Below, one piece after another: positions 1 to 64,000 of a DNA stretch of 64,000 bases; position 1 is the stretch's first letter, and every line of letters starts with the position of its first letter. Location of the stretch: assembly GCF_900683735.1 (NCBI RefSeq), contig NZ_LR215979.1, positions 3,286,001 through 3,350,000 on the forward strand, in the 5' to 3' direction. The stretch is from Fusobacterium ulcerans ATCC 49185 (lineage in GTDB: Bacteria > Fusobacteriota > Fusobacteriia > Fusobacteriales > Fusobacteriaceae). The notes under the pieces are model-generated. The model was not told the DNA's origin, ran no database searches, and was given only the letters and a program-made list of their open reading frames with translations. A program made the position numbers and the translations under genes.

Positions 1-6
1 CTTCAT
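1..6 (-). CDS. Start of a gene running off the left edge
   Basis: Only the first two codons (ATG AAG, minus strand, starting at 6) are inside the window. A strong ribosome binding site, GGGAGG at 14-19, sits 7 bases upstream. The product cannot be read. The two 26-bp palindromes upstream (110-135, 252-277) resemble those that precede the HU-like gene pairs at 47.9 and 55.4 kb, so an HU-like gene is a reasonable guess, but this is inference only. Confidence 0.4.
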
Positions 7-109
7 ATTATTTCCTCCCAGTTAAAATAACATATTTTACTCTTTCTTCAAATTTTGTGGATACTTTGAAAAGTCCCCTATAATAATTTCACATTCTATA
101 GAATATAGG

Positions 110-135
110 GTTCTCTTTTATGTATAAAGGCGAAC
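110..135. repeat. 26-bp palindrome, copy 1 of 6
   Basis: Imperfect palindrome of the form GTTCnCTTTTAT-nn-(AT)AAAGnCGAAC. The same element occurs at 252-277, 47651-47676, 47823-47848, 55058-55083 and 55212-55237, always in pairs with start-to-start spacing of 142-172 bases. It is probably an operator or the site of a structural DNA-binding protein. Confidence 0.6.
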
Positions 136-208
136 AATAATCTCGTAATATAGACTATTTTAAATAAGTTTATTTTTTCAAGCTATTTATTTTTTTAAAA
201 AATTAAAC

Positions 209-237
209 TTGAAATTATATAATTTAAAGAGTATAAT
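209..237 (+). promoter_or_regulatory. Sigma70-like promoter beside palindrome copy 2
   Basis: TTGAAA at 209-214, a 17-base spacer and TATAAT at 232-237. The spacer ends in the same letters (AAAGAG) as the promoter at 55159-55187, which also lies just before a palindrome. It reads rightwards, towards the 3' end of the convergent HTH gene, and no plus-strand gene is visible there, so its product may be a short antisense or non-coding transcript. Confidence 0.35.
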
Positions 238-251
238 TGTATAATAAAAAA

Positions 252-277
252 GTTCGTGTTTATACATTTACACGAAC
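252..277. repeat. 26-bp palindrome, copy 2 of 6
   Basis: GTTCGTGTTTAT/ATTTACACGAAC-type palindrome, the most symmetric at its ends of the six copies. It begins 15 bases after the -10 box of the promoter at 209-237, where a bound protein would block or loop the promoter. The rest of 1-360 is A+T-rich and shows no other gene. Confidence 0.6.
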
Positions 278-360
278 AATAATTAAAATTCCGATTTAAA
301 GATCGTTTTAAAGCAAGTAATTTTGTAATTCATTTTCACTTCCCTATAATATAATTTTTT

Positions 361-648
361 TTACATTCTATCTCCATTAGCAAATATTAAACTTCTGCTG
401 AATATTGAGATTCTATTACCATATTTTCTTGTTATCAGCATATTATTTTTTGCCATATAGTATATAGTGTTAGTATGCCTTCTTGTAGCTTTTGCAGCTT
501 TTTTTACATCTGTCCATTCTCCTAACTCATTCACATAAACTTGTTGAATATGCAGTTCAAAATTATTTCCTTCTTCTAGTTTTTTGAACATATACTCTTC
601 CATTGTTTCACTGTAACTTTTTTCTTTCATCAAATCCTCCAAAATCAT
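361..648 (-). CDS. Small HTH (excisionase/AlpA-like) DNA-binding protein
   Basis: This 95-residue protein has a charged helical N-terminus (about residues 1-40) and a helix-turn-helix-like segment around residues 46-75 (WTDVKKAAKATRRHTNTIYYM) of the kind found in excisionase or MerR-type winged helices, followed by a basic tail ending SRSLIFANGDRM. The same tail and HTH occur in the frameshifted copy at 48701-48975, which shows that this is a conserved family. A ribosome binding site (GGAGG) lies just upstream of the ATG at 648. Both copies lie near the 26-bp palindromes, so it may regulate them, but this is inference. I do not recognise a named family. Confidence 0.6.
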   Translation of the reverse strand: MILEDLMKEKSYSETMEEYMFKKLEEGNNFELHIQQVYVNELGEWTDVKKAAKATRRHTNTIYYMAKNNMLITRKYGNRISIFSRSLIFANGDRM

Positions 649-802
649 TTTTCATATATTTATAAAAGTCATTTAATAAATATATTCAACCGATATTATA
701 GTTATTTAATTCTAAAAGTCAAGTATAAAAAAGAATTTATTTGCTTAATTTAATACCATTTAACAAGGTTTCACAATTTAAATTTATCTCATATATAAAA
801 AA

Positions 803-838
803 AGCTGAGTAACATTTAAAAAAATGTTTTACTCAGCT
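803..838. repeat. Hairpin at left side of IS91-like element
   Basis: AGCTGAGTAACATTT pairs with AAATGTTTTACTCAGCT across a short A-rich loop, 50 bases upstream of the transposase start. IS91-type elements move by rolling circle and carry small terminal hairpins rather than inverted repeats, so this may be one IS end. It could equally be a terminator. The remainder of 649-889 shows nothing else. Confidence 0.4.
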
Positions 839-889
839 CTCTTTTTTGTATAATATAGTTACCACCCTAATTATACAAAGGAGACATAC

Positions 890-2098
890 ATGCAAATCAA
901 ACATATTATCTCTAAAATCAATATAACAAATCTTTTAGGTAAAATCAAGAAATATTTTAAAAATGAGCATTTTGAGGATGTTAAACAGACTATTCAAAAA
1001 TTCTTAGCTTGTTCTATTGATAAATCTTTTCTCTCTCTTCAATGCCCTAATTGTCATGATGCGCATAAAATTAAAGTTACTTGTAAATCTAGATTTTGTC
1101 CTTCCTGCGGTAAACGTTATTCTGCTGTTTGAACTGAAAAAACTTCCACTTCTCTTATTGATGTTAAACATAGAAGTGTCCTTTTTACTATTCCTGAAGA
1201 ACTTAGAATGTTTTTCTTCTATGATAGAGATCTTTTAACTAAGCTTGCTTATGCTGTTAATGATGTTTTTAAATATCAATTTCATAACATTAAAGCAAAA
1301 AATCAAAGAATTCATAAAATTTCAAAATATTCTTCTAAATACTTTACTAACTCAGATATCATTCATTATGGATTGATTACTGTTATTCACACCTTTGGAC
1401 GCGATCTTAAATGGAACCCTCATATTCATGCTATTGTTACTTTAGGTGGTTTCAATAAAAACTACCAATTTCTTGAAAAAAAATATTTTCATGTCAATTC
1501 CATTGCTGGACAATGGAAAAAAATGGTTATTGATATTGTTAAATCTGGAAATTATGACAAGCCTGAAATTAAAGCTAAAGCTTATGCTGCTGCTAACTAC
1601 CTTTATCGCAAAAATACAAGATTCTTTTTCAATGTTGCAAAAAATGATTTAAATAATAATATTTATGCAATTAAATATATTGGCAGATATCTAGCAAGAG
1701 CTCCTATCGCAGAATATAAAATTATTGATTTTTATGATAATAAGGTTACTTTCTATTATGAAAGTCTTGCTGATGATAAACAAAGAATTGAGCTTACTTT
1801 AGATGCAGAAACATTTCTTTCCAAATTAATTATTCACATTCCCCCTAAACATTTCAAAATGATTAGGCGCTTTGGAATCTATTCTAGAAATATTAAATCA
1901 GAACTTAAAAACATCATGAAATTCATGAGAAAATATGTCTCTAAATATTCCAATTTTACTTTTTATCAACTTGAAATATGGAAAGCTTTTGGAGTAAATC
2001 CTTTTTATTGTTTTAAATGTAATACCAGAATGAAAGTTAAAAAAATATCTTATTTTAATATACATACAGGCTCCATTTGCTGGAAAGAATATCGCTAA
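890..2098 (+). pseudogene. IS91-type transposase with in-frame TGA
   Basis: Read through one stop, the frame encodes about 402 residues. The N-terminal zinc-binding part (CPNC about 44-47, CKSRFCPSCGKRY about 65-77) and the catalytic part (NPHIHAIVTLGG, then YIGRYLARAPIAEYKI and PPKHFKMIRRFGIYSRN) are typical of the IS91/Y2 rolling-circle transposases, which cut one strand with tyrosines. The frame is intact apart from TGA at 1130-1132, after GKRYSAV, where a Trp (TGG) is likely. The downstream part could restart at ATG 1208 but would lack the zinc domain. The ribosome binding site is AAAGGAG before 890. I call this a recent nonsense pseudogene. A readthrough or suppressed TGA is possible but nothing supports it. 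Confidence 0.75.
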
Positions 2099-2100
2099 AT

Positions 2101-2124
2101 AGCTGATTAACAATCAGCTTTTTT
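2101..2124 (+). terminator. Hairpin after IS91-like transposase
   Basis: AGCTGATT-AAC-AATCAGCT followed by a T run, only two bases after the transposase stop. It could be both the transposase terminator and the right-end hairpin of the element. Confidence 0.55.
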
Positions 2125-2233
2125 GTGCTGTCAATTTTAATCTTATTCAATTAATATATCTAATATGAATACAAAATAATTAATATTTTTTATTTTTTCA
2201 ACAAATTTATCAAATTATAATTTCCTAAGAAAT

Positions 2234-2266
2234 AAAAAAAGACACCCAACTAATTATGAGTGTCTT
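2234..2266 (-). terminator. Terminator of the rnf operon
   Basis: AAAAGACAC and GTGTCTTTT form a strong stem with T-rich flanks on both strands, between the IS element and the rnfB stop. It probably ends rnf transcription and can also act in the other direction. Confidence 0.75.
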
Positions 2267-2286
2267 TTATTATTGGTTATATACAA

Positions 2287-3288
2287 TTAATCTCTTCTTT
2301 CAATTACATTCATTTTGATAGCTTTTAACTTACATTTATCAAAACATAATCCGCATCCTATACATTTTTCTTGATCTATTTTATGTTTAGCTTTAAGTTC
2401 TCCTTCTACAGCTCCTACTGGACAAACTTTAGCACATAGAGTACATCCAACACATTTTTCTTCTATGATTTCAGCTTTTTTAACTTCCTTTATTTCGCTT
2501 TTTATTGCGTTTGTAGGACATTTAGCAGCACATAGACCACATTGGATACATTTCTCAGGATCAATTTTAGCAAGATTATTTTCAACTGTAATAGCATCCA
2601 CTGGACATGCTTTTTTACATAGTCCGCATCCTATACAAGCAGTTGAACAAGCTTTTCTTGCTGTAGCACCCTTCTCTTTAGAAGAACAAAGTACTGTAAC
2701 TTTTTTATTTTGAGGAAGCATTGAGATAACTTTCTTTGGACATGCTTTTTGGCATAATCCACAAGAGATACATTTATCTTCATTTACTTCAGCAATTCCT
2801 TTATCATTTACTTTAATTGCATTTACTGGACATACTCTTTCACAGTCTCCATGTCCTAAACATGAATAAACACATGATTTATCTCCACCTGCATAAAGCA
2901 TCATTGCAGCACAAGTTTGAAGTTCTCCATCAAATTCATATATTTTAGTAGTTCTTGTATTATCTCCTTGGCATAATACTTTAGCAACTATTTTTTCATC
3001 AGATACTTCTACTGTAGCTCCCATAATCTGCCCTATTCCTTCAGCTACACTAGCTCCTCCTGGGGCACATAGTGACATTCCTGCACCTTCATTTACAACT
3101 GCTGCTGCATATCCAGCACATCCAGGAAATCCACATCCTCCACAGTTTGCACCAGGAAGAATACCCATTATTTGTTCTATTTTTGGGTCCACTTCAACTT
3201 CAAATTTCTTTGAAGCAAAGGCCAAGAACAACCCCATAGCAAGACCTGTTAGTCCTAAAACCAACACAGGCATTATTACTGCGTTCAT
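2287..3288 (-). CDS. rnfB: RnfB, polyferredoxin subunit of the Rnf complex
   Basis: RnfB passes electrons from reduced ferredoxin into the membrane Rnf complex, which couples ferredoxin:NAD+ oxidoreduction to ion pumping. It has 333 residues: one N-terminal membrane anchor (about 1-27), the RnfB iron-sulfur domain (GANCGGCGFPGC...LCAPGG, about 48-80), then an unusually long series of ferredoxin motifs in the C-terminal half (CISCGLCQKACP, CIGCGLCKKACP, CIQCGLCAAKCP, CVGCTLCAKVCP, CIGCGLCFDKCK plus an atypical first one). Proteobacterial RnfB is far shorter. The start is placed at 3288 because an upstream ATG at 3300 overlaps the ribosome binding site (GGAGGTTAAT). It is the last gene of rnfCDGEAB, 17 bases after rnfA. 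Confidence 0.95.
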   Translation of the reverse strand: MNAVIMPVLVLGLTGLAMGLFLAFASKKFEVEVDPKIEQIMGILPGANCGGCGFPGCAGYAAAVVNEGAGMSLCAPGGASVAEGIGQIMGATVEVSDEKIVAKVLCQGDNTRTTKIYEFDGELQTCAAMMLYAGGDKSCVYSCLGHGDCERVCPVNAIKVNDKGIAEVNEDKCISCGLCQKACPKKVISMLPQNKKVTVLCSSKEKGATARKACSTACIGCGLCKKACPVDAITVENNLAKIDPEKCIQCGLCAAKCPTNAIKSEIKEVKKAEIIEEKCVGCTLCAKVCPVGAVEGELKAKHKIDQEKCIGCGLCFDKCKLKAIKMNVIERRD

Positions 3289-3305
3289 ATTAACCTCCAA
3301 AATAT

Positions 3306-3890
3306 TTATATTTGCATTCCACTAAATCCCATAAACGCCATAGCAAGAAGACCAGCTGATATAAATGCAATTGGTACTCCTTTAAATGGTGCTGGAATAG
3401 CTGAGTATTCTATTCTTTCTCTGATACCAGCAAGTAATACTAATGCTAGTGAGAATCCTACTGCAACAGAAAATCCATTTACTAATGTTTCAATAAAATT
3501 GAAACCTTCTTGTATATTGATGATTGCTACCCCTAGTACTGCACAGTTAGTTGTAATAAGAGGAAGGAATACTCCAAGAGCTTTATAAAGACTTGGTGAA
3601 GTCTTAGCAATAGCCATTTCAACGAATTGAACCAATGCTGCTATGATTAATATAAAAGCTATAGTCTGCAAATAGTCTAATCCAAATGGAGCAAGTAAAA
3701 AATGATATACAAGCCAAGTTATCCCAGAAGCCAATGTGATAACGAAAGTTACTGCCATTCCCATTCCCAATGAAGCATCTATCTTTTTAGATACTCCCAT
3801 GAAAGGACAACAACCTAAGAATTTAGCAAAGATAACGTTATTTATAAATATAGAACCTACTATAATACTAAAAATACTTCCAAAAGTCAC
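3306..3890 (-). CDS. rnfA: RnfA, membrane subunit of the Rnf complex
   Basis: This 194-residue integral membrane protein has about six transmembrane helices and belongs to the RnfA/NqrE family. The N-terminal segment (NNVIFAKFLGCCPFMGVSKK) and the repeat of it in the middle (TTNCAVLGVAIIN) carry the conserved cysteines that bind an iron-sulfur centre between RnfA and RnfE. It starts at GTG (3890) behind AAGGAGG. It lies 3 bases after rnfE and before rnfB. The complex works in the cytoplasmic membrane in ferredoxin-driven energy conservation, which suits an amino-acid-fermenting anaerobe. Confidence 0.95.
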   Translation of the reverse strand: MTFGSIFSIIVGSIFINNVIFAKFLGCCPFMGVSKKIDASLGMGMAVTFVITLASGITWLVYHFLLAPFGLDYLQTIAFILIIAALVQFVEMAIAKTSPSLYKALGVFLPLITTNCAVLGVAIINIQEGFNFIETLVNGFSVAVGFSLALVLLAGIRERIEYSAIPAPFKGVPIAFISAGLLAMAFMGFSGMQI

Positions 3891-3893
3891 TTT

Positions 3894-4505
3894 CTATCCC
3901 TCCTTACTCTTTTTCATCTTTAGATAATTAAGAGTTGCTATGATACATCCAATTGTAAGGAAAGCTCCAGGTGCAAGTATAAATATAAGTGCAGGAGTGA
4001 AGCTTGCAGGAGCAAAATTGATACCGAATACAGATCCGTTACCAAGAGCCTCTCTGATAGCACCTAATACTGTAAGAGATAAAGTAAATCCAAGTCCTGT
4101 TCCTACTCCATCAACTAAAGATGCTAGTACACCATTTTTTGATGCAAAGCTTTCTGCTCTTCCCAATACTATACAGTTAACAACTATAAGAGGAATAAAT
4201 AATCCCAATACTTTATAAAGATCAGGAGTATATGCCTTCATAATCATTTCAACAATTGTAACTAGTGAAGCTATGATCATGATAAATGCAGGAATTCTAA
4301 CTTGATCAGGAATTAATTTCTTAAATGCAGAGATTAAAACATTTGAACAAGCAAGAACAGCTACAACAGCCAATCCCATTGACATACCATTTATTGCTGA
4401 ACTTGTAACTCCAAGTGTAGGACATAGTCCCAATAGAAGTATAAATACAGGATTTCCTGTAAATATACCTTCAAAGAATATTTTTCCATAGTTATTTTTC
4501 TCCAC
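3894..4505 (-). CDS. rnfE: RnfE, membrane subunit of the Rnf complex
   Basis: RnfE has 203 residues and six predicted membrane helices, and is the NqrD-family partner of RnfA. The paired cysteine segments are visible: GLCPTLGVTSSAINGMSMG near residue 27 and VVNCIVLGRAESFASKN in the middle. It starts at GTG 4505, which overlaps the rnfG stop (TAGTG), indicating translational coupling. The ribosome binding site is AGAGGTGAG. It is part of the six-gene rnf operon and has the normal length for the family. Confidence 0.95.
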   Translation of the reverse strand: MEKNNYGKIFFEGIFTGNPVFILLLGLCPTLGVTSSAINGMSMGLAVVAVLACSNVLISAFKKLIPDQVRIPAFIMIIASLVTIVEMIMKAYTPDLYKVLGLFIPLIVVNCIVLGRAESFASKNGVLASLVDGVGTGLGFTLSLTVLGAIREALGNGSVFGINFAPASFTPALIFILAPGAFLTIGCIIATLNYLKMKKSKEG

Positions 4506-5038
4506 TATTTTCTCACCTCTTTGTCATAGACTGTCAAAGCTCTCATCATTCCAGTATAAACTGCTGTTGGAGATATAGTAGCTCCTGCAAATGCATCTGT
4601 AGATTTATTGAACACATATGATGAATCTCTTCCTACCCAGATAGCCTGCCATGCTTTATCCATAACTTTAGCTCCAAGTCCTGGAGTTTCCTGACTTCCT
4701 ATGATGTCCAATCCTGCAATTTTGCCATCTTTATCAATTCCTAAAACAAAGTTGATATCTGCAGCATATCCACCTTGAGCAACAGATACAACATAACCTG
4801 TAAGCTCTCCAGCTGCATTATATCCAGGTATGAATTCTAACCCTTCAGCTTTTACTGATTCTTCAGGTTTGAATGTATCAGCAGAAGATAGAACATTCTT
4901 TCTTGCTAAGTTTACAGCTGCAATTTCATTTTTTTCTATTACAGTTTTAGTTAGATCATTTACTACAGCTAGTATTCCAGCTGATACAGCTGCAATTATA
5001 AAAAGAACTGCTCCATAATGCACAAATCTATTTTTCAT
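4505..5038 (-). CDS. rnfG: RnfG, covalent-FMN subunit of the Rnf complex
   Basis: This 177-residue protein has one N-terminal membrane helix (about 5-27) and an extracytoplasmic FMN-binding domain. The flavinylation motif is seen as DAFAGATISPTAV near residue 150, and the threonine of GAT is the expected attachment site. The first residue of the usual S/T-GAT motif is Ala here. It overlaps the end of rnfD by 11 bases. An ApbE-type flavin transferase is needed for maturation but is not in this window. Confidence 0.93.
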   Translation of the reverse strand: MKNRFVHYGAVLFIIAAVSAGILAVVNDLTKTVIEKNEIAAVNLARKNVLSSADTFKPEESVKAEGLEFIPGYNAAGELTGYVVSVAQGGYAADINFVLGIDKDGKIAGLDIIGSQETPGLGAKVMDKAWQAIWVGRDSSYVFNKSTDAFAGATISPTAVYTGMMRALTVYDKEVRK

Positions 5039-5972
5039 TAGACTTCACCTCACCAAATTTTTTAGGTGCAGTATATCTATTGATTAATGGAACAACTCCA
5101 TTCATGATAAGAATAGAATAAGCTACCCCTTCTGGATATCCACCTTTCATTCTAATCAAAGATATAAGTAATCCTAATCCCAATGCAAATATTACTTTAC
5201 CTTTTGGTGTATATGGACTTGTTACCATATCTGTTGCCATATAGAAAGCTCCTAAGAATAACCCTCCTGAAAGGATGTGCATTATAGGATCTCCCCCCAT
5301 TGCCCAAGTAAGAATAAATACTGTACCTATTATTAAAACAGGCATTTTCCAGTCTATATGTCCTTTATATATAAGATATATTCCTCCAATAAGAAGAGCA
5401 AGAGCTGAAGTTTCTCCTAAACATCCTCCCATTCTACCTACAAAAGCTTGAACATATTGGTTTCCACCTTCTAATAAAGCTCCATCTAAAGGAAGCCCTC
5501 TTTTCATAGCATCCAATACTGTAGCTCCAGCTTTTCCATCTAAAGTGAAAGTAGTGATAGCCACTGGCCAAGATGCTTGAACAAATGCTCTACCTACTAA
5601 TGCAGGGTTAAATATGTTATGTCCAAGTCCTCCAAATACCATTTTACCAAGAGCAATAGAAACTATTGACCCAATAATTACATAAATAAGAGACATATTA
5701 ACTGGTATAACAAAAGAAAATAGAATACCTGTAAGAATTGCACTTCCGTCAAATACAGATATATCCTGATTCATTATTTTTTGACAAACAAACTCTGTAA
5801 CAATACATGATAATATAGCAACTGAAGTAACTATAAATGCTCTTATTCCAAAAACATATACAGCAACTAAAAATGCTGGTATTAAAGATATTATTACATC
5901 ATACATTACTTTTTCAACTGTTTCTGATGTTCTTATATGAGGTGATGGCCCCATCTTCAAAATATTAGTCAC
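5028..5972 (-). CDS. rnfD: RnfD, membrane flavoprotein of the Rnf complex
   Basis: RnfD has 314 residues, is polytopic and belongs to the NqrB/RnfD family. The N-terminus SPHIRT and the segment GHNIFNPALVGRAF are family signatures. DGKAGATVLDAMKRG (about 150-165) contains GAT, the likely covalent FMN threonine. It starts at GTG 5972 after GGAGGGTACAA. It follows rnfC by 37 bases and overlaps rnfG. Together with RnfG it carries electrons through the membrane part of the complex. Confidence 0.94.
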   Translation of the reverse strand: MTNILKMGPSPHIRTSETVEKVMYDVIISLIPAFLVAVYVFGIRAFIVTSVAILSCIVTEFVCQKIMNQDISVFDGSAILTGILFSFVIPVNMSLIYVIIGSIVSIALGKMVFGGLGHNIFNPALVGRAFVQASWPVAITTFTLDGKAGATVLDAMKRGLPLDGALLEGGNQYVQAFVGRMGGCLGETSALALLIGGIYLIYKGHIDWKMPVLIIGTVFILTWAMGGDPIMHILSGGLFLGAFYMATDMVTSPYTPKGKVIFALGLGLLISLIRMKGGYPEGVAYSILIMNGVVPLINRYTAPKKFGEVKSNEK

Positions 5973-6009
5973 TTGTACCCTCCTAATAACTTAATAACTT
6001 TACTGTATG

Positions 6010-7320
6010 TTATTTTTTCATTGCTCTTAATTTTGATTTACCTATTTTAATAGCTTCTGTCAATGGTCTGTTAGCAGGACATATATAAGCACATGATCCA
6101 CACTCAATACAATCCATCAGGTTGTATTTTCCAATTTCTTCCCACTGTTCAAAAGCAGCAAGTCTTGCAAACATGATAGGTTCCAGAAGCATTGGACATG
6201 CTCCTATACATTTTCCACATCCTATACAAGCTTTTGGTTTATAAGGATTTGTCTCCTCTTTAGTAAGAGCTAACAATCCAGAAGTTCCTTTAATTACTGG
6301 AGCTTCTTCTGAGAATTGAGCCATTCCCATCATTGGTCCACCCATTACTAATTTATCCATTACCTCTCTGTTTACTCCACATTGGTCAAGTATATAAGAA
6401 AATGGTGTTCCAATAGCTATTTTTATATTTTTAGGATTTGCTATTGCTTTTCCTGAAACTGTAACTACTTTTTCAATTAGAGGAGTACCATTTACTAATC
6501 CTTCATATATAGCAGCGGCAGTTCCTGTATTTTGAACTACTACTCCTACTGCTGATGGAAGTTTACCAGATGGAACCTCTCTATCTAAAACAGCTTTAAT
6601 TAATTGTTTTTCTCCTCCTTGAGGATATTTTGTCTTTAGAGGAGCTATCTCTATTCCAGTTCCTTCAGCAGCTTTTTTCATAGAAGCTATTGCTTCAGGT
6701 TTATTTTCTTCAATACCTATGATAGCAGTTTCTACTCCTAAAACTTTTTTGATGATTTTAATACCTTCAATTATAGTTTCTGGATGTTCAAGCATAAGTC
6801 TGTTGTCTGAATTAAGGTAAGGTTCACACTCTGCTCCATTTAATAGTAAAGTATCAATCTTTACATCTGCAGGTGGATTAAGTTTTACATGAGTAGGGAA
6901 ACTTGCCCCTCCAATACCTACAATTCCTTTTTCTCTAATCATTGCTAATAAATCTTTCTTGTCAGCAGTTTCCCAATTTTCTATCTTAGTTAATTCTGCC
7001 CAAGTTTCTTCCCCATCATTTTCAATCATGATAGTCTTAATTCTTCCCATTAATGGAAATACATGTTCTTCAATTTTTTTAACTGTACCACTTACTGGTG
7101 AGTGTATAGGAGATGTTAAAAATGCTTGAGAGTCAGCTATTTTCTGACCTTTAAGTACTTTATCTCCAATAGCTACGATTGGATCTAGTGGTGATCCTAT
7201 ATGTTGTAACAAAGATATATACAACATTTTTGGTGCTGCTAGTTTTTCTACTGGCATATTTTCTGTCTGTAGTTTATTTTCAGGCGGATGCACTCCACCT
7301 CTGAAACCAAAAAATCTCAT
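6010..7320 (-). CDS. rnfC: RnfC, NADH-interacting subunit of the Rnf complex
   Basis: RnfC has 436 residues and is the first gene of the operon. It shows the RnfC N-terminal barrel-sandwich domain (FRGGVHPPENK), the Nqo1-like FMN/NADH fold with IGGASFPTHVKL near 150, a SLBB-like region and two [4Fe-4S] motifs near the C-terminus (CIGCGKCIGACP and CIECGSCAYICP). It is soluble and peripheral, and exchanges electrons with NAD. The ribosome binding site is AAAGGAG before ATG 7320. The 98-base gap to pth shows no clear terminator, so cotranscription with upstream genes is possible. Confidence 0.95.
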   Translation of the reverse strand: MRFFGFRGGVHPPENKLQTENMPVEKLAAPKMLYISLLQHIGSPLDPIVAIGDKVLKGQKIADSQAFLTSPIHSPVSGTVKKIEEHVFPLMGRIKTIMIENDGEETWAELTKIENWETADKKDLLAMIREKGIVGIGGASFPTHVKLNPPADVKIDTLLLNGAECEPYLNSDNRLMLEHPETIIEGIKIIKKVLGVETAIIGIEENKPEAIASMKKAAEGTGIEIAPLKTKYPQGGEKQLIKAVLDREVPSGKLPSAVGVVVQNTGTAAAIYEGLVNGTPLIEKVVTVSGKAIANPKNIKIAIGTPFSYILDQCGVNREVMDKLVMGGPMMGMAQFSEEAPVIKGTSGLLALTKEETNPYKPKACIGCGKCIGACPMLLEPIMFARLAAFEQWEEIGKYNLMDCIECGSCAYICPANRPLTEAIKIGKSKLRAMKK

Positions 7321-7418
7321 ATGAATCTCCTTTCATAAAGTTAATTTCTACTAATCAGTTTACCACATTTATATCTATTTAACAATATGTTTTCGTTATT
7401 TTTTTCTAGTGTAAGTCA

Positions 7419-7979
7419 TTACTTTTTGTTATATTTCTGCATTATTCTGCCCAATTCAATATCTCTTATTAAATCTAAAGCACAATCAGAAGCATTCTCC
7501 AACATTTTATCAACAATTTCTTGTTCACTTTTATCAAACTGACCTAGGACAAAATCAATAGTGTCATCTTTACTCTTTCCTATGCCACATTTAATACGTA
7601 AAAACTCATCACCTAAATGAGAAATAATAGATTTTATTCCATTATGCCCTCCTGAACTTCCCTTCTCTTTTACTCTCAATTTTCCTACTGGAAGGTCCAT
7701 ATCATCATAGATTACTATCATATCATTTTTAGCATCTATTTTATAAAAATTTACAACAGCAGCTATCGAATTTCCACTGAGATTCATAAATGTCTGAGGT
7801 TTTAAAAATAAAACCTTTTCTCCATCTATATTTTTCTCACTTAAAAGACCTTGAAATTTATCCTTTTCTCCTATTATATTCAAGTCTTTCTGCAATTTAT
7901 TGATAACTTCAAAACCTATATTATGTCTTGTCTTGGCATATTTATCTCCCGGATTACCAAGGCCTACAACTAGTTTCAT
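7419..7979 (-). CDS. pth: Peptidyl-tRNA hydrolase
   Basis: The enzyme frees tRNA from peptidyl-tRNAs that drop off ribosomes. It has 186 residues, which is normal for the family. The signatures are VGLGNPGDKYAKTRHNIGF at the N-terminus (with the catalytic His), FLKPQTFMNLSG, DDMDLPVGKLRVKEKGSSGGHNG and GIGKSKDD. The gene lies between rnfC and sdaA and has no direct link to either pathway. The ribosome binding site is a purine-rich AAGGAAGG before ATG 7979. Confidence 0.96.
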   Translation of the reverse strand: MKLVVGLGNPGDKYAKTRHNIGFEVINKLQKDLNIIGEKDKFQGLLSEKNIDGEKVLFLKPQTFMNLSGNSIAAVVNFYKIDAKNDMIVIYDDMDLPVGKLRVKEKGSSGGHNGIKSIISHLGDEFLRIKCGIGKSKDDTIDFVLGQFDKSEQEIVDKMLENASDCALDLIRDIELGRIMQKYNKK

Positions 7980-8030
7980 ACCTTATTCCTTCCTTTTTTC
8001 TGTACTTTTACTCCATATTATATAAAAAGT

Positions 8031-8078
8031 TTAAGAGGCGGCTCAAAAAACTCTGTGATTTTCTGAAACTGCCTCTTG
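8031..8078 (-). terminator. Terminator after sdaA
   Basis: AAGAGGC(G/A)G arms at about 8033-8041 and 8069-8077 form a stem with a T-rich stretch on the minus strand. It separates sdaA from pth. Confidence 0.5.
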
Positions 8079-8099
8079 ATATATTCTTATAAATTTATT

Positions 8100-9308
8100 T
8101 TAACATTCAGCATTAAATCTGAATTTTGCAAGTCCTCCCAAAGAAGTTTCTTTATATTCACTCTTCAAGTCTTTTCCTGTTTCTCCCATAGTTATAACCA
8201 CTTGGTCAAAAGAAATTGTATGTTTTCCATCAGTATAAAGACTGTATGCTGCTGAGTCCAATGCTCTAGCAGAAGCTGCTGCATTTCTCTCTATACAAGG
8301 AATCTGTACATATCCACCTACTGGGTCACAAGTAAGTCCCAAATGATGTTCCAATGCCATTTCTGAAGCATATTCTATCTGATCCAGTGATCCTCCTAAA
8401 AGGAAACATGCCATACCTGCTGCCATTGCACATGCAGTTCCTACCTCAGCCTGACATCCACCTTCAGCTCCTGATATAGTAGCATTTTCTTTTACTATAT
8501 TTCCTATAAGACCAGCTATTGCCAATCCTTTGAGAAGTTCTTTTTCAGATATCTCATACTCTTCTTTAAGCGCATATAAAAGTCCTGGAATGATTCCAGA
8601 AGCTCCACATGTTGGGGCAGTTACTACCCTTCCACCAGCTCCATTTTCTTCAGATACTGCCAATGTATAAGCGAATATTCTTCCAAGGAATCCTCCTCTT
8701 CCATGATTATTTCTTGCTTTTCTATAGAACCCTTGGGCTCTTCTAGATAATTTCAAAGTTCCTGGAAGTACCCCTGTTTTTTCTATTCCTCTTTCAACAG
8801 CTGCCTCCATTGCTTCCCATATCTCTTTAAGGAAGTCAAATATCTCTTCTCCCTCATGTTCTACAACATATTCCCAGTATTCTTTTTTTCCTTCTTCACA
8901 CCATTTTTTGATGTCATCCATCTTTGAAAATGGATAGATTTTTGAAGGTCCTCTTCTTTCTTGCCCTAATTCCATGATAGTTCCTCCCCCCACTGAGAAG
9001 ACTACCCATTCATCTGCTACATTTCCACTATTGTCTAAAGCCTTGAATTTCATCCCATTAGTATGATAGTCATATACTACTTCTGGCATCCATACAATTT
9101 CAGTTTCAGCTGGTTTTAAAGTTTCTTTTATTATCCAATCAGTAAGGTGTCCCTTTCCTGTCAGTGCTAGAGATCCATACAGCTCCACTATATATCTTGC
9201 TGCCTCTGGTGTTCTCTCTTTAAACTTTTTAGCTGCTCTTTCTGGCCCAATTGTATGTGAGCTTGAAGGCCCATTTCCTATCTTGAATAACTCTTTTAAG
9301 GAATCCAT
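8100..9308 (-). CDS. sdaA: L-serine dehydratase, iron-sulfur type, single chain
   Basis: The enzyme deaminates L-serine to pyruvate and ammonia using a [4Fe-4S] cluster and feeds amino-acid fermentation. Its 402 residues contain both the beta domain (about 1-140, with GPSSSHTIGP) and the alpha domain in one chain. The alpha domain shows TAPTCGASGIIPG, GAEGGCQAEVGTACAMA and LGLTCDPVGGYVQIPCIERNA with the cluster cysteines. The start is at ATG 9308 with AGGAGG upstream. It is downstream of pheT by 18 bases and may share its transcript. Confidence 0.95.
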   Translation of the reverse strand: MDSLKELFKIGNGPSSSHTIGPERAAKKFKERTPEAARYIVELYGSLALTGKGHLTDWIIKETLKPAETEIVWMPEVVYDYHTNGMKFKALDNSGNVADEWVVFSVGGGTIMELGQERRGPSKIYPFSKMDDIKKWCEEGKKEYWEYVVEHEGEEIFDFLKEIWEAMEAAVERGIEKTGVLPGTLKLSRRAQGFYRKARNNHGRGGFLGRIFAYTLAVSEENGAGGRVVTAPTCGASGIIPGLLYALKEEYEISEKELLKGLAIAGLIGNIVKENATISGAEGGCQAEVGTACAMAAGMACFLLGGSLDQIEYASEMALEHHLGLTCDPVGGYVQIPCIERNAAASARALDSAAYSLYTDGKHTISFDQVVITMGETGKDLKSEYKETSLGGLAKFRFNAEC

Positions 9309-9326
9309 CTTAACCCTCCTAAATAT

Positions 9327-11714
9327 TTATTGTCTTATCTCTCCATTGTAATTTTTAGAGATAGTGTTTAACACTTTTTCAATAACATTATTTATTTCTT
9401 TTTCAGTAAGAGTTTTTTTCTTGTCTCTAAGTACTATACTGATAGCTGCCGATTTTTTATCTGCATCTATTTTTTCTCCTTCATAGATATCAAATATATC
9501 TATTTTTTCTATTAGAGGAGAAACTTTTTTCAGGTCATCTATCATATTTCCTACAAGTACATTTTTATCAAGTACGATGGCCAAATCTCTAGTTACCTCT
9601 GGATATTTTACTACTCTTTCATATTTTACAACATTTTTCATATATTTTAATGCTCTTGTTAAATCTATGTCAGCAACATAAACTCTTTCTCTTTTTATAT
9701 CCATAGCCTCTTGAACGTCTGGATGTATCTCTCCAAAAGTTCCAATGATATCATTTCCTATTCTAATGTCAGCACTTCTTCCAGGATGGAATATCTCTTT
9801 AGTGCTTCTTTCAAGCTTGTATCTACTGATACCTGTATATTCAAGAAGTTTTTCTACATATCCTTTTATAGTATAGAAGTTATATGCTTCTGGTTTTGGA
9901 TTCCATAGAGTTCTTTCTGGTTTTCCTGATATTGCAATACAGATTCTCAAATCTTCTTTTGCCAATTCTTCAGCTGGTGTAAATACTTTTGATACCTCAT
10001 AGAATCTCAAATTAAACTGATTTCTATTTATGTTATCTCTTATATTTGCAAGAAGACTATATACTAAAGTAGGTCTTACTATAGACATATCTTCACTTAA
10101 AGGATTGCTAATTTCTATTGCTTTATCTTTTATATGAAGAATATCTAAAGCTTCCTTAGGAATAAATGTATAATTTATAACTTCATGTAATCCTATCTCT
10201 TTAAGTATCTCTTTCAGATTATCAGCAACTGATATTTTTACATCTTTCAATCCAGACTCAATATTTTCTACTGGCATTACAGCTTCTATATTTTCAAATC
10301 CATACATTCTTATTACTTCTTCATATAGATCTTCTGGTCTAGTCAAGTCCTGTCTATAAGCAGGAGGTGTTACTACAAGAGTGTCCTGAGATAAAGTTTT
10401 AATTCCAAGTCCTAAATTTGTAAGAATTTTTCCCACTTGGTCAAATTCTAATTTTTTACCTATAAAGTTATTAAGTTTATTAAGATTTAAAGGTATTTCA
10501 AATTTTGTAGGTTTTTCCATATATTTATCTATTACTTCATCTAAAACTTCTCCAGAAGCAACCTCTGCCATTAAAGCAGCAGCTCTGTCTATAACTTCAT
10601 TAATATTTTCAATATCAACGCCTCTTTCGTTTCTATATCCAGAGTCAGTTACAATTCCAAGTCTTTTTGCTGATTTTCTAATATTTTCAGGAGTAAAATA
10701 TGCTACTTCTAAAAATATGTTCTTAGTTTCAGGTTCAATCTGAGTAGCTTGTCCCCCAATAATACCAGCAATAGCTATTGGTTTTACCTCATCTGCTATT
10801 ACAAGTTCTCCATTATTAAGTTCTCTGTCTACTCCATCTAAAGTAGTTATTTTTTCTCCAATTTCTGCAGCTCTTATTACTACAGTTTGGTTCTCTAATT
10901 TATCTAAATCAAAAGCATGCATAGGTTGATTATATTCAAACATTACAAAGTTTGTAACATCAACTATATTGTTGATAGGTTTTAATCCCATTGCTCTTAT
11001 TCTCTTTTTAAGCCATTCAGGTGACTCAGCAATAGTTACATTCTTTATAACTCTTCCCATGTATCTTTTGCATCTTTCTTTATCTTCTACTCTTACCTTT
11101 GCATAGTTATTCGTAGATTCTATAACTTCATTCAAAGCATAAGATGGATATTTTACTTTTCTTCCATAATAAGCAGCTACTTCTCTGGCTATTCCTATAT
11201 GAGAAAGACAGTCAGGTCTGTTTGGAGTTATTTCAAGTTCAAATATAACATCATCCATTCCTGCATATTTTCTATATTCTTCACCTATTGGAGCATCTTC
11301 AGGAAGAATTATTATTCCATCCTTATCTTCTCCTATCCCTAACTCAACTTGTGAGCAAAGCATACCACAAGATTCAACATCTCTTATTTTGCTTTTTTTG
11401 ATTTTAAAATCTCCAGGAAGTACAGCTCCAATTTTAGCTACTACTACCTTATCTCCTAATTTATGGTTTGGAGCTCCACATATTATCTGCAGCTTTTCTT
11501 CCTCTCCAATATCCACTTTCAAAAGAGTAAGTTTATCTGAATTTGGATGTTTTCCATATTCAATGATCTGCCCTATAACTACATTGTTAAGGTCTTTACC
11601 TTGAACATCTATAGCTTCTACTTCCTGACCAATCATAGTCAGTGCATTTTCCAGCTGATTTATATCTTCTTTTATGTCTACATACTGTTTCAACCAGTCT
11701 AAAGAAATTAACAT
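9327..11714 (-). CDS. pheT: Phenylalanyl-tRNA synthetase beta subunit
   Basis: PheT has 795 residues, full length for bacterial PheT. In order it carries the tRNA-binding EMAP-like domain (about 40-150, VVIGQIIEYGKHPNSDKLTLLKVDIG), the B3/B4 editing region (about 205-380), B5 (about 400-470), the catalytic-like core and the C-terminal anticodon-binding FDX-ACB domain (about 700-795, RVVKYPEVTRDLAIVLD). It forms an alpha2-beta2 enzyme with PheS, whose gene ends 14 bases upstream. No T-box leader is visible ahead of the operon. Confidence 0.97.
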   Translation of the reverse strand: MLISLDWLKQYVDIKEDINQLENALTMIGQEVEAIDVQGKDLNNVVIGQIIEYGKHPNSDKLTLLKVDIGEEEKLQIICGAPNHKLGDKVVVAKIGAVLPGDFKIKKSKIRDVESCGMLCSQVELGIGEDKDGIIILPEDAPIGEEYRKYAGMDDVIFELEITPNRPDCLSHIGIAREVAAYYGRKVKYPSYALNEVIESTNNYAKVRVEDKERCKRYMGRVIKNVTIAESPEWLKKRIRAMGLKPINNIVDVTNFVMFEYNQPMHAFDLDKLENQTVVIRAAEIGEKITTLDGVDRELNNGELVIADEVKPIAIAGIIGGQATQIEPETKNIFLEVAYFTPENIRKSAKRLGIVTDSGYRNERGVDIENINEVIDRAAALMAEVASGEVLDEVIDKYMEKPTKFEIPLNLNKLNNFIGKKLEFDQVGKILTNLGLGIKTLSQDTLVVTPPAYRQDLTRPEDLYEEVIRMYGFENIEAVMPVENIESGLKDVKISVADNLKEILKEIGLHEVINYTFIPKEALDILHIKDKAIEISNPLSEDMSIVRPTLVYSLLANIRDNINRNQFNLRFYEVSKVFTPAEELAKEDLRICIAISGKPERTLWNPKPEAYNFYTIKGYVEKLLEYTGISRYKLERSTKEIFHPGRSADIRIGNDIIGTFGEIHPDVQEAMDIKRERVYVADIDLTRALKYMKNVVKYERVVKYPEVTRDLAIVLDKNVLVGNMIDDLKKVSPLIEKIDIFDIYEGEKIDADKKSAAISIVLRDKKKTLTEKEINNVIEKVLNTISKNYNGEIRQ

Positions 11715-11728
11715 TGTTCCCTCCAGAA

Positions 11729-12745
11729 TTATTTAAATTGTTTTAAGAATCTTATATCATTTTCGAAAAATGCTCTAAGATCATCTATTCCATGTCTCAG
11801 CATAGTTACTCTCTCTATTCCAACTCCAAAAGCAAATCCACTTACTTCATTAGGATCATAACCTACTGCCTTCAATACCTCTGGGTCTACCATTCCGCAT
11901 CCCATTATTTCCAGCCATCCACTGTCTTTACATACTCTGCATCCTTTACCTTTACATACAGCACATTGTACGTCCATCTCAGCACTTGGTTCTGTAAATG
12001 GGAAAAAGTGAGGTCTAAATCTTACTTCTGTTTCACCAAAAACTTTTTTAACAAAATGAGTCAATATTCCTTTAAGATTAGCGAAAGAAATATTTTCACC
12101 TATCATCAATCCTTCCATTTGGTGGAACATTGGTGTATGAGATACATCATAGTCAGGTCTGTAAACTTTACCAGGACATATCATTCTGAAAGGTGGTTTA
12201 TGTTCAAGCATATATCTTACTTGTACTGGTGATGTCTGTGTTCTCAATACTACATTATCTGAAATATAGAAAGTATCTGTTATATCTCTTGATGGGTGTG
12301 TTTCTGGAATATTCAAAGCATCAAAGTTATACTCAACTTTTTCTATTTCTGGTCCATCTGCAACATCAAATCCCATTTCAATGAATATATCTTTCATAAA
12401 ATTCATTGTTTCTGTGATAGGATGGCTTGTTCCAAGTTCAATATCTTCTCCTGGAAGAGTGATATCCACGATTTCCTGTTCCAGTCTTGCTCTCTTTTCT
12501 TTTTCTTTTAACTGATTGTTCTTCTCATCCAGCATTTGACTGATAAATTCTCTAGTTTCATTTACTAATTGCCCAATAACTGGTCTTTCCTCTGGAGAAA
12601 GAGTTTTCATTCCTTTTGAAATCTCTGTTAGTTCCCCTTTTTTTCCTAGCAGGCTGACTCTTATTTCTTCCAGTTCCTGTAAAGAAGCAGCGCTCTCTAT
12701 GCTAGATTGTGCTTGTTCCTTTAATTGTGCTACCTTTTCCTTCAT
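11729..12745 (-). CDS. pheS: Phenylalanyl-tRNA synthetase alpha subunit
   Basis: PheS is the 338-residue catalytic subunit charging tRNA-Phe. It has an N-terminal coiled coil (about 1-85) and the class II core with motif 2 (HTPMFHQMEGLMIG) and motif 3 (GFAFGVGIERVTMLRHGI). A cysteine-rich insertion, CAVCKGKGCRVCKDSGWLEI, sits near residue 260, as in many Firmicute PheS proteins. The start is ATG 12745 after GGGAGG. It is cotranscribed with pheT. Confidence 0.97.
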   Translation of the reverse strand: MKEKVAQLKEQAQSSIESAASLQELEEIRVSLLGKKGELTEISKGMKTLSPEERPVIGQLVNETREFISQMLDEKNNQLKEKEKRARLEQEIVDITLPGEDIELGTSHPITETMNFMKDIFIEMGFDVADGPEIEKVEYNFDALNIPETHPSRDITDTFYISDNVVLRTQTSPVQVRYMLEHKPPFRMICPGKVYRPDYDVSHTPMFHQMEGLMIGENISFANLKGILTHFVKKVFGETEVRFRPHFFPFTEPSAEMDVQCAVCKGKGCRVCKDSGWLEIMGCGMVDPEVLKAVGYDPNEVSGFAFGVGIERVTMLRHGIDDLRAFFENDIRFLKQFK

Positions 12746-12794
12746 TTTTCCTCCCTATGTCAAAGGCTAAAAATCTTCTATATATCTAATTATT

Positions 12795-13253
12795 TTAAAT
12801 TCTTTTTAGAAGAAAATCAATACTTTCTTTATTTATTTTTATTATTCCATAATCGTTTCCCAGTACAGCCCCTGGATTGAATAGGGTTATACCTTTCTTT
12901 TTTTCAAGATATGGTCTATGTGTATGACCAAATATAACCACATCACAGCCCAATTCTCTTCCTCTTTTTTCTATTGTTTCATATTCAAGCTTTACCCTGT
13001 AATGATGACCATGAGCTAGGAAGATTTTATATCCCCCTAGCTCAAGAACCATCTCATCACTTCTCTGCATATCATAATAATCGCAGTTACCTTTAACTAT
13101 ATGGTAGGTATTTTCTGGAAAGACATAGGAAAGCTCCTCTGCATCATCACTGAAATCCCCAGCACATATTACCATGTCAGGTTTTTCTCTTTCATATACA
13201 GAAATCAACTTTTCCAGTTTTCCATGTGAATCTGATATAACTAATATTTTCAT
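12795..13253 (-). CDS. YfcE/MJ0936-type metallophosphoesterase
   Basis: This 152-residue protein is of the small calcineurin-like phosphodiesterase family. The metal-binding motifs are all present: ISDSHG (residues 6-11), CAGDFSD (about 32-38), KGNCD (about 54-58), LAHGHHYRV (about 78-86) and FGHTHRP (about 107-113). The in vivo substrate is unknown; such enzymes hydrolyse phosphodiesters in vitro. It lies between pheS and a UspA-like gene. Confidence 0.85.
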   Translation of the reverse strand: MKILVISDSHGKLEKLISVYEREKPDMVICAGDFSDDAEELSYVFPENTYHIVKGNCDYYDMQRSDEMVLELGGYKIFLAHGHHYRVKLEYETIEKRGRELGCDVVIFGHTHRPYLEKKKGITLFNPGAVLGNDYGIIKINKESIDFLLKRI

Positions 13254-13273
13254 GATCTATTCCTATCTAAAAA

Positions 13274-14044
13274 CTATCCTATAAATATAGGTGTTTTACT
13301 CTTTTCTAATAATTTTATACCATTTTTTCCAATTATCTTTTCAAAGAAATAACTTCTGCTCAGATTTCCCATTACAAAGAAATCATATCCATTTATCTTT
13401 TCAAGAACTTCATCATAATCTGCTGTATTAAGCACTTCATGTTTTATAGTTTTTCCTTTTCCTTCAAGATAACCTATAAGATGATTTTCTTCAATCTCTT
13501 TATTGATTACAAATGAAGTAAATTCCTTAACTTCTGGGAAGAGATTAGTAAACTGGTAACAGCTTCTATTAATTTTTACTCCATCATCATTAGCTATAAT
13601 TACCTTATCCATTTTTTTCAAAGGTTTTTCTCCTATAAAAATTATAGATTTATAATTTCCTTTCAAAATGCTCACTATTCTTTCAGTAATAGCTTCATTT
13701 TTTCCAATAAGAAGTGTATCACAGCTTTTCATTCTGTCTGTAACTATCTCAGGAACAAGACCAATATCTACTTCAAGTTCAGATTCAATTCCTTTTAATT
13801 TAAGAACTTTTTCAATATCTTCTATCTCCTGTTTCTCCATATCAGCCCAGCCTTGCATTATAAAAGGTGATCTTCCACTCATCATCATTCCATCAGTAGA
13901 AGCAGCTATTATTTTGTCTCTAGACATATCTTTGATGTAAAGAGGCATTATTTTAAAGCCTAAACTGTTTTGTAAATAAACTGCACTTTCAATAAGATTA
14001 TCTCTTTCCATTTCATTTCCAAATAATAGTAAAGCTTTTCTCAT
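13274..14044 (-). CDS. UspA-like protein, tandem domains
   Basis: This 256-residue protein resembles two universal-stress-protein folds in tandem. The first (1-130) ends with DTLLIGKNEA and SIIFIGEKP; the second (about 135-256) contains KVIIANDDG and DFFVMGNLSRSYFFEKIIGKNGIKLLEKSKTPIFIG, the usual C-terminal G-x(9)-G-S/T-like region in degenerate form. The start is placed at ATG 14044 because GGGGTGG lies just upstream; a GTG at 14053 falls within that binding site. Its function is unknown. It sits directly after gyrA (24-base gap) and may share its transcript. Confidence 0.6.
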   Translation of the reverse strand: MRKALLLFGNEMERDNLIESAVYLQNSLGFKIMPLYIKDMSRDKIIAASTDGMMMSGRSPFIMQGWADMEKQEIEDIEKVLKLKGIESELEVDIGLVPEIVTDRMKSCDTLLIGKNEAITERIVSILKGNYKSIIFIGEKPLKKMDKVIIANDDGVKINRSCYQFTNLFPEVKEFTSFVINKEIEENHLIGYLEGKGKTIKHEVLNTADYDEVLEKINGYDFFVMGNLSRSYFFEKIIGKNGIKLLEKSKTPIFIG

Positions 14045-14068
14045 ATATACCACCCCATTTTTAAAATA

Positions 14069-16579
14069 TTAGTCTTCCTTTGTTTCTACTACTTCTGCTT
14101 CTTCTATGTTATCTTCTGCTTCTACAGAACTAGATTCTGATATTTCATCTATTTCTTCCTCTTCAGATTGTACTCTAGTTATTGATACTACTTTTTCAGT
14201 TCCATCAACTTTCATTATAATTACACCTTGAGTAGCTCTTCCATAAAGTGCAATTGTATCAAGAGGCATTCTAATAACTATACCAGATGAAGTAATAGCC
14301 ATTAATTCTTCTCCTTCTGTTACTGGAAGTACTGATACAACTGCTCCTGTTTTAGCATTGCATCTTATATTAATTACTCCCTTACCTGATCTTGCCTGTA
14401 ATGGATATTCATCTATTCTTGTTCTTTTTCCATATCCATTTTCTGTTACTGTAAGAATGCTTCCTTCTTCATCTTTGATTAGAAGTGCTGATACAATTGA
14501 ATCTCCAGGTCTCAGAGTTATTGATTTAACTCCCATAGTATCTCTTCCTGTAGGTCTTACATTATCACTGTTGAATCTAATAGAATATCCTTGTTTTGTA
14601 GCAATAAATACTTGTTCTTGATCAATCTTCTCTATTAGTCCTACATATATTATATCATCATCTTCTTTTAATTTGATAGCTTTTAATCCAGAATTATTAA
14701 TATTTTTAAATTCATTTAGATTAGTCTTCTTAATCAATCCTTCTTTAGTAACAAATACAACTTCATTCTCCTTAGAGAAATCTCTTGTTTTGATGACAGC
14801 TCTTATCTTTTCATCTTCTCTTGTTCTGATAATATTGCTCATAAGTTTTCCTCTTGACTGTTTAGATGTCTCTGGAATCTCATAAACTTTTATATTAAAT
14901 ACTCTTCCTTGATTTGTAAATATCATAAGAGTATCTAAGTTTGAAGCTGATTCTATACTTTCAACAAAATCATCCTCTATAGTATTTTGGCTTGCTACTC
15001 CCTTTCCACCTCTTTTTTGAGCTTTGTATTTACTTACTTCCATTCTCTTTACATATCCTTTATTTGTAAGAGTAAGTATCACATTTTCATCTTTTATAAG
15101 GTCTTCTGGAAGTATTTCCATTCTTTCATTTTCAATAAGAGTTCTTCTTTTATCATTGTATTTTTCTTTTAAATAAAGAAGTTCTTCTTTTATGATTTCA
15201 TATATCTTAGAATCATCAGAAAGAATTTCTCTTAATTCAGCTATGTATTTTTCAATTTCAGCATATTCAGCATCAATCTTTCCTCTTTCCAAACCTGTAA
15301 GTCTTTGCAGCTTCATATCCAGTATAGCTCTAGCTTGAACATCTGAGAAAGCATATTTTTCTATTAAAAGTTCTCTTGCTTGGTTTCCATCTGATGATCC
15401 TCTGATAATTTCGATTATTCTATCAATATTATCAAGAGCTATTCTATAACCTTGCAATATATGAGCTCTTTTTTCAGCTTTATCCAAATCAAATCTAGTT
15501 CTTCTTGTTACTACTTCAAATCTATGTTTAATATATTCATGAAGTATCTCTTTAAGGTTAAGGACTCTTGGTGCATTATTTACAAGAGCAAGCATAATTA
15601 TACCAAATGTATTTTGAAGTTCTGTATATTTGTATAGCTTATTCAATATAAGCTCTGGTTCCTCACCCTTTTTAACTTCTATAACTACTCTGATTCCATG
15701 TCTGTCAGACTCATCTCTTAAATCTGTTATTCCAGTTACTCTTTTATCTTTTACAAGGTCAGCTATTCTTTCTATAAGAGTAGCTTTATTCAATTGATAT
15801 GGAATTTCTCTGATAATAATAGAAGCTTTTCCATTCTTTTGTTCTTCTATTTCTACCTTACCCCTTACTCTTACTTTACCTCTTCCAGTCATATAGGCAT
15901 CTCTGATACCTTTTTGACCATCAATTATCCCTCCAGTAGGGAAGTCTGGTCCTTTTATATACTCCATTAAATCTAAAGGAGTGAGTTCTGGATTATCTAT
16001 AAGAGCAAGTATTCCATCTACAAGTTCTCCAAGGTTGTGAGGAGGAATATTTGTAGCCATTCCTACTGCGATTCCTGTTGCTCCATTAAGAAGTAAGTTT
16101 GGTAATTTTGCTGGAAGCACTGTTGGTTCATCTAATGAATCGTCAAAGTTCTTTCTGAAATCAATAGTATTCTTATCAATATCATCCATAAGTTCATTAC
16201 TGATTCTAGCCATCCTTGCTTCTGTATATCTCATGGCTGCTGCTGAGTCCCCATCTATTGATCCAAAGTTTCCATGCCCATCTACAAGTAAATATCTGTA
16301 GTTAAAGTCCTGAGCCATTCTTACCATTGTTCCATATACTGCTGAGTCTCCATGTGGATGGTATTTACCTAGAACTTCCCCAACAATTCTGGCAGATTTT
16401 TTATATGCTTTATCATAAGTCATTCCAAGTTCGCTCATGGCAAAAAGTATTCTTCTGTGAACTGGTTTCATTCCATCTCTTACATCTGGAAGTGCCCTGC
16501 TGACAATTACACTCATGGAATAATCGAGATATGATTCTTTCATCTCGTCTTCTATATATCTATTATTAACATTTGACAT
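14069..16579 (-). CDS. gyrA: DNA gyrase subunit A
   Basis: GyrA breaks and rejoins DNA during negative supercoiling. Its 836 residues include the winged-helix and active-site region ([11 protein letters not shown], with the catalytic tyrosine), a coiled coil, and six C-terminal beta-pinwheel blades including the GyrA-box-like QRGGKG (near 530). The quinolone region reads [16 protein letters not shown], giving Ser79 and Gly83, which I recall as the susceptible genus state and not a resistance change. The tail is acidic ([18 protein letters not shown]). It lies 111 bases downstream of gyrB. Confidence 0.97.
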
Positions 16580-16667
16580 TATTAATCCTCCTAAAATTTC
16601 TCAGCTTCTAAAGCAGAATATATACATTTCTTCTTTGATTCTAAAAATTTTTCATATATTAATATTT

Positions 16668-16685
16668 TATTATTATTCATATACA
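16668..16685 (-). repeat. Dispersed iteron-like site (gyrA-gyrB gap)
   Basis: An exact minus-strand match to TGTATAT-N4-AATAATA (N4 = GAAT), identical in form to the repeats in the origin region 6-7 kb away. It lies in the gap between gyrB and gyrA. Confidence 0.7.
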
Positions 16686-16690
16686 TATTA

Positions 16691-18598
16691 TTAGATATCA
16701 AGATTTTTTACATATACTGCATTCTCTTCTATAAATTCTCTTCTAGGATCTACTTTATCTCCCATTAATTTATCAAAAAGCATATCTGCTGCTCTTGCAT
16801 CATCTATAGTTACCTGCAGAAGTGTTCTTGTATCAGGGTTCATAGTAGTATCCCATAGCTGTTCAGGATTCATCTCTCCCAGCCCTTTATATCTTTGAAG
16901 AGTATATTTTCTGTCATCCCCTTCAAAAACCTCTGTTATCTCTTTAAGTTCCTTATCTGTATAAGCATATCTTATCTGCTTACCAGTAGTTATCTTATAT
17001 AGAGGTGGCTGTGCAATATATACATTTCCATTATAGATAAGATCTACCATAAATCTGTATATAAAAGTAAGAAGTAATGTTCTAATGTGAGCACCGTCTA
17101 CGTCAGCATCTGTCATAAGTATTATCTTTCCATATCTAAGTTTTTCTATATTGAAGCTGTCACCAATACTTGTACCAAAAGCTGTTATCATAGCCCTTAC
17201 TTCGTTATTTTCAAGTGATTTATGAAGTCCTGCTTTTTCAACATTCAGTATTTTTCCTCTCAATGGAAGTATAGCTTGATGAGATCTATCTCTTCCCTGT
17301 TTTGCTGATCCTCCTGCTGAATCTCCCTCAACTATGTAAATTTCGCATTCATCTGGATTTTTAGATGAACAGTCAGCAAGTTTACCAGGAAGTGATCCAA
17401 CTTCCAGAACCGATTTTCTAAGTACCAGCTCTCTAGCTTTTTGAGCTGCTTCTCTGGCTTTTTTAGAATTAAGTATTTTTTCTATTATTATCTTAGTATC
17501 ATTCGGATTATCTTCCAGAACTATTTTCAGATTAGTTCCTACTAAAGTTGATACTATACCTGTAACCTCTGAGTTACCAAGTTTTGTTTTAGTCTGCCCT
17601 TCAAATTGAGGCTGAGGAACTTTTACAGAAACAATTGCTGTAACTCCTTCTCTGATATCATTTCCTTGAAGTTTTCCATCTTTTTCCTTCAGATATCCTT
17701 GAGCCTTTCCTACATCATTTATTACTCTTGTCAGAGCAGTTCTGAATCCACTTACATGAGTTCCTCCCTCATGAGTGTTGATATTATTTACAAATGAGTA
17801 TATAACTTCTGCTTGATTTACTGTATAAAGGAAAGCAATGTCTACAGCTACATTATCAACTTCTCCAGACATATATATTGGCTCAGGTATAAGTTTTTCA
17901 GTTTCCTCAGTTATCTCTTTAAGGAAATCTACTATACCTCCTTCGAATTTAAATTCTTCTTTTTTATAAGGTTCTTTTCTACTGTCACTCAAATGTATTT
18001 CTAAACCTTTATTTAAATAAGCCAACTCTTTTAATCTATTTTTTAAAGTATTATAATCATAAATAAGAGTTTCAAATATCTCATGGTCAGCTTTGAATCT
18101 TACTGCTGTCCCATGTTCTGTTGTCACTCCAATCTCTTTTACATCCTCTTCTGGTATACCTCTATTATATTTTTGATACCATATTTTCCCATCAGTTTTT
18201 ACAGTTACATCTGTCCATTCTGAAAGGGCATTTACTACTGATACCCCTACTCCATGAAGTCCTCCAGATACTTTGTAGTTGTCATTTTCAAATTTTCCTC
18301 CTGCATGTAAGACAGTAAGTACTATCTCTAGAGCTGATTTATTGTACTTAGGATGGATACCAACTGGTATTCCTCTTCCATTATCAATTACTTCTATAAT
18401 GTTGTCTGGAAGTATGTTTACAATAATCTTATCACAATATCCTGCAAGAGCTTCGTCTACAGCATTGTCTACTATTTCCCATACAAGATGGTGAAGTCCT
18501 CTTTCAGAAGTGGTACCTATATACATTCCAGGCCTTTTTCTTACAGCCTCCAGTCCTTCAAGGACCGTAATATTTTCCGCTTGATAATTACTACTCAT
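16691..18598 (-). CDS. gyrB: DNA gyrase subunit B
   Basis: GyrB is the 635-residue ATPase subunit of gyrase. Visible are the GHKL ATP site ([45 protein letters not shown]), the transducer domain, and the TOPRIM motif ([15 protein letters not shown] and [16 protein letters not shown]), ending with the usual [22 protein letters not shown]-type region. The start is ATG 18598, overlapping the remB stop by 8 bases, so the two genes are coupled. The gene order remB-gyrB-gyrA matches that near oriC in Bacillus. Confidence 0.97.
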
Positions 18599-18860
18599 TA
18601 CTATTACTACCTCCGCTTATTCTAAGATACTCATTTCCTCGGCTCATCAGAGTTGATAATGCATATGATGTAAAATATATTTTATCATCAGTTATCACTA
18701 CACTTTTCTCCTCTTCTGGAGCTAAATTTATTATTTTTTTAATTTTTATTTCACTATTATAAAACTCTTTATTATCATTACTTTTAAAATGTATATAATC
18801 AATAATACTTATAATATCCTTTGCTGAAATTATCAGTTCATTTTCTAAATAAATATACAT
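18591..18860 (-). CDS. remB: RemB/DUF370-like small regulator
   Basis: This 89-residue protein begins [21 protein letters not shown] and has [24 protein letters not shown] near the C-terminus, as in YaaB/RemB of Bacillus. RemA and RemB affect matrix genes there; the role in fusobacteria is unknown. It lies between the DciA-like gene and gyrB, the same position as yaaB in the Bacillus yaaA-recF-yaaB-gyrB cluster. An iteron-like site (18790-18807) is embedded in the coding sequence. Confidence 0.8.
18790..18807 (+). repeat. Dispersed iteron-like site inside remB
   Basis: An exact TGTATAT-N4-AATAATA match (N4 = AATC) on the strand opposite to the coding strand of remB. Confidence 0.65.
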
Positions 18861-18863
18861 ACT

Positions 18864-19406
18864 TCATCCTCTGCCTTTTTTATCTCGGCATATTTTGCAC
18901 ATATCTTCTGTGCCTTTGAAATATGCTCCGCATTCTGGACATTTTTTATATCCCGCTTCTAATAAACGCTGCTCCTTTTTTTCAGCAGATTTTTTCAGAT
19001 GCTCTATTTTTTGAGATATATCCATTTCATTAAAATCTATATTTAAATATTTATCCTCAGAAACTTTCTCTTCAGATAAATTATTATTATCCATATACAT
19101 ATCATCATATATCTCTTCTTCTTTTATTTTAGAGATACGAAATGACATATCGTTTATTATATCTGCATTTAATATTTCATTAACTTTTTCTATATATTTT
19201 TTCTTATTCATCTCCATAAAGTGAAGCACTGATGAGTTTTCCACAGCAGTATAAAGTACATTTTCTTTTATGTAAAGAACCTGACTTTTCTCAGAAAGTT
19301 TTCCTGCAATATTTTTCCATTGAGCTTTGAGGATACCCTCTTTTAATCTTCTGCTCTTTTCAATTGCCCTTTCTATCATTCTCCCTATGTTCTCTATCTC
19401 TATCAT
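18864..19406 (-). CDS. DUF721/DciA-like protein with zinc ribbon
   Basis: The N-terminal 100 residues match the DUF721 pattern (LKAQWKNIAGKLSEKSQVLYIKENVLYTAVENSSVLHFMEMNK). DUF721 includes DciA, the ancestral bacterial helicase loader that works with DnaB. The C-terminus has a zinc ribbon (CPECGAYFKGTEDMCKIC). The start at ATG 19406 is chosen because AAGGTGA precedes it by 8 bases; this overlaps recF by 47 bases. A longer start at 19430 is possible. Its position next to recF and an initiator gene fits a replication role, but that is inference. An iteron-like site lies within it. Confidence 0.7.
   Translation of the reverse strand: MIEIENIGRMIERAIEKSRRLKEGILKAQWKNIAGKLSEKSQVLYIKENVLYTAVENSSVLHFMEMNKKKYIEKVNEILNADIINDMSFRISKIKEEEIYDDMYMDNNNLSEEKVSEDKYLNIDFNEMDISQKIEHLKKSAEKKEQRLLEAGYKKCPECGAYFKGTEDMCKICRDKKGRG
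19082..19099 (-). repeat. Dispersed iteron-like site inside the DciA-like gene
   Basis: An exact minus-strand TGTATAT-N4-AATAATA match (N4 = GGAT). It encodes MYMDNNN in the protein, in a poorly conserved linker, so the DNA site could be tolerated or selected there. Confidence 0.7.
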
Positions 19407-20487
19407 AGCTAATTTCACCTTTTTCCACATAGAAATTTTTAGTGTCTATTCCAAGTCCTCCTGTTGAGCTAATAAAAACCTGTATATTTCTTTTTTCCAG
19501 ATAGTTCAGTATACTATCTTTTCTGTTAGAATCAAAATATGAAGATATATCATCAATTATAAGAATTGGACTCTCTTTTTTCTCTCTCAGTACCATATCT
19601 ATTTCTGAAAGCTTCAAAGAAAAAATAATTGATTTTTTTTCTCCTTGAGAAGCTGTTGATTTAGCTTCATAAGAGTTTAGAAAGAATAAAAAATCATCTT
19701 TTTGAGGTCCTGAAAGTGAAAAACCATATCTCAATTCCTGACCTAATTTTTCCTCTACCCTTTTTCTAAGTGCATCTTCTATTTCTTTCAGAGTCATCTT
19801 TTTCATATTTCCAAGATGGCATTGATATTGAAGACTCAGTTCTTTTTTATCATCAAAAAGTTTTCTATAATTTAGATTAAGAATGATAGATATTTTTTTT
19901 ACATATTCCATTCTTTTCTCTATAACTTTAGCTCCATATTTTACAAATTCATCTTGATATATAGCAAATTCAGGCTCTTTATGCTTTTTTTCTTTTAAAT
20001 ATTTATTTCTTATTTTCAATATCTTATTAAAGTTTTTCAGTTCTTGAAAATATTCATTGCTGGTTTGAGCTATCTCCCCATCAAAAAAATTCCTTCTGAC
20101 AGAAGGAGATCCTGTTATCAGTACTATGTCTTCAGGAATATATGTCACTACATTGAGCTTTCCATAAAATTCATCATACTGTACTCTCTTCCCATTGTAG
20201 CTATATTCTTTTTTATCTTCATTATTAAATTTTACAGTAAGGGTCTTTTCCCCTATATTATCTTTATAAACTATATAAACACCTGTTCGTTTATGTCCAT
20301 ACTTCATCATTTCATTGCTTTTACTGGTTCTGAAGCTCTTACCTGTAGAATTGAAATACAATGCTTCCAGGAGACTAGTCTTTCCTTGACCATTTTTTCC
20401 ATAAAAAAGATTAAGTTTAGGAAAAAATTTTACATTTCCATCTTGAAGATTTCTAAAATTTACATAATTTATCTCTAGTATTTCCAA
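19360..20487 (-). CDS. recF: RecF, DNA gap repair ATPase
   Basis: This SMC-like ABC ATPase loads RecA at single-strand gaps. It has about 375 residues. Walker A is FYGKNGQGKTSLLEALY (about 30-46), the signature region is SLSGPQKDDF and SQGEKKSIIFSLKLSE, and Walker B is PILIIDDISSYFD. The start at TTG 20487 is preferred because GAGGTGA lies 5 bases upstream; GTG 20496 is the alternative. It overlaps the DciA-like gene at its 3' end. The order yaaA-recF is that of typical dnaA-dnaN-yaaA-recF clusters, but dnaA and dnaN are absent here. Confidence 0.93.
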   Translation of the reverse strand: MEILEINYVNFRNLQDGNVKFFPKLNLFYGKNGQGKTSLLEALYFNSTGKSFRTSKSNEMMKYGHKRTGVYIVYKDNIGEKTLTVKFNNEDKKEYSYNGKRVQYDEFYGKLNVVTYIPEDIVLITGSPSVRRNFFDGEIAQTSNEYFQELKNFNKILKIRNKYLKEKKHKEPEFAIYQDEFVKYGAKVIEKRMEYVKKISIILNLNYRKLFDDKKELSLQYQCHLGNMKKMTLKEIEDALRKRVEEKLGQELRYGFSLSGPQKDDFLFFLNSYEAKSTASQGEKKSIIFSLKLSEIDMVLREKKESPILIIDDISSYFDSNRKDSILNYLEKRNIQVFISSTGGLGIDTKNFYVEKGEISYDRDREHRENDRKGN

Positions 20488-20520
20488 CCCTTTCACCTCA
20501 GGCCAATCAATATCTCATAA

Positions 20521-20727
20521 TTATTTTACTATGAAAACTCTTCCCTCAGCTTCAACTTTATCACCTGGGTAAAGTTTTTTACCTCTTCTTATCTCTAATT
20601 CTCCATTAACTTTTACATTTCCCTCAGTTATAAAAAATTTAGCATCTACTCCAGTATCACATATCCCAGTCCACTTTAAAAATTGATCCAGTTTAATAAA
20701 TTCAGTAGATATTTTTACTTCTTCCAT
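20521..20727 (-). CDS. yaaA: YaaA/RlbA S4-domain protein
   Basis: This 68-residue S4 RNA-binding protein has the usual form (FIKLDQFLKWTGICDTGVDAKFFITEGNVKVNGELEIRRGKKLYPGDKVE). The family is always found next to recF and is implicated in ribosome or RNA handling; its exact function is uncertain. It is the most upstream gene of the recF-gyrB-gyrA run, 25 bases or more from recF. The ribosome binding site is AAGGGGGAA before ATG 20727. Confidence 0.88.
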   Translation of the reverse strand: MEEVKISTEFIKLDQFLKWTGICDTGVDAKFFITEGNVKVNGELEIRRGKKLYPGDKVEAEGRVFIVK

Positions 20728-20823
20728 TTTTCCCCCTTAAAAAATTATACTCAAGCAATACGATGCCACTATATATAATACCATATTTTTTGATATTTTA
20801 ATAGTTTTTATATTTCAAAAATA

Positions 20824-20841
20824 TGTATATGAATAATAATA
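20824..20841 (+). repeat. Iteron-like site downstream of the rep gene
   Basis: An exact TGTATAT-N4-AATAATA match (N4 = GAAT) in the gap between yaaA and the initiator gene, just beyond the rep terminator. Confidence 0.75.
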
Positions 20842-20859
20842 AAAATAAATATTTTAATA

Positions 20860-20902
20860 AAAAAACTGATCAAAAATATATCTTCAAAACATTCTGATCA
20901 GC
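20860..20902 (-). terminator. Terminator of the initiator gene
   Basis: TGATCAG and CTGATCA arms (20866-20872, 20895-20901) followed on the minus strand by a T run. It ends the rep transcript and keeps it separate from yaaA. Confidence 0.7.
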
Positions 20903-20912
20903 TTATTTTTAA

Positions 20913-22703
20913 TTATTCATCTTTTATTACTCTTTCAATATATCTTTTTATAGTATTTAAGTATATATTCTTAGATTTTGATTTCATAGTAAGAAGAAAA
21001 TTAACATCTATTCCCTCTTCCTGTGAACATATTTTCAATGCTTTTTCCTCTATCTTTAATTTTTCAAATTCATCATAGTTATTATATTCAGCCATTAAAT
21101 CCTTTGGTATATCAGTATCATTTATTATATCTTTAATACTGCTTATAACAGGTTTTTTAACACTTCTTCTAGCTTGATTAATCTTTTTCTTACTCTTCAA
21201 TCCTTTTTCTTTTACTATGTTATTGAAAAGAGTAAGATTCTGTTTGTTACTACTGCTTTCATCAGCAGAAATATTTTTAAGTATCCCATTAATATATTGT
21301 ACAAGAGTTGTTTTTATATTTCCATTAAGATTTTTATACAGTATAGAAAGAACTTCTTTTGCTGTTGTTTCTCCCTCTTCTCTGCATATTTTCTTTATTT
21401 TATTGTCAGTTCTTCTGTCCCACGCCCTCTGTACATAGATGTTTCTTTTAGCTTTTTGCACCTTTTCCATTATATCTCCTGGAAACTCTATAGCTGGTTC
21501 TTTATGTTTAATCTCTGGTTTAGATATTTTTTCTTTTGAACCATATTCAACCACTTCAGCATCTTCTATGTCTAAATTATTTTTAGCTGCAATTGCTGTT
21601 GGTCTTTTTCTTCCCATATCCTTTGCACTTTTATTTTCAAGGAAAGAAGATACATGACATTCTCCATCTTTCTCTTTATTGAAAATGTAGTTAATATAGT
21701 AATTGTCCTCTTCTTTTATGTAGTCTGAATTATATTTAATAATATATCCCATCTCTACAAGTACATCAAAAGCTTTTTCTATTCTTTTCAATACTTGCTT
21801 AACTCTGCATAGGATATATTGTTTTATTTCACCATTTTTATTTACTCTTTCAGTGACCTGTTCTGTTTTCAAAGGGATTATTGCTGCAAGAGTTCTAAGA
21901 TTTATTCTTCCATCCATACTTTCATATCTTATTTTACTTATGTATTTATATATTCTTCCTGCAATAGGATCCTTTGTCAATATTTCAAGAAGTGATTTAG
22001 AATTGTATTTTATATATCTTTTATCTTTTATCTTCTGTCTTATATTTTTATTCAAAGTAACTCTATAATATATTTTTTTTCCTTTTTTAAGTTTTTGATA
22101 TGTTAGAAGTTTAAATTCCTCATCTTCAAATTTATATTTTCCAAGCTTTGTATGATTAGAAACGATAAATTGATACTCTGTATTTTTTAAATTTTTCAAA
22201 GCTTGTTCTACTTTTGAGTAGTAAGTTCTATTCATTTTATTTCCAAGGAAGCTTACTATAAAATCTGAAATTTCAAACTCTATATATTCATCTGAATCCT
22301 CTAGCTCTTTTTTTATCTCATACATTGAAATAAGATATGTATATATTTTTTCTTCAAATGTTGAAGGCTGGAAAACTTTGTCAGCATTATCTTTTGCTAC
22401 AAGAGTACAATACATTGTAACTCCCAGATCTTCAAATGAATATTGAAAATTTACCCTTTTATTTTGTTTTTGTGGAGTAAAGAAAGGAAATACAATCATT
22501 TCAACAGGAATATTAATAATATTCTCTTTAAGATTTAAGAAATTTCCTGTTTCTTTGATAACCACTTCTCTCACTTCTATATCAGGAACTGTATTAAGTT
22601 TTATTTCAACATTCCTTATATCTTCTACTAGTGATCCACTTTGTGATATCTTGAAACTATCTAAAATTTCAAAATTATTATCTGCAGAGTCATCTTTTTT
22701 CAT
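20913..22703 (-). CDS. Plasmid-type replication initiator protein
   Basis: This 596-residue protein resembles plasmid replication initiator A (RPA, winged-helix Rep class). The region FPFFTPQKQNKRVNFQYSF (about 72-90), the stretch PSTFEEKIYTYLISMY and the helix that begins YYSKVEQALKNLKNTEYQF are in the expected order for two winged-helix modules (about 60-340). The C-terminal 250 residues are charged and of unknown function. The start is ATG 22703 after GGGGAG. The gene occupies the place of dnaA-dnaN beside yaaA-recF. Upstream it is flanked by direct-repeat iterons, and its own promoter overlaps two of them. I infer that it initiates replication here. Plasmid integration into the origin region is the main alternative. 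Confidence 0.75.
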   Translation of the reverse strand: MKKDDSADNNFEILDSFKISQSGSLVEDIRNVEIKLNTVPDIEVREVVIKETGNFLNLKENIINIPVEMIVFPFFTPQKQNKRVNFQYSFEDLGVTMYCTLVAKDNADKVFQPSTFEEKIYTYLISMYEIKKELEDSDEYIEFEISDFIVSFLGNKMNRTYYSKVEQALKNLKNTEYQFIVSNHTKLGKYKFEDEEFKLLTYQKLKKGKKIYYRVTLNKNIRQKIKDKRYIKYNSKSLLEILTKDPIAGRIYKYISKIRYESMDGRINLRTLAAIIPLKTEQVTERVNKNGEIKQYILCRVKQVLKRIEKAFDVLVEMGYIIKYNSDYIKEEDNYYINYIFNKEKDGECHVSSFLENKSAKDMGRKRPTAIAAKNNLDIEDAEVVEYGSKEKISKPEIKHKEPAIEFPGDIMEKVQKAKRNIYVQRAWDRRTDNKIKKICREEGETTAKEVLSILYKNLNGNIKTTLVQYINGILKNISADESSSNKQNLTLFNNIVKEKGLKSKKKINQARRSVKKPVISSIKDIINDTDIPKDLMAEYNNYDEFEKLKIEEKALKICSQEEGIDVNFLLTMKSKSKNIYLNTIKRYIERVIKDE

Positions 22704-22773
22704 AAATTATTCTCCCCTCTAAGTCGTAAGTAAATGTATAAGGCATACTCCTAATAAAATGTATATAATGAAT

Positions 22774-22802
22774 AATATAACATTTTTTATGTATATCCAC
22801 AA
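22774..22802 (-). promoter_or_regulatory. Candidate rep promoter overlapped by iterons
   Basis: On the minus strand TTGTGG (22797-22802) and TATATT (22774-22779) are 17 bases apart. Both boxes overlap iterons (22760-22777 and 22790-22807), an arrangement typical of autoregulated initiators. The -35 box is weak. Confidence 0.4.
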
Positions 22803-22850
22803 TAATATTTTTTATATCATAAGTATATTAAATTTGTATAAATATAAGCT

Positions 22851-22930
22851 CTTGATTTTTAAGGATTTTTAACATATACTCTAAAAAAGAAGTGTTTTTC
22901 CAATTCTTTATAATCCCTTAAGAATCAAGG
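22851..22930. repeat. Imperfect inverted repeat in the origin
   Basis: CTTGATTTTTAAGGATT at 22851-22867 and AATCCCTTAAGAATCAAGG at 22912-22930 are near-perfect reverse complements, enclosing 44 bases. It may form a cruciform or be a site for a second protein. Confidence 0.55.
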
Positions 22931-23243
22931 TTTTGATCTTTTGTATATACTCAATAATAAACAACAGAATTTTATTTTAACATAAAATTCAAATAAAATA
23001 AAGATTAAAAATGTATATGGATAATAATATTTTTTTTAATTCATTGAAAATACTGGTTTACCTAATGTGTATATTGATAATAATATTTTTTGATATTTTT
23101 CTTTCTAGTTTTTTTGAGGAGTCTCAAGATTTTTATTTTTTCCAATCCTTGAATTTACTAAGATATATGATGTGTATATCAATAAAAATAAAATACATAT
23201 CTTTTTTGAATATTTCTTCAATGATATCAATGGTTTTTTGATA

Positions 23244-23263
23244 GACCAATTTTTATATTGGTC
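23244..23263. repeat. Short hairpin in the origin region
   Basis: GACCAAT and ATTGGTC are perfectly inverted around a 6-base loop. It may be a site for single-strand-dependent priming or a protein, but nothing else supports a role. Confidence 0.35.
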
Positions 23264-23484
23264 ATTACATTAAACAAAAAAACAATATAACAACTAATAT
23301 TTTTTTTGGTTGGTCTCTTTATTTTTTTTGAAAAGAAAATAATTTAGAAAATCTTATATAAAAATTTAACTGTAAATATCTAAAATAACTGATTTTCTTA
23401 TATATGTATATAAGCAATAATAAAAAAAATTATAGTTTTTTTGAAAAAATTCTGTAGAAATTTATTAAATTTTCTAATAATCAC

Positions 23485-23513
23485 TTGACAAAACAAGAAT
23501 TTTCCTTTAAAAT
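23485..23513 (+). promoter_or_regulatory. Promoter of rpmH
   Basis: TTGACA at 23485-23490, a 17-base spacer and TAAAAT at 23508-23513. rpmH starts 39 bases later behind GGAGGTG. Confidence 0.7.
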
Positions 23514-23551
23514 TACTATCTGAAATATAGAATTTTTTTGGAGGTGAAAAA

Positions 23552-23686
23552 ATGAAAAGAACATTCCAACCTAATCAAGCTAAAAGAAAGAAAGATCATG
23601 GGTTCAGAGCTAGAATGGCTACTAAAAATGGAAGAAAAGTTTTAAAAAGAAGAAGAGCTAGAGGAAGACAAGTATTATCAGCATAG
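23552..23686 (+). CDS. rpmH: Ribosomal protein L34
   Basis: The 44-residue L34 begins [20 protein letters not shown] and ends GRQVLSA, with the usual very basic middle. The ribosome binding site is GGAGGTG (23540-23546). As in many bacteria, rpmH-rnpA-yidD-yidC-jag-mnmE-mnmG forms a run next to the origin. A strong terminator follows immediately. Confidence 0.97.
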
Positions 23687-23716
23687 AACCCGGTGTTTTA
23701 AACCACCGGGTTTTTA
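23687..23716 (+). terminator. Terminator or attenuator after rpmH
   Basis: CCCGGTG and CACCGGG arms around a 7-base loop with a following T run. It lies between rpmH and rnpA and would lower rnpA relative to L34. Confidence 0.8.
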
Positions 23717-23770
23717 CAAGAGATAGTTATCGTGAAATAATAATTCAAAATTATCGGGAGTTTTAATACT

Positions 23771-24121
23771 ATGAATAATTTAAAAAAAGACAGAGAGTTT
23801 CAAATAATCTACAATTCTGGAAGAAAAAGTTTTGGTTATTACTCTCTTATTTTTTTTAAAAAGAATGAAGAAAATTTGAAGAGATGCGGTTTCGTTGTAA
23901 GTAAAAAAACTGGAAATGCGGTTTGTCGGAATAGGCTTAAAAGATTATTTAGGGAGTATTATCGTAAATTTGAAGATCAGCTCAAGGACGGATATGATAT
24001 CATTTTCGTAGCCAAGAGGACAGCTGGAGAGAAAGTGAAAACTCTCAAGTATCAGGATATGGAAAAAGATCTCATGAAAGTAATGAAGAGCAGCAGACTT
24101 TTTAAAAGTCAGGAAAGTTAA
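23771..24121 (+). CDS. rnpA: Ribonuclease P protein component
   Basis: This 116-residue protein helps RNase P RNA mature tRNA 5' ends. It shows the family pattern [17 protein letters not shown], then [27 protein letters not shown] (the RNR core) and [13 protein letters not shown]. The protein is basic. The start is ATG 23771 behind CGGGAG. yidD follows after two bases. Confidence 0.95.
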
Positions 24122-24123
24122 AT

Positions 24124-24369
24124 ATGAAAAAAATTATACTTTGTATGATAAAATTCTACCAAAAGTATATATCAATATTTTTAGGAAAAAACTGCAGGTT
24201 TATTCCTACTTGTTCAGCCTACACATATGAGGCTGTTGAGAGATTTGGTGTTGTTAAAGGTGTATATCTGGGAATTAAAAGGATAATAAAGTGTCACCCC
24301 TTTAACCCAGGAGGGTTTGACCCTGTACCTGAAAAGAGAGAAAAGAAAAAATTTCGGGAGGATAAATGA
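24124..24369 (+). CDS. yidD: YidD membrane protein insertion factor
   Basis: This 81-residue protein has the YidD signature [46 protein letters not shown]. It assists YidC-dependent membrane insertion. It overlaps yidC by 4 bases, consistent with coupling. Confidence 0.95.
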
Positions 24370-24992
24370 AATATATTAGTGGTATTTATGGATTATTAAA
24401 AGGTGTCATAGAAGCTATGCTGGTTTTTATGCACAATCTTACAGGGAATTTTGGACTTGCTATTATTGGAGTAACTATTTTAATGAAAATAATACTTCTT
24501 CCATTGACTTTAAAACAAGATAAGTCTATGAAAAGTATGAAGAAGTTACAACCTGAATTGGATAAATTGAAAGAAAAGTATAAAGGTGATCCTAAAATGC
24601 TTAACCAGAAAACAATGGAGCTTTATCAGCAGCATAAAGTTAACCCAGCTGGTGGATGTCTGCCTCTATTGGTTCAATTACCAATATTATGGGCATTGTT
24701 TGGAGTATTAAGAGGGGGAATTGTACCTCAAGATTCAACATTCCTATGGATGGAACTTGTTAAACCAGATCCTTTCTATATCCTTCCAGTATTAAACGGA
24801 GTAGTGTCATTTGTACAGCAGAAAGTGATGGGATCATCAGATAATCCTCAAATGAAAAATATGATGTATATGTTCCCTATCATGATGGTATTTATCTCTT
24901 ATAAAATGCCAGCTGGATTACAAATTTATTGGTTAACATCAAGTTTGGCAGGAGTTATTCAGCAGTATCTGATTATGAAAAGAGGAGAGTAA
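24366..24992 (+). CDS. yidC: YidC membrane insertase, short form
   Basis: YidC inserts small membrane proteins in the cytoplasmic membrane. Its 208 residues lack the large periplasmic domain of E. coli YidC, as in Gram-positive SpoIIIJ. The conserved core is present: a helix at 28-48 ([20 protein letters not shown]), the cytoplasmic [23 protein letters not shown] loop, [18 protein letters not shown], and the last helices near [13 protein letters not shown]. No lipoprotein signal is evident. Confidence 0.94.
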
Positions 24993-24995
24993 TTT

Positions 24996-25781
24996 ATGAG
25001 TAATGTTATAGAAATCAAAGCCATGAATAAGGAACAAGCTATAACTAGAGCTTTAAAAATATTAGAAGCATCACCAGAACATGTAGTAAGAGTAAAAGAA
25101 AAACAGAAAAGCCTATCTTTTCTAGGATTATTTAATAGAGAAGGTATTTATGAAATAGAAATAGATAAAGAATTAAAAAAAGAAATAGTAAAACCTGAAC
25201 CTAAAAAAGAGGTTAAGCAGGAAATAAAAGAACATAAGAAAAAAGAAATTAAAGAACATAAAGAGCACAAAGAATATAAAGAAAAATCAGAAGTTAAAGA
25301 GAAGCAGCATAAAGAAATAGTAAAAGAAAAATTGGAAGAAGCAGTGGATGCAAGTGACCTTGTGGAAGCTAAAGCAAAAGAGCTTCTTGAATATATAGGG
25401 CTTAACCTTCGTGTAGATGTAAATAAAGTCCATGACAGAACCTATCTTGTTAATCTTTATGGAGAAGATAATGGGATAATAATAGGAAAAAAAGGAAAGA
25501 CTTTAAATAGTTTTGAGTATCTATTGAACTCTCTATTAAAAGAATACAGAATAGAAGTGGATGTAGAAGGATTTAAAGAAAAAAGAAATCAGACTTTAAG
25601 AGAATTAGGTAAGAAAATGGCTGAAAAAGCATTGAAAACTAATAAAGCTGTAAGACTTAATCCAATGCCTCCTAGAGAAAGAAAAGTAATACATGAAGTT
25701 GTAAATAAATATCCAGAACTGGATACATTCAGTGAAGGTAGAGACCCTAAGAGATATATAGTTATCAAGAGAAAAAAATAG
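24996..25781 (+). CDS. jag: Jag/KhpB RNA-binding protein
   Basis: This 261-residue protein has a Jag_N domain (1-55, with ALKILEASPEHVVRVKEKQKSLSFLGLF), a long Lys/Glu-rich low-complexity linker (about 58-115), a KH domain (about 122-190, with IIGKKGKTLNSFEYLLN) and an R3H domain (NPMPPRERKVIHEVV...FSEGRDPKRYIVI). It binds RNA and is linked to cell elongation and division in Firmicutes. The linker is longer and more repetitive than usual. Confidence 0.93.
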   Translation: MSNVIEIKAMNKEQAITRALKILEASPEHVVRVKEKQKSLSFLGLFNREGIYEIEIDKELKKEIVKPEPKKEVKQEIKEHKKKEIKEHKEHKEYKEKSEVKEKQHKEIVKEKLEEAVDASDLVEAKAKELLEYIGLNLRVDVNKVHDRTYLVNLYGEDNGIIIGKKGKTLNSFEYLLNSLLKEYRIEVDVEGFKEKRNQTLRELGKKMAEKALKTNKAVRLNPMPPRERKVIHEVVNKYPELDTFSEGRDPKRYIVIKRKK

Positions 25782-25790
25782 GGAGGAACC

Positions 25791-27161
25791 ATGCTTTTCG
25801 ATACAATAGCAGCTATTTCTACTCCACGTGGTGAAGGTGGTATAGGAATAGTTAGAATCTCAGGAAATCATGCTTTAGAAATACTTGGGAAAATATTTAA
25901 ACCAAAATCTAAAAAAAATGTTGAAGATTTGAGAAATTTTAGTATAAATTATGGACATCTTTATGACGGAGAAAATTTAGTAGATGAAGTTCTTGTTTCA
26001 ATAATGAAGGCTCCAAATACATATACAAAAGAAGATATAGTGGAAATAAACTGTCATGGAGGTTTTGTCATCACTGAAAAAGTACTGGAAACAGTATTGA
26101 AAAATGGTGCAAGAATTTCAGAAAGTGGAGAATTCACTAGAAGAGCTTTTTTAAATGGAAGACTGGATCTGACACAGGCAGAAGCAGTAATGGATATAAT
26201 TCATGGAAAAACAGAAAAATCAGTATCTCTCTCATTGGATCAATTGAGAGGAGATTTAAAAGAGCAGATTGGACATTTGAAAAAACTAGTGCTAGATGTT
26301 GCTGCTCACATAAATGTGGTACTTGATTACCCAGAAGAGGGGATAGATGATCCTCTTCCAGAAAACCTTGTAGGTAATTTGAGAGAGGTAATGGATACTA
26401 CAGATATTCTTATCAAGTCATATGATAAGGGAAAAATGATAAAAGAGGGTATAAAAACTGCAATAGTTGGAAAACCTAATGTTGGTAAATCAAGCATACT
26501 CAACTCTGTATTGAAAGAGGAGAGAGCTATAGTAACTCATGTAGCTGGAACTACAAGGGATGTAATAGAAGAAGTGGTGAACCTGAAAGGGATACCTCTT
26601 GTATTGGTAGATACTGCTGGTATCAGAAAAACAGATGACCTTGTAGAAAATATCGGAGTAGAAAAATCTAAACAACTTATTGAAAGTGCTGATCTGATAC
26701 TATTTGTAGTAGATGGTTCAAGAGTCTTAGACGAGGAAGATATGAGAATACATGAAGCTATAAAAGCTGAAAAAGTTATAGGGATACTGAACAAGATAGA
26801 TATAAGAGAAGATATAGATCTTTCACCTTTGACTAAGATAAATAAATGGCTGGAAATATCAGCTATAAAAAATCAAGGAATAGATGAGATGGAAGAAGAA
26901 ATATATAACCATATCATTGAAGAAAATGTAGAAGACAGTTCTCAAAAGGTGACAATAACAAATATAAGACATAAGTCTGCCCTGGAAAAAACAAAGCAGT
27001 CTATTGAAAATATATTTGAAACTATAGAGAATGGACTTCCTATGGATCTAATGGCAGTTGATATCAAAGGAGCTTTGGATTCATTATCTGAAGTAACAGG
27101 AGAGATATCGAGTGAAGATCTGCTGGATCACATATTCAGTAATTTCTGTGTAGGGAAATAA
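25791..27161 (+). CDS. mnmE: MnmE tRNA modification GTPase
   Basis: The 456-residue MnmE, together with MnmG, makes the cmnm5 modification at U34. It has an N-terminal formyl-THF-binding domain ([22 protein letters not shown]), a helical domain and an inserted G domain with G1 [12 protein letters not shown]3 DTAGIR and G4 NKID. The C-terminal FCVGK motif has the catalytic cysteine. A hairpin follows before mnmG. Confidence 0.96.
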
Positions 27162-27166
27162 TAAAT

Positions 27167-27193
27167 GAGAGTGGCTTAAAATTAGTCACTCTC
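27167..27193 (+). terminator. Hairpin between mnmE and mnmG
   Basis: GAGAGTG and CACTCTC arms, 7 bp, then a pyrimidine-rich but weak T tract. It may be a partial terminator. Confidence 0.5.
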
Positions 27194-27232
27194 TTCTTAC
27201 TTTTAATACCTAAGATTTGGAGGAAACAAAAA

Positions 27233-29083
27233 ATGGGAATGAAACAATATGAAGTGATAGTAGTAGGAGGAGGGCATGGTGGAGTAGAAGCAAGTCTGGC
27301 AGCAGCAAGACTTGGAAAGAAAACAGCTATGTTTACTCTATATCTTGATACTATTGCTATGATGTCATGCAACCCTTCAATAGGAGGACCAGGAAAAAGC
27401 AATCTTGTTGCTGAAATGGATATACTTGGTGGAGAGATGGGAAGACACACTGATAAATTTAATCTCCAGTTGAAGCATCTGAATGAAAGCAAAGGACCAG
27501 CTGCAAGAATAACAAGAGGACAGGCTGATAAATATCTCTATAGAACAGAGATGAGAAAAATTCTTGAACATACAGATAATCTTGAAATAATTCAGGATTG
27601 TGTAGATGAAATTATAGTTGAAGATGGAAAAATAAAAGGAATAATAACAAGACTTGGAATAAAATATTATGCTGAATGTGTAGTTCTGGCTACTGGTACA
27701 TTTTTAAAGGGAAAAATAGTAATAGGGGATGTGGCTTATTCTGCTGGAAGACAGGGAGAAAACTCAGCTGAAAAACTTTCTGATAGTTTAAGAGAGCATG
27801 GAATAAATATTGAAAGATATCAGACTGCTACACCTCCAAGGCTTGATAAAAGAAGCATAGATTTTAGTAAAATGAAGGAATTAAAAGGGGAGGAACACCC
27901 AAGGTATTTCTCTATATTTACTAATAAAGATAGAAATAGTGTAGTTCCTACATGGTTAACTTATACTACAGAAAAAACAATAGAAGTAGCAAAAGAAATG
28001 CTGCAGTATTCACCAATAGTAAGCGGAATAATAAAAACTCATGGACCTAGACACTGTCCATCACTAGATAGAAAAGTAATAAACTTTCCAGATAAATCTA
28101 ATCATCAGATATTTTTGGAACTGGAATCAGCAGAATCAGAGGAAGTATATGTAAATGGACTTACTACTGCAATGCCTCCATTTGCTCAGGAAGCTATGAT
28201 GAGAACTATAGCAGGACTGGAAAATGCAAGGATAATGAGATATGGTTATGCAGTAGAGTATGATTATGCTCCTGCAGCTCAGCTTTATCCAAGTCTGGAG
28301 TGCAAAAAAGTAGAGGGGCTTTACTTTGCAGGTCAGATAAATGGAACATCTGGTTATGAAGAGGCTGCATGTCAGGGATTTATAGCTGGAGTAAATGCTG
28401 CCAGAAAGGTAGATGGAAAGGAACCAGTTATTATTGACAGAAGTGAAGGATATATAGGTGTACTTATAGATGATATAATTCACAAGAAGACACCAGAGCC
28501 TTATAGAGTCCTTCCATCAAGATCTGAATATAGATTAACTCTTAGGTTTGATAATGCTTTTATGAGGCTTTTTACAAAGGCTAAGGAGATAGGAATTCTA
28601 TCTTCTGAAAAACTTGATTACCTAGAAAATTCTATAAAAATAGTAAATGATGAAATAGCAAGATTAAAAGAGATAAGTGTACCAATGGTACAGGCTAATG
28701 TACTTCTTGAAAAACTTGGATCAGATCAGAAACTTACTAAAGGTGTCAAAATAGGAGATCTTTTAAAAATAAAAGAGGTAACTTATGACAGCTTAAAAGA
28801 TATAACAGAGATAAATGATTATCCTGGATTTATAAAAAATCAGATAGAAACAATAATAAAATATGAGATATTTATTCAAAGGGAAAATGAGCAAATCGAG
28901 AAATTTAAAAGACTTGAGGAAGTAAAAATACCTGTTGATTTTGATTTCTCTGAAGTAAAAGGAATATCTAATATAGCTAGATGTGGACTGGAAGAAATAA
29001 AACCACTTTCAATAGGAGAGGCTTCTAGAATAAGTGGCGTTACAGGAAATGATATAGCCCTTTTAGTTGGGTATTTAAAATAA
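27233..29083 (+). CDS. mnmG: MnmG tRNA modification FAD enzyme
   Basis: The 616-residue partner of MnmE binds FAD through the N-terminal GGGHGGVEASLAAARLG. Other family motifs are SCNPSIGGPGKSNLV, the ATGTFLKG segment, GQINGTSGYEEAACQG and PSRSEYRLTLRFDNA. The C-terminal helical domain (about 460-616) is complete. The ribosome binding site is GGAGGAAAC before ATG 27233. It is the last gene of the origin-side run. Confidence 0.96.
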   Translation: MGMKQYEVIVVGGGHGGVEASLAAARLGKKTAMFTLYLDTIAMMSCNPSIGGPGKSNLVAEMDILGGEMGRHTDKFNLQLKHLNESKGPAARITRGQADKYLYRTEMRKILEHTDNLEIIQDCVDEIIVEDGKIKGIITRLGIKYYAECVVLATGTFLKGKIVIGDVAYSAGRQGENSAEKLSDSLREHGINIERYQTATPPRLDKRSIDFSKMKELKGEEHPRYFSIFTNKDRNSVVPTWLTYTTEKTIEVAKEMLQYSPIVSGIIKTHGPRHCPSLDRKVINFPDKSNHQIFLELESAESEEVYVNGLTTAMPPFAQEAMMRTIAGLENARIMRYGYAVEYDYAPAAQLYPSLECKKVEGLYFAGQINGTSGYEEAACQGFIAGVNAARKVDGKEPVIIDRSEGYIGVLIDDIIHKKTPEPYRVLPSRSEYRLTLRFDNAFMRLFTKAKEIGILSSEKLDYLENSIKIVNDEIARLKEISVPMVQANVLLEKLGSDQKLTKGVKIGDLLKIKEVTYDSLKDITEINDYPGFIKNQIETIIKYEIFIQRENEQIEKFKRLEEVKIPVDFDFSEVKGISNIARCGLEEIKPLSIGEASRISGVTGNDIALLVGYLK

Positions 29084-29101
29084 AAATAAAAATAAATATA
29101 T

Positions 29102-29119
29102 TATTATTATGTATATACA
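29102..29119 (-). repeat. Dispersed iteron-like site after mnmG
   Basis: An exact minus-strand TGTATAT-N4-AATAATA match (N4 = ACAT). The overlapping plus-strand sequence at 29110-29127 is one base off, so this site is nearly palindromic. Confidence 0.65.
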
Positions 29120-29161
29120 TATTAATAAAAAATTCTCTGTTACTTTAATGGAGGTGAAAAA

Positions 29162-29203
29162 ATGAAGCTTTGCATTGTTTTTTCTGGAGTAGTTTTAAAA
29201 TAG
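29162..29203 (+). CDS. 13-residue leader peptide
   Basis: A short ORF with a strong ribosome binding site (GGAGGTG at 29151-29157) encodes MKLCIVFSGVVLK. Its last codons fall in the left arm of a hairpin (29193-29217) that partly covers the ribosome binding site of the following acetyltransferase. This is the layout of antibiotic-inducible translational attenuators such as cat and erm leaders. The coding call rests on context only. Confidence 0.45.
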   Translation: MKLCIVFSGVVLK

Positions 29204-29221
29204 ATCAAATTTTAAAAGGAG
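29193..29221 (+). promoter_or_regulatory. Hairpin sequestering the acetyltransferase binding site
   Basis: TTTTAAAA at 29193-29200 and TTTTAAAA at 29210-29217 can pair (8 bp, A-T only). The right arm runs into AAGGAG, the ribosome binding site of the gene at 29228. The stem is weak. Confidence 0.4.
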
Positions 29222-29227
29222 ATTGTG

Positions 29228-29863
29228 ATGACTATTCCAGATGTAGATAAAATATATCCAAGAACAAATGATAAACAGATAGTATATTTAAAAAATGTAA
29301 TTACAAATTCCAATATTCAAATTGGAGATTACACAATTTATAATGATTTTTACAATGATCCAACTGAGTTTCAAAAAAATAATGTGCTGTATCATTATCC
29401 AATAAATAAAGATAAACTTATCATTGGAAAATTTTGTTCCATTGCCTGCGGAGCTAAATTCTTAATGAACTGTGGCAATCATACACTGCATTCTTTATCT
29501 ACTTATACTTTTCCATTATTTGGTGAAGAATGGGGACATAAAATAAATGTAAGAGATTCATGGGATAACAAAGGAAATATTATAATTGGAAATGATGTAT
29601 GGATTGGCTATGAAGCTGTGATATTATCAGGGGTAACTATTGGAGATGGGGCTATTATAGGAACAAGAGCAGTTGTAACTAAAGATGTACCACCTTATAC
29701 AATTGTTGGAGGAAGTCCTGCCAGAATAATAAAAAAACGATTTTCAGATGATATAATAGATAAATTACTTAAAATGAAATGGTGGAACTGGCCAGAAGAG
29801 AAAATTGCTGAAAGCTTGGAGTATATACAGGCTGGAAATTTATCTAAATTAGAAAAAGTATAA
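29228..29863 (+). CDS. CatB/Vat-type xenobiotic acetyltransferase
   Basis: This 211-residue left-handed beta-helix acyltransferase resembles type B chloramphenicol (CatB) and streptogramin A (Vat) acetyltransferases, which use acetyl-CoA. It shows [28 protein letters not shown] (with the likely catalytic His), hexapeptide repeats ([34 protein letters not shown]), [17 protein letters not shown] and [10 protein letters not shown]. The start is ATG 29228, 6 bases after AAGGAG; GTG 29225 is less likely. It follows a short leader ORF. The real substrate cannot be told from sequence: drug resistance is possible, and so is a house-keeping sugar or acyl acceptor. Confidence 0.85.
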
Positions 29864-29894
29864 TAATACTAGAATAAAACATTTTAAATTATAG

Positions 29895-29947
29895 AGAGAA
29901 TGGCTACTAAATTAAGTAAAAAAGAGTTTTTAGCTATTCTCTTTTTT
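29895..29947 (+). terminator. Terminator after the acetyltransferase
   Basis: AGAGAATGGCTA and TAGCTATTCTCT arms form a 12-bp stem with one mismatch, then a T run. Confidence 0.8.
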
Positions 29948-29969
29948 ATATAATGAGGGAGAATAAATT

Positions 29970-30476
29970 ATGATTATATTGATTGCAGGAAGCTCACATA
30001 CTGGAAAAACACTTATGGCACAAAAGTTATTAGAAAAATATAAGTTTCCATACTTATCCATTGACCACTTAAAAATGGGATTGATAAGGAGTGGGAAAAC
30101 AGCTCTTACTCCAAATGATGATAATGAACTAACTGCTTATTTGTGGCCTGTTGTTAGAGAAATGATAAAGACAGCAGTTGAAAACAAACAAAATCTTATA
30201 GTAGAAGGATGTTATATACCATTTGATTGGAAGAAAGATTTTGAGGAAAAATATTTGGAACATATGAGATACTTTTGTCTTATTATGACAGAAAAATATA
30301 TTCAAAAAAATTTCTCTAAAATAAAAGGCTATGCAAATATTATTGAAAAAAGAGCTAATGATTCATTTTGTACAAAGGAAATGATGATAGAAGAAAATAT
30401 TAAAAATTTTGAAATGTGTCAAAAATATGATTGTGATTATATATTGATAGATGATGAATATGTGATAGAAATTTAA
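29970..30476 (+). CDS. P-loop kinase-like protein
   Basis: A 168-residue protein with Walker A GSSHTGKT (residues 7-14), a candidate Walker B-like LIVEGCY at about 75 and a C-terminal DDEY. The overall form is that of small nucleotide or sugar kinases such as adenylate-kinase-like and zeta-toxin-fold proteins. No substrate can be assigned. It lies downstream of the acetyltransferase behind a terminator and has its own GAGGGAG site. Confidence 0.6.
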   Translation: MIILIAGSSHTGKTLMAQKLLEKYKFPYLSIDHLKMGLIRSGKTALTPNDDNELTAYLWPVVREMIKTAVENKQNLIVEGCYIPFDWKKDFEEKYLEHMRYFCLIMTEKYIQKNFSKIKGYANIIEKRANDSFCTKEMMIEENIKNFEMCQKYDCDYILIDDEYVIEI

Positions 30477-30502
30477 TTTAGAGAGAGTAAAAAAGCATGA
30501 AA

Positions 30503-30530
30503 TTGACTTTTTAAGAAAATGTGGTATAAT
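30503..30530 (+). promoter_or_regulatory. Strong promoter of the 30.5-kb leader
   Basis: TTGACT (30503-30508), a 16-base spacer, an extended TGG and TATAAT (30525-30530). Transcription should begin near 30537. Confidence 0.75.
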
Positions 30531-30536
30531 AAAGAT

Positions 30537-30677
30537 ACCTGAAAGGGTACTTAAATGAATGTAATAAAAAACGCTATGAGATAGGCTTTCACTATGTGAA
30601 AGCCTTTTTCATATCAATAAGTAATTAGCGTTTCTTATTGATAGTAGATAAATTACATTCATTTAAGGAGGTTTAGT
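30537..30677 (+). ncRNA. Highly structured leader RNA
   Basis: About 140 bases with nested complementarity: a 15-bp perfect pairing (30551-30565 with 30652-30666) whose right arm abuts AAGGAGG; a 10-bp hairpin (30583-30592/30596-30605) followed by TTTTC, which resembles an intrinsic terminator; an 8-bp pairing (30569-30576 with 30626-30633) that would form a pseudoknot with the 9-bp hairpin 30613-30621/30634-30642. It may be a cis-regulator, riboswitch or antisense target. If termination occurs at about 30610, a 75-base RNA would be made. It matches no riboswitch family that I know. Confidence 0.6.
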
Positions 30678-30785
30678 ATGTTTAAACTGGAGTTTCATTT
30701 TGATAACAATAAGATTGAAGGGGGTACTTTAATAATTATCCTTTTAATCGTTGCTGTTTTGGTGATTTGCTTCTTAGTTTACTAA
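30678..30785 (+). CDS. 35-residue single-pass membrane peptide
   Basis: It starts at ATG 30678 behind AAGGAGG (30665-30671). It has a polar N-terminus (MFKLEFHFDNNKIEGG) followed by a continuous hydrophobic stretch (TLIIILLIVAVLVICFLVY). Short hydrophobic peptides with structured leaders are typical of type I toxins, but an antisense partner promoter is not visible on the minus strand. It could also be a small regulatory membrane protein. It is too short for standard gene callers. Confidence 0.65.
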   Translation: MFKLEFHFDNNKIEGGTLIIILLIVAVLVICFLVY

Positions 30786-30795
30786 ACTAAGCCTC

Positions 30796-30811
30796 AACCC
30801 TGCGGGGTTTA
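30796..30811 (+). terminator. Terminator after the small membrane peptide
   Basis: AACCC-TGCG-GGGTT with short T tracts after it. It is GC-rich in an A+T-rich context. Confidence 0.55.
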
Positions 30812-30832
30812 TATAAAAAGTTTTTTTAATAT

Positions 30833-30868
30833 AAAAACAGCCATCAAAGTTAATTTGACAGCTGTTTA
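30833..30868 (-). terminator. Terminator of the oligopeptide-binding protein gene
   Basis: AAACAGC and GCTGTTT arms with extra pairing (TCAAA/TTTGA) and a T run on both strands. Confidence 0.75.
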
Positions 30869-30881
30869 TTTTTAATTTATA

Positions 30882-32378
30882 TTATTTTTTTGTAATTGGT
30901 GCAAGATAGTGTGTTCCTTCTGGATGGAAAACAAATCCCTCTATATTTTTCTGCATTCCTGTAATTTCATCAGGATAAACAAGTGAGAACATAGGAAGAT
31001 CTTCCTGAATTATATCTTGAATTTCTTTATAGTATTTAATTCTATCTTCTGGAACTGTACTTTCTCTTGCTTTATCAAGAAGTTCATCAACTTTTGGATT
31101 TTTATAGAAAGTTCTATTTCCAGCTCCACCTAAGTTTTTAGAGTGGAATAAAGCATACATAGCTGAGTCAGAGTCAGCACTAGAAGACCATCCAAGTATA
31201 AACATATCATGTTCCCCTTTAGCAACTCTGTCTAAATAAGAACCCCATTCAAGAACTTCAATCTGTACATCTATGCCTATTTGTTTAAGTTGATCTTGAA
31301 GGATAACTGCAGTATCTTTTCTTACACTTTTATCATTTGTCCATATTCTAGCTTTAAATCCATTAGGATATCCAGCTTTAGTCAATAATTCTTTTGCTTT
31401 AGCTATATTTTGAGTATAAAGTTTAGCATCTTTATTGTATCCAAATACATTAGGAGATACAGGAGAATTAGCTTTTTTAGCAGCTTTTAAGAAAACAGCA
31501 TCTATGATACTGTCAACATCAGCAGCATAAGCTATAGCCTGTCTAACTTCTTTTTTATCAAAAGGAGGTCTTTGAGTATTGAACCCAAGATATGTCATAC
31601 TCATAGCAGAATTCTGGTCTGCTTTTAATTTAGGATTGTTTTTTACCATATCCATATCAATAGGATCTATATCATAAGCAATATCAGCTTCCCCAGTTTC
31701 AAGAGCTATTGTTCTGTTTGTTCCTTCTGGAATAACTCTGAATGTCAATGAGTCAACTCCAGGTTTTCCTTTATAATAATCAGGATTAGCTTTTAGAACT
31801 ATTCTGTCTGCAGAAGTCCAAGATACAAACATAAATGGTCCAGTTCCTACTGGATGCTGTCCATAGTCGTTTCCACCAGCCTTTACAGCTTTTTCACTCA
31901 TTATACCAGCACCTACATGGGCTAAGTAGTTAACAAGAGGTCCATAAGGAACTTTAGTTGTTATTTTAACCGTATTTTCATCTACAGCTTCTATTTTATC
32001 AAGGTCACCAAAATATGCCATTAAAGAAGGAGCTTCTGTAGCCTGTTTTAAACTAAATACTACATCTCCAACTGTAAGAGGATCTCCATTATGGAATTTA
32101 ACCCCTTTTCTTATTTTTAGTACAAGAGTAAGAGGGTCTACCTGTTCCCAGCTTTCAGCCAATCCAGGTACCAAATTCATATCTTTGTCTTTTTCAATAA
32201 GTCTATCATAGATATTTATATTTACTCTATGAGTAGGAATGTCATTTGAAACTTGAGGATTCAGACTTTTTGCATCTGAGTTTTGTGCTACCACAAGTTT
32301 TGTTTCTTTTGCTTGAAGAGTAAAGCTTGATACTGTGAGGACTGCCATTGTGAGCAGAGCAAGTAGTTTTTTGTTCAT
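30882..32378 (-). CDS. Peptide-type ABC transporter substrate-binding protein
   Basis: The 498-residue protein is a solute-binding protein of family 5 (peptide, nickel or glutathione). The signal peptide is about residues 1-22 (KKLLALLTMAVLTVSSFTLQA) and shows no lipobox, unlike most Gram-positive homologues, so it is probably periplasmic, matching the Fusobacterium double membrane. Family motifs include YDRLIEKDKDMNLVPGLAESWE, VKFHNGDPLTVGDVVFSL and GTGPFMFVSW. No permease or ATPase genes are near, so it may serve a transporter encoded elsewhere. It has its own promoter region. Confidence 0.88.
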   Translation of the reverse strand: MNKKLLALLTMAVLTVSSFTLQAKETKLVVAQNSDAKSLNPQVSNDIPTHRVNINIYDRLIEKDKDMNLVPGLAESWEQVDPLTLVLKIRKGVKFHNGDPLTVGDVVFSLKQATEAPSLMAYFGDLDKIEAVDENTVKITTKVPYGPLVNYLAHVGAGIMSEKAVKAGGNDYGQHPVGTGPFMFVSWTSADRIVLKANPDYYKGKPGVDSLTFRVIPEGTNRTIALETGEADIAYDIDPIDMDMVKNNPKLKADQNSAMSMTYLGFNTQRPPFDKKEVRQAIAYAADVDSIIDAVFLKAAKKANSPVSPNVFGYNKDAKLYTQNIAKAKELLTKAGYPNGFKARIWTNDKSVRKDTAVILQDQLKQIGIDVQIEVLEWGSYLDRVAKGEHDMFILGWSSSADSDSAMYALFHSKNLGGAGNRTFYKNPKVDELLDKARESTVPEDRIKYYKEIQDIIQEDLPMFSLVYPDEITGMQKNIEGFVFHPEGTHYLAPITKK

Positions 32379-32685
32379 AGTTGTTTCCCCCTTTATTATT
32401 TTAATATAATTTTAAAAAAAAAATTTCTTTTTAGATAAAAATGAATAAATATTTTTTATTGTTTGATTATATTATGTTTTTTTCCATTTGTAAAGGAAAA
32501 AAATAAATATATATGGTTAGTTTGGGAGATAGTGAAAATTGGTTAAAAGATAATTTATTATTGAACATATACATATGGAAAAGAGTATTTTTCAAAATAT
32601 TTAAACAGAAATATTTTTTCACTATGAAAAGTTGAAAATACAGAGTAAAATATATACATGAAAAAATAAATTTATGGAGTGAGTC
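32379..32685. other. Intergenic region between the SBP gene and mfd
   Basis: 307 bases of divergent promoter space. It holds the iteron-like site at 32556-32573 and the ribosome binding site of mfd (ATGGAGTGAG). No ORF or hairpin is convincing. Confidence 0.5.
32556..32573 (-). repeat. Dispersed iteron-like site upstream of mfd
   Basis: An exact minus-strand TGTATAT-N4-AATAATA match (N4 = GTTC). Confidence 0.65.
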
Positions 32686-35637
32686 ATGATAACAGAATAT
32701 AGAGGAAGGATACCTTTCCTGCTCAAAGATATAAAAGGAAACATAGTATATCTATGCTCATCCAACAAGAACATTGAGGATTATTACAATACCCTCAGTG
32801 ATTTTTATGATGGAAAAATTTTAAAAATTGAAAGCAGTTATGAAAATGAAGAGTTTGAAAAACTTAACTATGACTTGCTTAAACTTTTAAAATCCCCAAA
32901 TAAATTTGCCATACTCATATCTTTAGAAGCATTTCTCAGAGATTATGCATTGGAAGGAGACAAGCTTTCTTTTGTAAAGGGAAAGGAAATGAGCATAGGT
33001 AAAATACAGGAAGATCTTATAAAAAATAAATTTGATAAAGCATATATGATTGAAAAAAGAATGCAGTATAGCGTAAGAGGGGATATTTTGGATATCTTTT
33101 CAAGTGATGGAGATTATCCTGTAAGAGTTGAATTTTTTGGAGATGAGATAGAGAGAATAACATATTTTGATCTTGAAAGTCAGAAGAGTATAGAAACACT
33201 TGATAATATCAATGTGTATATAAACAATAATAAAGATGGAAAAATATCTTTTTTTGATTTGGTTAAAAAGAGTAAAATTAAAGGATTGAAGATATATTTT
33301 GAAAATAATGAATTGTTGAGATATAAATTAGAGGAAAATATACTCAGAGAGAGGGAAGAGGAAGAAAAGTTTCGAGGAAGATTTGAGGAACTGTTGGAAA
33401 CTGGTGAGGAAGTAGAAATAAAAAGATTCTCAGAAGAAGAAATAAAGAAATTTGAGGATTATGATTATATAAAAAAATTGAGCCAGAAAGAAAATATACT
33501 TTTGATGTCAGAAGAGGAAAAGAGATATAAGGAGATATTTGAAAACTATAATATTGAGATAGAGAGATATCCTCATTATGAAGGATATAGAGAAAAAGAC
33601 AGGCTTATACTCACTGACAGAGAACTAAAAGGAATCAAAGTAAAGAGAGAAGCAAGGGAAAAGGTAAATTTAAAATATAAAGATGTATCTCAAATCAGAG
33701 AAAATGACTTTATAATTCATGAAAATTATGGAGTAGGTATCTATCAAGGGATAGAAACTATGAATGGACAGGATTATTTAAAGATAAAGTATGCTGATGA
33801 AGATAAACTTTTTGTTCCTGTTGAAGGAATAAATAAAATTGAAAAATATGTATCTACTCCTGGAGTAATACCTGATATATACCAGTTAGGGAGAAGAGGA
33901 TTTAAAAGAAAAAGACAGAAGCTGGAAGAGGAAATGGTGGCTTTTGCTAAAGAAATCATTGAGATACAGGCAAAGAGAGCTTTTGAAAAGGGGTATGCTT
34001 TTTCTCATGATACAGTATGGCAGGAGGAATTTGAAGAAAGCTTTCCATATAAAGAAACAGCTTCTCAGTTAAAAGCTATAGAAGATGTAAAAAGAGATAT
34101 GGAATCAGATAGAATAATGGATAGAGTAGTCTGTGGAGATGTGGGATATGGTAAGACAGAGATAGCTTTGAGAGCAGCTTTTAAAGCTTCTATAGATGGA
34201 AAACAGGTAGTTGTAATGGTTCCTACAACAGTGCTTGCACAACAGCATTATGAGAGATTTACAGAAAGATTTAAAAACTATCCTGTAACTATTGAAATAT
34301 TGAGCAGATTAAAAAGTGAAAAAGAGCAGAAAGAGGTACTTAAAAAAATATCAGCAGGGACTATTGATATAGTCATAGGGACTCACAGAATACTTTCATC
34401 AGATGTAAAATTTAAAGATTTAGGTCTTGTAGTAATAGATGAGGAACAAAAATTTGGTGTGAAAGCTAAAGAACAGCTGAAAAAACTGAAAAATAAAATA
34501 GATATGATAACCCTTACTGCTACACCTATTCCAAGAACATTGAATCTTTCACTTTTGGGAATAAGAGATCTTTCTGTAATAGATACTCCTCCAGAAGGAA
34601 GAAAGCCTATCGAAACAATGTTTATAGATAAAGATGATAAAAAACTAAAAGAGATAATTATGAGTGAGATAGCCAGAGAAGGTCAGGTTTTCTACATATT
34701 CAATTCTGTAAAAAATATAGAAAGTAAAACCAATGAACTTAGAAAGCTTCTTCCAAATTATCTGAAATTGGACTATATACATGGGCAGATGCTTCCAAAG
34801 GAAATAAAAAATAAGATAAAAGATTTTGAAAATGGAGATATAGATATGCTTGTTTCTACTACTATAATTGAAAATGGTATAGATATAGAAAATGCAAATA
34901 CTATGATAATAGATGGAGTGGAAAAACTGGGATTATCTCAAATATACCAGCTGAGAGGACGTATAGGAAGAGGAAGAAGAAAGGGATACTGTTATCTTCT
35001 CACTAAGGAGCATCAGACTAAGAAAGCTAAGGAAAGAGAGGAATCCATCAAAAATCTTGGAGATTCAGGAGGAGGATTCCAGCTTTCTCTTGAAGATATG
35101 AGAATAAGAGGAGCAGGAGAGATACTTGGAGATAAGCAGCATGGAGCTCTTGAGACTTTTGGATATAATTTGTATATAAAAATGCTGAATGAAGAGATAC
35201 AGCGTATCAAAGGAAATGCTCCAGAAGAAGAGATGGAAATGGAGATAAAAATAGATATGCCAGCATTTATTCCCGATGACTATATAGAAAAAGATGAAAA
35301 AATAGTAATCTATAGAAGAGCAGCTGAACTAAAAACTCAGGAAGAATTAAAAGAACTTGAGTCTGAAGTAAGAGATAGATTTGGAAATCCTCCAAGAGAG
35401 GTAGTAAATCTTTTCTACTATATAGGAGTTAAGATTAAAGCTAGAGAACTTGGAATTTCTGTAATCAGACAGGAAAAAAACGGATTCTTTGTAAGATTTC
35501 TAAATGAAAAAGTAAATATAGAAAAAATATCTCAAATGATGACAATGGGAAATCTGAAATATCTCAATAGAGAGGAAGGGGTATTCTACAGAGGGAATAT
35601 CAACAGATTTTTTAATGAGTATGAGGGAGTGATGTAG
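32686..35637 (+). CDS. mfd: Transcription-repair coupling factor Mfd
   Basis: Mfd removes stalled RNA polymerase and recruits UvrA. At 983 residues it is shorter than E. coli Mfd (1148). It has the UvrB-like N-terminal region (about 1-330), the RNAP-interacting domain (INENDFIIHENYGVGIYQGIETM region, about 340-410), the RecG-like helicase with Walker A CGDVGYGKTE and DEEQKFG, TATPIPRTLNLSLLG, the GRIGRGRRKGYCYL motif, and the C-terminal TRCF domain. An iteron-like site is embedded at 33215-33232. The gene order mfd-mazG-rqcP matches Bacillus. Confidence 0.95.
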   Translation: MITEYRGRIPFLLKDIKGNIVYLCSSNKNIEDYYNTLSDFYDGKILKIESSYENEEFEKLNYDLLKLLKSPNKFAILISLEAFLRDYALEGDKLSFVKGKEMSIGKIQEDLIKNKFDKAYMIEKRMQYSVRGDILDIFSSDGDYPVRVEFFGDEIERITYFDLESQKSIETLDNINVYINNNKDGKISFFDLVKKSKIKGLKIYFENNELLRYKLEENILREREEEEKFRGRFEELLETGEEVEIKRFSEEEIKKFEDYDYIKKLSQKENILLMSEEEKRYKEIFENYNIEIERYPHYEGYREKDRLILTDRELKGIKVKREAREKVNLKYKDVSQIRENDFIIHENYGVGIYQGIETMNGQDYLKIKYADEDKLFVPVEGINKIEKYVSTPGVIPDIYQLGRRGFKRKRQKLEEEMVAFAKEIIEIQAKRAFEKGYAFSHDTVWQEEFEESFPYKETASQLKAIEDVKRDMESDRIMDRVVCGDVGYGKTEIALRAAFKASIDGKQVVVMVPTTVLAQQHYERFTERFKNYPVTIEILSRLKSEKEQKEVLKKISAGTIDIVIGTHRILSSDVKFKDLGLVVIDEEQKFGVKAKEQLKKLKNKIDMITLTATPIPRTLNLSLLGIRDLSVIDTPPEGRKPIETMFIDKDDKKLKEIIMSEIAREGQVFYIFNSVKNIESKTNELRKLLPNYLKLDYIHGQMLPKEIKNKIKDFENGDIDMLVSTTIIENGIDIENANTMIIDGVEKLGLSQIYQLRGRIGRGRRKGYCYLLTKEHQTKKAKEREESIKNLGDSGGGFQLSLEDMRIRGAGEILGDKQHGALETFGYNLYIKMLNEEIQRIKGNAPEEEMEMEIKIDMPAFIPDDYIEKDEKIVIYRRAAELKTQEELKELESEVRDRFGNPPREVVNLFYYIGVKIKARELGISVIRQEKNGFFVRFLNEKVNIEKISQMMTMGNLKYLNREEGVFYRGNINRFFNEYEGVM
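33215..33232 (+). repeat. Dispersed iteron-like site inside mfd
   Basis: An exact TGTATAT-N4-AATAATA match (N4 = AAAC) in the coding strand, in the poorly conserved N-terminal part of Mfd (protein VYINNNKD). Confidence 0.65.
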
Positions 35638-35640
35638 TAA

Positions 35641-36399
35641 ATGAAAGAATTTGACAGACTTGTAGAAATAATAAAGAGATTGAGGGGAGAAGGGGGATGC
35701 CCATGGGACAGGGAACAAACCCTTGAAACTCTTAAACCATGCCTTATGGAAGAAACTTGCGAGGTGCTGGAAGCTATGGATGAAGGTGGAGAGGAACTGA
35801 AAGGTGAACTGGGAGATCTTCTGATGAATGTGGTATTTCAGGCTGATATATGTGAAGATGAGGGAAAATTTTCAATAGAAGATGTAGCAAGAGGGATAAA
35901 TGAAAAGATGATAAGAAGACACCCTCATGTATTCAAAGAAAAAGATGATTCTATAACTTCAGATGAAGTACTTGTAAATTGGGAAGAAATCAAAAAAACA
36001 GAGAAGATTCATGAAAAGAGAGAATCAGCATTAGATGGTGTTCCTATATATCTTCCATCACTTGCTAAGGCGGAAAAAATACAGAAAAAAGCTGCTAAGG
36101 TAGGATTTGATTGGACTGACACTAAAGATGTTATAGCCAAGGTGGAAGAGGAGCTGGAAGAGCTGAAACAGGCTATCAGCAATAATGATGATGAAAATAT
36201 GAAAGAGGAGCTTGGAGATTTACTTTTTTCTATAGTAAATCTTTCAAGATTTTTAAAAATAAATTCAACAGATGCTTTGGAGAAGACAATAAAAAAATTT
36301 GATACAAGGTTTAGGTATGTAGAAAAGCACTGCGATTTAACGACTTCTTCATTAGATACAATGGAAAAATTTTGGAATGAAGCAAAAAATAAACATTGA
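35641..36399 (+). CDS. mazG: MazG nucleotide pyrophosphohydrolase
   Basis: The 252-residue tandem-MazG protein hydrolyses NTPs to NMPs and PPi and helps clear damaged nucleotides. Both halves carry the EExxD/EExxE metal motif (LMEETCEVLEAMDE...LKGELGDLLMNVVFQ at about 30-70; VEEELEELKQAI...MKEELGDLLFSIVNLSRF at about 170-205). It begins 4 bases after mfd. Confidence 0.95.
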   Translation: MKEFDRLVEIIKRLRGEGGCPWDREQTLETLKPCLMEETCEVLEAMDEGGEELKGELGDLLMNVVFQADICEDEGKFSIEDVARGINEKMIRRHPHVFKEKDDSITSDEVLVNWEEIKKTEKIHEKRESALDGVPIYLPSLAKAEKIQKKAAKVGFDWTDTKDVIAKVEEELEELKQAISNNDDENMKEELGDLLFSIVNLSRFLKINSTDALEKTIKKFDTRFRYVEKHCDLTTSSLDTMEKFWNEAKNKH

Positions 36400-36457
36400 C
36401 ATATGCAAAAAATATAGTATATATAATTAATAAGAACAGGAGGTTTGAACATAATAT

Positions 36458-36748
36458 ATGAGATTGGATAAATTTTTAAAAGTAAGCAGAATAATTAAAA
36501 GAAGACCTATTGCAAAAGTAGTAGTAGATGGTGGAAAAGCTAAATTAAATGGTAAAGTAGCAAAAGCTGGAACAGAGGTAAAAGTAGGACAGATTCTTGA
36601 ATTGGAATATTTCAATAAATATTTTAAATTTGAAATACTGGAAGTTCCTGCTGGAAATGTAGCTAAGGAAAAAACTTCTGAACTTATAAAAGTTCTAGAC
36701 AGCAGAGGTATAAAAATAGATCTGGATAGTGAGGAGGATATTTTCTAG
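36458..36748 (+). CDS. rqcP: RqcP, S4-type ribosome quality control protein
   Basis: This 96-residue S4-domain protein begins MRLDKFLKVSRIIKRRPIAKVVVDGGKAKLNG, very close to RqcP/YabO of Bacillus, which acts with RqcH in alanine tailing of stalled chains. It follows mazG as in Bacillus. ispE overlaps by one base (TAGTG). Confidence 0.9.
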   Translation: MRLDKFLKVSRIIKRRPIAKVVVDGGKAKLNGKVAKAGTEVKVGQILELEYFNKYFKFEILEVPAGNVAKEKTSELIKVLDSRGIKIDLDSEEDIF

Positions 36749-37608
36749 TGAAATTTTCTTTGAATTCCAACGGAAAGATAAATATAGGTTTAAATGTGAC
36801 AGGCAGGCGTGAAGACGGCTATCATCTTCTAGATATGGTAATGGTGCCTATCAGCTTAAGTGATACTATGACTGGAGAAATAGAAGATATAAGTGGAACA
36901 TTAACTATTAAAACTAACAAGAAGTCTATACCAACAGGAAAAGAAAATATCTTGTATAAGATATATGACAGATTTTATAATGAAAGTAATCTGGAAAGAA
37001 GAAAAGTATATGTGTATCTTAAAAAAAGAATACCACATCAGGCTGGGCTTGGGGGAGGAAGTTCCAATGGAGCATTCCTGCTTAAACTGCTGAATGATTT
37101 TCATGGAAAGTATTTCTCTATGGAAAAAATGATAGATATAGGAAAGAGTGTAGGAGCAGATATTCCATTCTTTCTGATAAATAAATCTGCCAGAGTTAGA
37201 GGTATAGGAGAAAGTATTGAAATAATAGAAAACAATCTGGACAGTGCGTTGATAGTTATAAAACCAGATTTTGGAGTTTCTACAGGAAAAGCATATAAAA
37301 ATATGTATATGCTCAATAATAAAAAAGATGCTGATATAGATAGAATAGTTCTGGGACTAAAGGAAAACAGCCTGTCTACAGTGGAAAATAATATAGAAAA
37401 TCATTTAGAACAGGGTCTTTTACTTGAAGATAAAAACATAATAGATTTCAGAAAAAGATTAGCAGCTTTAAGTAATATGAAATTCTTTATGTCAGGAAGT
37501 GGAAGTGCATATTATACTTTCGCTGACAAAAATGAGAAAGAAAATATATATAAAATATTAAAAGAGCATTTTAAAAACTGTGAAGTACATCTTTGCAGTT
37601 CTTTATAG
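36748..37608 (+). CDS. ispE: IspE, CDP-ME kinase
   Basis: The 286-residue GHMP kinase phosphorylates 4-diphosphocytidyl-2-C-methyl-erythritol in the MEP isoprenoid pathway. The N-terminus has KINIGLNVTGRREDGYHLLDMVM, the ATP loop is PHQAGLGGGSSNGAFLL (near 95), and the C-terminal GSGSAYYTF is present. It starts at GTG 36748 after GAGGAGGAT. An iteron-like site lies in the coding sequence (37304-37321). Confidence 0.93.
   Translation: MKFSLNSNGKINIGLNVTGRREDGYHLLDMVMVPISLSDTMTGEIEDISGTLTIKTNKKSIPTGKENILYKIYDRFYNESNLERRKVYVYLKKRIPHQAGLGGGSSNGAFLLKLLNDFHGKYFSMEKMIDIGKSVGADIPFFLINKSARVRGIGESIEIIENNLDSALIVIKPDFGVSTGKAYKNMYMLNNKKDADIDRIVLGLKENSLSTVENNIENHLEQGLLLEDKNIIDFRKRLAALSNMKFFMSGSGSAYYTFADKNEKENIYKILKEHFKNCEVHLCSSL
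37304..37321 (+). repeat. Dispersed iteron-like site inside ispE
   Basis: An exact TGTATAT-N4-AATAATA match (N4 = GCTC), coding for MYMLNNK. The same GCTC spacer recurs at 46786 and 58904. Confidence 0.65.
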
Positions 37609-37640
37609 ATGATACTAAAATAAGGGAAGGTGCATTAATT

Positions 37641-37925
37641 ATGAAAATCACAGACGTTAGACTAAGGGCAGTAAAAAATGAGAATGAATTGAAATTGAAG
37701 GCTTATGCTGATGTAACATTCGATGAATGTTTTGTTATCCATGGTCTAAAGATAATCGATGGTCAAAAGGGGATGTTTGTAGCTATGCCATCAAGAAAGA
37801 TGCCTGATGGTGAATACAAAGATATAGCTCATCCAATCACTCCTGAATTAAGAAAAGAAATAACTGATTCAGTTATAGCTAGATACAATGAAATGGATCT
37901 AGAAGAAGAAGTTGTAGAAGAATAA
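37641..37925 (+). CDS. spoVG: SpoVG-family RNA-binding regulator
   Basis: A 94-residue SpoVG homologue beginning MKITDVRLRAVKNENELKLKAYADVTFDECFVIHGLKIIDG, with the signature FVAMPSRKMPDGEYKDIAHPI. The family binds RNA and affects division and cell-surface genes. The start is ATG 37641, with GGGAAGGTG just upstream; a longer frame back to 37593 overlaps ispE and lacks a binding site. The ispE-spoVG order is conserved in Firmicutes. Confidence 0.92.
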   Translation: MKITDVRLRAVKNENELKLKAYADVTFDECFVIHGLKIIDGQKGMFVAMPSRKMPDGEYKDIAHPITPELRKEITDSVIARYNEMDLEEEVVEE

Positions 37926-37952
37926 TTAATTAAAAAATCTGGGGAAAAAAAT

Positions 37953-37988
37953 AACCTGAAGCCTTAAACGGTTTCAGGTTGTTTTTTT
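37953..37988 (+). terminator. Terminator after spoVG
   Basis: AACCTGAA and TTCAGGTT arms with T7 after it. The convergent speD ends at 37987, so it serves both directions. Confidence 0.85.
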
Positions 37989-38361
37989 ATCTTTTAAAAA
38001 TTTCTTTTAAAGAACCTCTGGCCATCTTTTTTAAATCAAATCTTTCTGCTTTTAATTTTATTTCTAAAATAGTGAAAGCTGCTAAAGGGTCTAGTATATC
38101 TCCACAGGTAAATAAATCAACAGCGGCATATTTGTATTCTGGCCATGTATGAATGGTTAAATGAGATTCCTCAATAACAATTACCCCACTGACACCCCAA
38201 GGATTAAAAGTATGAAATACACTTTTTACTATTGTAGCTCTGGCTGCTTCAGCTGCTTCTATCATATATTTTTCAATTAATAATGTATTTTTTAATATTT
38301 CAACATCACAGTCATAATATTCAACTAAAAGATGTTTTCCTAATTGTTTTAATTTAAACAT
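37987..38361 (-). CDS. speD: S-adenosylmethionine decarboxylase
   Basis: This 124-residue class 1b AdoMetDC makes decarboxylated SAM, the aminopropyl donor of polyamine synthesis. The autocleavage site is visible as VIEESHLTIHTWPE (Glu-Ser, giving the pyruvoyl group); the cysteine is in DLFTCGDILDP. It is short, as normal for the SpeH type. The ribosome binding site is AAGGAG before ATG 38361. bpsA ends 16 bases upstream, so the two form an operon. Confidence 0.95.
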   Translation of the reverse strand: MFKLKQLGKHLLVEYYDCDVEILKNTLLIEKYMIEAAEAARATIVKSVFHTFNPWGVSGVIVIEESHLTIHTWPEYKYAAVDLFTCGDILDPLAAFTILEIKLKAERFDLKKMARGSLKEIFKR

Positions 38362-38376
38362 AAATTCTCCTTAACT

Positions 38377-39549
38377 TTAAGTAGTTATATTTTTTCTTTG
38401 AACTAAATCAAATATCTTATTGTTACATTTGTAACATCCAGTATTTTTTAGACTTTCAATATTTTTTATTTTTTCATAATTACCTATCTTTGTTATTTTT
38501 CCGCATTCTCTGCATTTATAAAAACGTACTGTTTTCATAAATTCTCCAGTATACAGAAAACCATTATGAGCATTTTTTATTAATGGATTTGTTATATCAG
38601 TAGTTTTAAGTACTATCATCTGCCCTATATTTCCAATGATCCCAGCTCCTTCATAAGTATTGAATTTAGGAGTTATAGTTGAAATAACAAGCTTCATAGT
38701 TAGAAAACTTTTCTGTATATTTAATTGATAAGCTGGTGGTTTATGAGCAAAAGAAAAATAGATATTGAGATTGCTATGATTCTTTAAAGCTTCTATTCCT
38801 CTTGAAAGGAAGAGGTTCATTCCTTCTAATGTATAAGGTGGATCTGTAAAAAAACAGTCAAATCTATTTTTAAATTTATTAGATAGAGGAGCTTTTAAAT
38901 CTACATATTCACATTTAATTGGGAGAGACTCCTTCACAGCTATATCATTTATATATTCAATAATCCTTTTATCAATGTCTATTACAGTAATTTTAGTATC
39001 TTGATAAAAAGTATGAGGAAAAAGTTTTTTTAACAAAAAACCTAGAGCAACACTAACTAAATCATCATCACCTAGGCATAAAATATTTTTTCCAATTAGG
39101 TCATAATTTTTAAGACACAGCATAGCTCTTTTTAAAGAAGTATCTACACTTGATTTTGATTGATCTAAAGTCACATCTACTTGGGGGCGACCTTGAAAAA
39201 TCTTATGTATTTCTTCCTTTATTTCGTTAATTACTTTATGTTCTTTTTGAGTATCTGTAAGTAATTTAAGATAAAGTTCTTTATTTATATTTTTAAATCC
39301 TAATTTATTTTCTACAAAGGATATTCCATTAGGAGTCAGCCTTGTTCCCCTGTCTTGAATAACCAGTTTTTCTTTAATAAATTCTTTTTTTACAGCAGCT
39401 GTAACAGGGAGGGGCAGAAAATTTATTTTTGCCAGTTCTTTAGTTGATATGCCTTCCTGTAGGTATATTGTTATCAATATATTTTCTATAGTTTTATTTC
39501 CTTCTTCTAGGTTTACTTTTTTTTTAATTTTTTCTATATAATTAAGCAT
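38377..39549 (-). CDS. bpsA: BpsA-type aminopropyltransferase
   Basis: This 390-residue protein resembles BpsA (branched-chain polyamine synthase, DUF43) of thermophilic archaea, which transfers aminopropyl groups from decarboxylated SAM onto spermidine to give N4-bis(aminopropyl)spermidine. The N-terminal winged helix (about 20-80) and a methyltransferase-like fold with GDDDLVSVA (about 160-168) and CFFTDPPYT (about 232-240) are present. A C-terminal zinc-finger-like region has CRECG and CYKCN (about 346-375). The partner speD is next to it. It may make spermidine, spermine or branched polyamines; only assay would tell. It has a long leader. Confidence 0.8.
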   Translation of the reverse strand: MLNYIEKIKKKVNLEEGNKTIENILITIYLQEGISTKELAKINFLPLPVTAAVKKEFIKEKLVIQDRGTRLTPNGISFVENKLGFKNINKELYLKLLTDTQKEHKVINEIKEEIHKIFQGRPQVDVTLDQSKSSVDTSLKRAMLCLKNYDLIGKNILCLGDDDLVSVALGFLLKKLFPHTFYQDTKITVIDIDKRIIEYINDIAVKESLPIKCEYVDLKAPLSNKFKNRFDCFFTDPPYTLEGMNLFLSRGIEALKNHSNLNIYFSFAHKPPAYQLNIQKSFLTMKLVISTITPKFNTYEGAGIIGNIGQMIVLKTTDITNPLIKNAHNGFLYTGEFMKTVRFYKCRECGKITKIGNYEKIKNIESLKNTGCYKCNNKIFDLVQRKNITT

Positions 39550-39602
39550 TGACTATTATCCTCCATTTTTAATTAAAATAAAAAAGAAAGATGGATAAAA
39601 AT

Positions 39603-39642
39603 AAAAAAGGCTATAATAACATTAAAGTCACTATAACCTTTT
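39603..39642 (-). terminator. Attenuator-like hairpin before bpsA
   Basis: AAAAGGCTATAAT and ACTATAACCTTTT arms; on the minus strand the stem is followed by a T-rich run, 60 bases upstream of the bpsA start. Confidence 0.55.
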
Positions 39643-39808
39643 ATCACTTAAATTAAATAACAAATATAATGGATATTAAGCCTTTATAAATTAATTTTAA
39701 AATATAATAAAAATTTTAAAATAATTATAGACTTAATATATGATTAATTTATAATAAAGTTTGGGTTAATGATATCCATGCTTCTTATCCATTTTTAAAA
39801 AGACATCA

Positions 39809-39837
39809 CAAAAAAACCTACCGAATAATAAGGTTTG
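39809..39837 (-). terminator. Second leader terminator before bpsA
   Basis: On the minus strand AAACCT and AGGTTT (6 bp) enclose 11 bases and are followed by T6-7. Confidence 0.5.
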
Positions 39838-39847
39838 TAAGCTTTTT

Positions 39848-39871
39848 AAAAAACAACTTTTTATTTAGTTG
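39848..39871 (-). terminator. First leader terminator before bpsA
   Basis: On the minus strand CAACT and AGTTG followed by T6, starting 3 bases after the uORF stop. Confidence 0.5.
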
Positions 39872-39873
39872 GT

Positions 39874-39897
39874 TTAGTCAGAAACATTTAAGGACAT
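39874..39897 (-). CDS. 7-codon upstream ORF in the bpsA leader
   Basis: ATG at 39897 encodes MSLNVSD and then TAA. It has one of the best ribosome binding sites in the window (GGGGAGGA), 35 bases after the predicted start of transcription. It is followed by stacked terminators. The pattern suggests a regulatory uORF. The rest of the 39550-40044 gap carries only the leader hairpins and the terminator of the next gene. Confidence 0.4.
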   Translation of the reverse strand: MSLNVSD

Positions 39898-39938
39898 CAA
39901 ATCCTCCCCTTTTTTTAATTTATATTACAATATTATTT

Positions 39939-39967
39939 ATAATAACATATTAAGATATTTATTTCAA
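39939..39967 (-). promoter_or_regulatory. Promoter of the bpsA leader
   Basis: On the minus strand TTGAAA (39962-39967), a 17-base spacer and TATTAT (39939-39944). The transcript should start near 39932. Confidence 0.65.
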
Positions 39968-39997
39968 GATGAACTCTTAATGGCATTATTTTATTAT

Positions 39998-40037
39998 ATA
40001 AAAACAGCTGAAATCATTTTAAGACTTCAACTGTTTT
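39998..40037 (-). terminator. Terminator of the DUF4132 gene
   Basis: AAAACAG(C)TGAA and TTCA(A)CTGTTTT arms with T run on the minus strand, just before the bpsA leader promoter. It separates the two units. Confidence 0.75.
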
Positions 40038-40044
40038 ATTAATT

Positions 40045-43000
40045 TTATTCTGTTATCTTATCAAGCAATCCTATAACACTGCTTACAAATCTCAGAGAAA
40101 GAGAAGATACATCTAATATCATATTGTCTTTTATATCATCAAGTGGTTCTCCAGCTTCTGGCAGACGGCAGAAAGTAACTTCTTTTATACTTATTTGTTC
40201 CTCGAAATCCTGCCCCATATACATATCATCAACATTGATATGAACATAGATGTTAAGGAATTTATCAACAATGTGGTAGCAGAAGAAAGAACCAGCATCT
40301 AGAACTTCTCCACGAATAAATTCATATTTTTTAGCAGATGAATTCATTTTACCAGCAGTGATATATTTATCAGAGTAACGTATTATTTTTTTTCCAGCCA
40401 TATCATTTTCAGCAAGCTCAATAACAGGGAGATCTAATTGCTCTATTGGTTGAACTATCTCATAATCGTCCAGCTGAGTTTTCCAAGAAGAAGTAAGTTC
40501 CTCTCCTAATTCTGCAGGATGTATAAGAGTAATTTGAGCATTTTCAGGAAGAGTGAATTCTTCCTCATCAACTGTATTGAAAGTGCCATCCTCCATATAT
40601 CTGAATGACTGTGTCAGTTTATTATCTTCATATACTCCCCAAATAAGTCCAATGGCGAATTGGTGCATTATAGGATTTTCTACAAATAGAGTATTCCAAC
40701 TTTCACTATTCCAATAACGTCCATTCATAAGAACTTTTTTCAGTCTGTTAGATTGAGTCTGTACTACTGCTTTTATCTGTTTTTTAAGTTCAGAAAGCTC
40801 TTTTTTAGCAGTTTCAGCTTTTACAGGGTCATCTTCACCAGTTGGTTTAGGAAGAGATTTAACAAATTTTGCCTTTCCATTATCATAGATTGAAAGTACA
40901 AAATCAGGTGTTAAGCTAAGTGTAAATGTATGAGCTCCAAAATCAAGAACCTTTTTACCAGCTCTATCAAATCCAAGAGAAGGAATAATGCGGTCTGAAA
41001 GCACATCTTCTGGAAGATCAAGTATTTTAGCAGCAGCAGAGAAGGCCAGCTTAGCAGCCTTTTTTACCTGATTGTTAGGAAATTTTCCAGATATACTGTC
41101 CACCATCATAAGAGCTACACTTCCTCCATTTAATGCTGCAACAGATACAGCAAATGCAGCTAAAGCCCCACGAGAAGCCTCTGCCCATTTTAGAAGCTGT
41201 TTGTTTAAATTAAGTATCTGTGTATCAGAAGCAAAAACACAATAAGGAAGTAAAATCATTTTAAGTTTTGTATCAGCTCCATTGTCCAGCCATATATTGT
41301 ATATTCCTTCCAGAGTTTTTTGAATGTCCTGCATATTTAGTATCTCCGCAACTTTATCAGCTGCTTTTACACGATATGGTGCAGCTAAAGACATATATTC
41401 TACAAGGATAAATTCCATAATTACAGCAGGAGCTGTACCACTCATATCAGCAAAACGTACTCCAGAGAGTATATCTTTTGGGAGCCATGAAATAACTTTA
41501 GCATTGGCTGTATCAAAGTTTTCTGTACAAAATTTTATTGCTGATTCATTAGTAAAAGAGAAACCATCATGGAAAAGGTGTTCGTTATTCCAGAATTTCA
41601 TAATACGATTTATTATTTGAAGAGTTTCACCTTTTGCCTTATTTTTGGCAGATTCAAGAAGTTTTTCAGTTTCTTCTTTATGTCTTGTAATTATATCCTC
41701 AGCTTTTTTCTTAATAACTTTAGATTTATGATTAATCATTTCTACAAGAAGAGAGTAGTCTGAAACATCACTTTTATCAAATAACAATTCCATAAGCCTT
41801 GTCTGATAAGCAGTTTCATCACTTGAGCATTTTTCAAGTTTTCTCCACTCATCAAGGAGTTCTAAGGCTTCATCTTCATGTCCTCTTGTGATTTCTACAG
41901 CATCAGCCATATTAAGATTTTCTCCATTCCAGTTTCCATCTCCAGCTATACAGTAGATGGCAAGTATCCTTTTAAATGGAAATTTATATTTCATTAAAAC
42001 TTCAGCACTGTTTATTGGGGATTTATCAAGCCATTTGTATCTTCCATCAACGAAATAGTTATATAGCATTATTTCACTTGAATGATAAGTGTCTTTTCCT
42101 GCAACTGCCATATAGATATCCCAGAATTTTCTGGCAATAGAACTGTGAGTATACATTGATGCAACTGCAGTATAAAAATGTTCAATCATTGGAATATTAT
42201 CTTTCATATGTTTTTTTATTACTTCTTCCTTAGAAATATTTCCTTTTAAATATTCTAAAATATTAGTGTTTTTATTTTTAAATCCAGCTTCTATATATCT
42301 CATAATATCAGCATTTATTTTTTCTTCCTTTAATTCCTCTTCTTCACCATTGTTTTTTACCATAACAGCAAGGAGGAAAAGAGATTTGATAGAGTTAATC
42401 TTGTTAGATAATCTATAGTAAACTTTCATAAACTCTTCTCTATTTTCTTTATATGCTTCTGTAAAATATTGAGCAATTTTTTTGGTATCACTTTTATACT
42501 CATTCATTACTTCAAGAATAAGAAGTAAAAGAGGATAAGATTCAGGAATATTTTTATCATCACAGAATTTTTTTAATTTTTTAAAATCTCTGTGAAAACC
42601 AAATTTATATATATTTACTCTAGCTCCTTCATTTTCTTTTATCAATTTGACAAGAAGAGTTTCAGCTTCTTTTGAAATAGGATAAATTTTAGATAAAATC
42701 ATACATGTAGAGATATCAGCAAATTTTTCTGCATAATCCATTATTGGCTTCAGATATCTTTCATATTTTACTGGATCTTTCTTATAAAGAAGAGAAGCAG
42801 TAATTAGAAGAGTGAAAAACATATGATTTTCATTTTTCTTTTCTATAAGAGTATCTATATTATTCTTAAAAAGATTATCAGCAAATTTTGCAAAATTTTC
42901 ATCAGTAAAGTATTTCCATAATTTTTCAAGAGAAGGTTCTATGGAATCAACAGAAAGATTTTTTTTAAATCTAATGATAGACTCTTCAATAATTTCAGGA

Positions 43001-43317
43001 AGAGAGTAACCGATTTTTACTGCAATATCTATATCATTAAACATATAGTAGTAATCACTTATAACTCCTTCTCTTCTCCATTGTGAAATAACAAAAAGTA
43101 TCCTTTTAGCAATAGATTCATTTTCTCCCCCTAGCTCTTTAAGCAATACCATAGGGTATACAGCAGACCAAGATGTTTTTTTCTTTTCAATAGTACTGTT
43201 GCTGCCATTTATATATTCCTCAGCTTCTTTTATATATTCTACAGGAAGTGGTTTCCTAGAATATGTATTTCCTTTTTTTGCAAGTTCCCAGATTTCCCAT
43301 AATTCATTTTTAGTCAT
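40045..43317 (-). CDS. DUF4132 (MolR-like) large protein
   Basis: 1090 residues, one of the largest proteins here. The C-terminal 200 residues match DUF4132: FAIGLIWGVYEDNKLTQSFRYMEDGTFNTVDEEEF, ITLIHPAELGEE and WKTQLDDYEIVQPIEQLD. The middle is helical and HEAT-like, with repeated Lys/Glu helices. MolR of E. coli carries this domain, but its role is unclear. There is no WGR domain in front of it, unlike many relatives. It has no operon partner; its start ATG 43317 is preceded by AAAGGAA. Confidence 0.75.
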   Translation of the reverse strand: MTKNELWEIWELAKKGNTYSRKPLPVEYIKEAEEYINGSNSTIEKKKTSWSAVYPMVLLKELGGENESIAKRILFVISQWRREGVISDYYYMFNDIDIAVKIGYSLPEIIEESIIRFKKNLSVDSIEPSLEKLWKYFTDENFAKFADNLFKNNIDTLIEKKNENHMFFTLLITASLLYKKDPVKYERYLKPIMDYAEKFADISTCMILSKIYPISKEAETLLVKLIKENEGARVNIYKFGFHRDFKKLKKFCDDKNIPESYPLLLLILEVMNEYKSDTKKIAQYFTEAYKENREEFMKVYYRLSNKINSIKSLFLLAVMVKNNGEEEELKEEKINADIMRYIEAGFKNKNTNILEYLKGNISKEEVIKKHMKDNIPMIEHFYTAVASMYTHSSIARKFWDIYMAVAGKDTYHSSEIMLYNYFVDGRYKWLDKSPINSAEVLMKYKFPFKRILAIYCIAGDGNWNGENLNMADAVEITRGHEDEALELLDEWRKLEKCSSDETAYQTRLMELLFDKSDVSDYSLLVEMINHKSKVIKKKAEDIITRHKEETEKLLESAKNKAKGETLQIINRIMKFWNNEHLFHDGFSFTNESAIKFCTENFDTANAKVISWLPKDILSGVRFADMSGTAPAVIMEFILVEYMSLAAPYRVKAADKVAEILNMQDIQKTLEGIYNIWLDNGADTKLKMILLPYCVFASDTQILNLNKQLLKWAEASRGALAAFAVSVAALNGGSVALMMVDSISGKFPNNQVKKAAKLAFSAAAKILDLPEDVLSDRIIPSLGFDRAGKKVLDFGAHTFTLSLTPDFVLSIYDNGKAKFVKSLPKPTGEDDPVKAETAKKELSELKKQIKAVVQTQSNRLKKVLMNGRYWNSESWNTLFVENPIMHQFAIGLIWGVYEDNKLTQSFRYMEDGTFNTVDEEEFTLPENAQITLIHPAELGEELTSSWKTQLDDYEIVQPIEQLDLPVIELAENDMAGKKIIRYSDKYITAGKMNSSAKKYEFIRGEVLDAGSFFCYHIVDKFLNIYVHINVDDMYMGQDFEEQISIKEVTFCRLPEAGEPLDDIKDNMILDVSSLSLRFVSSVIGLLDKITE

Positions 43318-43471
43318 AATTTTTCCTTTCTGAAATTTTATTTATAGATTACTCAAAATATATCATTTTTACAGTTGAAAAACAAGAAAGTGAAGTTGAA
43401 ATTTTGTAAATTCACAGTTGCAATTAAAGTAAAATATCTTAAAATAGTATTTTTACAACAAATATTATTTT

Positions 43472-43504
43472 AATAAAAAACTGCAGGTATATGTATACCT
43501 ACAG
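43472..43504 (-). terminator. Terminator of the 102-residue hypothetical gene
   Basis: CTG(C)AGGTATA and TATACCT(A)CAG arms with a T run on the minus strand. Confidence 0.7.
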
Positions 43505-43519
43505 CTTTTCTATCACTTT

Positions 43520-43828
43520 TTATTCAGCATTGTTTTTAATATAAAATTCATAAGCAGCCAGAAGGCTTTTTTGCTTATCAATAGTTTCCAGAGAGGAATT
43601 TTTTGATTTGATTTTTTTCTCAAGAAATGTCTGCCATTCTTCATAGTTTTCAAATTTTGAATCATCTGGGATAGGAGTTCCTGCTTCAATCTGTTCGGCT
43701 AAATGTTCCAATGCAGCTTGTGAATTTTGAAGTTCTTTTTCTATAGATTCCTGTCTTTTAATAGAATTAGTAACTTTTGCCTTTTCTTTTTCTACCACTG
43801 TTTTAATTATTGAGTTTTCTTTTGTCAT
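43520..43828 (-). CDS. Coiled-coil hypothetical protein
   Basis: 102 residues, mostly alpha-helical and charged, with a long coiled-coil-like N-terminal half (about 1-45) and a second near 70-95. A proline-containing break (GTPIPDD) separates them. No family is recognised. A good binding site (GGAGGT) is present and its own terminator follows, so it is a real single-gene unit. Confidence 0.6.
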   Translation of the reverse strand: MTKENSIIKTVVEKEKAKVTNSIKRQESIEKELQNSQAALEHLAEQIEAGTPIPDDSKFENYEEWQTFLEKKIKSKNSSLETIDKQKSLLAAYEFYIKNNAE

Positions 43829-43977
43829 TAATTGACCTCCTGATATTTTAGTTTTCTAAGAGCTCTTTAGATACATATATCATATCTTTTTTTTAGAAAA
43901 TAAAACAGAAGCACCAAGTAAAGTGGAGTGAAACTAGGTTAAAGGTAAACTTTTTTTATAATTTTTTAAAAATTTTA

Positions 43978-44006
43978 TTGACAAACAGAGATAAATTTGA
44001 TACTAT
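43978..44006 (+). promoter_or_regulatory. Promoter of tRNA-Gln
   Basis: TTGACA at 43978-43983, 17 bases, and TACTAT at 44001-44006, about 12 bases before the tRNA. Confidence 0.7.
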
Positions 44007-44017
44007 TATACTGTTGT

Positions 44018-44092
44018 TGGGCTGTCGCCAAGCGGTAAGGCAACGGACTTTGACTCCGTCATGCGCTGGTTCGAATCCAGCCAGCCCAGCCA
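44018..44092 (+). tRNA. tRNA-Gln (anticodon TTG)
   Basis: The acceptor arms TGGGCTG (44018-44024) and CAGCCCA (44082-44088) pair fully, followed by the discriminator G and an encoded CCA. The anticodon arm is ACGGA-CTTTGAC-TCCGT with TTG at the anticodon; the T arm is GCTGG-TTCGAAT-CCAGC. The length is 75 bases with CCA. Confidence 0.96.
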
Positions 44093-44108
44093 CCAATTAG
44101 AAATCAAG

Positions 44109-44133
44109 CTGTCTTAGATAAGACAGTTTTTTT
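44109..44133 (+). terminator. Terminator after tRNA-Gln
   Basis: CTGTCTTA-GA-TAAGACAG, a perfect 8-bp stem, followed by T7. Confidence 0.85.
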
Positions 44134-44292
44134 ATTTTTTGACAAAAAATTTTTTCTGTAGTAGAATATTCTCAGTGATATGAGAAAATATTCTATTTGA
44201 GGTGAGGTAATCCAACATACTTGATATTATACAATCAGTAATATGAGAATGTCGTGGAAATGAAAGGTAAATCATAATTGAACAAAATTTTT

Positions 44293-44315
44293 AAGCTGTT
44301 GATACCAGCTTTTTT
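44293..44315 (+). terminator. Leader hairpin 1 before methyltransferase
   Basis: AAGCTG and CAGCTT arms followed by T5-6. It lies 120 bases before the methyltransferase start and downstream of another paired region (TATTCTCA...TGAGAAAATA, about 44167-44193). Confidence 0.6.
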
Positions 44316-44367
44316 GTGTTCATATGATTTCAGCCATTTTATTTCACACTGGGCATAATGATTTTCC

Positions 44368-44396
44368 AGCTGTGGGTAAAACCACAGCTTTTTTTA
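44368..44396 (+). terminator. Leader hairpin 2 before methyltransferase
   Basis: AGCTGTGG and CCACAGCT arms, a perfect 8-bp stem, followed by T7. This is a strong terminator only 39 bases before the start codon, so attenuation is possible. The 44134-44434 gap holds nothing else I recognise. Confidence 0.7.
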
Positions 44397-44434
44397 TTCT
44401 CATATCACTAAATAAATTAAAAGGGAGATATATT

Positions 44435-45271
44435 ATGAACAAAAAAATAATGAAATACCTCAAAGAAATGCCAATAGAATATACACCAAGCAGTAAAAAA
44501 TTCTGGGATGATGAGCATATATCTAAATTTATGTTGGAAGCTCATATTAATCCAGATATAGAAAGTGCTTCAAGAAATCATAACTTTATAGAAAAATCAG
44601 CAGAGTGGATAACTTCTCTAGTACCTGGGATAAAAGGAAGGAAGATCCTTGATTTAGGATGCGGTCCTGGAATATATGCAGAGAAGTTTTGTAAGAAAGG
44701 ATTTGAAGTAACAGGAATAGATTTTTCAAAGAGATCAATAAAGTATGCTGTAAATTCAGCAGCAGAAAAGAACTTGAAGATAGAATATAAATATATGAAT
44801 TATCTGGAAATAGATTATGAGAATGAGTTTGATATGGCAATTTTAATATATTGTGATTTTGGAGTGCTTTCTCCAGAAGAGAGAAAAATTTTGTTGAATA
44901 AAGTATATAAATCTTTGAAAGGTGGAGGAATATTGATTTTAGATGTATTTACAAAAGCATTCTTTAGAGATTTTGAAAAGAAAACAGAGATAACATATGA
45001 AGACAGTGGATTTTGGAGTGAAATACCATATTCATGTATTCAAAGAAATAAAATATACAGAGATACATTGACATCTTTAGAGCAGTATATAATCATAACA
45101 GAAAATGATTGTGAGTGTTACAATATCTGGAACCATATCTTTGATAAGGAATCTATAAGTATGGAATTAAGAACAGGAGGTTTTTCAGAATTCAGATTTT
45201 TTAATAATGTTGCAGGAGAAAAAGAAAGTCAAAATAATTCTACTTTATGTATTTATGCAGAAAAAATTTAG
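44435..45271 (+). CDS. Class I SAM-dependent methyltransferase
   Basis: 278 residues. Motif I is KILDLGCGPGIYAEKFCKKGFEVTGIDFS (about 71-99) with the SAM-binding glycines. The substrate cannot be told; such enzymes often act on small molecules. The start is ATG 44435, with AAGGGAGA upstream; the frame extends to 44324 but crosses a terminator hairpin and lacks a site. Two terminator-like hairpins lie in front. Confidence 0.8.
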   Translation: MNKKIMKYLKEMPIEYTPSSKKFWDDEHISKFMLEAHINPDIESASRNHNFIEKSAEWITSLVPGIKGRKILDLGCGPGIYAEKFCKKGFEVTGIDFSKRSIKYAVNSAAEKNLKIEYKYMNYLEIDYENEFDMAILIYCDFGVLSPEERKILLNKVYKSLKGGGILILDVFTKAFFRDFEKKTEITYEDSGFWSEIPYSCIQRNKIYRDTLTSLEQYIIITENDCECYNIWNHIFDKESISMELRTGGFSEFRFFNNVAGEKESQNNSTLCIYAEKI

Positions 45272-45302
45272 TATTGTATAGGTCTAAGATATAACTATAA
45301 AA

Positions 45303-45359
45303 ATAGTTGACTATTCAACTAAAATGAATTATACTAAATTTAGTTGAAATATCAACTAT
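45303..45359. repeat. 21-bp interrupted inverted repeat
   Basis: Arms 45303-45323 and 45339-45359 match in 18 of 21 positions, with TAGTTGA...TCAACTA in each arm. It lies between the methyltransferase and ridA. It could be a regulator operator or a terminator-like element, but has no T run. Confidence 0.5.
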
Positions 45360-45432
45360 ATTATTATTTTTTATTATACTGTATTAGAACTCTAAATAAT
45401 TATATTGAAAATTAGAATAGGAGGTATTTATT

Positions 45433-45813
45433 ATGAAAAAAATTGTATATAATGTACCAGAAAATACTAGAATGACTTTTCCATTTTCACATGCTGCAGA
45501 AGCTGATGGAGTGATTTATCTTTCAGGTCAGCCATCTATGAATCTAGCAACTGGAGAATTTATTGATGGAAATTTTGAGGAACAATTTGAACAATGCTTT
45601 AAAAATTTAGAAGCTGTATTAAAAGCTGCTGAACTTGATAATTCTAATGTTATTAAATGTACAGTATTCCTCACAGATATGCGTGATTTTCCATTGATGA
45701 ATGAATTATATAAGAAAAAATTTAAGAGTCCTTATCCTGCCAGATCATGTTTTTCAGTAACAGGATTGCCAATGGGAGCAAAAGTTGAAATTGAAATGAT
45801 TGCTAAAAGATAG
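45433..45813 (+). CDS. ridA: RidA family deaminase
   Basis: This 126-residue protein removes reactive enamine or imine intermediates made by PLP enzymes, such as from serine and threonine dehydratases. The signature region is YPARSCFSVTGLPMGAKVEIEMIAKR, with the conserved Arg. The N-terminal YLSGQPSMNLATGEFI is also typical. The start follows AGGAGG by 8 bases. Confidence 0.9.
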   Translation: MKKIVYNVPENTRMTFPFSHAAEADGVIYLSGQPSMNLATGEFIDGNFEEQFEQCFKNLEAVLKAAELDNSNVIKCTVFLTDMRDFPLMNELYKKKFKSPYPARSCFSVTGLPMGAKVEIEMIAKR

Positions 45814-45954
45814 TAATTATAATAATAGTATTTAAAAATCTGATTTCTCTAAAATATAAAATATACTTTATGCTTATTTTTAGTTATAATAAATATAGAA
45901 TAATTGAAAATATGAAGCTAAATGAGATTAAAGTGATACTTACAGGAGGGAAGG

Positions 45955-46761
45955 ATGATGGGGAAATACAAAATGGTATTCAGTGATATAGATGGAACTC
46001 TTTTAGATTCAACACATGAGGTAAGAAAAAATACTAAGAAAAAAATAAAGGAACTGGAAAATCAGGGGATACCCTTTATTCTGGTATCAGCAAGAATGCC
46101 AGAGGGAATATATACAATACAGAAAGCTGCTGGTTTAGAATCTCCCATAGTTGCATATAGTGGGGGATTAGTATTAGATACAGATAGAAAGATTCTGAAG
46201 AGTAATGGAATGAGTCAAAAAAAAGCTGAAGAAATAACAGGATATATCAGAGAGAAATGGAATAATATGTGCATAAGTATATATTCAGGGAGTTCATGGA
46301 TATCTTTTGATGACAGAGATTACTGGATAAAACAAGAAGAGGACATTACTACTTTGAAATGTATTAAAGGAAATTTTACAGATATTCTTGAAAAAGATAC
46401 AGAAGTACATAAGATAATGTGTATGGGAGAGCCTGAAAAGATAGCTGAAATAGAAAATATATTAAAAGTAAAGCATCCAGAACTTTCAGTGTATAGATCA
46501 AAGGATACATATCTGGAAATAATGGATGGAAGAGCTTTAAAATCCAATGCTGTAAAAGTATTATGTGAAGTGAAGAATATTCCTATTGAAGATACTATAT
46601 CTTTTGGTGATAACTATAATGATATAGATATGCTTGAAGCAACTGGAATGGGGATAGCTATGGGAAATGCTCCAGAAGAGGTAAAAAAACATGCAGATAA
46701 AATAACTTTGGATAATGACAGTGAAGGACTTTTACATATGCTTGAAAAACTTGGAATGTAG
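45955..46761 (+). CDS. Cof-type HAD hydrolase
   Basis: This 268-residue phosphatase of the HAD IIB class (Cof/YidA) has motif I DIDGTLLDS (about 12-20), the C2 cap, and motif III/IV GDNYNDIDMLEATGMGIAMGNA. The likely substrate is a sugar phosphate or cofactor. Two adjacent ATGs (45955, 45958) are possible after GGAGGG. Confidence 0.85.
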   Translation: MMGKYKMVFSDIDGTLLDSTHEVRKNTKKKIKELENQGIPFILVSARMPEGIYTIQKAAGLESPIVAYSGGLVLDTDRKILKSNGMSQKKAEEITGYIREKWNNMCISIYSGSSWISFDDRDYWIKQEEDITTLKCIKGNFTDILEKDTEVHKIMCMGEPEKIAEIENILKVKHPELSVYRSKDTYLEIMDGRALKSNAVKVLCEVKNIPIEDTISFGDNYNDIDMLEATGMGIAMGNAPEEVKKHADKITLDNDSEGLLHMLEKLGM

Positions 46762-46785
46762 AGATATAATTAAAATATAATAATA

Positions 46786-46803
46786 TGTATATGCTCAATA
46801 ATA
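46786..46803 (+). repeat. Dispersed iteron-like site between HAD and LUD genes
   Basis: An exact TGTATAT-N4-AATAATA match (N4 = GCTC). It creates a misleading ATG at 46785 in frame with the next gene. Confidence 0.65.
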
Positions 46804-46844
46804 AAATAAGTATAGATTTAGTTTTACACAGGGAGGGAAATACT

Positions 46845-47480
46845 ATGACAGTGAAAGAAATAAGAGATTCTCTACGTGGAGAGCAGGTAGTTAAAGCTTT
46901 GAAATCTAGGAATATGGAAGCATATTTTGTGGATACAAAAGAAGATGCTTTGAAAAAAGCTCTTGAACTTATTCCAGAGGGAAGCAGTGTAGGCTGGGGA
47001 GGATCAGCCAGCATAGAGGAAATAGGATTAAAAGATGCTGTAAAAAATGGAAACTATACTGTGATAGACAGAGAACAGAGTTCTTCTAAAGAAGAAGCTG
47101 AAAAGCTTATGCGTGATATTTTCTTTTGTGATTATTTTCTTGCCAGCAGTAATGCTGTTTCAGAAGACGGAGTGTTGGTAAATATAGATGGAAATTCCAA
47201 TAGAGTAGCAGCTTTATGCTATGGACCAAAGCATGTAGTCCTCGTAGTAGGAATGAATAAAGTAGTAAAAAGTGTAGAGGATGCCATGTCCCGTGCTAGA
47301 AATACTGCAGCACCTCTTAATGCTCAGAGATTTGATATAGATACTCCATGTAAGAAGACTGGATGTTGTTATGATTGTAAAAAACCAGATACAGTGTGCT
47401 GTCAGATACTGATTACACGTTACAGCAGACATAACGAAAGAATAAAAGTTATTTTAGTAAAAGAGGATTTAGGATTCTAG
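46845..47480 (+). CDS. LUD-domain (LutC-like) protein
   Basis: 211 residues of the LUD/DUF162 family, seen in lactate-utilisation proteins. Conserved parts include GSSVGWGGSASIEEIGL and GNSNRVAALCYGPKHVVLVVGMNKVV. A C-terminal CKKTGCCYDCKKPDTVCC is cysteine-rich, so it may bind metal. The start at ATG 46845 is chosen because GGGAGGG precedes it by 7 bases; the longer frame from 46785 begins inside an iteron-like repeat and has no binding site. No lutA or lutB is near, so the role is open. Confidence 0.78.
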   Translation: MTVKEIRDSLRGEQVVKALKSRNMEAYFVDTKEDALKKALELIPEGSSVGWGGSASIEEIGLKDAVKNGNYTVIDREQSSSKEEAEKLMRDIFFCDYFLASSNAVSEDGVLVNIDGNSNRVAALCYGPKHVVLVVGMNKVVKSVEDAMSRARNTAAPLNAQRFDIDTPCKKTGCCYDCKKPDTVCCQILITRYSRHNERIKVILVKEDLGF

Positions 47481-47491
47481 AAAATTTATAT

Positions 47492-47538
47492 GAGGCTGTT
47501 ATAAATTAGTGGATAACTAATTTTGGCAGTCTTTTTTT
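47492..47538 (+). terminator. Terminator after the LUD gene
   Basis: GGCTG with CAGTC and the inner AATTAGT/ACTAATT stem form a two-part hairpin followed by T7. The remaining 47540-47921 is A+T-rich, with the two 26-bp palindromes. Confidence 0.7.
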
Positions 47539-47650
47539 ATTGTAAAAAAATTAAGAAAAATGGGATAAAAATATTCTTAAGAAAAAAATGATAAAAAGAG
47601 ATTAAACTAAGAATTAGAAAGTGTTTTGAAATGAAAAAAAATAAAAAATG

Positions 47651-47676
47651 GTTCGCTTTTATAGATAAAAGAGAAC
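47651..47676. repeat. 26-bp palindrome, copy 3 of 6
   Basis: GTTCGCTTTTAT/ATAAAAGAGAAC-type palindrome, 271 bases before the first HU-like gene. Confidence 0.65.
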
Positions 47677-47822
47677 TTTTTAGTTTTTAGTTTTTTATAC
47701 CTTTAGAAACGCTTAATTTTATTGAAACTATACTTTTTTAATCATAGTACTATTTTATAATTAATTTGTCAATATTTTTTTATCACCCTTGAAAAATATC
47801 TTAAAATCTAATTTGTAAAAGT

Positions 47823-47848
47823 GTTCTTCTTTATCTATAAAGGCGAAC
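47823..47848. repeat. 26-bp palindrome, copy 4 of 6
   Basis: GTTCTTCTTTAT/ATAAAGGCGAAC; as a reverse complement it matches copy 3 at 23 of 26 positions. It lies 74 bases before the HU-like gene, 172 bases from copy 3. Confidence 0.65.
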
Positions 47849-47921
47849 AGTAGAAAAAATTTTTATGGTTAAAGTAATTTATGAATAAATTAGATTTTAA
47901 AATTAAGAAGGGAGAAGCTTT

Positions 47922-48224
47922 ATGAGAGAAGAGGAATTTATAAGATTCTATAAAAAAGAGAGAAAATTAAAAAATTTAAAGAAAGCTAAAGAAGAAATAT
48001 ATTTTTTTTGGTCAGTACTTATGGAAGTTTTGAAAGAAGAAAAGGTCATGTTTAAGAACTGGGGTAAATTTGAGGTAAAAAATGTAAAAGCAAGAAAAGT
48101 TAAAATTCCAAATGAGAAAAAAGCATTCTATACTTCACCTAAAAAAGTTCTAAGTTTTAAATGTGGTACTGGATTAAGAGAGAGAATAAATAAAATGTCA
48201 GAAAAAGGAGAAATAAATGGATAA
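47922..48224 (+). CDS. HU/IHF-like DNA-binding protein A of cassette 1
   Basis: A 100-residue member of the HU/IHF family with the F-K-N-W-G-x-F-E-V-K core (FKNWGKFEVKNVKARKVKIP) in the position of the HU GFGTFEVRxRAAR arm, followed by the FKCGTGLRERIN tail that resembles HU PKFKPGKxLKxxVN. The N-terminus is a helix pair. It overlaps its partner (48217) by 8 bases, so the two are coupled and may form a heterodimer, like IHF. A similar pair lies at 55381-55951. The ribosome binding site is AAGGGAG. Confidence 0.75.
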   Translation: MREEEFIRFYKKERKLKNLKKAKEEIYFFWSVLMEVLKEEKVMFKNWGKFEVKNVKARKVKIPNEKKAFYTSPKKVLSFKCGTGLRERINKMSEKGEING

Positions 48225-48489
48225 AAAATCATTTGCTAAAGTCTATAGTGCATTAAGTAAAGAAAATATAACAGGTAAGGATTCTTTAAAAAATATAGAT
48301 GAATTTCTTCGTATTCTGGAAAAAGCTTTGTTGATTGATGGACAAGTAAAATTAGTAGAAAAGGGGGTATTTGAAGTAATAGAGAAAAAGCCAAGAAAAA
48401 TATCAAATCCACAAACAAGGGAAAAAATAGAAATTCATCCTAGAAAAAATGTAAGATTAAGAGTTTCTAAATGTATAAAGTTTAGTTAA
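48217..48489 (+). CDS. HU/IHF-like DNA-binding protein B of cassette 1
   Basis: 90 residues. It shows the HU-like core GQVKLVEKGVFEVIEKKPRKISNPQTREKIEIHPRKNVRLRVSK. The arm is basic, as in HU. It overlaps gene A by 8 bases and shares the same layout as the cassette at 55 kb. Its partner is probably the upstream gene. Confidence 0.72.
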   Translation: MDKKSFAKVYSALSKENITGKDSLKNIDEFLRILEKALLIDGQVKLVEKGVFEVIEKKPRKISNPQTREKIEIHPRKNVRLRVSKCIKFS

Positions 48490-48517
48490 AAAATAAAAAT
48501 GTATAAATATATAAAGA

Positions 48518-48547
48518 AACATTAGAAGAAATTCTAGTGTTTTTTAT
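48518..48547 (+). terminator. Terminator of HU cassette 1
   Basis: AACATTAGAA and TTCTAGTGTT arms around a short loop followed by T6. Confidence 0.75.
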
Positions 48548-48700
48548 TTTTGTAAAAGCAAATGTGCATAACCCTAGTTAAATGGAGTTAAGAGAAAGAC
48601 TTTATTTCTTGACTTTAAGGATTAAACAAGTATAATATCAGTTATGTATATTAAAAAGAGATATTTAGTATATGATTAAAATTTATGGAGGAACAAAAAA

Positions 48701-48975
48701 ATGACAAAAGAAAAAGAACTAGCAAAAATAATTGAAGACAATGCATTTGAAAAATTGGAAAAGGGAAATGAGTGTGAAAAATATATTCAAAGGAGATATG
48801 AGGAAGAATTAGGAATGTGGACAACAGTAAATAAGGCGGCAGCAATAACAGGAAGACATAGAAGTACTATATATCGAATGAAAGATGAAGGAATTCTAAT
48901 AACAAGGAAGTATGGGAAAGAATATCAATACTGAGCAGAAGCTTAATATTTGCAAATGGAGATAGAATGAAATAA
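48701..48975 (+). pseudogene. Frameshifted HTH protein, paralogue of 361-648
   Basis: The open frame 48701-48934 gives a 77-residue protein that ends in RKYGKEYQY. One base fewer near 48915 restores RKYG-K-RISILSRSLIFANGDRMK, which matches the end of the HTH protein at 361-648 (RKYGNRISIFSRSLIFANGDRM). So the tail of this copy is frameshifted, by a 1-base deletion or a sequence error. The HTH part (WTTVNKAAAITGRHRSTIYRM) is intact. A strong binding site (GGAGG) remains, so a shortened protein may still be made. Confidence 0.75.
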
Positions 48976-49375
48976 AAAAATCACTCTCCTTACAATAAAA
49001 AAAAAATTTAATATGTGGAAAAAATTATAAACAGACACTTTAGCAAAGATCATATAGATAGATTTTTATTAGTATAGGGATAGCTCCAATTTTTGTGACT
49101 TTTTTCCCAAAATATTAAACTATATCAATAAAATCAAGACCTAAATGTTGATTATTTAAGCCTTGATTATGATTTCTCTTAATCCATCTTTTGTTTCTAT
49201 TATACTTTCTTCAAATTAAAATACTCCCATTTGTTATCCTTATATTCAATTAAAATTTTAAGCTTTAATTTGGACTACAGATTTATTTCAAATGAACATG
49301 TTAGAATCAGCATATTATAATGCTCACAATGGGAATATAGGTGGGGATATATACAGACACATTGGTAATCTATAG

Positions 49376-49632
49376 ACACCCTACTATGTTCAAATGCTCG
49401 AAGGTAGAGATAGTAATCATATTTTAGATGGATTATTATATCATGAAACTGAACTTGAAATTTATGAACATTCTACTGATACAGCAGAATATGTAGAGCA
49501 GATGTTTGCGTTAACATACCTTTTAGGCTTCAAATTTAAACCAAGAATAAAAAATTTAGATTAACACAACTTTATGTATTTGAAACCTTGGAAATAAATA
49601 ATATAAAGTTTAAAAAAATTAATGAAAAAGTG
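49376..49632 (+). pseudogene. Tn3-family transposase fragment
   Basis: The frame from 49376 reads [20 protein letters not shown], then [19 protein letters not shown] and [14 protein letters not shown] before a stop at 49562-49564. This strongly resembles the region of Tn3 transposases around HYTDTAGF and LLGFRFAPRIRDL. A frameshift leads on to TQLYVFETLE. Only about 85 codons of the original thousand remain, so it is a degenerate relic. The rest of 48976-49699 is non-coding. Confidence 0.7.
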
Positions 49633-49699
49633 ACTTTTTTCAGGAAAAACGAACTGAGGCCTTTATGGTTTTTAAGTAAAAAATATTAATATATGAAAG

Positions 49700-51076
49700 T
49701 TATGATAGACTATCAGAAATTCTCTCTTCTAATGGTGAATCAATAATACTTTTTCTGCTGAAAATCCATAATAAAAGTCCTATTAAAGATGTTAAAAATT
49801 CTGAAATAGTTATTGACCAAATAACACCATCCAACTCAAATAAAATATTTCCAATGATAATGATAGGAATAAAAATTATTCCCTTTGTAACAGACATTAT
49901 ATTAGATTGTATTCCTTTACCAAATGCTTGAAACATACTTGTAAACATCCCAGATATTCCAGCAAATAAAGTAGAAATTAATAGAATAACTAATATTTTT
50001 GTCCCTACATCGATTAAATCACTTTGAATACTGAATAGGCTCATCACTTGATTCCTTAAAATGTATAAAACAAATGAAATTCCTAGAATAGCAATAGTTA
50101 AATATGAAACTGTAGTTTTTAATATTTTTTTAAGTCGCTCTGTATTTCCAGCAGAATAAGCAAATGCTATAAGTGGCACAACTCCAACATAAAGACCTAT
50201 GCCTATAAAATCCGAAATCTGACATATTCTATTTGCAATTCCAAATGCTGCAACTACATGTTCTCCATACATCATAGTATAATTATTAAATACTAATCCA
50301 GATATAATAAGAAAGCAGCATAAGGAAAATGCTGATATTCCTACTTTGAAAATATTTGTCAAAATATCTTTATCAGGCTTAAAATATTTAAACGAAGTAC
50401 TTTGAACTGTACTTTTCTTTGTTAAATACCAAATATAATATATTACAGCGAAAATATTTCCTATAACAGTACCAAGAGCAGCACCAGAGGTTCCCATTTG
50501 AAATAAAAATATAAATATAGGGTCAAGAAGTATATTTATTATTATACTGATTAACATTCCTATTAATGATTCTTTAGATGCTCCTTCTCCACGCAAAGTT
50601 TGAGCAAGAGTAAAGTTTGTAATAATAAATGGTGCACCTATTGTATAGACTGTTATGAAATTCTTTGTAGGAATAAGATTACTTCCAGAAGAACCAAGTA
50701 TTTTCAAAATTGAAGGGGTCATTGGAATAATAATTAATATAAATATAAACCCTGCAAATATTGAAAGATAAAAATTAACAACAGATGCTTTTTTTACTCC
50801 TTCCCAATTTTTTTCGCCTAATAAACGTGAAATATATGTACTTCCTCCTGTCCCAAATATTTCTCCAATAGCCATGAGAATTGTAGTAAATGGAAGAACA
50901 AGAGCCATAGTTGCAAGCATAGAAGTACTGTTTAACATTCCTATATAAAATGCATCTGTAATATTATAAATTATATTAATTATCATACTTAAAATCATTG
51001 GAATAGCCATATGAAAAATAGCTTTAGATACAGGAGCTTCTTTTAAATAATATAAAGTGTTATTTTTATTTTCCAT
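49700..51076 (-). CDS. MATE family efflux transporter
   Basis: 458 residues, about twelve membrane helices in two halves. It shows the MATE N-terminus (APVSKAIFHMAIPMILSMIINIIYNITDAFYIGMLN) and IGEIFGTGGSTYISRLLGEKN. It exports cationic drugs using an ion gradient. It is transcribed with the MarR-type regulator upstream (gap 68 bases) and shares its operator sequence. The substrate is unknown. Confidence 0.88.
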   Translation of the reverse strand: MENKNNTLYYLKEAPVSKAIFHMAIPMILSMIINIIYNITDAFYIGMLNSTSMLATMALVLPFTTILMAIGEIFGTGGSTYISRLLGEKNWEGVKKASVVNFYLSIFAGFIFILIIIPMTPSILKILGSSGSNLIPTKNFITVYTIGAPFIITNFTLAQTLRGEGASKESLIGMLISIIINILLDPIFIFLFQMGTSGAALGTVIGNIFAVIYYIWYLTKKSTVQSTSFKYFKPDKDILTNIFKVGISAFSLCCFLIISGLVFNNYTMMYGEHVVAAFGIANRICQISDFIGIGLYVGVVPLIAFAYSAGNTERLKKILKTTVSYLTIAILGISFVLYILRNQVMSLFSIQSDLIDVGTKILVILLISTLFAGISGMFTSMFQAFGKGIQSNIMSVTKGIIFIPIIIIGNILFELDGVIWSITISEFLTSLIGLLLWIFSRKSIIDSPLEERISDSLS

Positions 51077-51101
51077 TTTATTTCCTCCATTAAAAAAAAA
51101 G

Positions 51102-51113
51102 TAGAATTCTACC
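51102..51113. promoter_or_regulatory. MarR operator between regulator and MATE
   Basis: GTAGAATTCTAC, a perfect 12-bp palindrome that recurs at 51609-51622 upstream of the regulator. Confidence 0.65.
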
Positions 51114-51144
51114 TAAATAAATATAAAAAAGTTTTTAAAGAGTA

Positions 51145-51585
51145 TTAACTCATATTTAGATAAGCTTTTTCTAATAATTTTAAAAATATTTTTTTTTCTT
51201 CATTTGAAAAATTATATAAAAGTTTTTTTTCTGTCTCTTTAAATATATCATTTGATTTATCTATGAGTTTTTGTGCTTTAGAAGTGATTTCTATTATTAT
51301 TGTTCGTTCATCTTCACTACCTGGGTGTCGTATAATAAAGCCATTTTTTTCAAGTCCATTTAAAAGACTTGTAACAGAAGGGCCACTAAGGTTCATTAAA
51401 TTACTCAAAATAAGCCGGCTTATTTCTAAATTATTTGTAAGCCTATTATATATTTCTCCCAATAAACGTGCCTGCTGATTTGTGATATTATGGTCAAGAA
51501 GCTTTCGATCATTAGTATATTTTATATTATGCCCAATTTCTCTTATATAAAAGTCATAACCAAATTTTTGAGTTATTTTCTTCAT
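51145..51585 (-). CDS. MarR family transcriptional regulator
   Basis: 146 residues, a winged-helix dimer of MarR type. It shows LILSNLMNLSGPSVTSLLNGLEKNGFIIRHPGSEDERTIIIEITSKAQKL, the usual recognition helix, wing (the DxRxxxIxIT strand) and dimer helix. It precedes the MATE gene in the same direction and probably represses it, responding to a drug-like ligand. Two copies of its likely operator flank it. Confidence 0.88.
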   Translation of the reverse strand: MKKITQKFGYDFYIREIGHNIKYTNDRKLLDHNITNQQARLLGEIYNRLTNNLEISRLILSNLMNLSGPSVTSLLNGLEKNGFIIRHPGSEDERTIIIEITSKAQKLIDKSNDIFKETEKKLLYNFSNEEKKIFLKLLEKAYLNMS

Positions 51586-52093
51586 AATTTACTCCTTCAT
51601 TTTAATTAGGTAGAATTCTACCAATAAGTATATAGATATAATATAAAATTGTCAATAAAATTTTTTTTAATAAGTATTTTATATTTACTTCTTGTATTTA
51701 AATATAATTGAATTTATATGAAATATAAATAATTATTTGATGTAGAAGATGTGAAAAAATATGCTTATAAACATTCAGAGATGAGAGGAATTTAAAAGAA
51801 TAAATCTTTTGGGAACAGTGCATGTAAATTTTCTAGGAAAATATGGATATGGATAATAATAAAATAATTTGAGTTGATAATATATATAAGATTTTGAGAT
51901 GCTTTATTGCTTGTTTTGTTAATCTTTTTAGAAAATAAGAATGATTTAGTTGAATTTTTAGAATTAAGGATATATAATCTGAATAACTAGAGCAATCTTT
52001 AATTCTAAAAAATAATCAAAGAAATTAAAATAAATAATATAAAATAAATAAAGTTTTCTCTTTTTAAAAAGAGAAATATAAAAGGAGAAAATA
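51586..52093. other. Intergenic region before the GGDEF-EAL gene
   Basis: About 500 A+T-rich bases. It holds the MarR operator and a one-mismatch iteron-like site (51844-51861). No ORF above 40 codons looks real. The binding site of the next gene is AAAAGGAG. Confidence 0.4.
51609..51622. promoter_or_regulatory. MarR operator upstream of the regulator
   Basis: GGTAGAATTCTACC, a perfect 14-bp palindrome 24 bases before the marR start, sharing its core with 51102-51113. Confidence 0.7.
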
Positions 52094-54700
52094 ATGCCCA
52101 TAAAAAAAGTGGTGTTGATAGTTGACAGTGATTATAATAATAGATTGATATTAAAAGATATATTAGACTTTGATTACAAGGTTTTACAGGTAGAAAATGG
52201 AAAAGAAGCACTGGAAGTATTGAGAAGGGAAAAAGACAATATTTCAGTAGTGCTTTTAAACATAACTGTTCCAGTAGAAGAATGTTATAATTTTCTAGTT
52301 GAAAAAATAAAAGATCCAGAATTAGTATATATACCTGTTATGGTAACTGCTGAAAAAGAAGATGAAGCTATAGAGGTAGAAGCTTTATCAAGGGGAGCAG
52401 CAGGTTTTTTAGTAAAACCTTATAGACCAGTTATTATTCTTCATAGATTAGCTAATATTATTAAAATACGTGAAACATCTTCATTTATAAATAAAGTAGA
52501 AAAAGATTCTCTTACAGGAATATATAACAAGGAGTTTTTCTATTTTAAATGTACTAATCTTTTCAAGGATTTTTTAACAAAGAATTTTACTATTGTCTTT
52601 GTTGATATAGAGAAATTCAAATTTGTAAATGATATATATGGAAGCAAAGAGGGAGATAAACTCCTTAAATATACAGCTAGAGTTATTGAAGATGTAATAA
52701 GTGAATTTGGAATATGTGGAAGATCAGAAGCAGATCATTTCCTTATGTGTGTTGCTGATATAAAAAATATAGAAAATATTTTAAAAACAATATCTAAGAG
52801 AGTATCAGAATTTAATAAAAGTATGAATATTGTGATACGCTATGGAATATATCAAGTAGAAGATAAAGAAATTTCTATAGAGCTAATGTGTGATAGAGCT
52901 ATAATTGCAGCAGGAATGGTAAGGGATAAATACCATGAAAAATTTGCCTATTATGATGATACTGTTCGTAAAAAACTTCTTCAAGAGCAGGTTTTGATAA
53001 ATGATATGAAAAATTCTCTTGAAAATAGAAGATTCAAGGCATATTATCAGCCAAAGTATGATTTTAAAACTGAAAAAATAGTGGGAGCAGAGGCTTTGGT
53101 AAGATGGGATCATCCTCAGTTTGGAATGATAGTGCCAGGAATATTTATAGATCTTTTTGAAAAAAATGGTTTTATCACAAAGATAGACCGCTTTATATGG
53201 GAAGAGGCTTGTAAAAAATTAAAAGAATGGTCAGATAATGGTTATGACAATCTTTCAATATCTGTAAATGTATCTCGTATAAATTTGTATAATAATAATC
53301 TTGCTGATATACTTTTGGAATTGGTAAAAAAATACAATATATCTCCTAGGGCTCTTCATCTGGAAATAACAGAATCAGCTTATACTGAAAATTCTGAGCA
53401 GATAATAGAAGGGGTTAAAAAACTTAAAAAAATTGGATTTGTCATAGAAATGGATGACTTTGGAACTGGGTATTCCTCTTTAAATATGCTGGCAAAGCTT
53501 CCAATAGATGTTTTAAAATTAGATATGGAATTTGTACATAGCATAGAGAAAGATAAAAACAGCAAAATTATGCTGAAAGTAATAATGAATCTGGCAAAAG
53601 AACTTAATCTTGTAGTAGTTGCTGAAGGTGTGGAAACTGAGGAACAGGTTTATACACTAAAAAATATAGGCTGTCAGTACGCACAGGGGTACTATTATTC
53701 CCCTCCAATATCTGAAGAAAAATTGGATAAACTTTTTATTGATAAGAAAGAAATTATTTCTCCAGATAAAATGGATGTACTTTTAAATTTAGAAGACAAG
53801 GAGCTATTTAAAGTAGTAGAATCTGATGAGATTGATTCAAATATAAAAAATATGATTTTTGATTTGAAATATCATTCGCAACATGATCCACTTACAGGAT
53901 TATTTAACAGACGAGAGATAAAAGCAAGAGTTAATGATATCCTTGAAGGTGGAAATGTAGAGGGAACTTTTATAATTATTGATATTGATAATTTTAAAAA
54001 GATAAACGATATACATGGACATGTAAAAGGAGATGAAGTACTTAAAGGAATAGCTGACAGTCTGAAAAAAAGCTTCTTAGAAGTAGATAATATTTCAAGA
54101 ATAGGTGGAGATGAATTTGTAGTATTTGTTTTAGGAACTATTTCTGAAAAAGCTCTTGGAAACAAGCTGAATAAGTTTTTTGATATGATAAAAAATATAG
54201 GGAATGATTTGCCTATAACATGTTCTGCTGGAGTGTGCAGAACATATTTTGGAGATGATTATGATTCTTTATATTACAATGCAGATATGGCTCTTCTCGC
54301 TGCTAAAATTTCTGGAAAAAACAGTTATAAGGTTTTCACAGAAGGAATGGAAAAATATTCACCTATTAATCATTTGAAAAATATTGAATGGATATTAGAT
54401 CAGATTTTTGATATGGTCTTTATTTCAGATGCAGAAACTTCAGAAATTATGTATATAAATCAGCCTGCTTGTGAAAAATTTGGAAAAACCAGAGAAGAAT
54501 GTATAGGACAGAAATGCTATAATTTCATGTGGAAAGCTTCAGAACCATGTGGAAGATGTGCTAAAATATCTAACTGTACGAAAGGATTTTATAATGAAGA
54601 AACCAATTTGCTAGATGGAACTCCTGTTCAAATTAAAGCAAAAGTAGTGGAATGGGGAGGAAATAAATACAAGATACATTATTTAAATAAGAAAGTATGA
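52094..54700 (+). CDS. REC-GGDEF-EAL-GGDEF-PAS cyclic-di-GMP protein
   Basis: 868 residues. Domains in order: a receiver-like domain (1-125) whose phospho-acceptor Asp is Asn56 (SVVLLNITVP), so it is likely not phosphorylated; a degenerate GGDEF (about 140-290) with SEADHF instead of GGDEF; an EAL domain (about 300-550) with EALVRW, NVSRINL, ITESAYTEN, MDDFGTGYSSL, KLDMEFV and EGVETEEQ, which looks active as phosphodiesterase; an intact GGDEF (about 620-745, RIGGDEFVVFV) with FHGHVKG-like IHGHVKGDEV; and a C-terminal PAS-like domain (about 755-868) with ACEKFG and CGRCAKISNC. No usable RxxD I-site is seen. It probably balances synthesis and breakdown of cyclic di-GMP. Confidence 0.9.
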   Translation: MPIKKVVLIVDSDYNNRLILKDILDFDYKVLQVENGKEALEVLRREKDNISVVLLNITVPVEECYNFLVEKIKDPELVYIPVMVTAEKEDEAIEVEALSRGAAGFLVKPYRPVIILHRLANIIKIRETSSFINKVEKDSLTGIYNKEFFYFKCTNLFKDFLTKNFTIVFVDIEKFKFVNDIYGSKEGDKLLKYTARVIEDVISEFGICGRSEADHFLMCVADIKNIENILKTISKRVSEFNKSMNIVIRYGIYQVEDKEISIELMCDRAIIAAGMVRDKYHEKFAYYDDTVRKKLLQEQVLINDMKNSLENRRFKAYYQPKYDFKTEKIVGAEALVRWDHPQFGMIVPGIFIDLFEKNGFITKIDRFIWEEACKKLKEWSDNGYDNLSISVNVSRINLYNNNLADILLELVKKYNISPRALHLEITESAYTENSEQIIEGVKKLKKIGFVIEMDDFGTGYSSLNMLAKLPIDVLKLDMEFVHSIEKDKNSKIMLKVIMNLAKELNLVVVAEGVETEEQVYTLKNIGCQYAQGYYYSPPISEEKLDKLFIDKKEIISPDKMDVLLNLEDKELFKVVESDEIDSNIKNMIFDLKYHSQHDPLTGLFNRREIKARVNDILEGGNVEGTFIIIDIDNFKKINDIHGHVKGDEVLKGIADSLKKSFLEVDNISRIGGDEFVVFVLGTISEKALGNKLNKFFDMIKNIGNDLPITCSAGVCRTYFGDDYDSLYYNADMALLAAKISGKNSYKVFTEGMEKYSPINHLKNIEWILDQIFDMVFISDAETSEIMYINQPACEKFGKTREECIGQKCYNFMWKASEPCGRCAKISNCTKGFYNEETNLLDGTPVQIKAKVVEWGGNKYKIHYLNKKV

Positions 54701-54874
54701 GGAAAGGCAGATGACTTACAAGGATATTCTAGTACAATAAGGAAATAATATTGAAAAAATACTAGTTAAATTTAATGAAAGCTCATAGCTACAAATAGAT
54801 TTTAGGAAATTTAGGACTGTTGAAGTTATATGAAAATTTTGGAAGAATTGTAGATAAAGTTTAGGCTAAAAATT

Positions 54875-54976
54875 ATGAAAATCTTGGGGGAGTTAATAAA
54901 GGATACTTTAGCAGGAAAAGTAGAAATAGAAAAAGCTTTAAAAAAGCTATTGATTGGAATAATTAAAACGAAATAA
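54875..54976 (+). CDS. Possible 33-residue ORF, doubtful
   Basis: The frame MKILGELIKDTLAGKVEIEKAL... is amphipathic and Lys-rich and sits just before a good terminator, but no clear ribosome binding site is seen (GGCTAA). It could be a remnant. The rest of 54701-55057 has no feature I can name. Confidence 0.2.
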   Translation: MKILGELIKDTLAGKVEIEKALKKLLIGIIKTK

Positions 54977-54983
54977 GTAAGGA

Positions 54984-55009
54984 AGCAGAGAAAAAACCTC
55001 TGCTTTTTT
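54984..55009 (+). terminator. Terminator after the GGDEF-EAL region
   Basis: AGCAGAG and CTCTGCT arms, 7 bp, followed by T6. Confidence 0.75.
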
Positions 55010-55057
55010 GTTTTTGGGGAAGAAAAAACCTCTGAAAAAAACAATAAAAAATCAATA

Positions 55058-55083
55058 GTTCTCTTTAATATAATAAAGCGAAC
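55058..55083. repeat. 26-bp palindrome, copy 5 of 6
   Basis: GTTCTCTTTAAT/ATAATAAAGCGAAC-type sequence, an exact reverse complement of copy 6 at 55212-55237. Confidence 0.7.
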
Positions 55084-55158
55084 ACTAACAGAGTAAAAAC
55101 CTTTATTTTTTCTACATAGTGTTTTTATGACCCTCTAGGATCATATTTGTTTTTTAAG

Positions 55159-55187
55159 TTGATATTTTTAATATTAAAGAGTATAAT
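55159..55187 (+). promoter_or_regulatory. Promoter of HU cassette 2
   Basis: TTGATA (55159-55164), a 17-base spacer and TATAAT (55182-55187). Palindrome copy 6 begins 24 bases after the -10 box and copy 5 lies upstream, so the promoter is bracketed. Confidence 0.65.
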
Positions 55188-55211
55188 AGGATGAGAAAAT
55201 TTTTTTTAAAA

Positions 55212-55237
55212 GTTCGCTTTATTATATTAAAGAGAAC
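55212..55237. repeat. 26-bp palindrome, copy 6 of 6
   Basis: Exact reverse complement of copy 5, 154 bases from it, immediately downstream of the promoter of the HU cassette. Confidence 0.7.
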
Positions 55238-55380
55238 ATAATTTTAAAAAACTAGTTTTATAGAATGTTTTTGAATAGAATATTTTTAAATTAAAAAAGC
55301 TGAGTGTCATATTAAAAATAATCATGAGTATATGTGACAAAATTACTTGAGAAAATACTATAATTCTATTGGAGGTACAA

Positions 55381-55677
55381 ATGACAGAATCAGGATTTAT
55401 TAAATTCTATAAAGAAAGAAATGGAATAAAAAGTAAAAAAGAAGCAAAAGAGAAAATAGAAAATTTCTGGAAGGCTTTATTAAAAGCAATAGATGAAGAT
55501 AAAAAAGTAACATTTAAAAATTGGGGAGTATTTGAAGAAAAAAATGTAAAACCAAGAAAAATATCTATTCCAAAACAGCCTGAAAAAAAATATACTCAGT
55601 CTAAAAAAATAATAAAATTCAGAGCAGGAGAAGGATTGATAGAATTAGTAAATAAAAGAGGTGAGAGCAGTGAATAA
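55381..55677 (+). CDS. HU/IHF-like DNA-binding protein A of cassette 2
   Basis: 98 residues. FIKFYKERNGIKSKKEAKEKIENFWKALLKAIDEDKKVTFKNWGVFEEKNVKPRKISIP lines up with the protein at 47922 (FIRFYKKERKLKNLKKAKEEI). The core FKNWGVFE and the basic arm are of HU type. ATG 55381 is the start because GGAGGT precedes it; the TTG at 55369 is inside that site. It overlaps its partner by 8 bases, as in cassette 1. Confidence 0.75.
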   Translation: MTESGFIKFYKERNGIKSKKEAKEKIENFWKALLKAIDEDKKVTFKNWGVFEEKNVKPRKISIPKQPEKKYTQSKKIIKFRAGEGLIELVNKRGESSE

Positions 55678-55951
55678 AAGAGGACTTGCAAAAGTATATC
55701 AAAAAATGAGCAAGAATGAGATTGATATAACTCAAGCTATAAAAGAGATAGGAATTTTTCTTGAAACTGTAGAAGAAGCCTTAATATTAAGTGGAAAAGT
55801 AAAATTTGTAGGAAAGGGAACTTTTGAAATATTAGAGAGAAAACCTCGAATAATAGCAAACCCAGTTACAAAGGAACTCATGAAAATATATCCTAAAAAG
55901 AGTATAAAATTTACACCCTCTAAGAAACTAACTAAAGAAAAAGCTGACTAA
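55670..55951 (+). CDS. HU/IHF-like DNA-binding protein B of cassette 2
   Basis: 93 residues starting at GTG 55670 (MNKRGLAKVYQKMS, aligning with MDKKSFAKVYSALS of the protein at 48217), with GAGGTGAG upstream; a GTG at 55661 is the longer option. Core GKVKFVGKGTFEILERKPRIIANPVTKELMKIYPKKSIKF is HU-like. Confidence 0.72.
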   Translation: MNKRGLAKVYQKMSKNEIDITQAIKEIGIFLETVEEALILSGKVKFVGKGTFEILERKPRIIANPVTKELMKIYPKKSIKFTPSKKLTKEKAD

Positions 55952-55971
55952 ATTTATTTTAGCCAGCTTTT
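55940..55971 (+). terminator. Terminator of HU cassette 2
   Basis: AAAGCTGACTAAA and TTTAGCCAGCTTT arms, one mismatch, overlapping the stop codon and followed by T run. A one-mismatch iteron-like site is at 55976-55993. Confidence 0.7.
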
Positions 55972-56007
55972 AATATGTATATGTATAGTAATAAAATTTA
56001 TATTACT

Positions 56008-56550
56008 CTATTTTAATTTTCTTCCAATTTCTTTTAATTCTTCCATTCTTCCAGTTTGTTTAGCCATATCTCCTATTTCAGCAGCAGAGATAGCTTCATC
56101 TATTATGAGATTCCAATCCAGATATTCACAGATACATTTAAATTGTCTGCTGATAAGATCATATTGCTCTCCACTTAGTTCATCAGCTCCAACAGCTATT
56201 ATTCCTATATTTTTCTTTTGTTTAGGCAGAACAGTGTTTTTAAAATACATTTTATCAATAAGCATTTTAAGCTGGGCAGTTATTCCCCACCAGTAAACAG
56301 CAGAACCAAATATTACAGTATCAGCTTCACATATTTTTTCTACTAGAGGTATACAGTCATCTTTTATGATACAAGTGCCACCATTAGTATGACAGCTGTT
56401 GCAACCAGTACATCCGCTTAATTTGTATTTAGTTATATCTACAAATTCTACCTGATTACCTGAAGTATCTATTCCAGATTCAATAGCTTTTAAAGCAGTT
56501 CTAGTATTCCCATTTATTCTCGGACTTCCATTTAATATCAAAATTTTCAT
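56008..56550 (-). CDS. Iron-sulfur flavoprotein / NADPH-dependent FMN reductase
   Basis: 180 residues, flavodoxin-like fold. It begins MKILILNGSPRINGNTRTALKAIESGI (FMN phosphate loop) and carries a compact cysteine motif GCTGCNSCHTNGGTC for an iron-sulfur cluster, as in archaeal Isf. The CxxCxxC spacing is that of electron-transfer flavoproteins. It may reduce quinones or other acceptors. The start is ATG 56550 after AGGAGG. Confidence 0.87.
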   Translation of the reverse strand: MKILILNGSPRINGNTRTALKAIESGIDTSGNQVEFVDITKYKLSGCTGCNSCHTNGGTCIIKDDCIPLVEKICEADTVIFGSAVYWWGITAQLKMLIDKMYFKNTVLPKQKKNIGIIAVGADELSGEQYDLISRQFKCICEYLDWNLIIDEAISAAEIGDMAKQTGRMEELKEIGRKLK

Positions 56551-56609
56551 AAGAATTACCTCCTATATTTAAATTTAACCTACTTTGATTATACTGTATT
56601 TAGATATTT

Positions 56610-56671
56610 TTTTATAGTAAAAATAATGTAGATTAAAAAGGGGAGCTTTATTTTATAGTAAAAATAATGTA
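56610..56671. repeat. Two 21-bp direct repeats
   Basis: TTTTATAGTAAAAATAATGTA occurs at 56610-56630 and 56651-56671, 41 bases apart, in the divergent gap between the flavoprotein and the 166-residue gene. The spacing is about four helical turns. Confidence 0.6.
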
Positions 56672-56749
56672 AACTATATCTATATAGAAAAAATAAATTA
56701 AAATGAGGATAAAACAATAGAGAATACAATCAATACTTATGGAGGAAAG

Positions 56750-57250
56750 ATGGACAATATAAGAAAATATTTAAAGGCAGATTTAGAAGAGAGAATTGAT
56801 ATACTTTGGGAAGATGAAGGAATTTTGTGGATAGACTGGCGTGAATATGATGAAGAGATAATAAAATACTGTGAAAAATTTCTTCAGACTGGAGATTTAG
56901 ATGGAGAGGCAAGAGAAGCAGAAAATGATAAGGGATTTGATATAGTTATAAAATTCAAAGGAAAGGAATATATTATAGAATATAAAGGAGAAGGAGCAGA
57001 CAGAGATAGTACTATCAAGGCATTGAATAAGGTATTAAGTCCTGATTATGAGATTCGTTTCTGGATGGATTCAATAGGGAGTGACACTTTGGGATTTTTT
57101 CCTAAGGAGTCAAAATACTGGAAAGAATTAGAAAAAGAATTTGGAATAGAAAAAGTGAGAAAATATTTTTCTGTAATAGATGAAAACAGCAGAATGTTTG
57201 ATATGAGCATAGATGAAGTTTTTAAATTGATGGAAGAATTGAAAAAATAG
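56750..57250 (+). CDS. Hypothetical acidic protein
   Basis: 166 residues, acidic and with a middle beta region (FDIVIKFKGKEYIIEYKGEGADRDSTIKALNKVL). No family recognised; it has a compact form like an immunity protein, but this is only an impression. It precedes the lipase-fold gene by 53 bases in the same direction, so the two may be partners. Ribosome binding site AGGAAAGATGG is present. Confidence 0.5.
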   Translation: MDNIRKYLKADLEERIDILWEDEGILWIDWREYDEEIIKYCEKFLQTGDLDGEAREAENDKGFDIVIKFKGKEYIIEYKGEGADRDSTIKALNKVLSPDYEIRFWMDSIGSDTLGFFPKESKYWKELEKEFGIEKVRKYFSVIDENSRMFDMSIDEVFKLMEELKK

Positions 57251-57303
57251 TATATAATAGAAATATAAAAAATCATTACAGATGCAGTTTAGGAGGACAA
57301 AAG

Positions 57304-58899
57304 ATGAGAGATATAGATTATGCCTTTTTTAGTCAAATGAGTTATTTAAACTGGGAAAATCTAAGCAAAAGAAGCATAGAAGAGGCTGGATCTGATGATT
57401 TAGTGACAAATATATTGGATAAAAAAGAACTATGGAATATATTGAGTCCAAGTGTAAATTTAAAGAGAAAAGAATTAAGTGAGTATCCAGGAAATGATAA
57501 GAGAGTTTTTATGAGATATAGTCTTGAAAAATCTAAAAAACCTGTTTTCAATTTTTCTGGGTGGAAATTTCTTTTTGGTACAGGATACAGTGATATATAT
57601 AGATTGTATCTAAAGAAAACAGAAAAAATTCCTAATAACAGATATAAAGGAAGTTTTAGAGGGGTAGTTTTCAAAAAAAAGAATAAAATAGTTATTGCAT
57701 TTAATGGGGGAGAAAAGTTAATCGACGTAAAAAAGAACGAAATTACACTTGATGATATGAAAATCTATGAGAGAAACTGTGCTCATCTAATAGCAGGATA
57801 TTGGCTCTATAAATATGTACAGGAAAACTATTTTGAAGAGGGAGATGAAATACATCTTACAGGAAATAAATATGGGGGTTTTATTGCACAATATGTGTAT
57901 ATGGCCACTGGAGGAAAGGACAAAACTGTATTATGGAATCCTATTGGTTCTGGAATAAATTCAGAAATAAAAGATGAAAAAAGACCCCCAAGAGAACTTC
58001 ATGATTTAAAAAATATCTGGGGACATCCTGAATTTACCAAAGAAGTAATAGAAAGAATCTATTCAAAATTTATCTTGGAAGATGGCTGGATATCCCCTGC
58101 AATCTTAGAAGAAAATGCAAAAGATAAGATTTGTCAGGCATTTGAAGAAGCTGAAGAAGAAAAAGAAATAAAAAAAATTGCAGCAAGAAAAATAGAAAAT
58201 AAAGAAGACCTTACTGAGCATGTAGAAGTTCTGTATTATATACTTCTGACAAATTATTTGTATAATGATGACTATGAAAGAAAAAGAAAGCAAAGTCTTA
58301 TACAGACATATTTAATTGAAGATGAATGGGCAGTTCATGCTATAAATAGAATCGGAGCTGTAATAGATATATCTACAGGAATTAGGGCGGAGAGAAGGAG
58401 GGTAAAAAGAAAAAAAGCACCTCCATATGAATTGCCTTTTCTTACTGAAGAGCTTAATGATGTGATTATATTTATGAATAATTATGGAAATCTGGAATAT
58501 GGAGTAATGAGAGAAGAATTTGTAAAAAATAGTATAAAAAGTGTAATCATGGCTAAAATGAAAATATTGATGAATGACAATATCATTGTAAAAAATGGAA
58601 TAAAGCTAGAAATAAAAAGAGAAACTCTTGAATATTTTGATATTAAATATTATTCAGCTGGAGTGCTTACTCCAGGAAGAAAATTTGGATTGGAGAGGAA
58701 ACTAAATCCTGATTTATTTAAGTATATGAAAGTCATGAGGGATAATATTCTGAATTTAAAAGAGCCATATAAAATAGTTCCATGTGATGAGAGCGAACCT
58801 GATTACAAAGAGTATATAGAGCTTGGAGAATATTCAAATCTGAAATCTTTAGGGAATATTAAGTGCAGTCAGCCACTTAAAATATACATAACAGAATAA
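57304..58899 (+). CDS. Lipase-fold (alpha/beta hydrolase) protein lacking the nucleophile
   Basis: 531 residues. The central part resembles bacterial class-3 lipase-like proteins (FRGVVFKKKNKIVIAFNGG near 120-140; GDEIHLTGNKYGGFIAQYVYMATGG near 180-205). The expected GxSxG nucleophile elbow is GNKYG, so serine is replaced by lysine and catalysis is unlikely by the usual route. The N-terminus (DIDYAFFSQMSYL) is also typical of the group. The C-terminal half (about 240-531) is unknown and charged. A binding site AGGAGG is present. Confidence 0.55.
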   Translation: MRDIDYAFFSQMSYLNWENLSKRSIEEAGSDDLVTNILDKKELWNILSPSVNLKRKELSEYPGNDKRVFMRYSLEKSKKPVFNFSGWKFLFGTGYSDIYRLYLKKTEKIPNNRYKGSFRGVVFKKKNKIVIAFNGGEKLIDVKKNEITLDDMKIYERNCAHLIAGYWLYKYVQENYFEEGDEIHLTGNKYGGFIAQYVYMATGGKDKTVLWNPIGSGINSEIKDEKRPPRELHDLKNIWGHPEFTKEVIERIYSKFILEDGWISPAILEENAKDKICQAFEEAEEEKEIKKIAARKIENKEDLTEHVEVLYYILLTNYLYNDDYERKRKQSLIQTYLIEDEWAVHAINRIGAVIDISTGIRAERRRVKRKKAPPYELPFLTEELNDVIIFMNNYGNLEYGVMREEFVKNSIKSVIMAKMKILMNDNIIVKNGIKLEIKRETLEYFDIKYYSAGVLTPGRKFGLERKLNPDLFKYMKVMRDNILNLKEPYKIVPCDESEPDYKEYIELGEYSNLKSLGNIKCSQPLKIYITE

Positions 58900-58903
58900 A
58901 AAT

Positions 58904-58921
58904 TATTATTGAGCATATACA
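58904..58921 (-). repeat. Dispersed iteron-like site after the lipase-like gene
   Basis: An exact minus-strand TGTATAT-N4-AATAATA match (N4 = GCTC), the most distant from the origin in this window. Confidence 0.65.
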
Positions 58922-58982
58922 TATATTTTAATAAAGATCTATAATAATTCTGGTAAAAGAAATAGATTTAGGGATAATGAAT

Positions 58983-59008
58983 AAAGTACGATGAAAATCG
59001 TACTTTTA
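58983..59008 (+). terminator. Terminator of the lipase-like gene
   Basis: AAAGTACGAT and ATCGTACTTT arms around GAAA, with T-rich flank. Confidence 0.8.
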
Positions 59009-59308
59009 TAGTTGAGAAAAATACAAAAGAATAAAGTAAAAATTAAGATAAATATTATGAAAAAAGAAATCTCTAATAGAACCTTTAAGTAAAGAAAGAG
59101 TCATATAGATATAAGGTACATTGAAAATACATATTTTTGCTAGATTTTATCAAAGGGAAAATTAGAGAACTTAGAACAAAAAACTACAAATAAAGATTTT
59201 TTTATAAACTTAAAAGGATAAATTAACTGTAGAATCAAATTTTCTGATAATATGATTTTTGGCTATTAAAGAATCAAGAGAAATATTTTAACATACTTTC
59301 AAAGATAG

Positions 59309-59341
59309 AAAAAGACTGTAGATAGGTTTAATCATCTACAG
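59309..59341 (-). terminator. Terminator of the GntR gene
   Basis: CTGTAGAT and ATCTACAG arms followed by a T-rich run on the minus strand. The remaining 59009-59308 shows no gene. Confidence 0.7.
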
Positions 59342-59374
59342 CCTAAAGCATGATAAATTATTGTGCTTTTGTAA

Positions 59375-60070
59375 TTATTTCATAAGGATATCTCCAATAT
59401 AAGTAATATGCTCTAAGATATATTTTTTGCATTTTTTTATATTATGTTCTTCTAATGCTTTTATAATATTAAAATGTTGTGCAATTTGAGCTTTTTTTAA
59501 TTTTTGGTTTTCTGATAACAGAATTTTTTTCCAATTATCATTTGATATGTATGTAATATATGTGACACTCATATTATATACAAAAGAAATTAATTCATTA
59601 TCAATGGAATTTACATAAATAGAATGGATTAATATATCATTTTTACTTGCTTCCATATAATCATTTGTATTTTTGATATTCTCAATTGCTGCATACATTT
59701 TTTGAATATCTTCTGGTGTTATTTGATGTATAACTTTTTCTACTATTCCTATTTCGATAATTCTTCTAAAATCTAATGTCTGCAGAGGATCTCCTTCCAA
59801 TAAAAAGGCTAATAGACATAAAGGAGAATTTAAAACACTATTATCTACCTGTTTTAAATAAGTTCCCCTTCCATGAATGCATTCAAGTATCCCCATACAT
59901 TCTAAAGCTGTATACACTTCATGTACCATTGAGCGATTTATTCCAAGTTTTTTAGCAATAAAATTCTCTGAATACAATTTTTGTGTTGCTTTAAATTTTC
60001 CTTCCTTAATTAGATTAATTAAAAATTTCATAACATCTTTTCTAGTTAAATTTTCCTTATTGTCATCCAT
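59375..60070 (-). CDS. GntR/FadR-type transcriptional regulator
   Basis: 231 residues: an N-terminal GntR winged helix (about 10-75, LYSENFIAKKLGINRSMVHEVYTALECMGILECIHGRGTYL) and a FadR-like all-helical ligand domain (about 90-231). It ends a three-gene locus with ilvD and gntP in the same direction and overlaps the stop of ilvD region closely (22-base gap). It probably controls the locus by a sugar acid or related ligand. Confidence 0.85.
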   Translation of the reverse strand: MDDNKENLTRKDVMKFLINLIKEGKFKATQKLYSENFIAKKLGINRSMVHEVYTALECMGILECIHGRGTYLKQVDNSVLNSPLCLLAFLLEGDPLQTLDFRRIIEIGIVEKVIHQITPEDIQKMYAAIENIKNTNDYMEASKNDILIHSIYVNSIDNELISFVYNMSVTYITYISNDNWKKILLSENQKLKKAQIAQHFNIIKALEEHNIKKCKKYILEHITYIGDILMK

Positions 60071-60091
60071 ACAAATTAACCATCCTATTAA

Positions 60092-61753
60092 TTATTCTAC
60101 AACAGCTCCCTTATTCGCAGATGATACCATTTTTGAATATCTTACTAAATAACCTTTTTTTACTTTTGGGTCAGGTTTTATCCATTTTTCCATTCTTTCT
60201 TTTATTATATCATCCTTAACATCTAGATTTATACTTCTATTTTTGATATCTATAGAAATAATATCCCCATTTTCAATAATAGAGAAAACTCCTCCTTCCA
60301 TAGCTTCTGGAGAAATATGTCCTATTGCAGCTCCTCTTGTAGCTCCTGAAAATCTTCCATCTGTGATTAAAGCTACATCTTTATCCAAATGCATTCCCAC
60401 AATTGCTGATGTAGGGCTAAGCATTTCCCTCATTCCAGGACCACCCTTAGGGCCTTCATATTTTATTACAACAATGTCACCTTTTATTACGTCACCATTA
60501 AAAATGCTTTCAGCAGCTTCTTCCATACTTGTATAAACTTTGGCAGGTCCTGAATGTACCATCATTTCATTACAAACAGCAGCAGCTTTGACAACACATC
60601 CATCAGGGGCTATATTTCCTTTTAAGATTGCTATACCACCTTCAATATTATATGGATTATTAATATTTCTTATGATTTCATAATCTTTAACTACAACTGC
60701 TTTTATATTTTCTCCCAGAGTATTTCCATTTACATTAAGTGTATTACAGTTTAATAAATTTTTCTTATTTAATTCACTCATTACTGCAGGAATACCTCCA
60801 GCAATATAAAAATCAAACATAAAATTTTCTCCAGATGGGCTTATATGACATAAGTTTGGAATTTTTTTAGATATTTCATCAAATAGTTCCAAATTAATTT
60901 CAATATCAGCTTCGTGAGCAATTGCAGGTAAATGTAGGGTAGTATTAGTTGAACCAGCAATTGCCATATCAACAGTTATAGCATTGTAAAAAGACTCCTT
61001 GTTGATAATATCTCTAGGTTTTATATCTTCTTTCACAAGCTCAATGACTCTTTCTCCACTAAGTTTAGCTAATGCTATTCTTTCTCCATAGTATGAGGGA
61101 ATAGTTCCATTTCCTGGTAATGCAAGACCTAATACTTCAGATAAACAATTCATACTGTTAGCTGTAAACATTCCTGCACATGAACCACATGAAGGACAAG
61201 CAGAATGTGCATATTCTTCCATTTCACTTTCATCCATTTCTCCTAGTTTATATGCTGCAATTTTTTCTATGCATGTACTGTAATCAGCTGGTTTTCCTCT
61301 ATAATGACCTGTTGCCATTGGACCTCCGCTGACTAAAATAGCAGGAATATTAAGTCTTAGGGCAGCCATCATCATAGCAGGAACTATTTTATCACAATTT
61401 GCTATTAATACAAGTCCATCTAATCCATGTGCCAGCGTCATAGCTTCAATACTGTCTGCTATCAGCTCTCTTGATGCTAATGGGTATCTCATCCCTTCAT
61501 GACTCATTGCTATTCCATCACATATTGCTATTGCAGGGAATTCAACAGGAATACCTCCTGCTGATGCAACTCCAAGTTTAACTGCTTCTGCTATTGTTCT
61601 TAAATGAAAATGTCCAGGAACTATTTCATTAAATGAATTAACCACTCCAATTAAGGGTTTTTTTCCAATTTCTTTTTCTAATTTTCCTGTTGCATACAGT
61701 AGGGCTCTTGCTTCTATTCTGCTAGGCCCTGCATAAACTTTTTGACTACGCAT
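60092..61753 (-). CDS. ilvD: Dihydroxy-acid dehydratase / IlvD-Edd family
   Basis: 553 residues, full length for IlvD. It has the iron-sulfur ligands ([30 protein letters not shown]), [11 protein letters not shown], and [21 protein letters not shown] (as [13 protein letters not shown]). IlvD makes 2-ketoacids for branched-chain amino acids, but relatives dehydrate sugar acids such as gluconate or xylonate. No other ilv gene is near; a GntP-type permease and a GntR regulator flank it. The context therefore favours a sugar-acid substrate, although the sequence is more like true IlvD. The binding site is AAGGAGGAGAGG. Confidence 0.85.
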
Positions 61754-61768
61754 GATTACCTCTCCTCC

Positions 61769-63054
61769 TTATAAGAAAAAACTTAGAATAAATACTATAA
61801 CACAGCCTGTTATGCTCATAACACAAGTAGTAGTAGTCCAACTTTTACATCCATTCCAGAAAACTTTGTAACAACCCAGAAATAACTGTCATTTATAATT
61901 GAGGCACATTGTGCTCCAACACATATTGCCAATGTTGTAATTAATGGTGAAATTCCTAATCCTGAAATCATAGGAGCTAATATTGATGCTGTTGTTATCA
62001 TAGATACTGTTCCACTTCCTTGTGATAATTTAAGGAGTGATGACATTATCATAGGCAGAAGTATAGGTGGAAAACTTGATGAAGCAATTATATTTGCCAC
62101 ATAATCTCCTATTCCAGAAGTTCTCAGCACTGAACCTAAGGCTCCTCCTGCTCCAGTTATGCAGATAATTAATCCAGCGTCTGCTAGAGAAGTTTCTAGG
62201 GTTTTAATAACTTCACTTCTTGAAACTCTTGCAGTTAATCCATAAATAGCAATAAGAGTACCAATTAAAATTGCAGTTATAGGATTACCAACAAGAGAGA
62301 TTATAGAATTATTAATTCCCTTTGCTGCACTTACTGTATTAATAAGAATTAATACAACAGGAACAAGTATTGGTAAAAAAGACATAAGTCCACTGGGAAG
62401 ATTTTCATCTGTAAATTTTACTTCACTTGTTGATTCAGGAATTATATCTGGAATTTTGTTTGATATATATTTAGAGTAAATAAGAGGAATAGGCATCATC
62501 AATATTGAAACTGTAGTTCCCCATATAATCAATTGCCCAACATCAACTCCTAAAATAGCAGCAACACCAAGTGGTCCAGGTGTAGGAGGAACTAAATGGT
62601 GTGTCAAATATAATCCAGCTCCCAGACAACAACCTAACTTAACCATAGATTTTTTTGTATTACGAGAAAATTCTTTTGCCAGCTCTGATAATATAACAAA
62701 ACCAGAATCACAGAATACAGGGATGGAAATTAACCAACCAGATAATAATAGAACTATTTCTGTTCTCTGGATACCTACCAATTTTAAAATTACAGAAGCC
62801 ATTTTTTTAGCCCCACCTGTAACTTCAAGTATTTTTCCCATCATAACACCAAGACCAATTACTATTCCTATACTTGATAATGTTCCACCAAATCCTGATG
62901 ATATAGAAGCCATTATTTCATTAGTTGACATACCTGCAAGTAATCCTATAAATATAGCACTTATAAGTAATGCTGGAAATGCTTGGACTTTAGTTTTAAG
63001 TATAAAAAATATAACAAGGGCCAATCCTAATAGTAATGCTATTACCAACTGCAT
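61769..63054 (-). pseudogene. gntP: GntP-type gluconate permease, frameshifted near the end
   Basis: The open frame 61816-63054 gives 412 residues with about 11-12 helices (N-terminal LLGLALVIFFILKTKVQAFPALLISAIF; HHLVPPTPGPLGVAAILG; NDSYFWVVTKFSGMDVK). It stops as VGLLLLVL, where the family continues with a last helix. One extra A in the run AAAA near 61846 would give GMDVKSWTTTTCVMSITG followed by a final hydrophobic helix and a stop at 61769, 16 bases before ilvD. The gene is therefore a 1-base frameshift mutant, a phase-variable tract or a sequence error. It should import gluconate or related acids with protons. Confidence 0.75.
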
Positions 63055-63078
63055 ATTTTACCTCCTTTGTATAGTTAC

Positions 63079-63100
63079 ATAATTAATTTTTGTTAATTAT
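63079..63100. promoter_or_regulatory. Possible operator upstream of gntP
   Basis: ATAATTAA and TTAATTAT are inverted around 6 bases, 25 bases before the gntP start. It could be the GntR site. The remaining 63101-63702 contains no gene that I can support. Confidence 0.3.
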
Positions 63101-63702
63101 ATTTTTATAAAACTTTTCTCTACATCGTTTCTTTGTTTTTATTGGATTAATATAGAAAAATTATAAATTTAAATTTTTAAGTATTTGGAAATATAATTGA
63201 TTTTGGAAGAATATTTCAAGTAGGATTAAAAATATATTGGCAAAAGAAATTTGTAAATTTATAGATATACAAACTAAATTATTCAAGAAAGGATACTTTT
63301 TAGTTAAAAAGAATAATCTAATTTTTAGCCATAGCAGAAAAATAAGTATTAAATTTGTGTAAATATTATTAAAAGCTAAAAAAATTAAATTTTTTTAATT
63401 TCAAATAATAATTTTCCTTTTCATATATGTAAAGTATACTATTTGAAAAATCAAACTTCAATCTTGTCAACAACTTTATTATTGATTTGACTGTATTATT
63501 ATGATGTTTTATTTTCTTATAACAGTGTATTTTTCGTTTAATGGACATAGTTGTAGATGAGTGTTGATATTAACTCTGATTAAAAAACTTGAGAGAAGAT
63601 TAAAAAAATAATGAAAGAATTGAATAAAAAACTGGAAATAATGTAAATTAGATTAAATAAGAAAGGGGATGACAAAAAGAGGAAATACAAAAAAGTAAAA
63701 AT

Positions 63703-63816
63703 TTATAAGCATAAAAATATCATTTTTATAAAGCAAAGAAAGAAGTAGATAGCTGTTCCCATACAAAAAAATGTAAAAATAAAGAAAATAATTAAGGTTA
63801 ATATAAGCCCTTTCAT
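63703..63816 (-). CDS. 37-residue hydrophobic peptide
   Basis: ATG at 63816 encodes a mostly hydrophobic peptide beginning MKGLILTLIIFFIFTFFC, with GGAGGT at the proper distance upstream (minus strand). The composition suits one or two membrane segments. It has no operon partner. It could be a small membrane protein or type I toxin; a stem-loop (63882-63912) lies upstream of its start. Confidence 0.5.
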   Translation of the reverse strand: MKGLILTLIIFFIFTFFCMGTAIYFFLCFIKMIFLCL

Positions 63817-63881
63817 TAAAATACCTCCATGTCTTAATGTTAAAAAATATTTGAAAATTTTTTAAATATTTCTAATTAGTG

Positions 63882-63912
63882 AAAAGGAGCCTCTGGGGAA
63901 GAAGCTCCTTTT
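63882..63912 (-). terminator. Hairpin upstream of the 37-residue ORF
   Basis: AAAAGGAGC and GCTCCTTTT arms, 9 bp, perfect. It has T-rich flanks on both strands; on the minus strand it could end a transcript from beyond the window or form a leader for the small ORF. Confidence 0.55.
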
Positions 63913-64000
63913 CTATATATAAAACATCTTGGGGAAAGATTATATTATAGTTTTACTATATTAATTTTATTTTCCTTTTTTAATTTATATATTTATTTTT

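What the first reader, a model, noticed from the sequence alone, without database searches (positions are those of the whole stretch)
20913..23484. Plasmid-type initiator with direct-repeat iterons at the chromosomal origin position
Between yaaA-recF-DciA-remB-gyrBA on one side and rpmH-rnpA-yidDC-jag-mnmEG on the other, where dnaA-dnaN normally lie, there is an RPA-like plasmid initiator gene. Its upstream region holds six exact and one near-exact copies of TGTATAT-N4-AATAATA, all in one direction. Half-sites are 11 bases apart centre to centre, as needed for one protein with two winged helices bound along one face. Gene direction switches here. Seen directly: the gene, the repeats, the strand switch. 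Family knowledge: iterons and Rep proteins drive plasmid replication. Inference: this initiator replaces or assists DnaA at oriC.
Basis: partly seen in the sequence, partly recalled or inferred. Interest (0 to 1): 0.9.

Follow-up and report, generated by a model that had tools for sequence, protein, structure and literature searches.

The report
Plasmid-type initiator replaces DnaA in Fusobacteriaceae
In a whole family of free-living bacteria, the Fusobacteriaceae, the near-universal gene that starts chromosome copying (dnaA) is missing and a plasmid-style starter gene with its own binding sites sits in exactly its place, which suggests that these bacteria copy their chromosome with a captured plasmid system.

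Summary
The window is the predicted replication origin of a complete 3.84-Mb Fusobacterium-type chromosome. A 596-aa initiator with two winged-helix domains (Pfam RPA-like; folds like RctB and RepE) lies where dnaA normally lies. Its 0.85-kb upstream region holds six exact and one near-exact same-direction copies of TGTATAT-N4-AATAATA, and the cumulative GC-skew minimum falls among them.

DnaA domain IV is absent from this genome and from all 61 Fusobacteriaceae genomes searched (14 genera). It is present in 36 of 37 genomes of the other families of the phylum. Those families have the same gene order with dnaA at this spot, and most have DnaA-box clusters there. Fusobacteriaceae have rep and conserved iterons instead, with no DnaA boxes beyond chance. 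The chromosomal Reps form one clan, separate from divergent relatives on megaplasmids. The nearest relative outside the family is on a plasmid of Haliovirga, whose chromosome keeps dnaA.

New here: the same iteron is also scattered at low copy around the origin (11 further exact sites in the window, p about 1e-12 for clustering), with positions conserved between species. It may serve titration or origin organisation.

That Rep actually starts replication is inferred; no experiment was available.

The parts
20913..22703 (-). rep: 596-aa initiator with two winged-helix domains (about 61-345) and a helical C-terminal region (about 405-596)
   Evidence: homologue in 59 of 61 family genomes
22704..23551 (.). 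predicted chromosomal replication origin: rep-rpmH intergenic region, AT-rich, with seven iterons
   Evidence: cumulative GC-skew minimum at 22990 and purine minimum at 23329
22760..22777 (+). iteron 1, TGTATATAATGAATAATA
22790..22807 (+). iteron 2, TGTATATCCACAATAATA; iterons 1 and 2 lie just upstream of rep (possible autoregulatory operator, inferred)
22942..22959 (+). iteron 3
23012..23029 (+). iteron 4
23068..23085 (+). iteron 5
23173..23190 (+). iteron 6 (one mismatch; same mismatch in G026 and G027)
23405..23422 (+). iteron 7
20824..20841 (+). dispersed iteron between rep and yaaA
   Evidence: same offset in G026 and G027
19082..19099 (-). dispersed iteron inside dciA
18790..18807 (+). 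dispersed iteron inside remB
16668..16685 (-). dispersed iteron between gyrB and gyrA
2268..2285 (-). dispersed iteron
29102..29127 (.). overlapping inverted pair of iterons (exact on -, one mismatch on +) just after mnmG
32556..32573 (-). dispersed iteron
33215..33232 (+). dispersed iteron
37304..37321 (+). dispersed iteron
46786..46803 (+). dispersed iteron
58904..58921 (-). dispersed iteron
18864..19430 (-). dciA, ancestral operator of the replicative helicase, kept beside the origin; candidate helicase loader
   Evidence: PF05258, 34.5 bits, cut-off 24; role from PMC5109545
19360..20496 (-). recF, part of the ancestral dnaA-yaaA-recF-dciA-remB-gyrBA block
20521..20727 (-). yaaA-like S4 gene that directly follows dnaA in sister families
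   Evidence: PF13275
23552..23686 (+). rpmH, first gene of the opposite arm

Best explanation
The locus is the sole replication origin of the main chromosome, fired by a plasmid-type initiator that displaced DnaA in place in the ancestor of Fusobacteriaceae. Each Rep monomer binds an 18-bp iteron through two winged helices in successive major grooves on one face of the DNA. Several same-direction iterons, set apart by near-whole helical turns, line up Reps, open the AT-rich region beside them, and pass the strand to the DnaB helicase, probably with DciA, which is kept next to the origin. Iterons near the rep start codon probably repress rep. Low-copy iterons scattered around the origin probably titrate or pair Rep, or mark the origin region. 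Shown here: gene, fold prediction, iterons, absence of DnaA, in-place replacement, skew. Inferred: binding, melting, helicase loading, titration.
For: DnaA domain IV absent in own genome and 0 of 61 family genomes, present in 36 of 37 genomes of other families. Rep in 59 of 61 family genomes; outside the family only on the Haliovirga plasmid. Sister loci have the identical gene order with dnaA in the rep slot (e.g. L140, L143) and 14-18 DnaA-box-like sites against 0.2-1.1 by shuffling in three loci; 42 rep loci have 7 against 9.5 expected. Iterons conserved and nearly all one-way across the family, with fixed positions 87% conserved against 62% for the rest. Skew minimum inside the array in the window, and in the intergenic region in seven further loci; coarse genome skew places the terminus about opposite. 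Fold: RctB Z 11.5, RepE Z about 9, pi Z 7.9. One clan of chromosomal Reps, 100/99 support, distances tracking MnmE. DciA kept in 57 of 61.
Against: No binding, marker-frequency or essentiality data could be obtained. RPA scores just under Pfam's cut-off for this protein. The fold model has low overall confidence (pLDDT 63.5, pTM 0.37), and the C-terminal region has no known fold match. Iteron spacing (30-230 bp) is wider than in classical plasmid arrays. Two draft genomes (93% and 70% complete) show no rep. One genome paper says its Fusobacterium vincentii assembly was rotated to dnaA (PMC11209733); this may be assembler wording and conflicts with the absence found here.
Confidence: 0.9

Rival explanations
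1. Rep is only an origin-bound regulator or helper, and an unrecognised initiator (a highly diverged DnaA, or a DnaC-like AAA+ protein) fires the origin.
For: Weak DnaA-model matches exist in 31 of 61 genomes; own genome has several DnaC-like AAA+ proteins.
Against: All those matches are far under the cut-off, nearly all cover only the AAA+ core, and none reaches domain IV; the two inspected in this genome follow phage-type replication genes. They are patchy across the family, while rep is near-universal. No DnaA-box cluster at the origin.
Confidence: 0.05
2. A recently integrated plasmid or megaplasmid whose rep happens to sit at the old origin.
For: Relatives are on plasmids; Haliovirga pHIC carries rep-parA-parB.
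Against: Same position across the family's genera with vertical signal; no plasmid parA/parB homologue detected in the window by tblastn; dnaA gone in all.
Confidence: 0.02
3. The family lost DnaA and starts replication without a dedicated initiator (R-loop or recombination-driven), with rep as a relic, as in some cyanobacteria.
For: DnaA-less free-living cyanobacteria use multiple or DnaA-independent origins (PMC7198777).
Against: One skew minimum exactly at the iteron array; strong conservation of Rep and of iterons against a drifting background.
Confidence: 0.03

Closest known systems
Iteron-binding plasmid initiators (RPA PF10134, TrfA, RepE of mini-F, pi of R6K)
   Same: Two winged-helix domains; direct-repeat iterons beside rep; bipartite site with halves one turn apart
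   Different: Sits at the main chromosome origin in place of dnaA; iterons widely spaced and also scattered around the chromosome; extra helical C-terminal region without known fold
RctB of Vibrio chromosome 2
   Same: Best structural match (Z 11.5, 151 residues, 3.6 A); plasmid-derived initiator working on a chromosome-size replicon
   Different: RctB serves a second chromosome beside a DnaA-run first one (established knowledge); here there is no DnaA
Haliovirga abyssi plasmid pHIC Rep and Rep of 0.87-1.15 Mb Fusobacteriaceae replicons
   Same: Homologous proteins (31-43% identity)
   Different: Followed by parA-parB (pHIC) or with unrelated repeats upstream; their hosts' main chromosomes use dnaA or the chromosomal rep
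DnaA-less free-living cyanobacteria (PMC7198777)
   Same: Free-living bacteria without dnaA
   Different: No replacement initiator described in what was read; multiple origins in the species tested; here a single skew-defined origin with a dedicated Rep

Membership tests
Iteron-type plasmid initiators | Sequence match to a curated initiator family | tested here: inconclusive
   RPA 24.5 bits against cut-off 27 for this protein; 19 of 28 relatives match, best E 7e-9; TrfA in 2
Iteron-type plasmid initiators | Tandem winged-helix fold | tested here: met
   Foldseek E 1.6e-5 to RctB, 1.1e-4 to RepE; VIA Z 11.5, 9.6 and 7.9 for RctB, RepE and pi over residues 60-348; low-confidence model
Iteron-type plasmid initiators | Several direct-repeat iterons next to the gene | tested here: met
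   Seven in the window; direct copies in nearly all of 42 relatives
Iteron-type plasmid initiators | Carried by a plasmid | tested here: not met
   Single-contig 3.84-Mb chromosome at the conserved chromosomal origin locus
Iteron-type plasmid initiators | Binds iterons and starts replication | not testable with these tools
   Needs experiment
DnaA-oriC system | DnaA protein (domain IV) | tested here: not met
   PF08299 absent; TIGR00362 never over its cut-off
DnaA-oriC system | Cluster of DnaA boxes at the origin | tested here: not met
   7 sites with at most one mismatch in 42 loci against 9.5 expected, none exact
Chromids or secondary chromosomes | Second replicon beside a dnaA chromosome | tested here: not met
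   Main chromosome; no dnaA in the genome

The most novel reading that the evidence does not exclude
A whole family of free-living bacteria lost DnaA and runs its only chromosome with a captured plasmid initiator, and has built the iteron into a new chromosome-wide control layer: low-copy sites centred on the origin that titrate, pair or organise the Rep-bound origin.
Probability: 0.45. Interest if true: 0.97.

Novelty: new variant of a known kind. Interest (0 to 1): 0.93.

Why it matters
[quoted passage not shown] Here a family that includes human-associated Fusobacterium appears to have swapped it for a plasmid-type initiator, in place, once. That makes a natural case of 'integrative suppression' testable: how a plasmid-type initiator with iteron control is made to fire once per cycle on a multi-megabase chromosome. 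It also offers a family-specific candidate essential target, and explains why pipelines that use dnaA to find chromosomes fail here.

Tried and rejected
Plasmid integration, relic gene and hidden DnaA were tested and rejected (see rivals). The PF00308 hits in this genome proved to be DnaC-like loaders in phage context. A DnaD-like C-terminal domain was considered: only one of 28 members hit DnaB_2 at E 0.065 and fold searches gave nothing solid, so it is not claimed. No match in phages. Iterons of secondary-replicon Reps were sought: different repeats, not the chromosomal motif. A strict 10.5-bp phase test over all spacings was not decisive; only the discrete spacing bins are reported. Literature on essentiality or on a known absence of dnaA in Fusobacterium was not found in the open library; the founding F. 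nucleatum genome paper and the 2004 oriC survey are not held, so earlier remarks on missing dnaA cannot be excluded.

Full report
What is there. The window is positions 3286001-3350000 of a single-contig 3,839,419-bp genome, of Fusobacterium type: relatives in the named collection are Fusobacterium, Cetobacterium, Propionigenium, Ilyobacter and Psychrilyobacter. Between it and rpmH lie six exact and one single-mismatch copies of TGTATAT-N4-AATAATA, all in one direction. The whole genome holds 29 exact copies against one for the reversed control pattern.

It is the predicted origin. Gene direction and GC skew switch here. The cumulative GC-skew minimum is at 22990 and the purine minimum at 23329, both inside the iteron array, and in seven other rep loci the minimum also falls between rep and rpmH. 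Twenty sampled 10-kb stretches are consistently negative on the left arm, with one exception, and mostly positive on the right arm, with the change near 1.3 Mb, roughly opposite. That sample is coarse.

DnaA is gone from the family. PF08299 (DnaA domain IV) is absent from this genome and from all 61 genomes of its family, in 14 genera. It is present in 36 of 37 genomes of the other families of the phylum; the exception is 82% complete. The full-length DnaA model never passes its cut-off in the family; its weak hits are short AAA+ matches, and the two inspected in this genome are DnaC-like loaders beside phage replication genes.

Rep takes its place exactly. A Rep homologue is in 59 of 61 family genomes (a few of these are fragments or only the divergent plasmid type). 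In all 42 loci where both genes were retrieved it is divergent from rpmH, and often beside yaaA-recF-dciA-gyrB. In sister families the order gyrA-gyrB-remB-dciA-recF-yaaA-dnaA / rpmH-rnpA-yidD-yidC-jag-mnmE-mnmG is the same with dnaA in the rep slot (for example L140). Six of seven sister intergenic regions carry DnaA-box-like sites above chance (4 to 18, against 0.2 to 1.1 by shuffling; one has none), while the 42 rep-rpmH regions carry 7 against 9.5 expected.

Binding sites are under selection. Iterons recur across the family in one direction with few exceptions. In nine close relatives the fixed positions are 87% conserved, the N4 64% and the rest 62%. Spacings between 80 and 120 bp fall only in narrow bins (83-84, 92-95, 101-106, 115-118), about one turn apart; the species are related, so these are not independent. 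DnaA-bearing sister genomes have 0-3 scattered copies of the motif.

Dispersed iterons. Apart from the origin array, 23 exact copies lie in this genome, 11 of them within 50 kb of the origin against 0.6 expected (p 4e-12); G026 and G027 give the same picture (p 6e-17 and 2e-13). Several offsets are shared by all three: about -20.8, -6.4, -4.3, -4.0, -2.3, +6.0 and +9 to +14 kb. These three are close relatives, so conservation of position is only partly informative. In more distant genera the extra copies are fewer but some still lie near the origin. Titration, pairing or origin marking are possible roles; none is shown.

The protein. AlphaFold2 from 28 relatives gives two winged-helix domains with moderate confidence. 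Best solved matches are RctB domains 2-3, RepE and pi. RepE-class proteins contact an iteron with two winged helices (established knowledge), which suits two half-sites 11 bp apart. The C-terminal region is conserved but matches no known fold or family. DciA, the ancestral helicase operator, is kept in 57 of 61 genomes (PMC5109545), so Rep with DciA and DnaB is the likely path to the helicase. This is inference.

Origin of the gene. The 47 chromosomal Reps in the tree form one clan with 100/99 support, apart from 14 plasmid-type Reps; long branches make the deeper order unsure. Pairwise Rep identity tracks MnmE identity (Spearman 0.78 over 171 non-independent pairs), as expected for vertical descent. 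The nearest relative outside the family is on the 298-kb plasmid pHIC of Haliovirga abyssi, followed by parA-parB, while that chromosome keeps dnaA. Large second replicons in Ilyobacter and others have a more distant Rep with different repeats. The simplest account is one capture of a plasmid initiator at the origin of the family's ancestor, then loss of dnaA.

Against the literature held. A 2020 study states that no dnaA-less free-living bacteria outside cyanobacteria had been reported (PMC7198777); a 2026 survey still treats DnaA dependence as the mark of the chromosome (PMC13342612). One announcement says a Fusobacterium vincentii assembly was rotated to dnaA (PMC11209733), which conflicts with the searches here and may be assembler wording. 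Older subscription papers could not be checked. Confidence that Rep is the chromosomal initiator: 0.9, on comparative evidence alone.

Noticed in passing
L133 (NZ_CP084075.1): A 2.1-Mb Fusobacterium vincentii replicon that carries this rep is filed as 'plasmid pSB055A'; from its size it is probably the chromosome.
   Followed up: partly
window 29102-29127: Two iterons overlap as an inverted pair just after mnmG; kept in a relative (G027), where both are exact.
   Followed up: no
L059, rep-rpmH region: In Fusobacterium gastrosuis the iteron array is duplicated with a period of about 681 bp.
   Followed up: no
L052, rep-rpmH region: A 2.1-kb origin region with at least 11 forward and 5 reverse iteron-like sites.
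   Followed up: no
G009:C6 11921-18029: A second, stop-riddled rep copy with its own iterons lies head to head with an intact copy; possible duplicated origin or assembly artefact.
   Followed up: no
L071, L072, L073, L069, L070: Replicons or contigs of 0.87-1.15 Mb carry a divergent Rep; upstream of those examined the repeats, where found, are unrelated to the chromosomal iteron.
   Followed up: partly
G000 (own genome), outside window: Several DnaC-like AAA+ loaders, at least two after phage-type replication genes, suggesting several prophages.
   Followed up: partly
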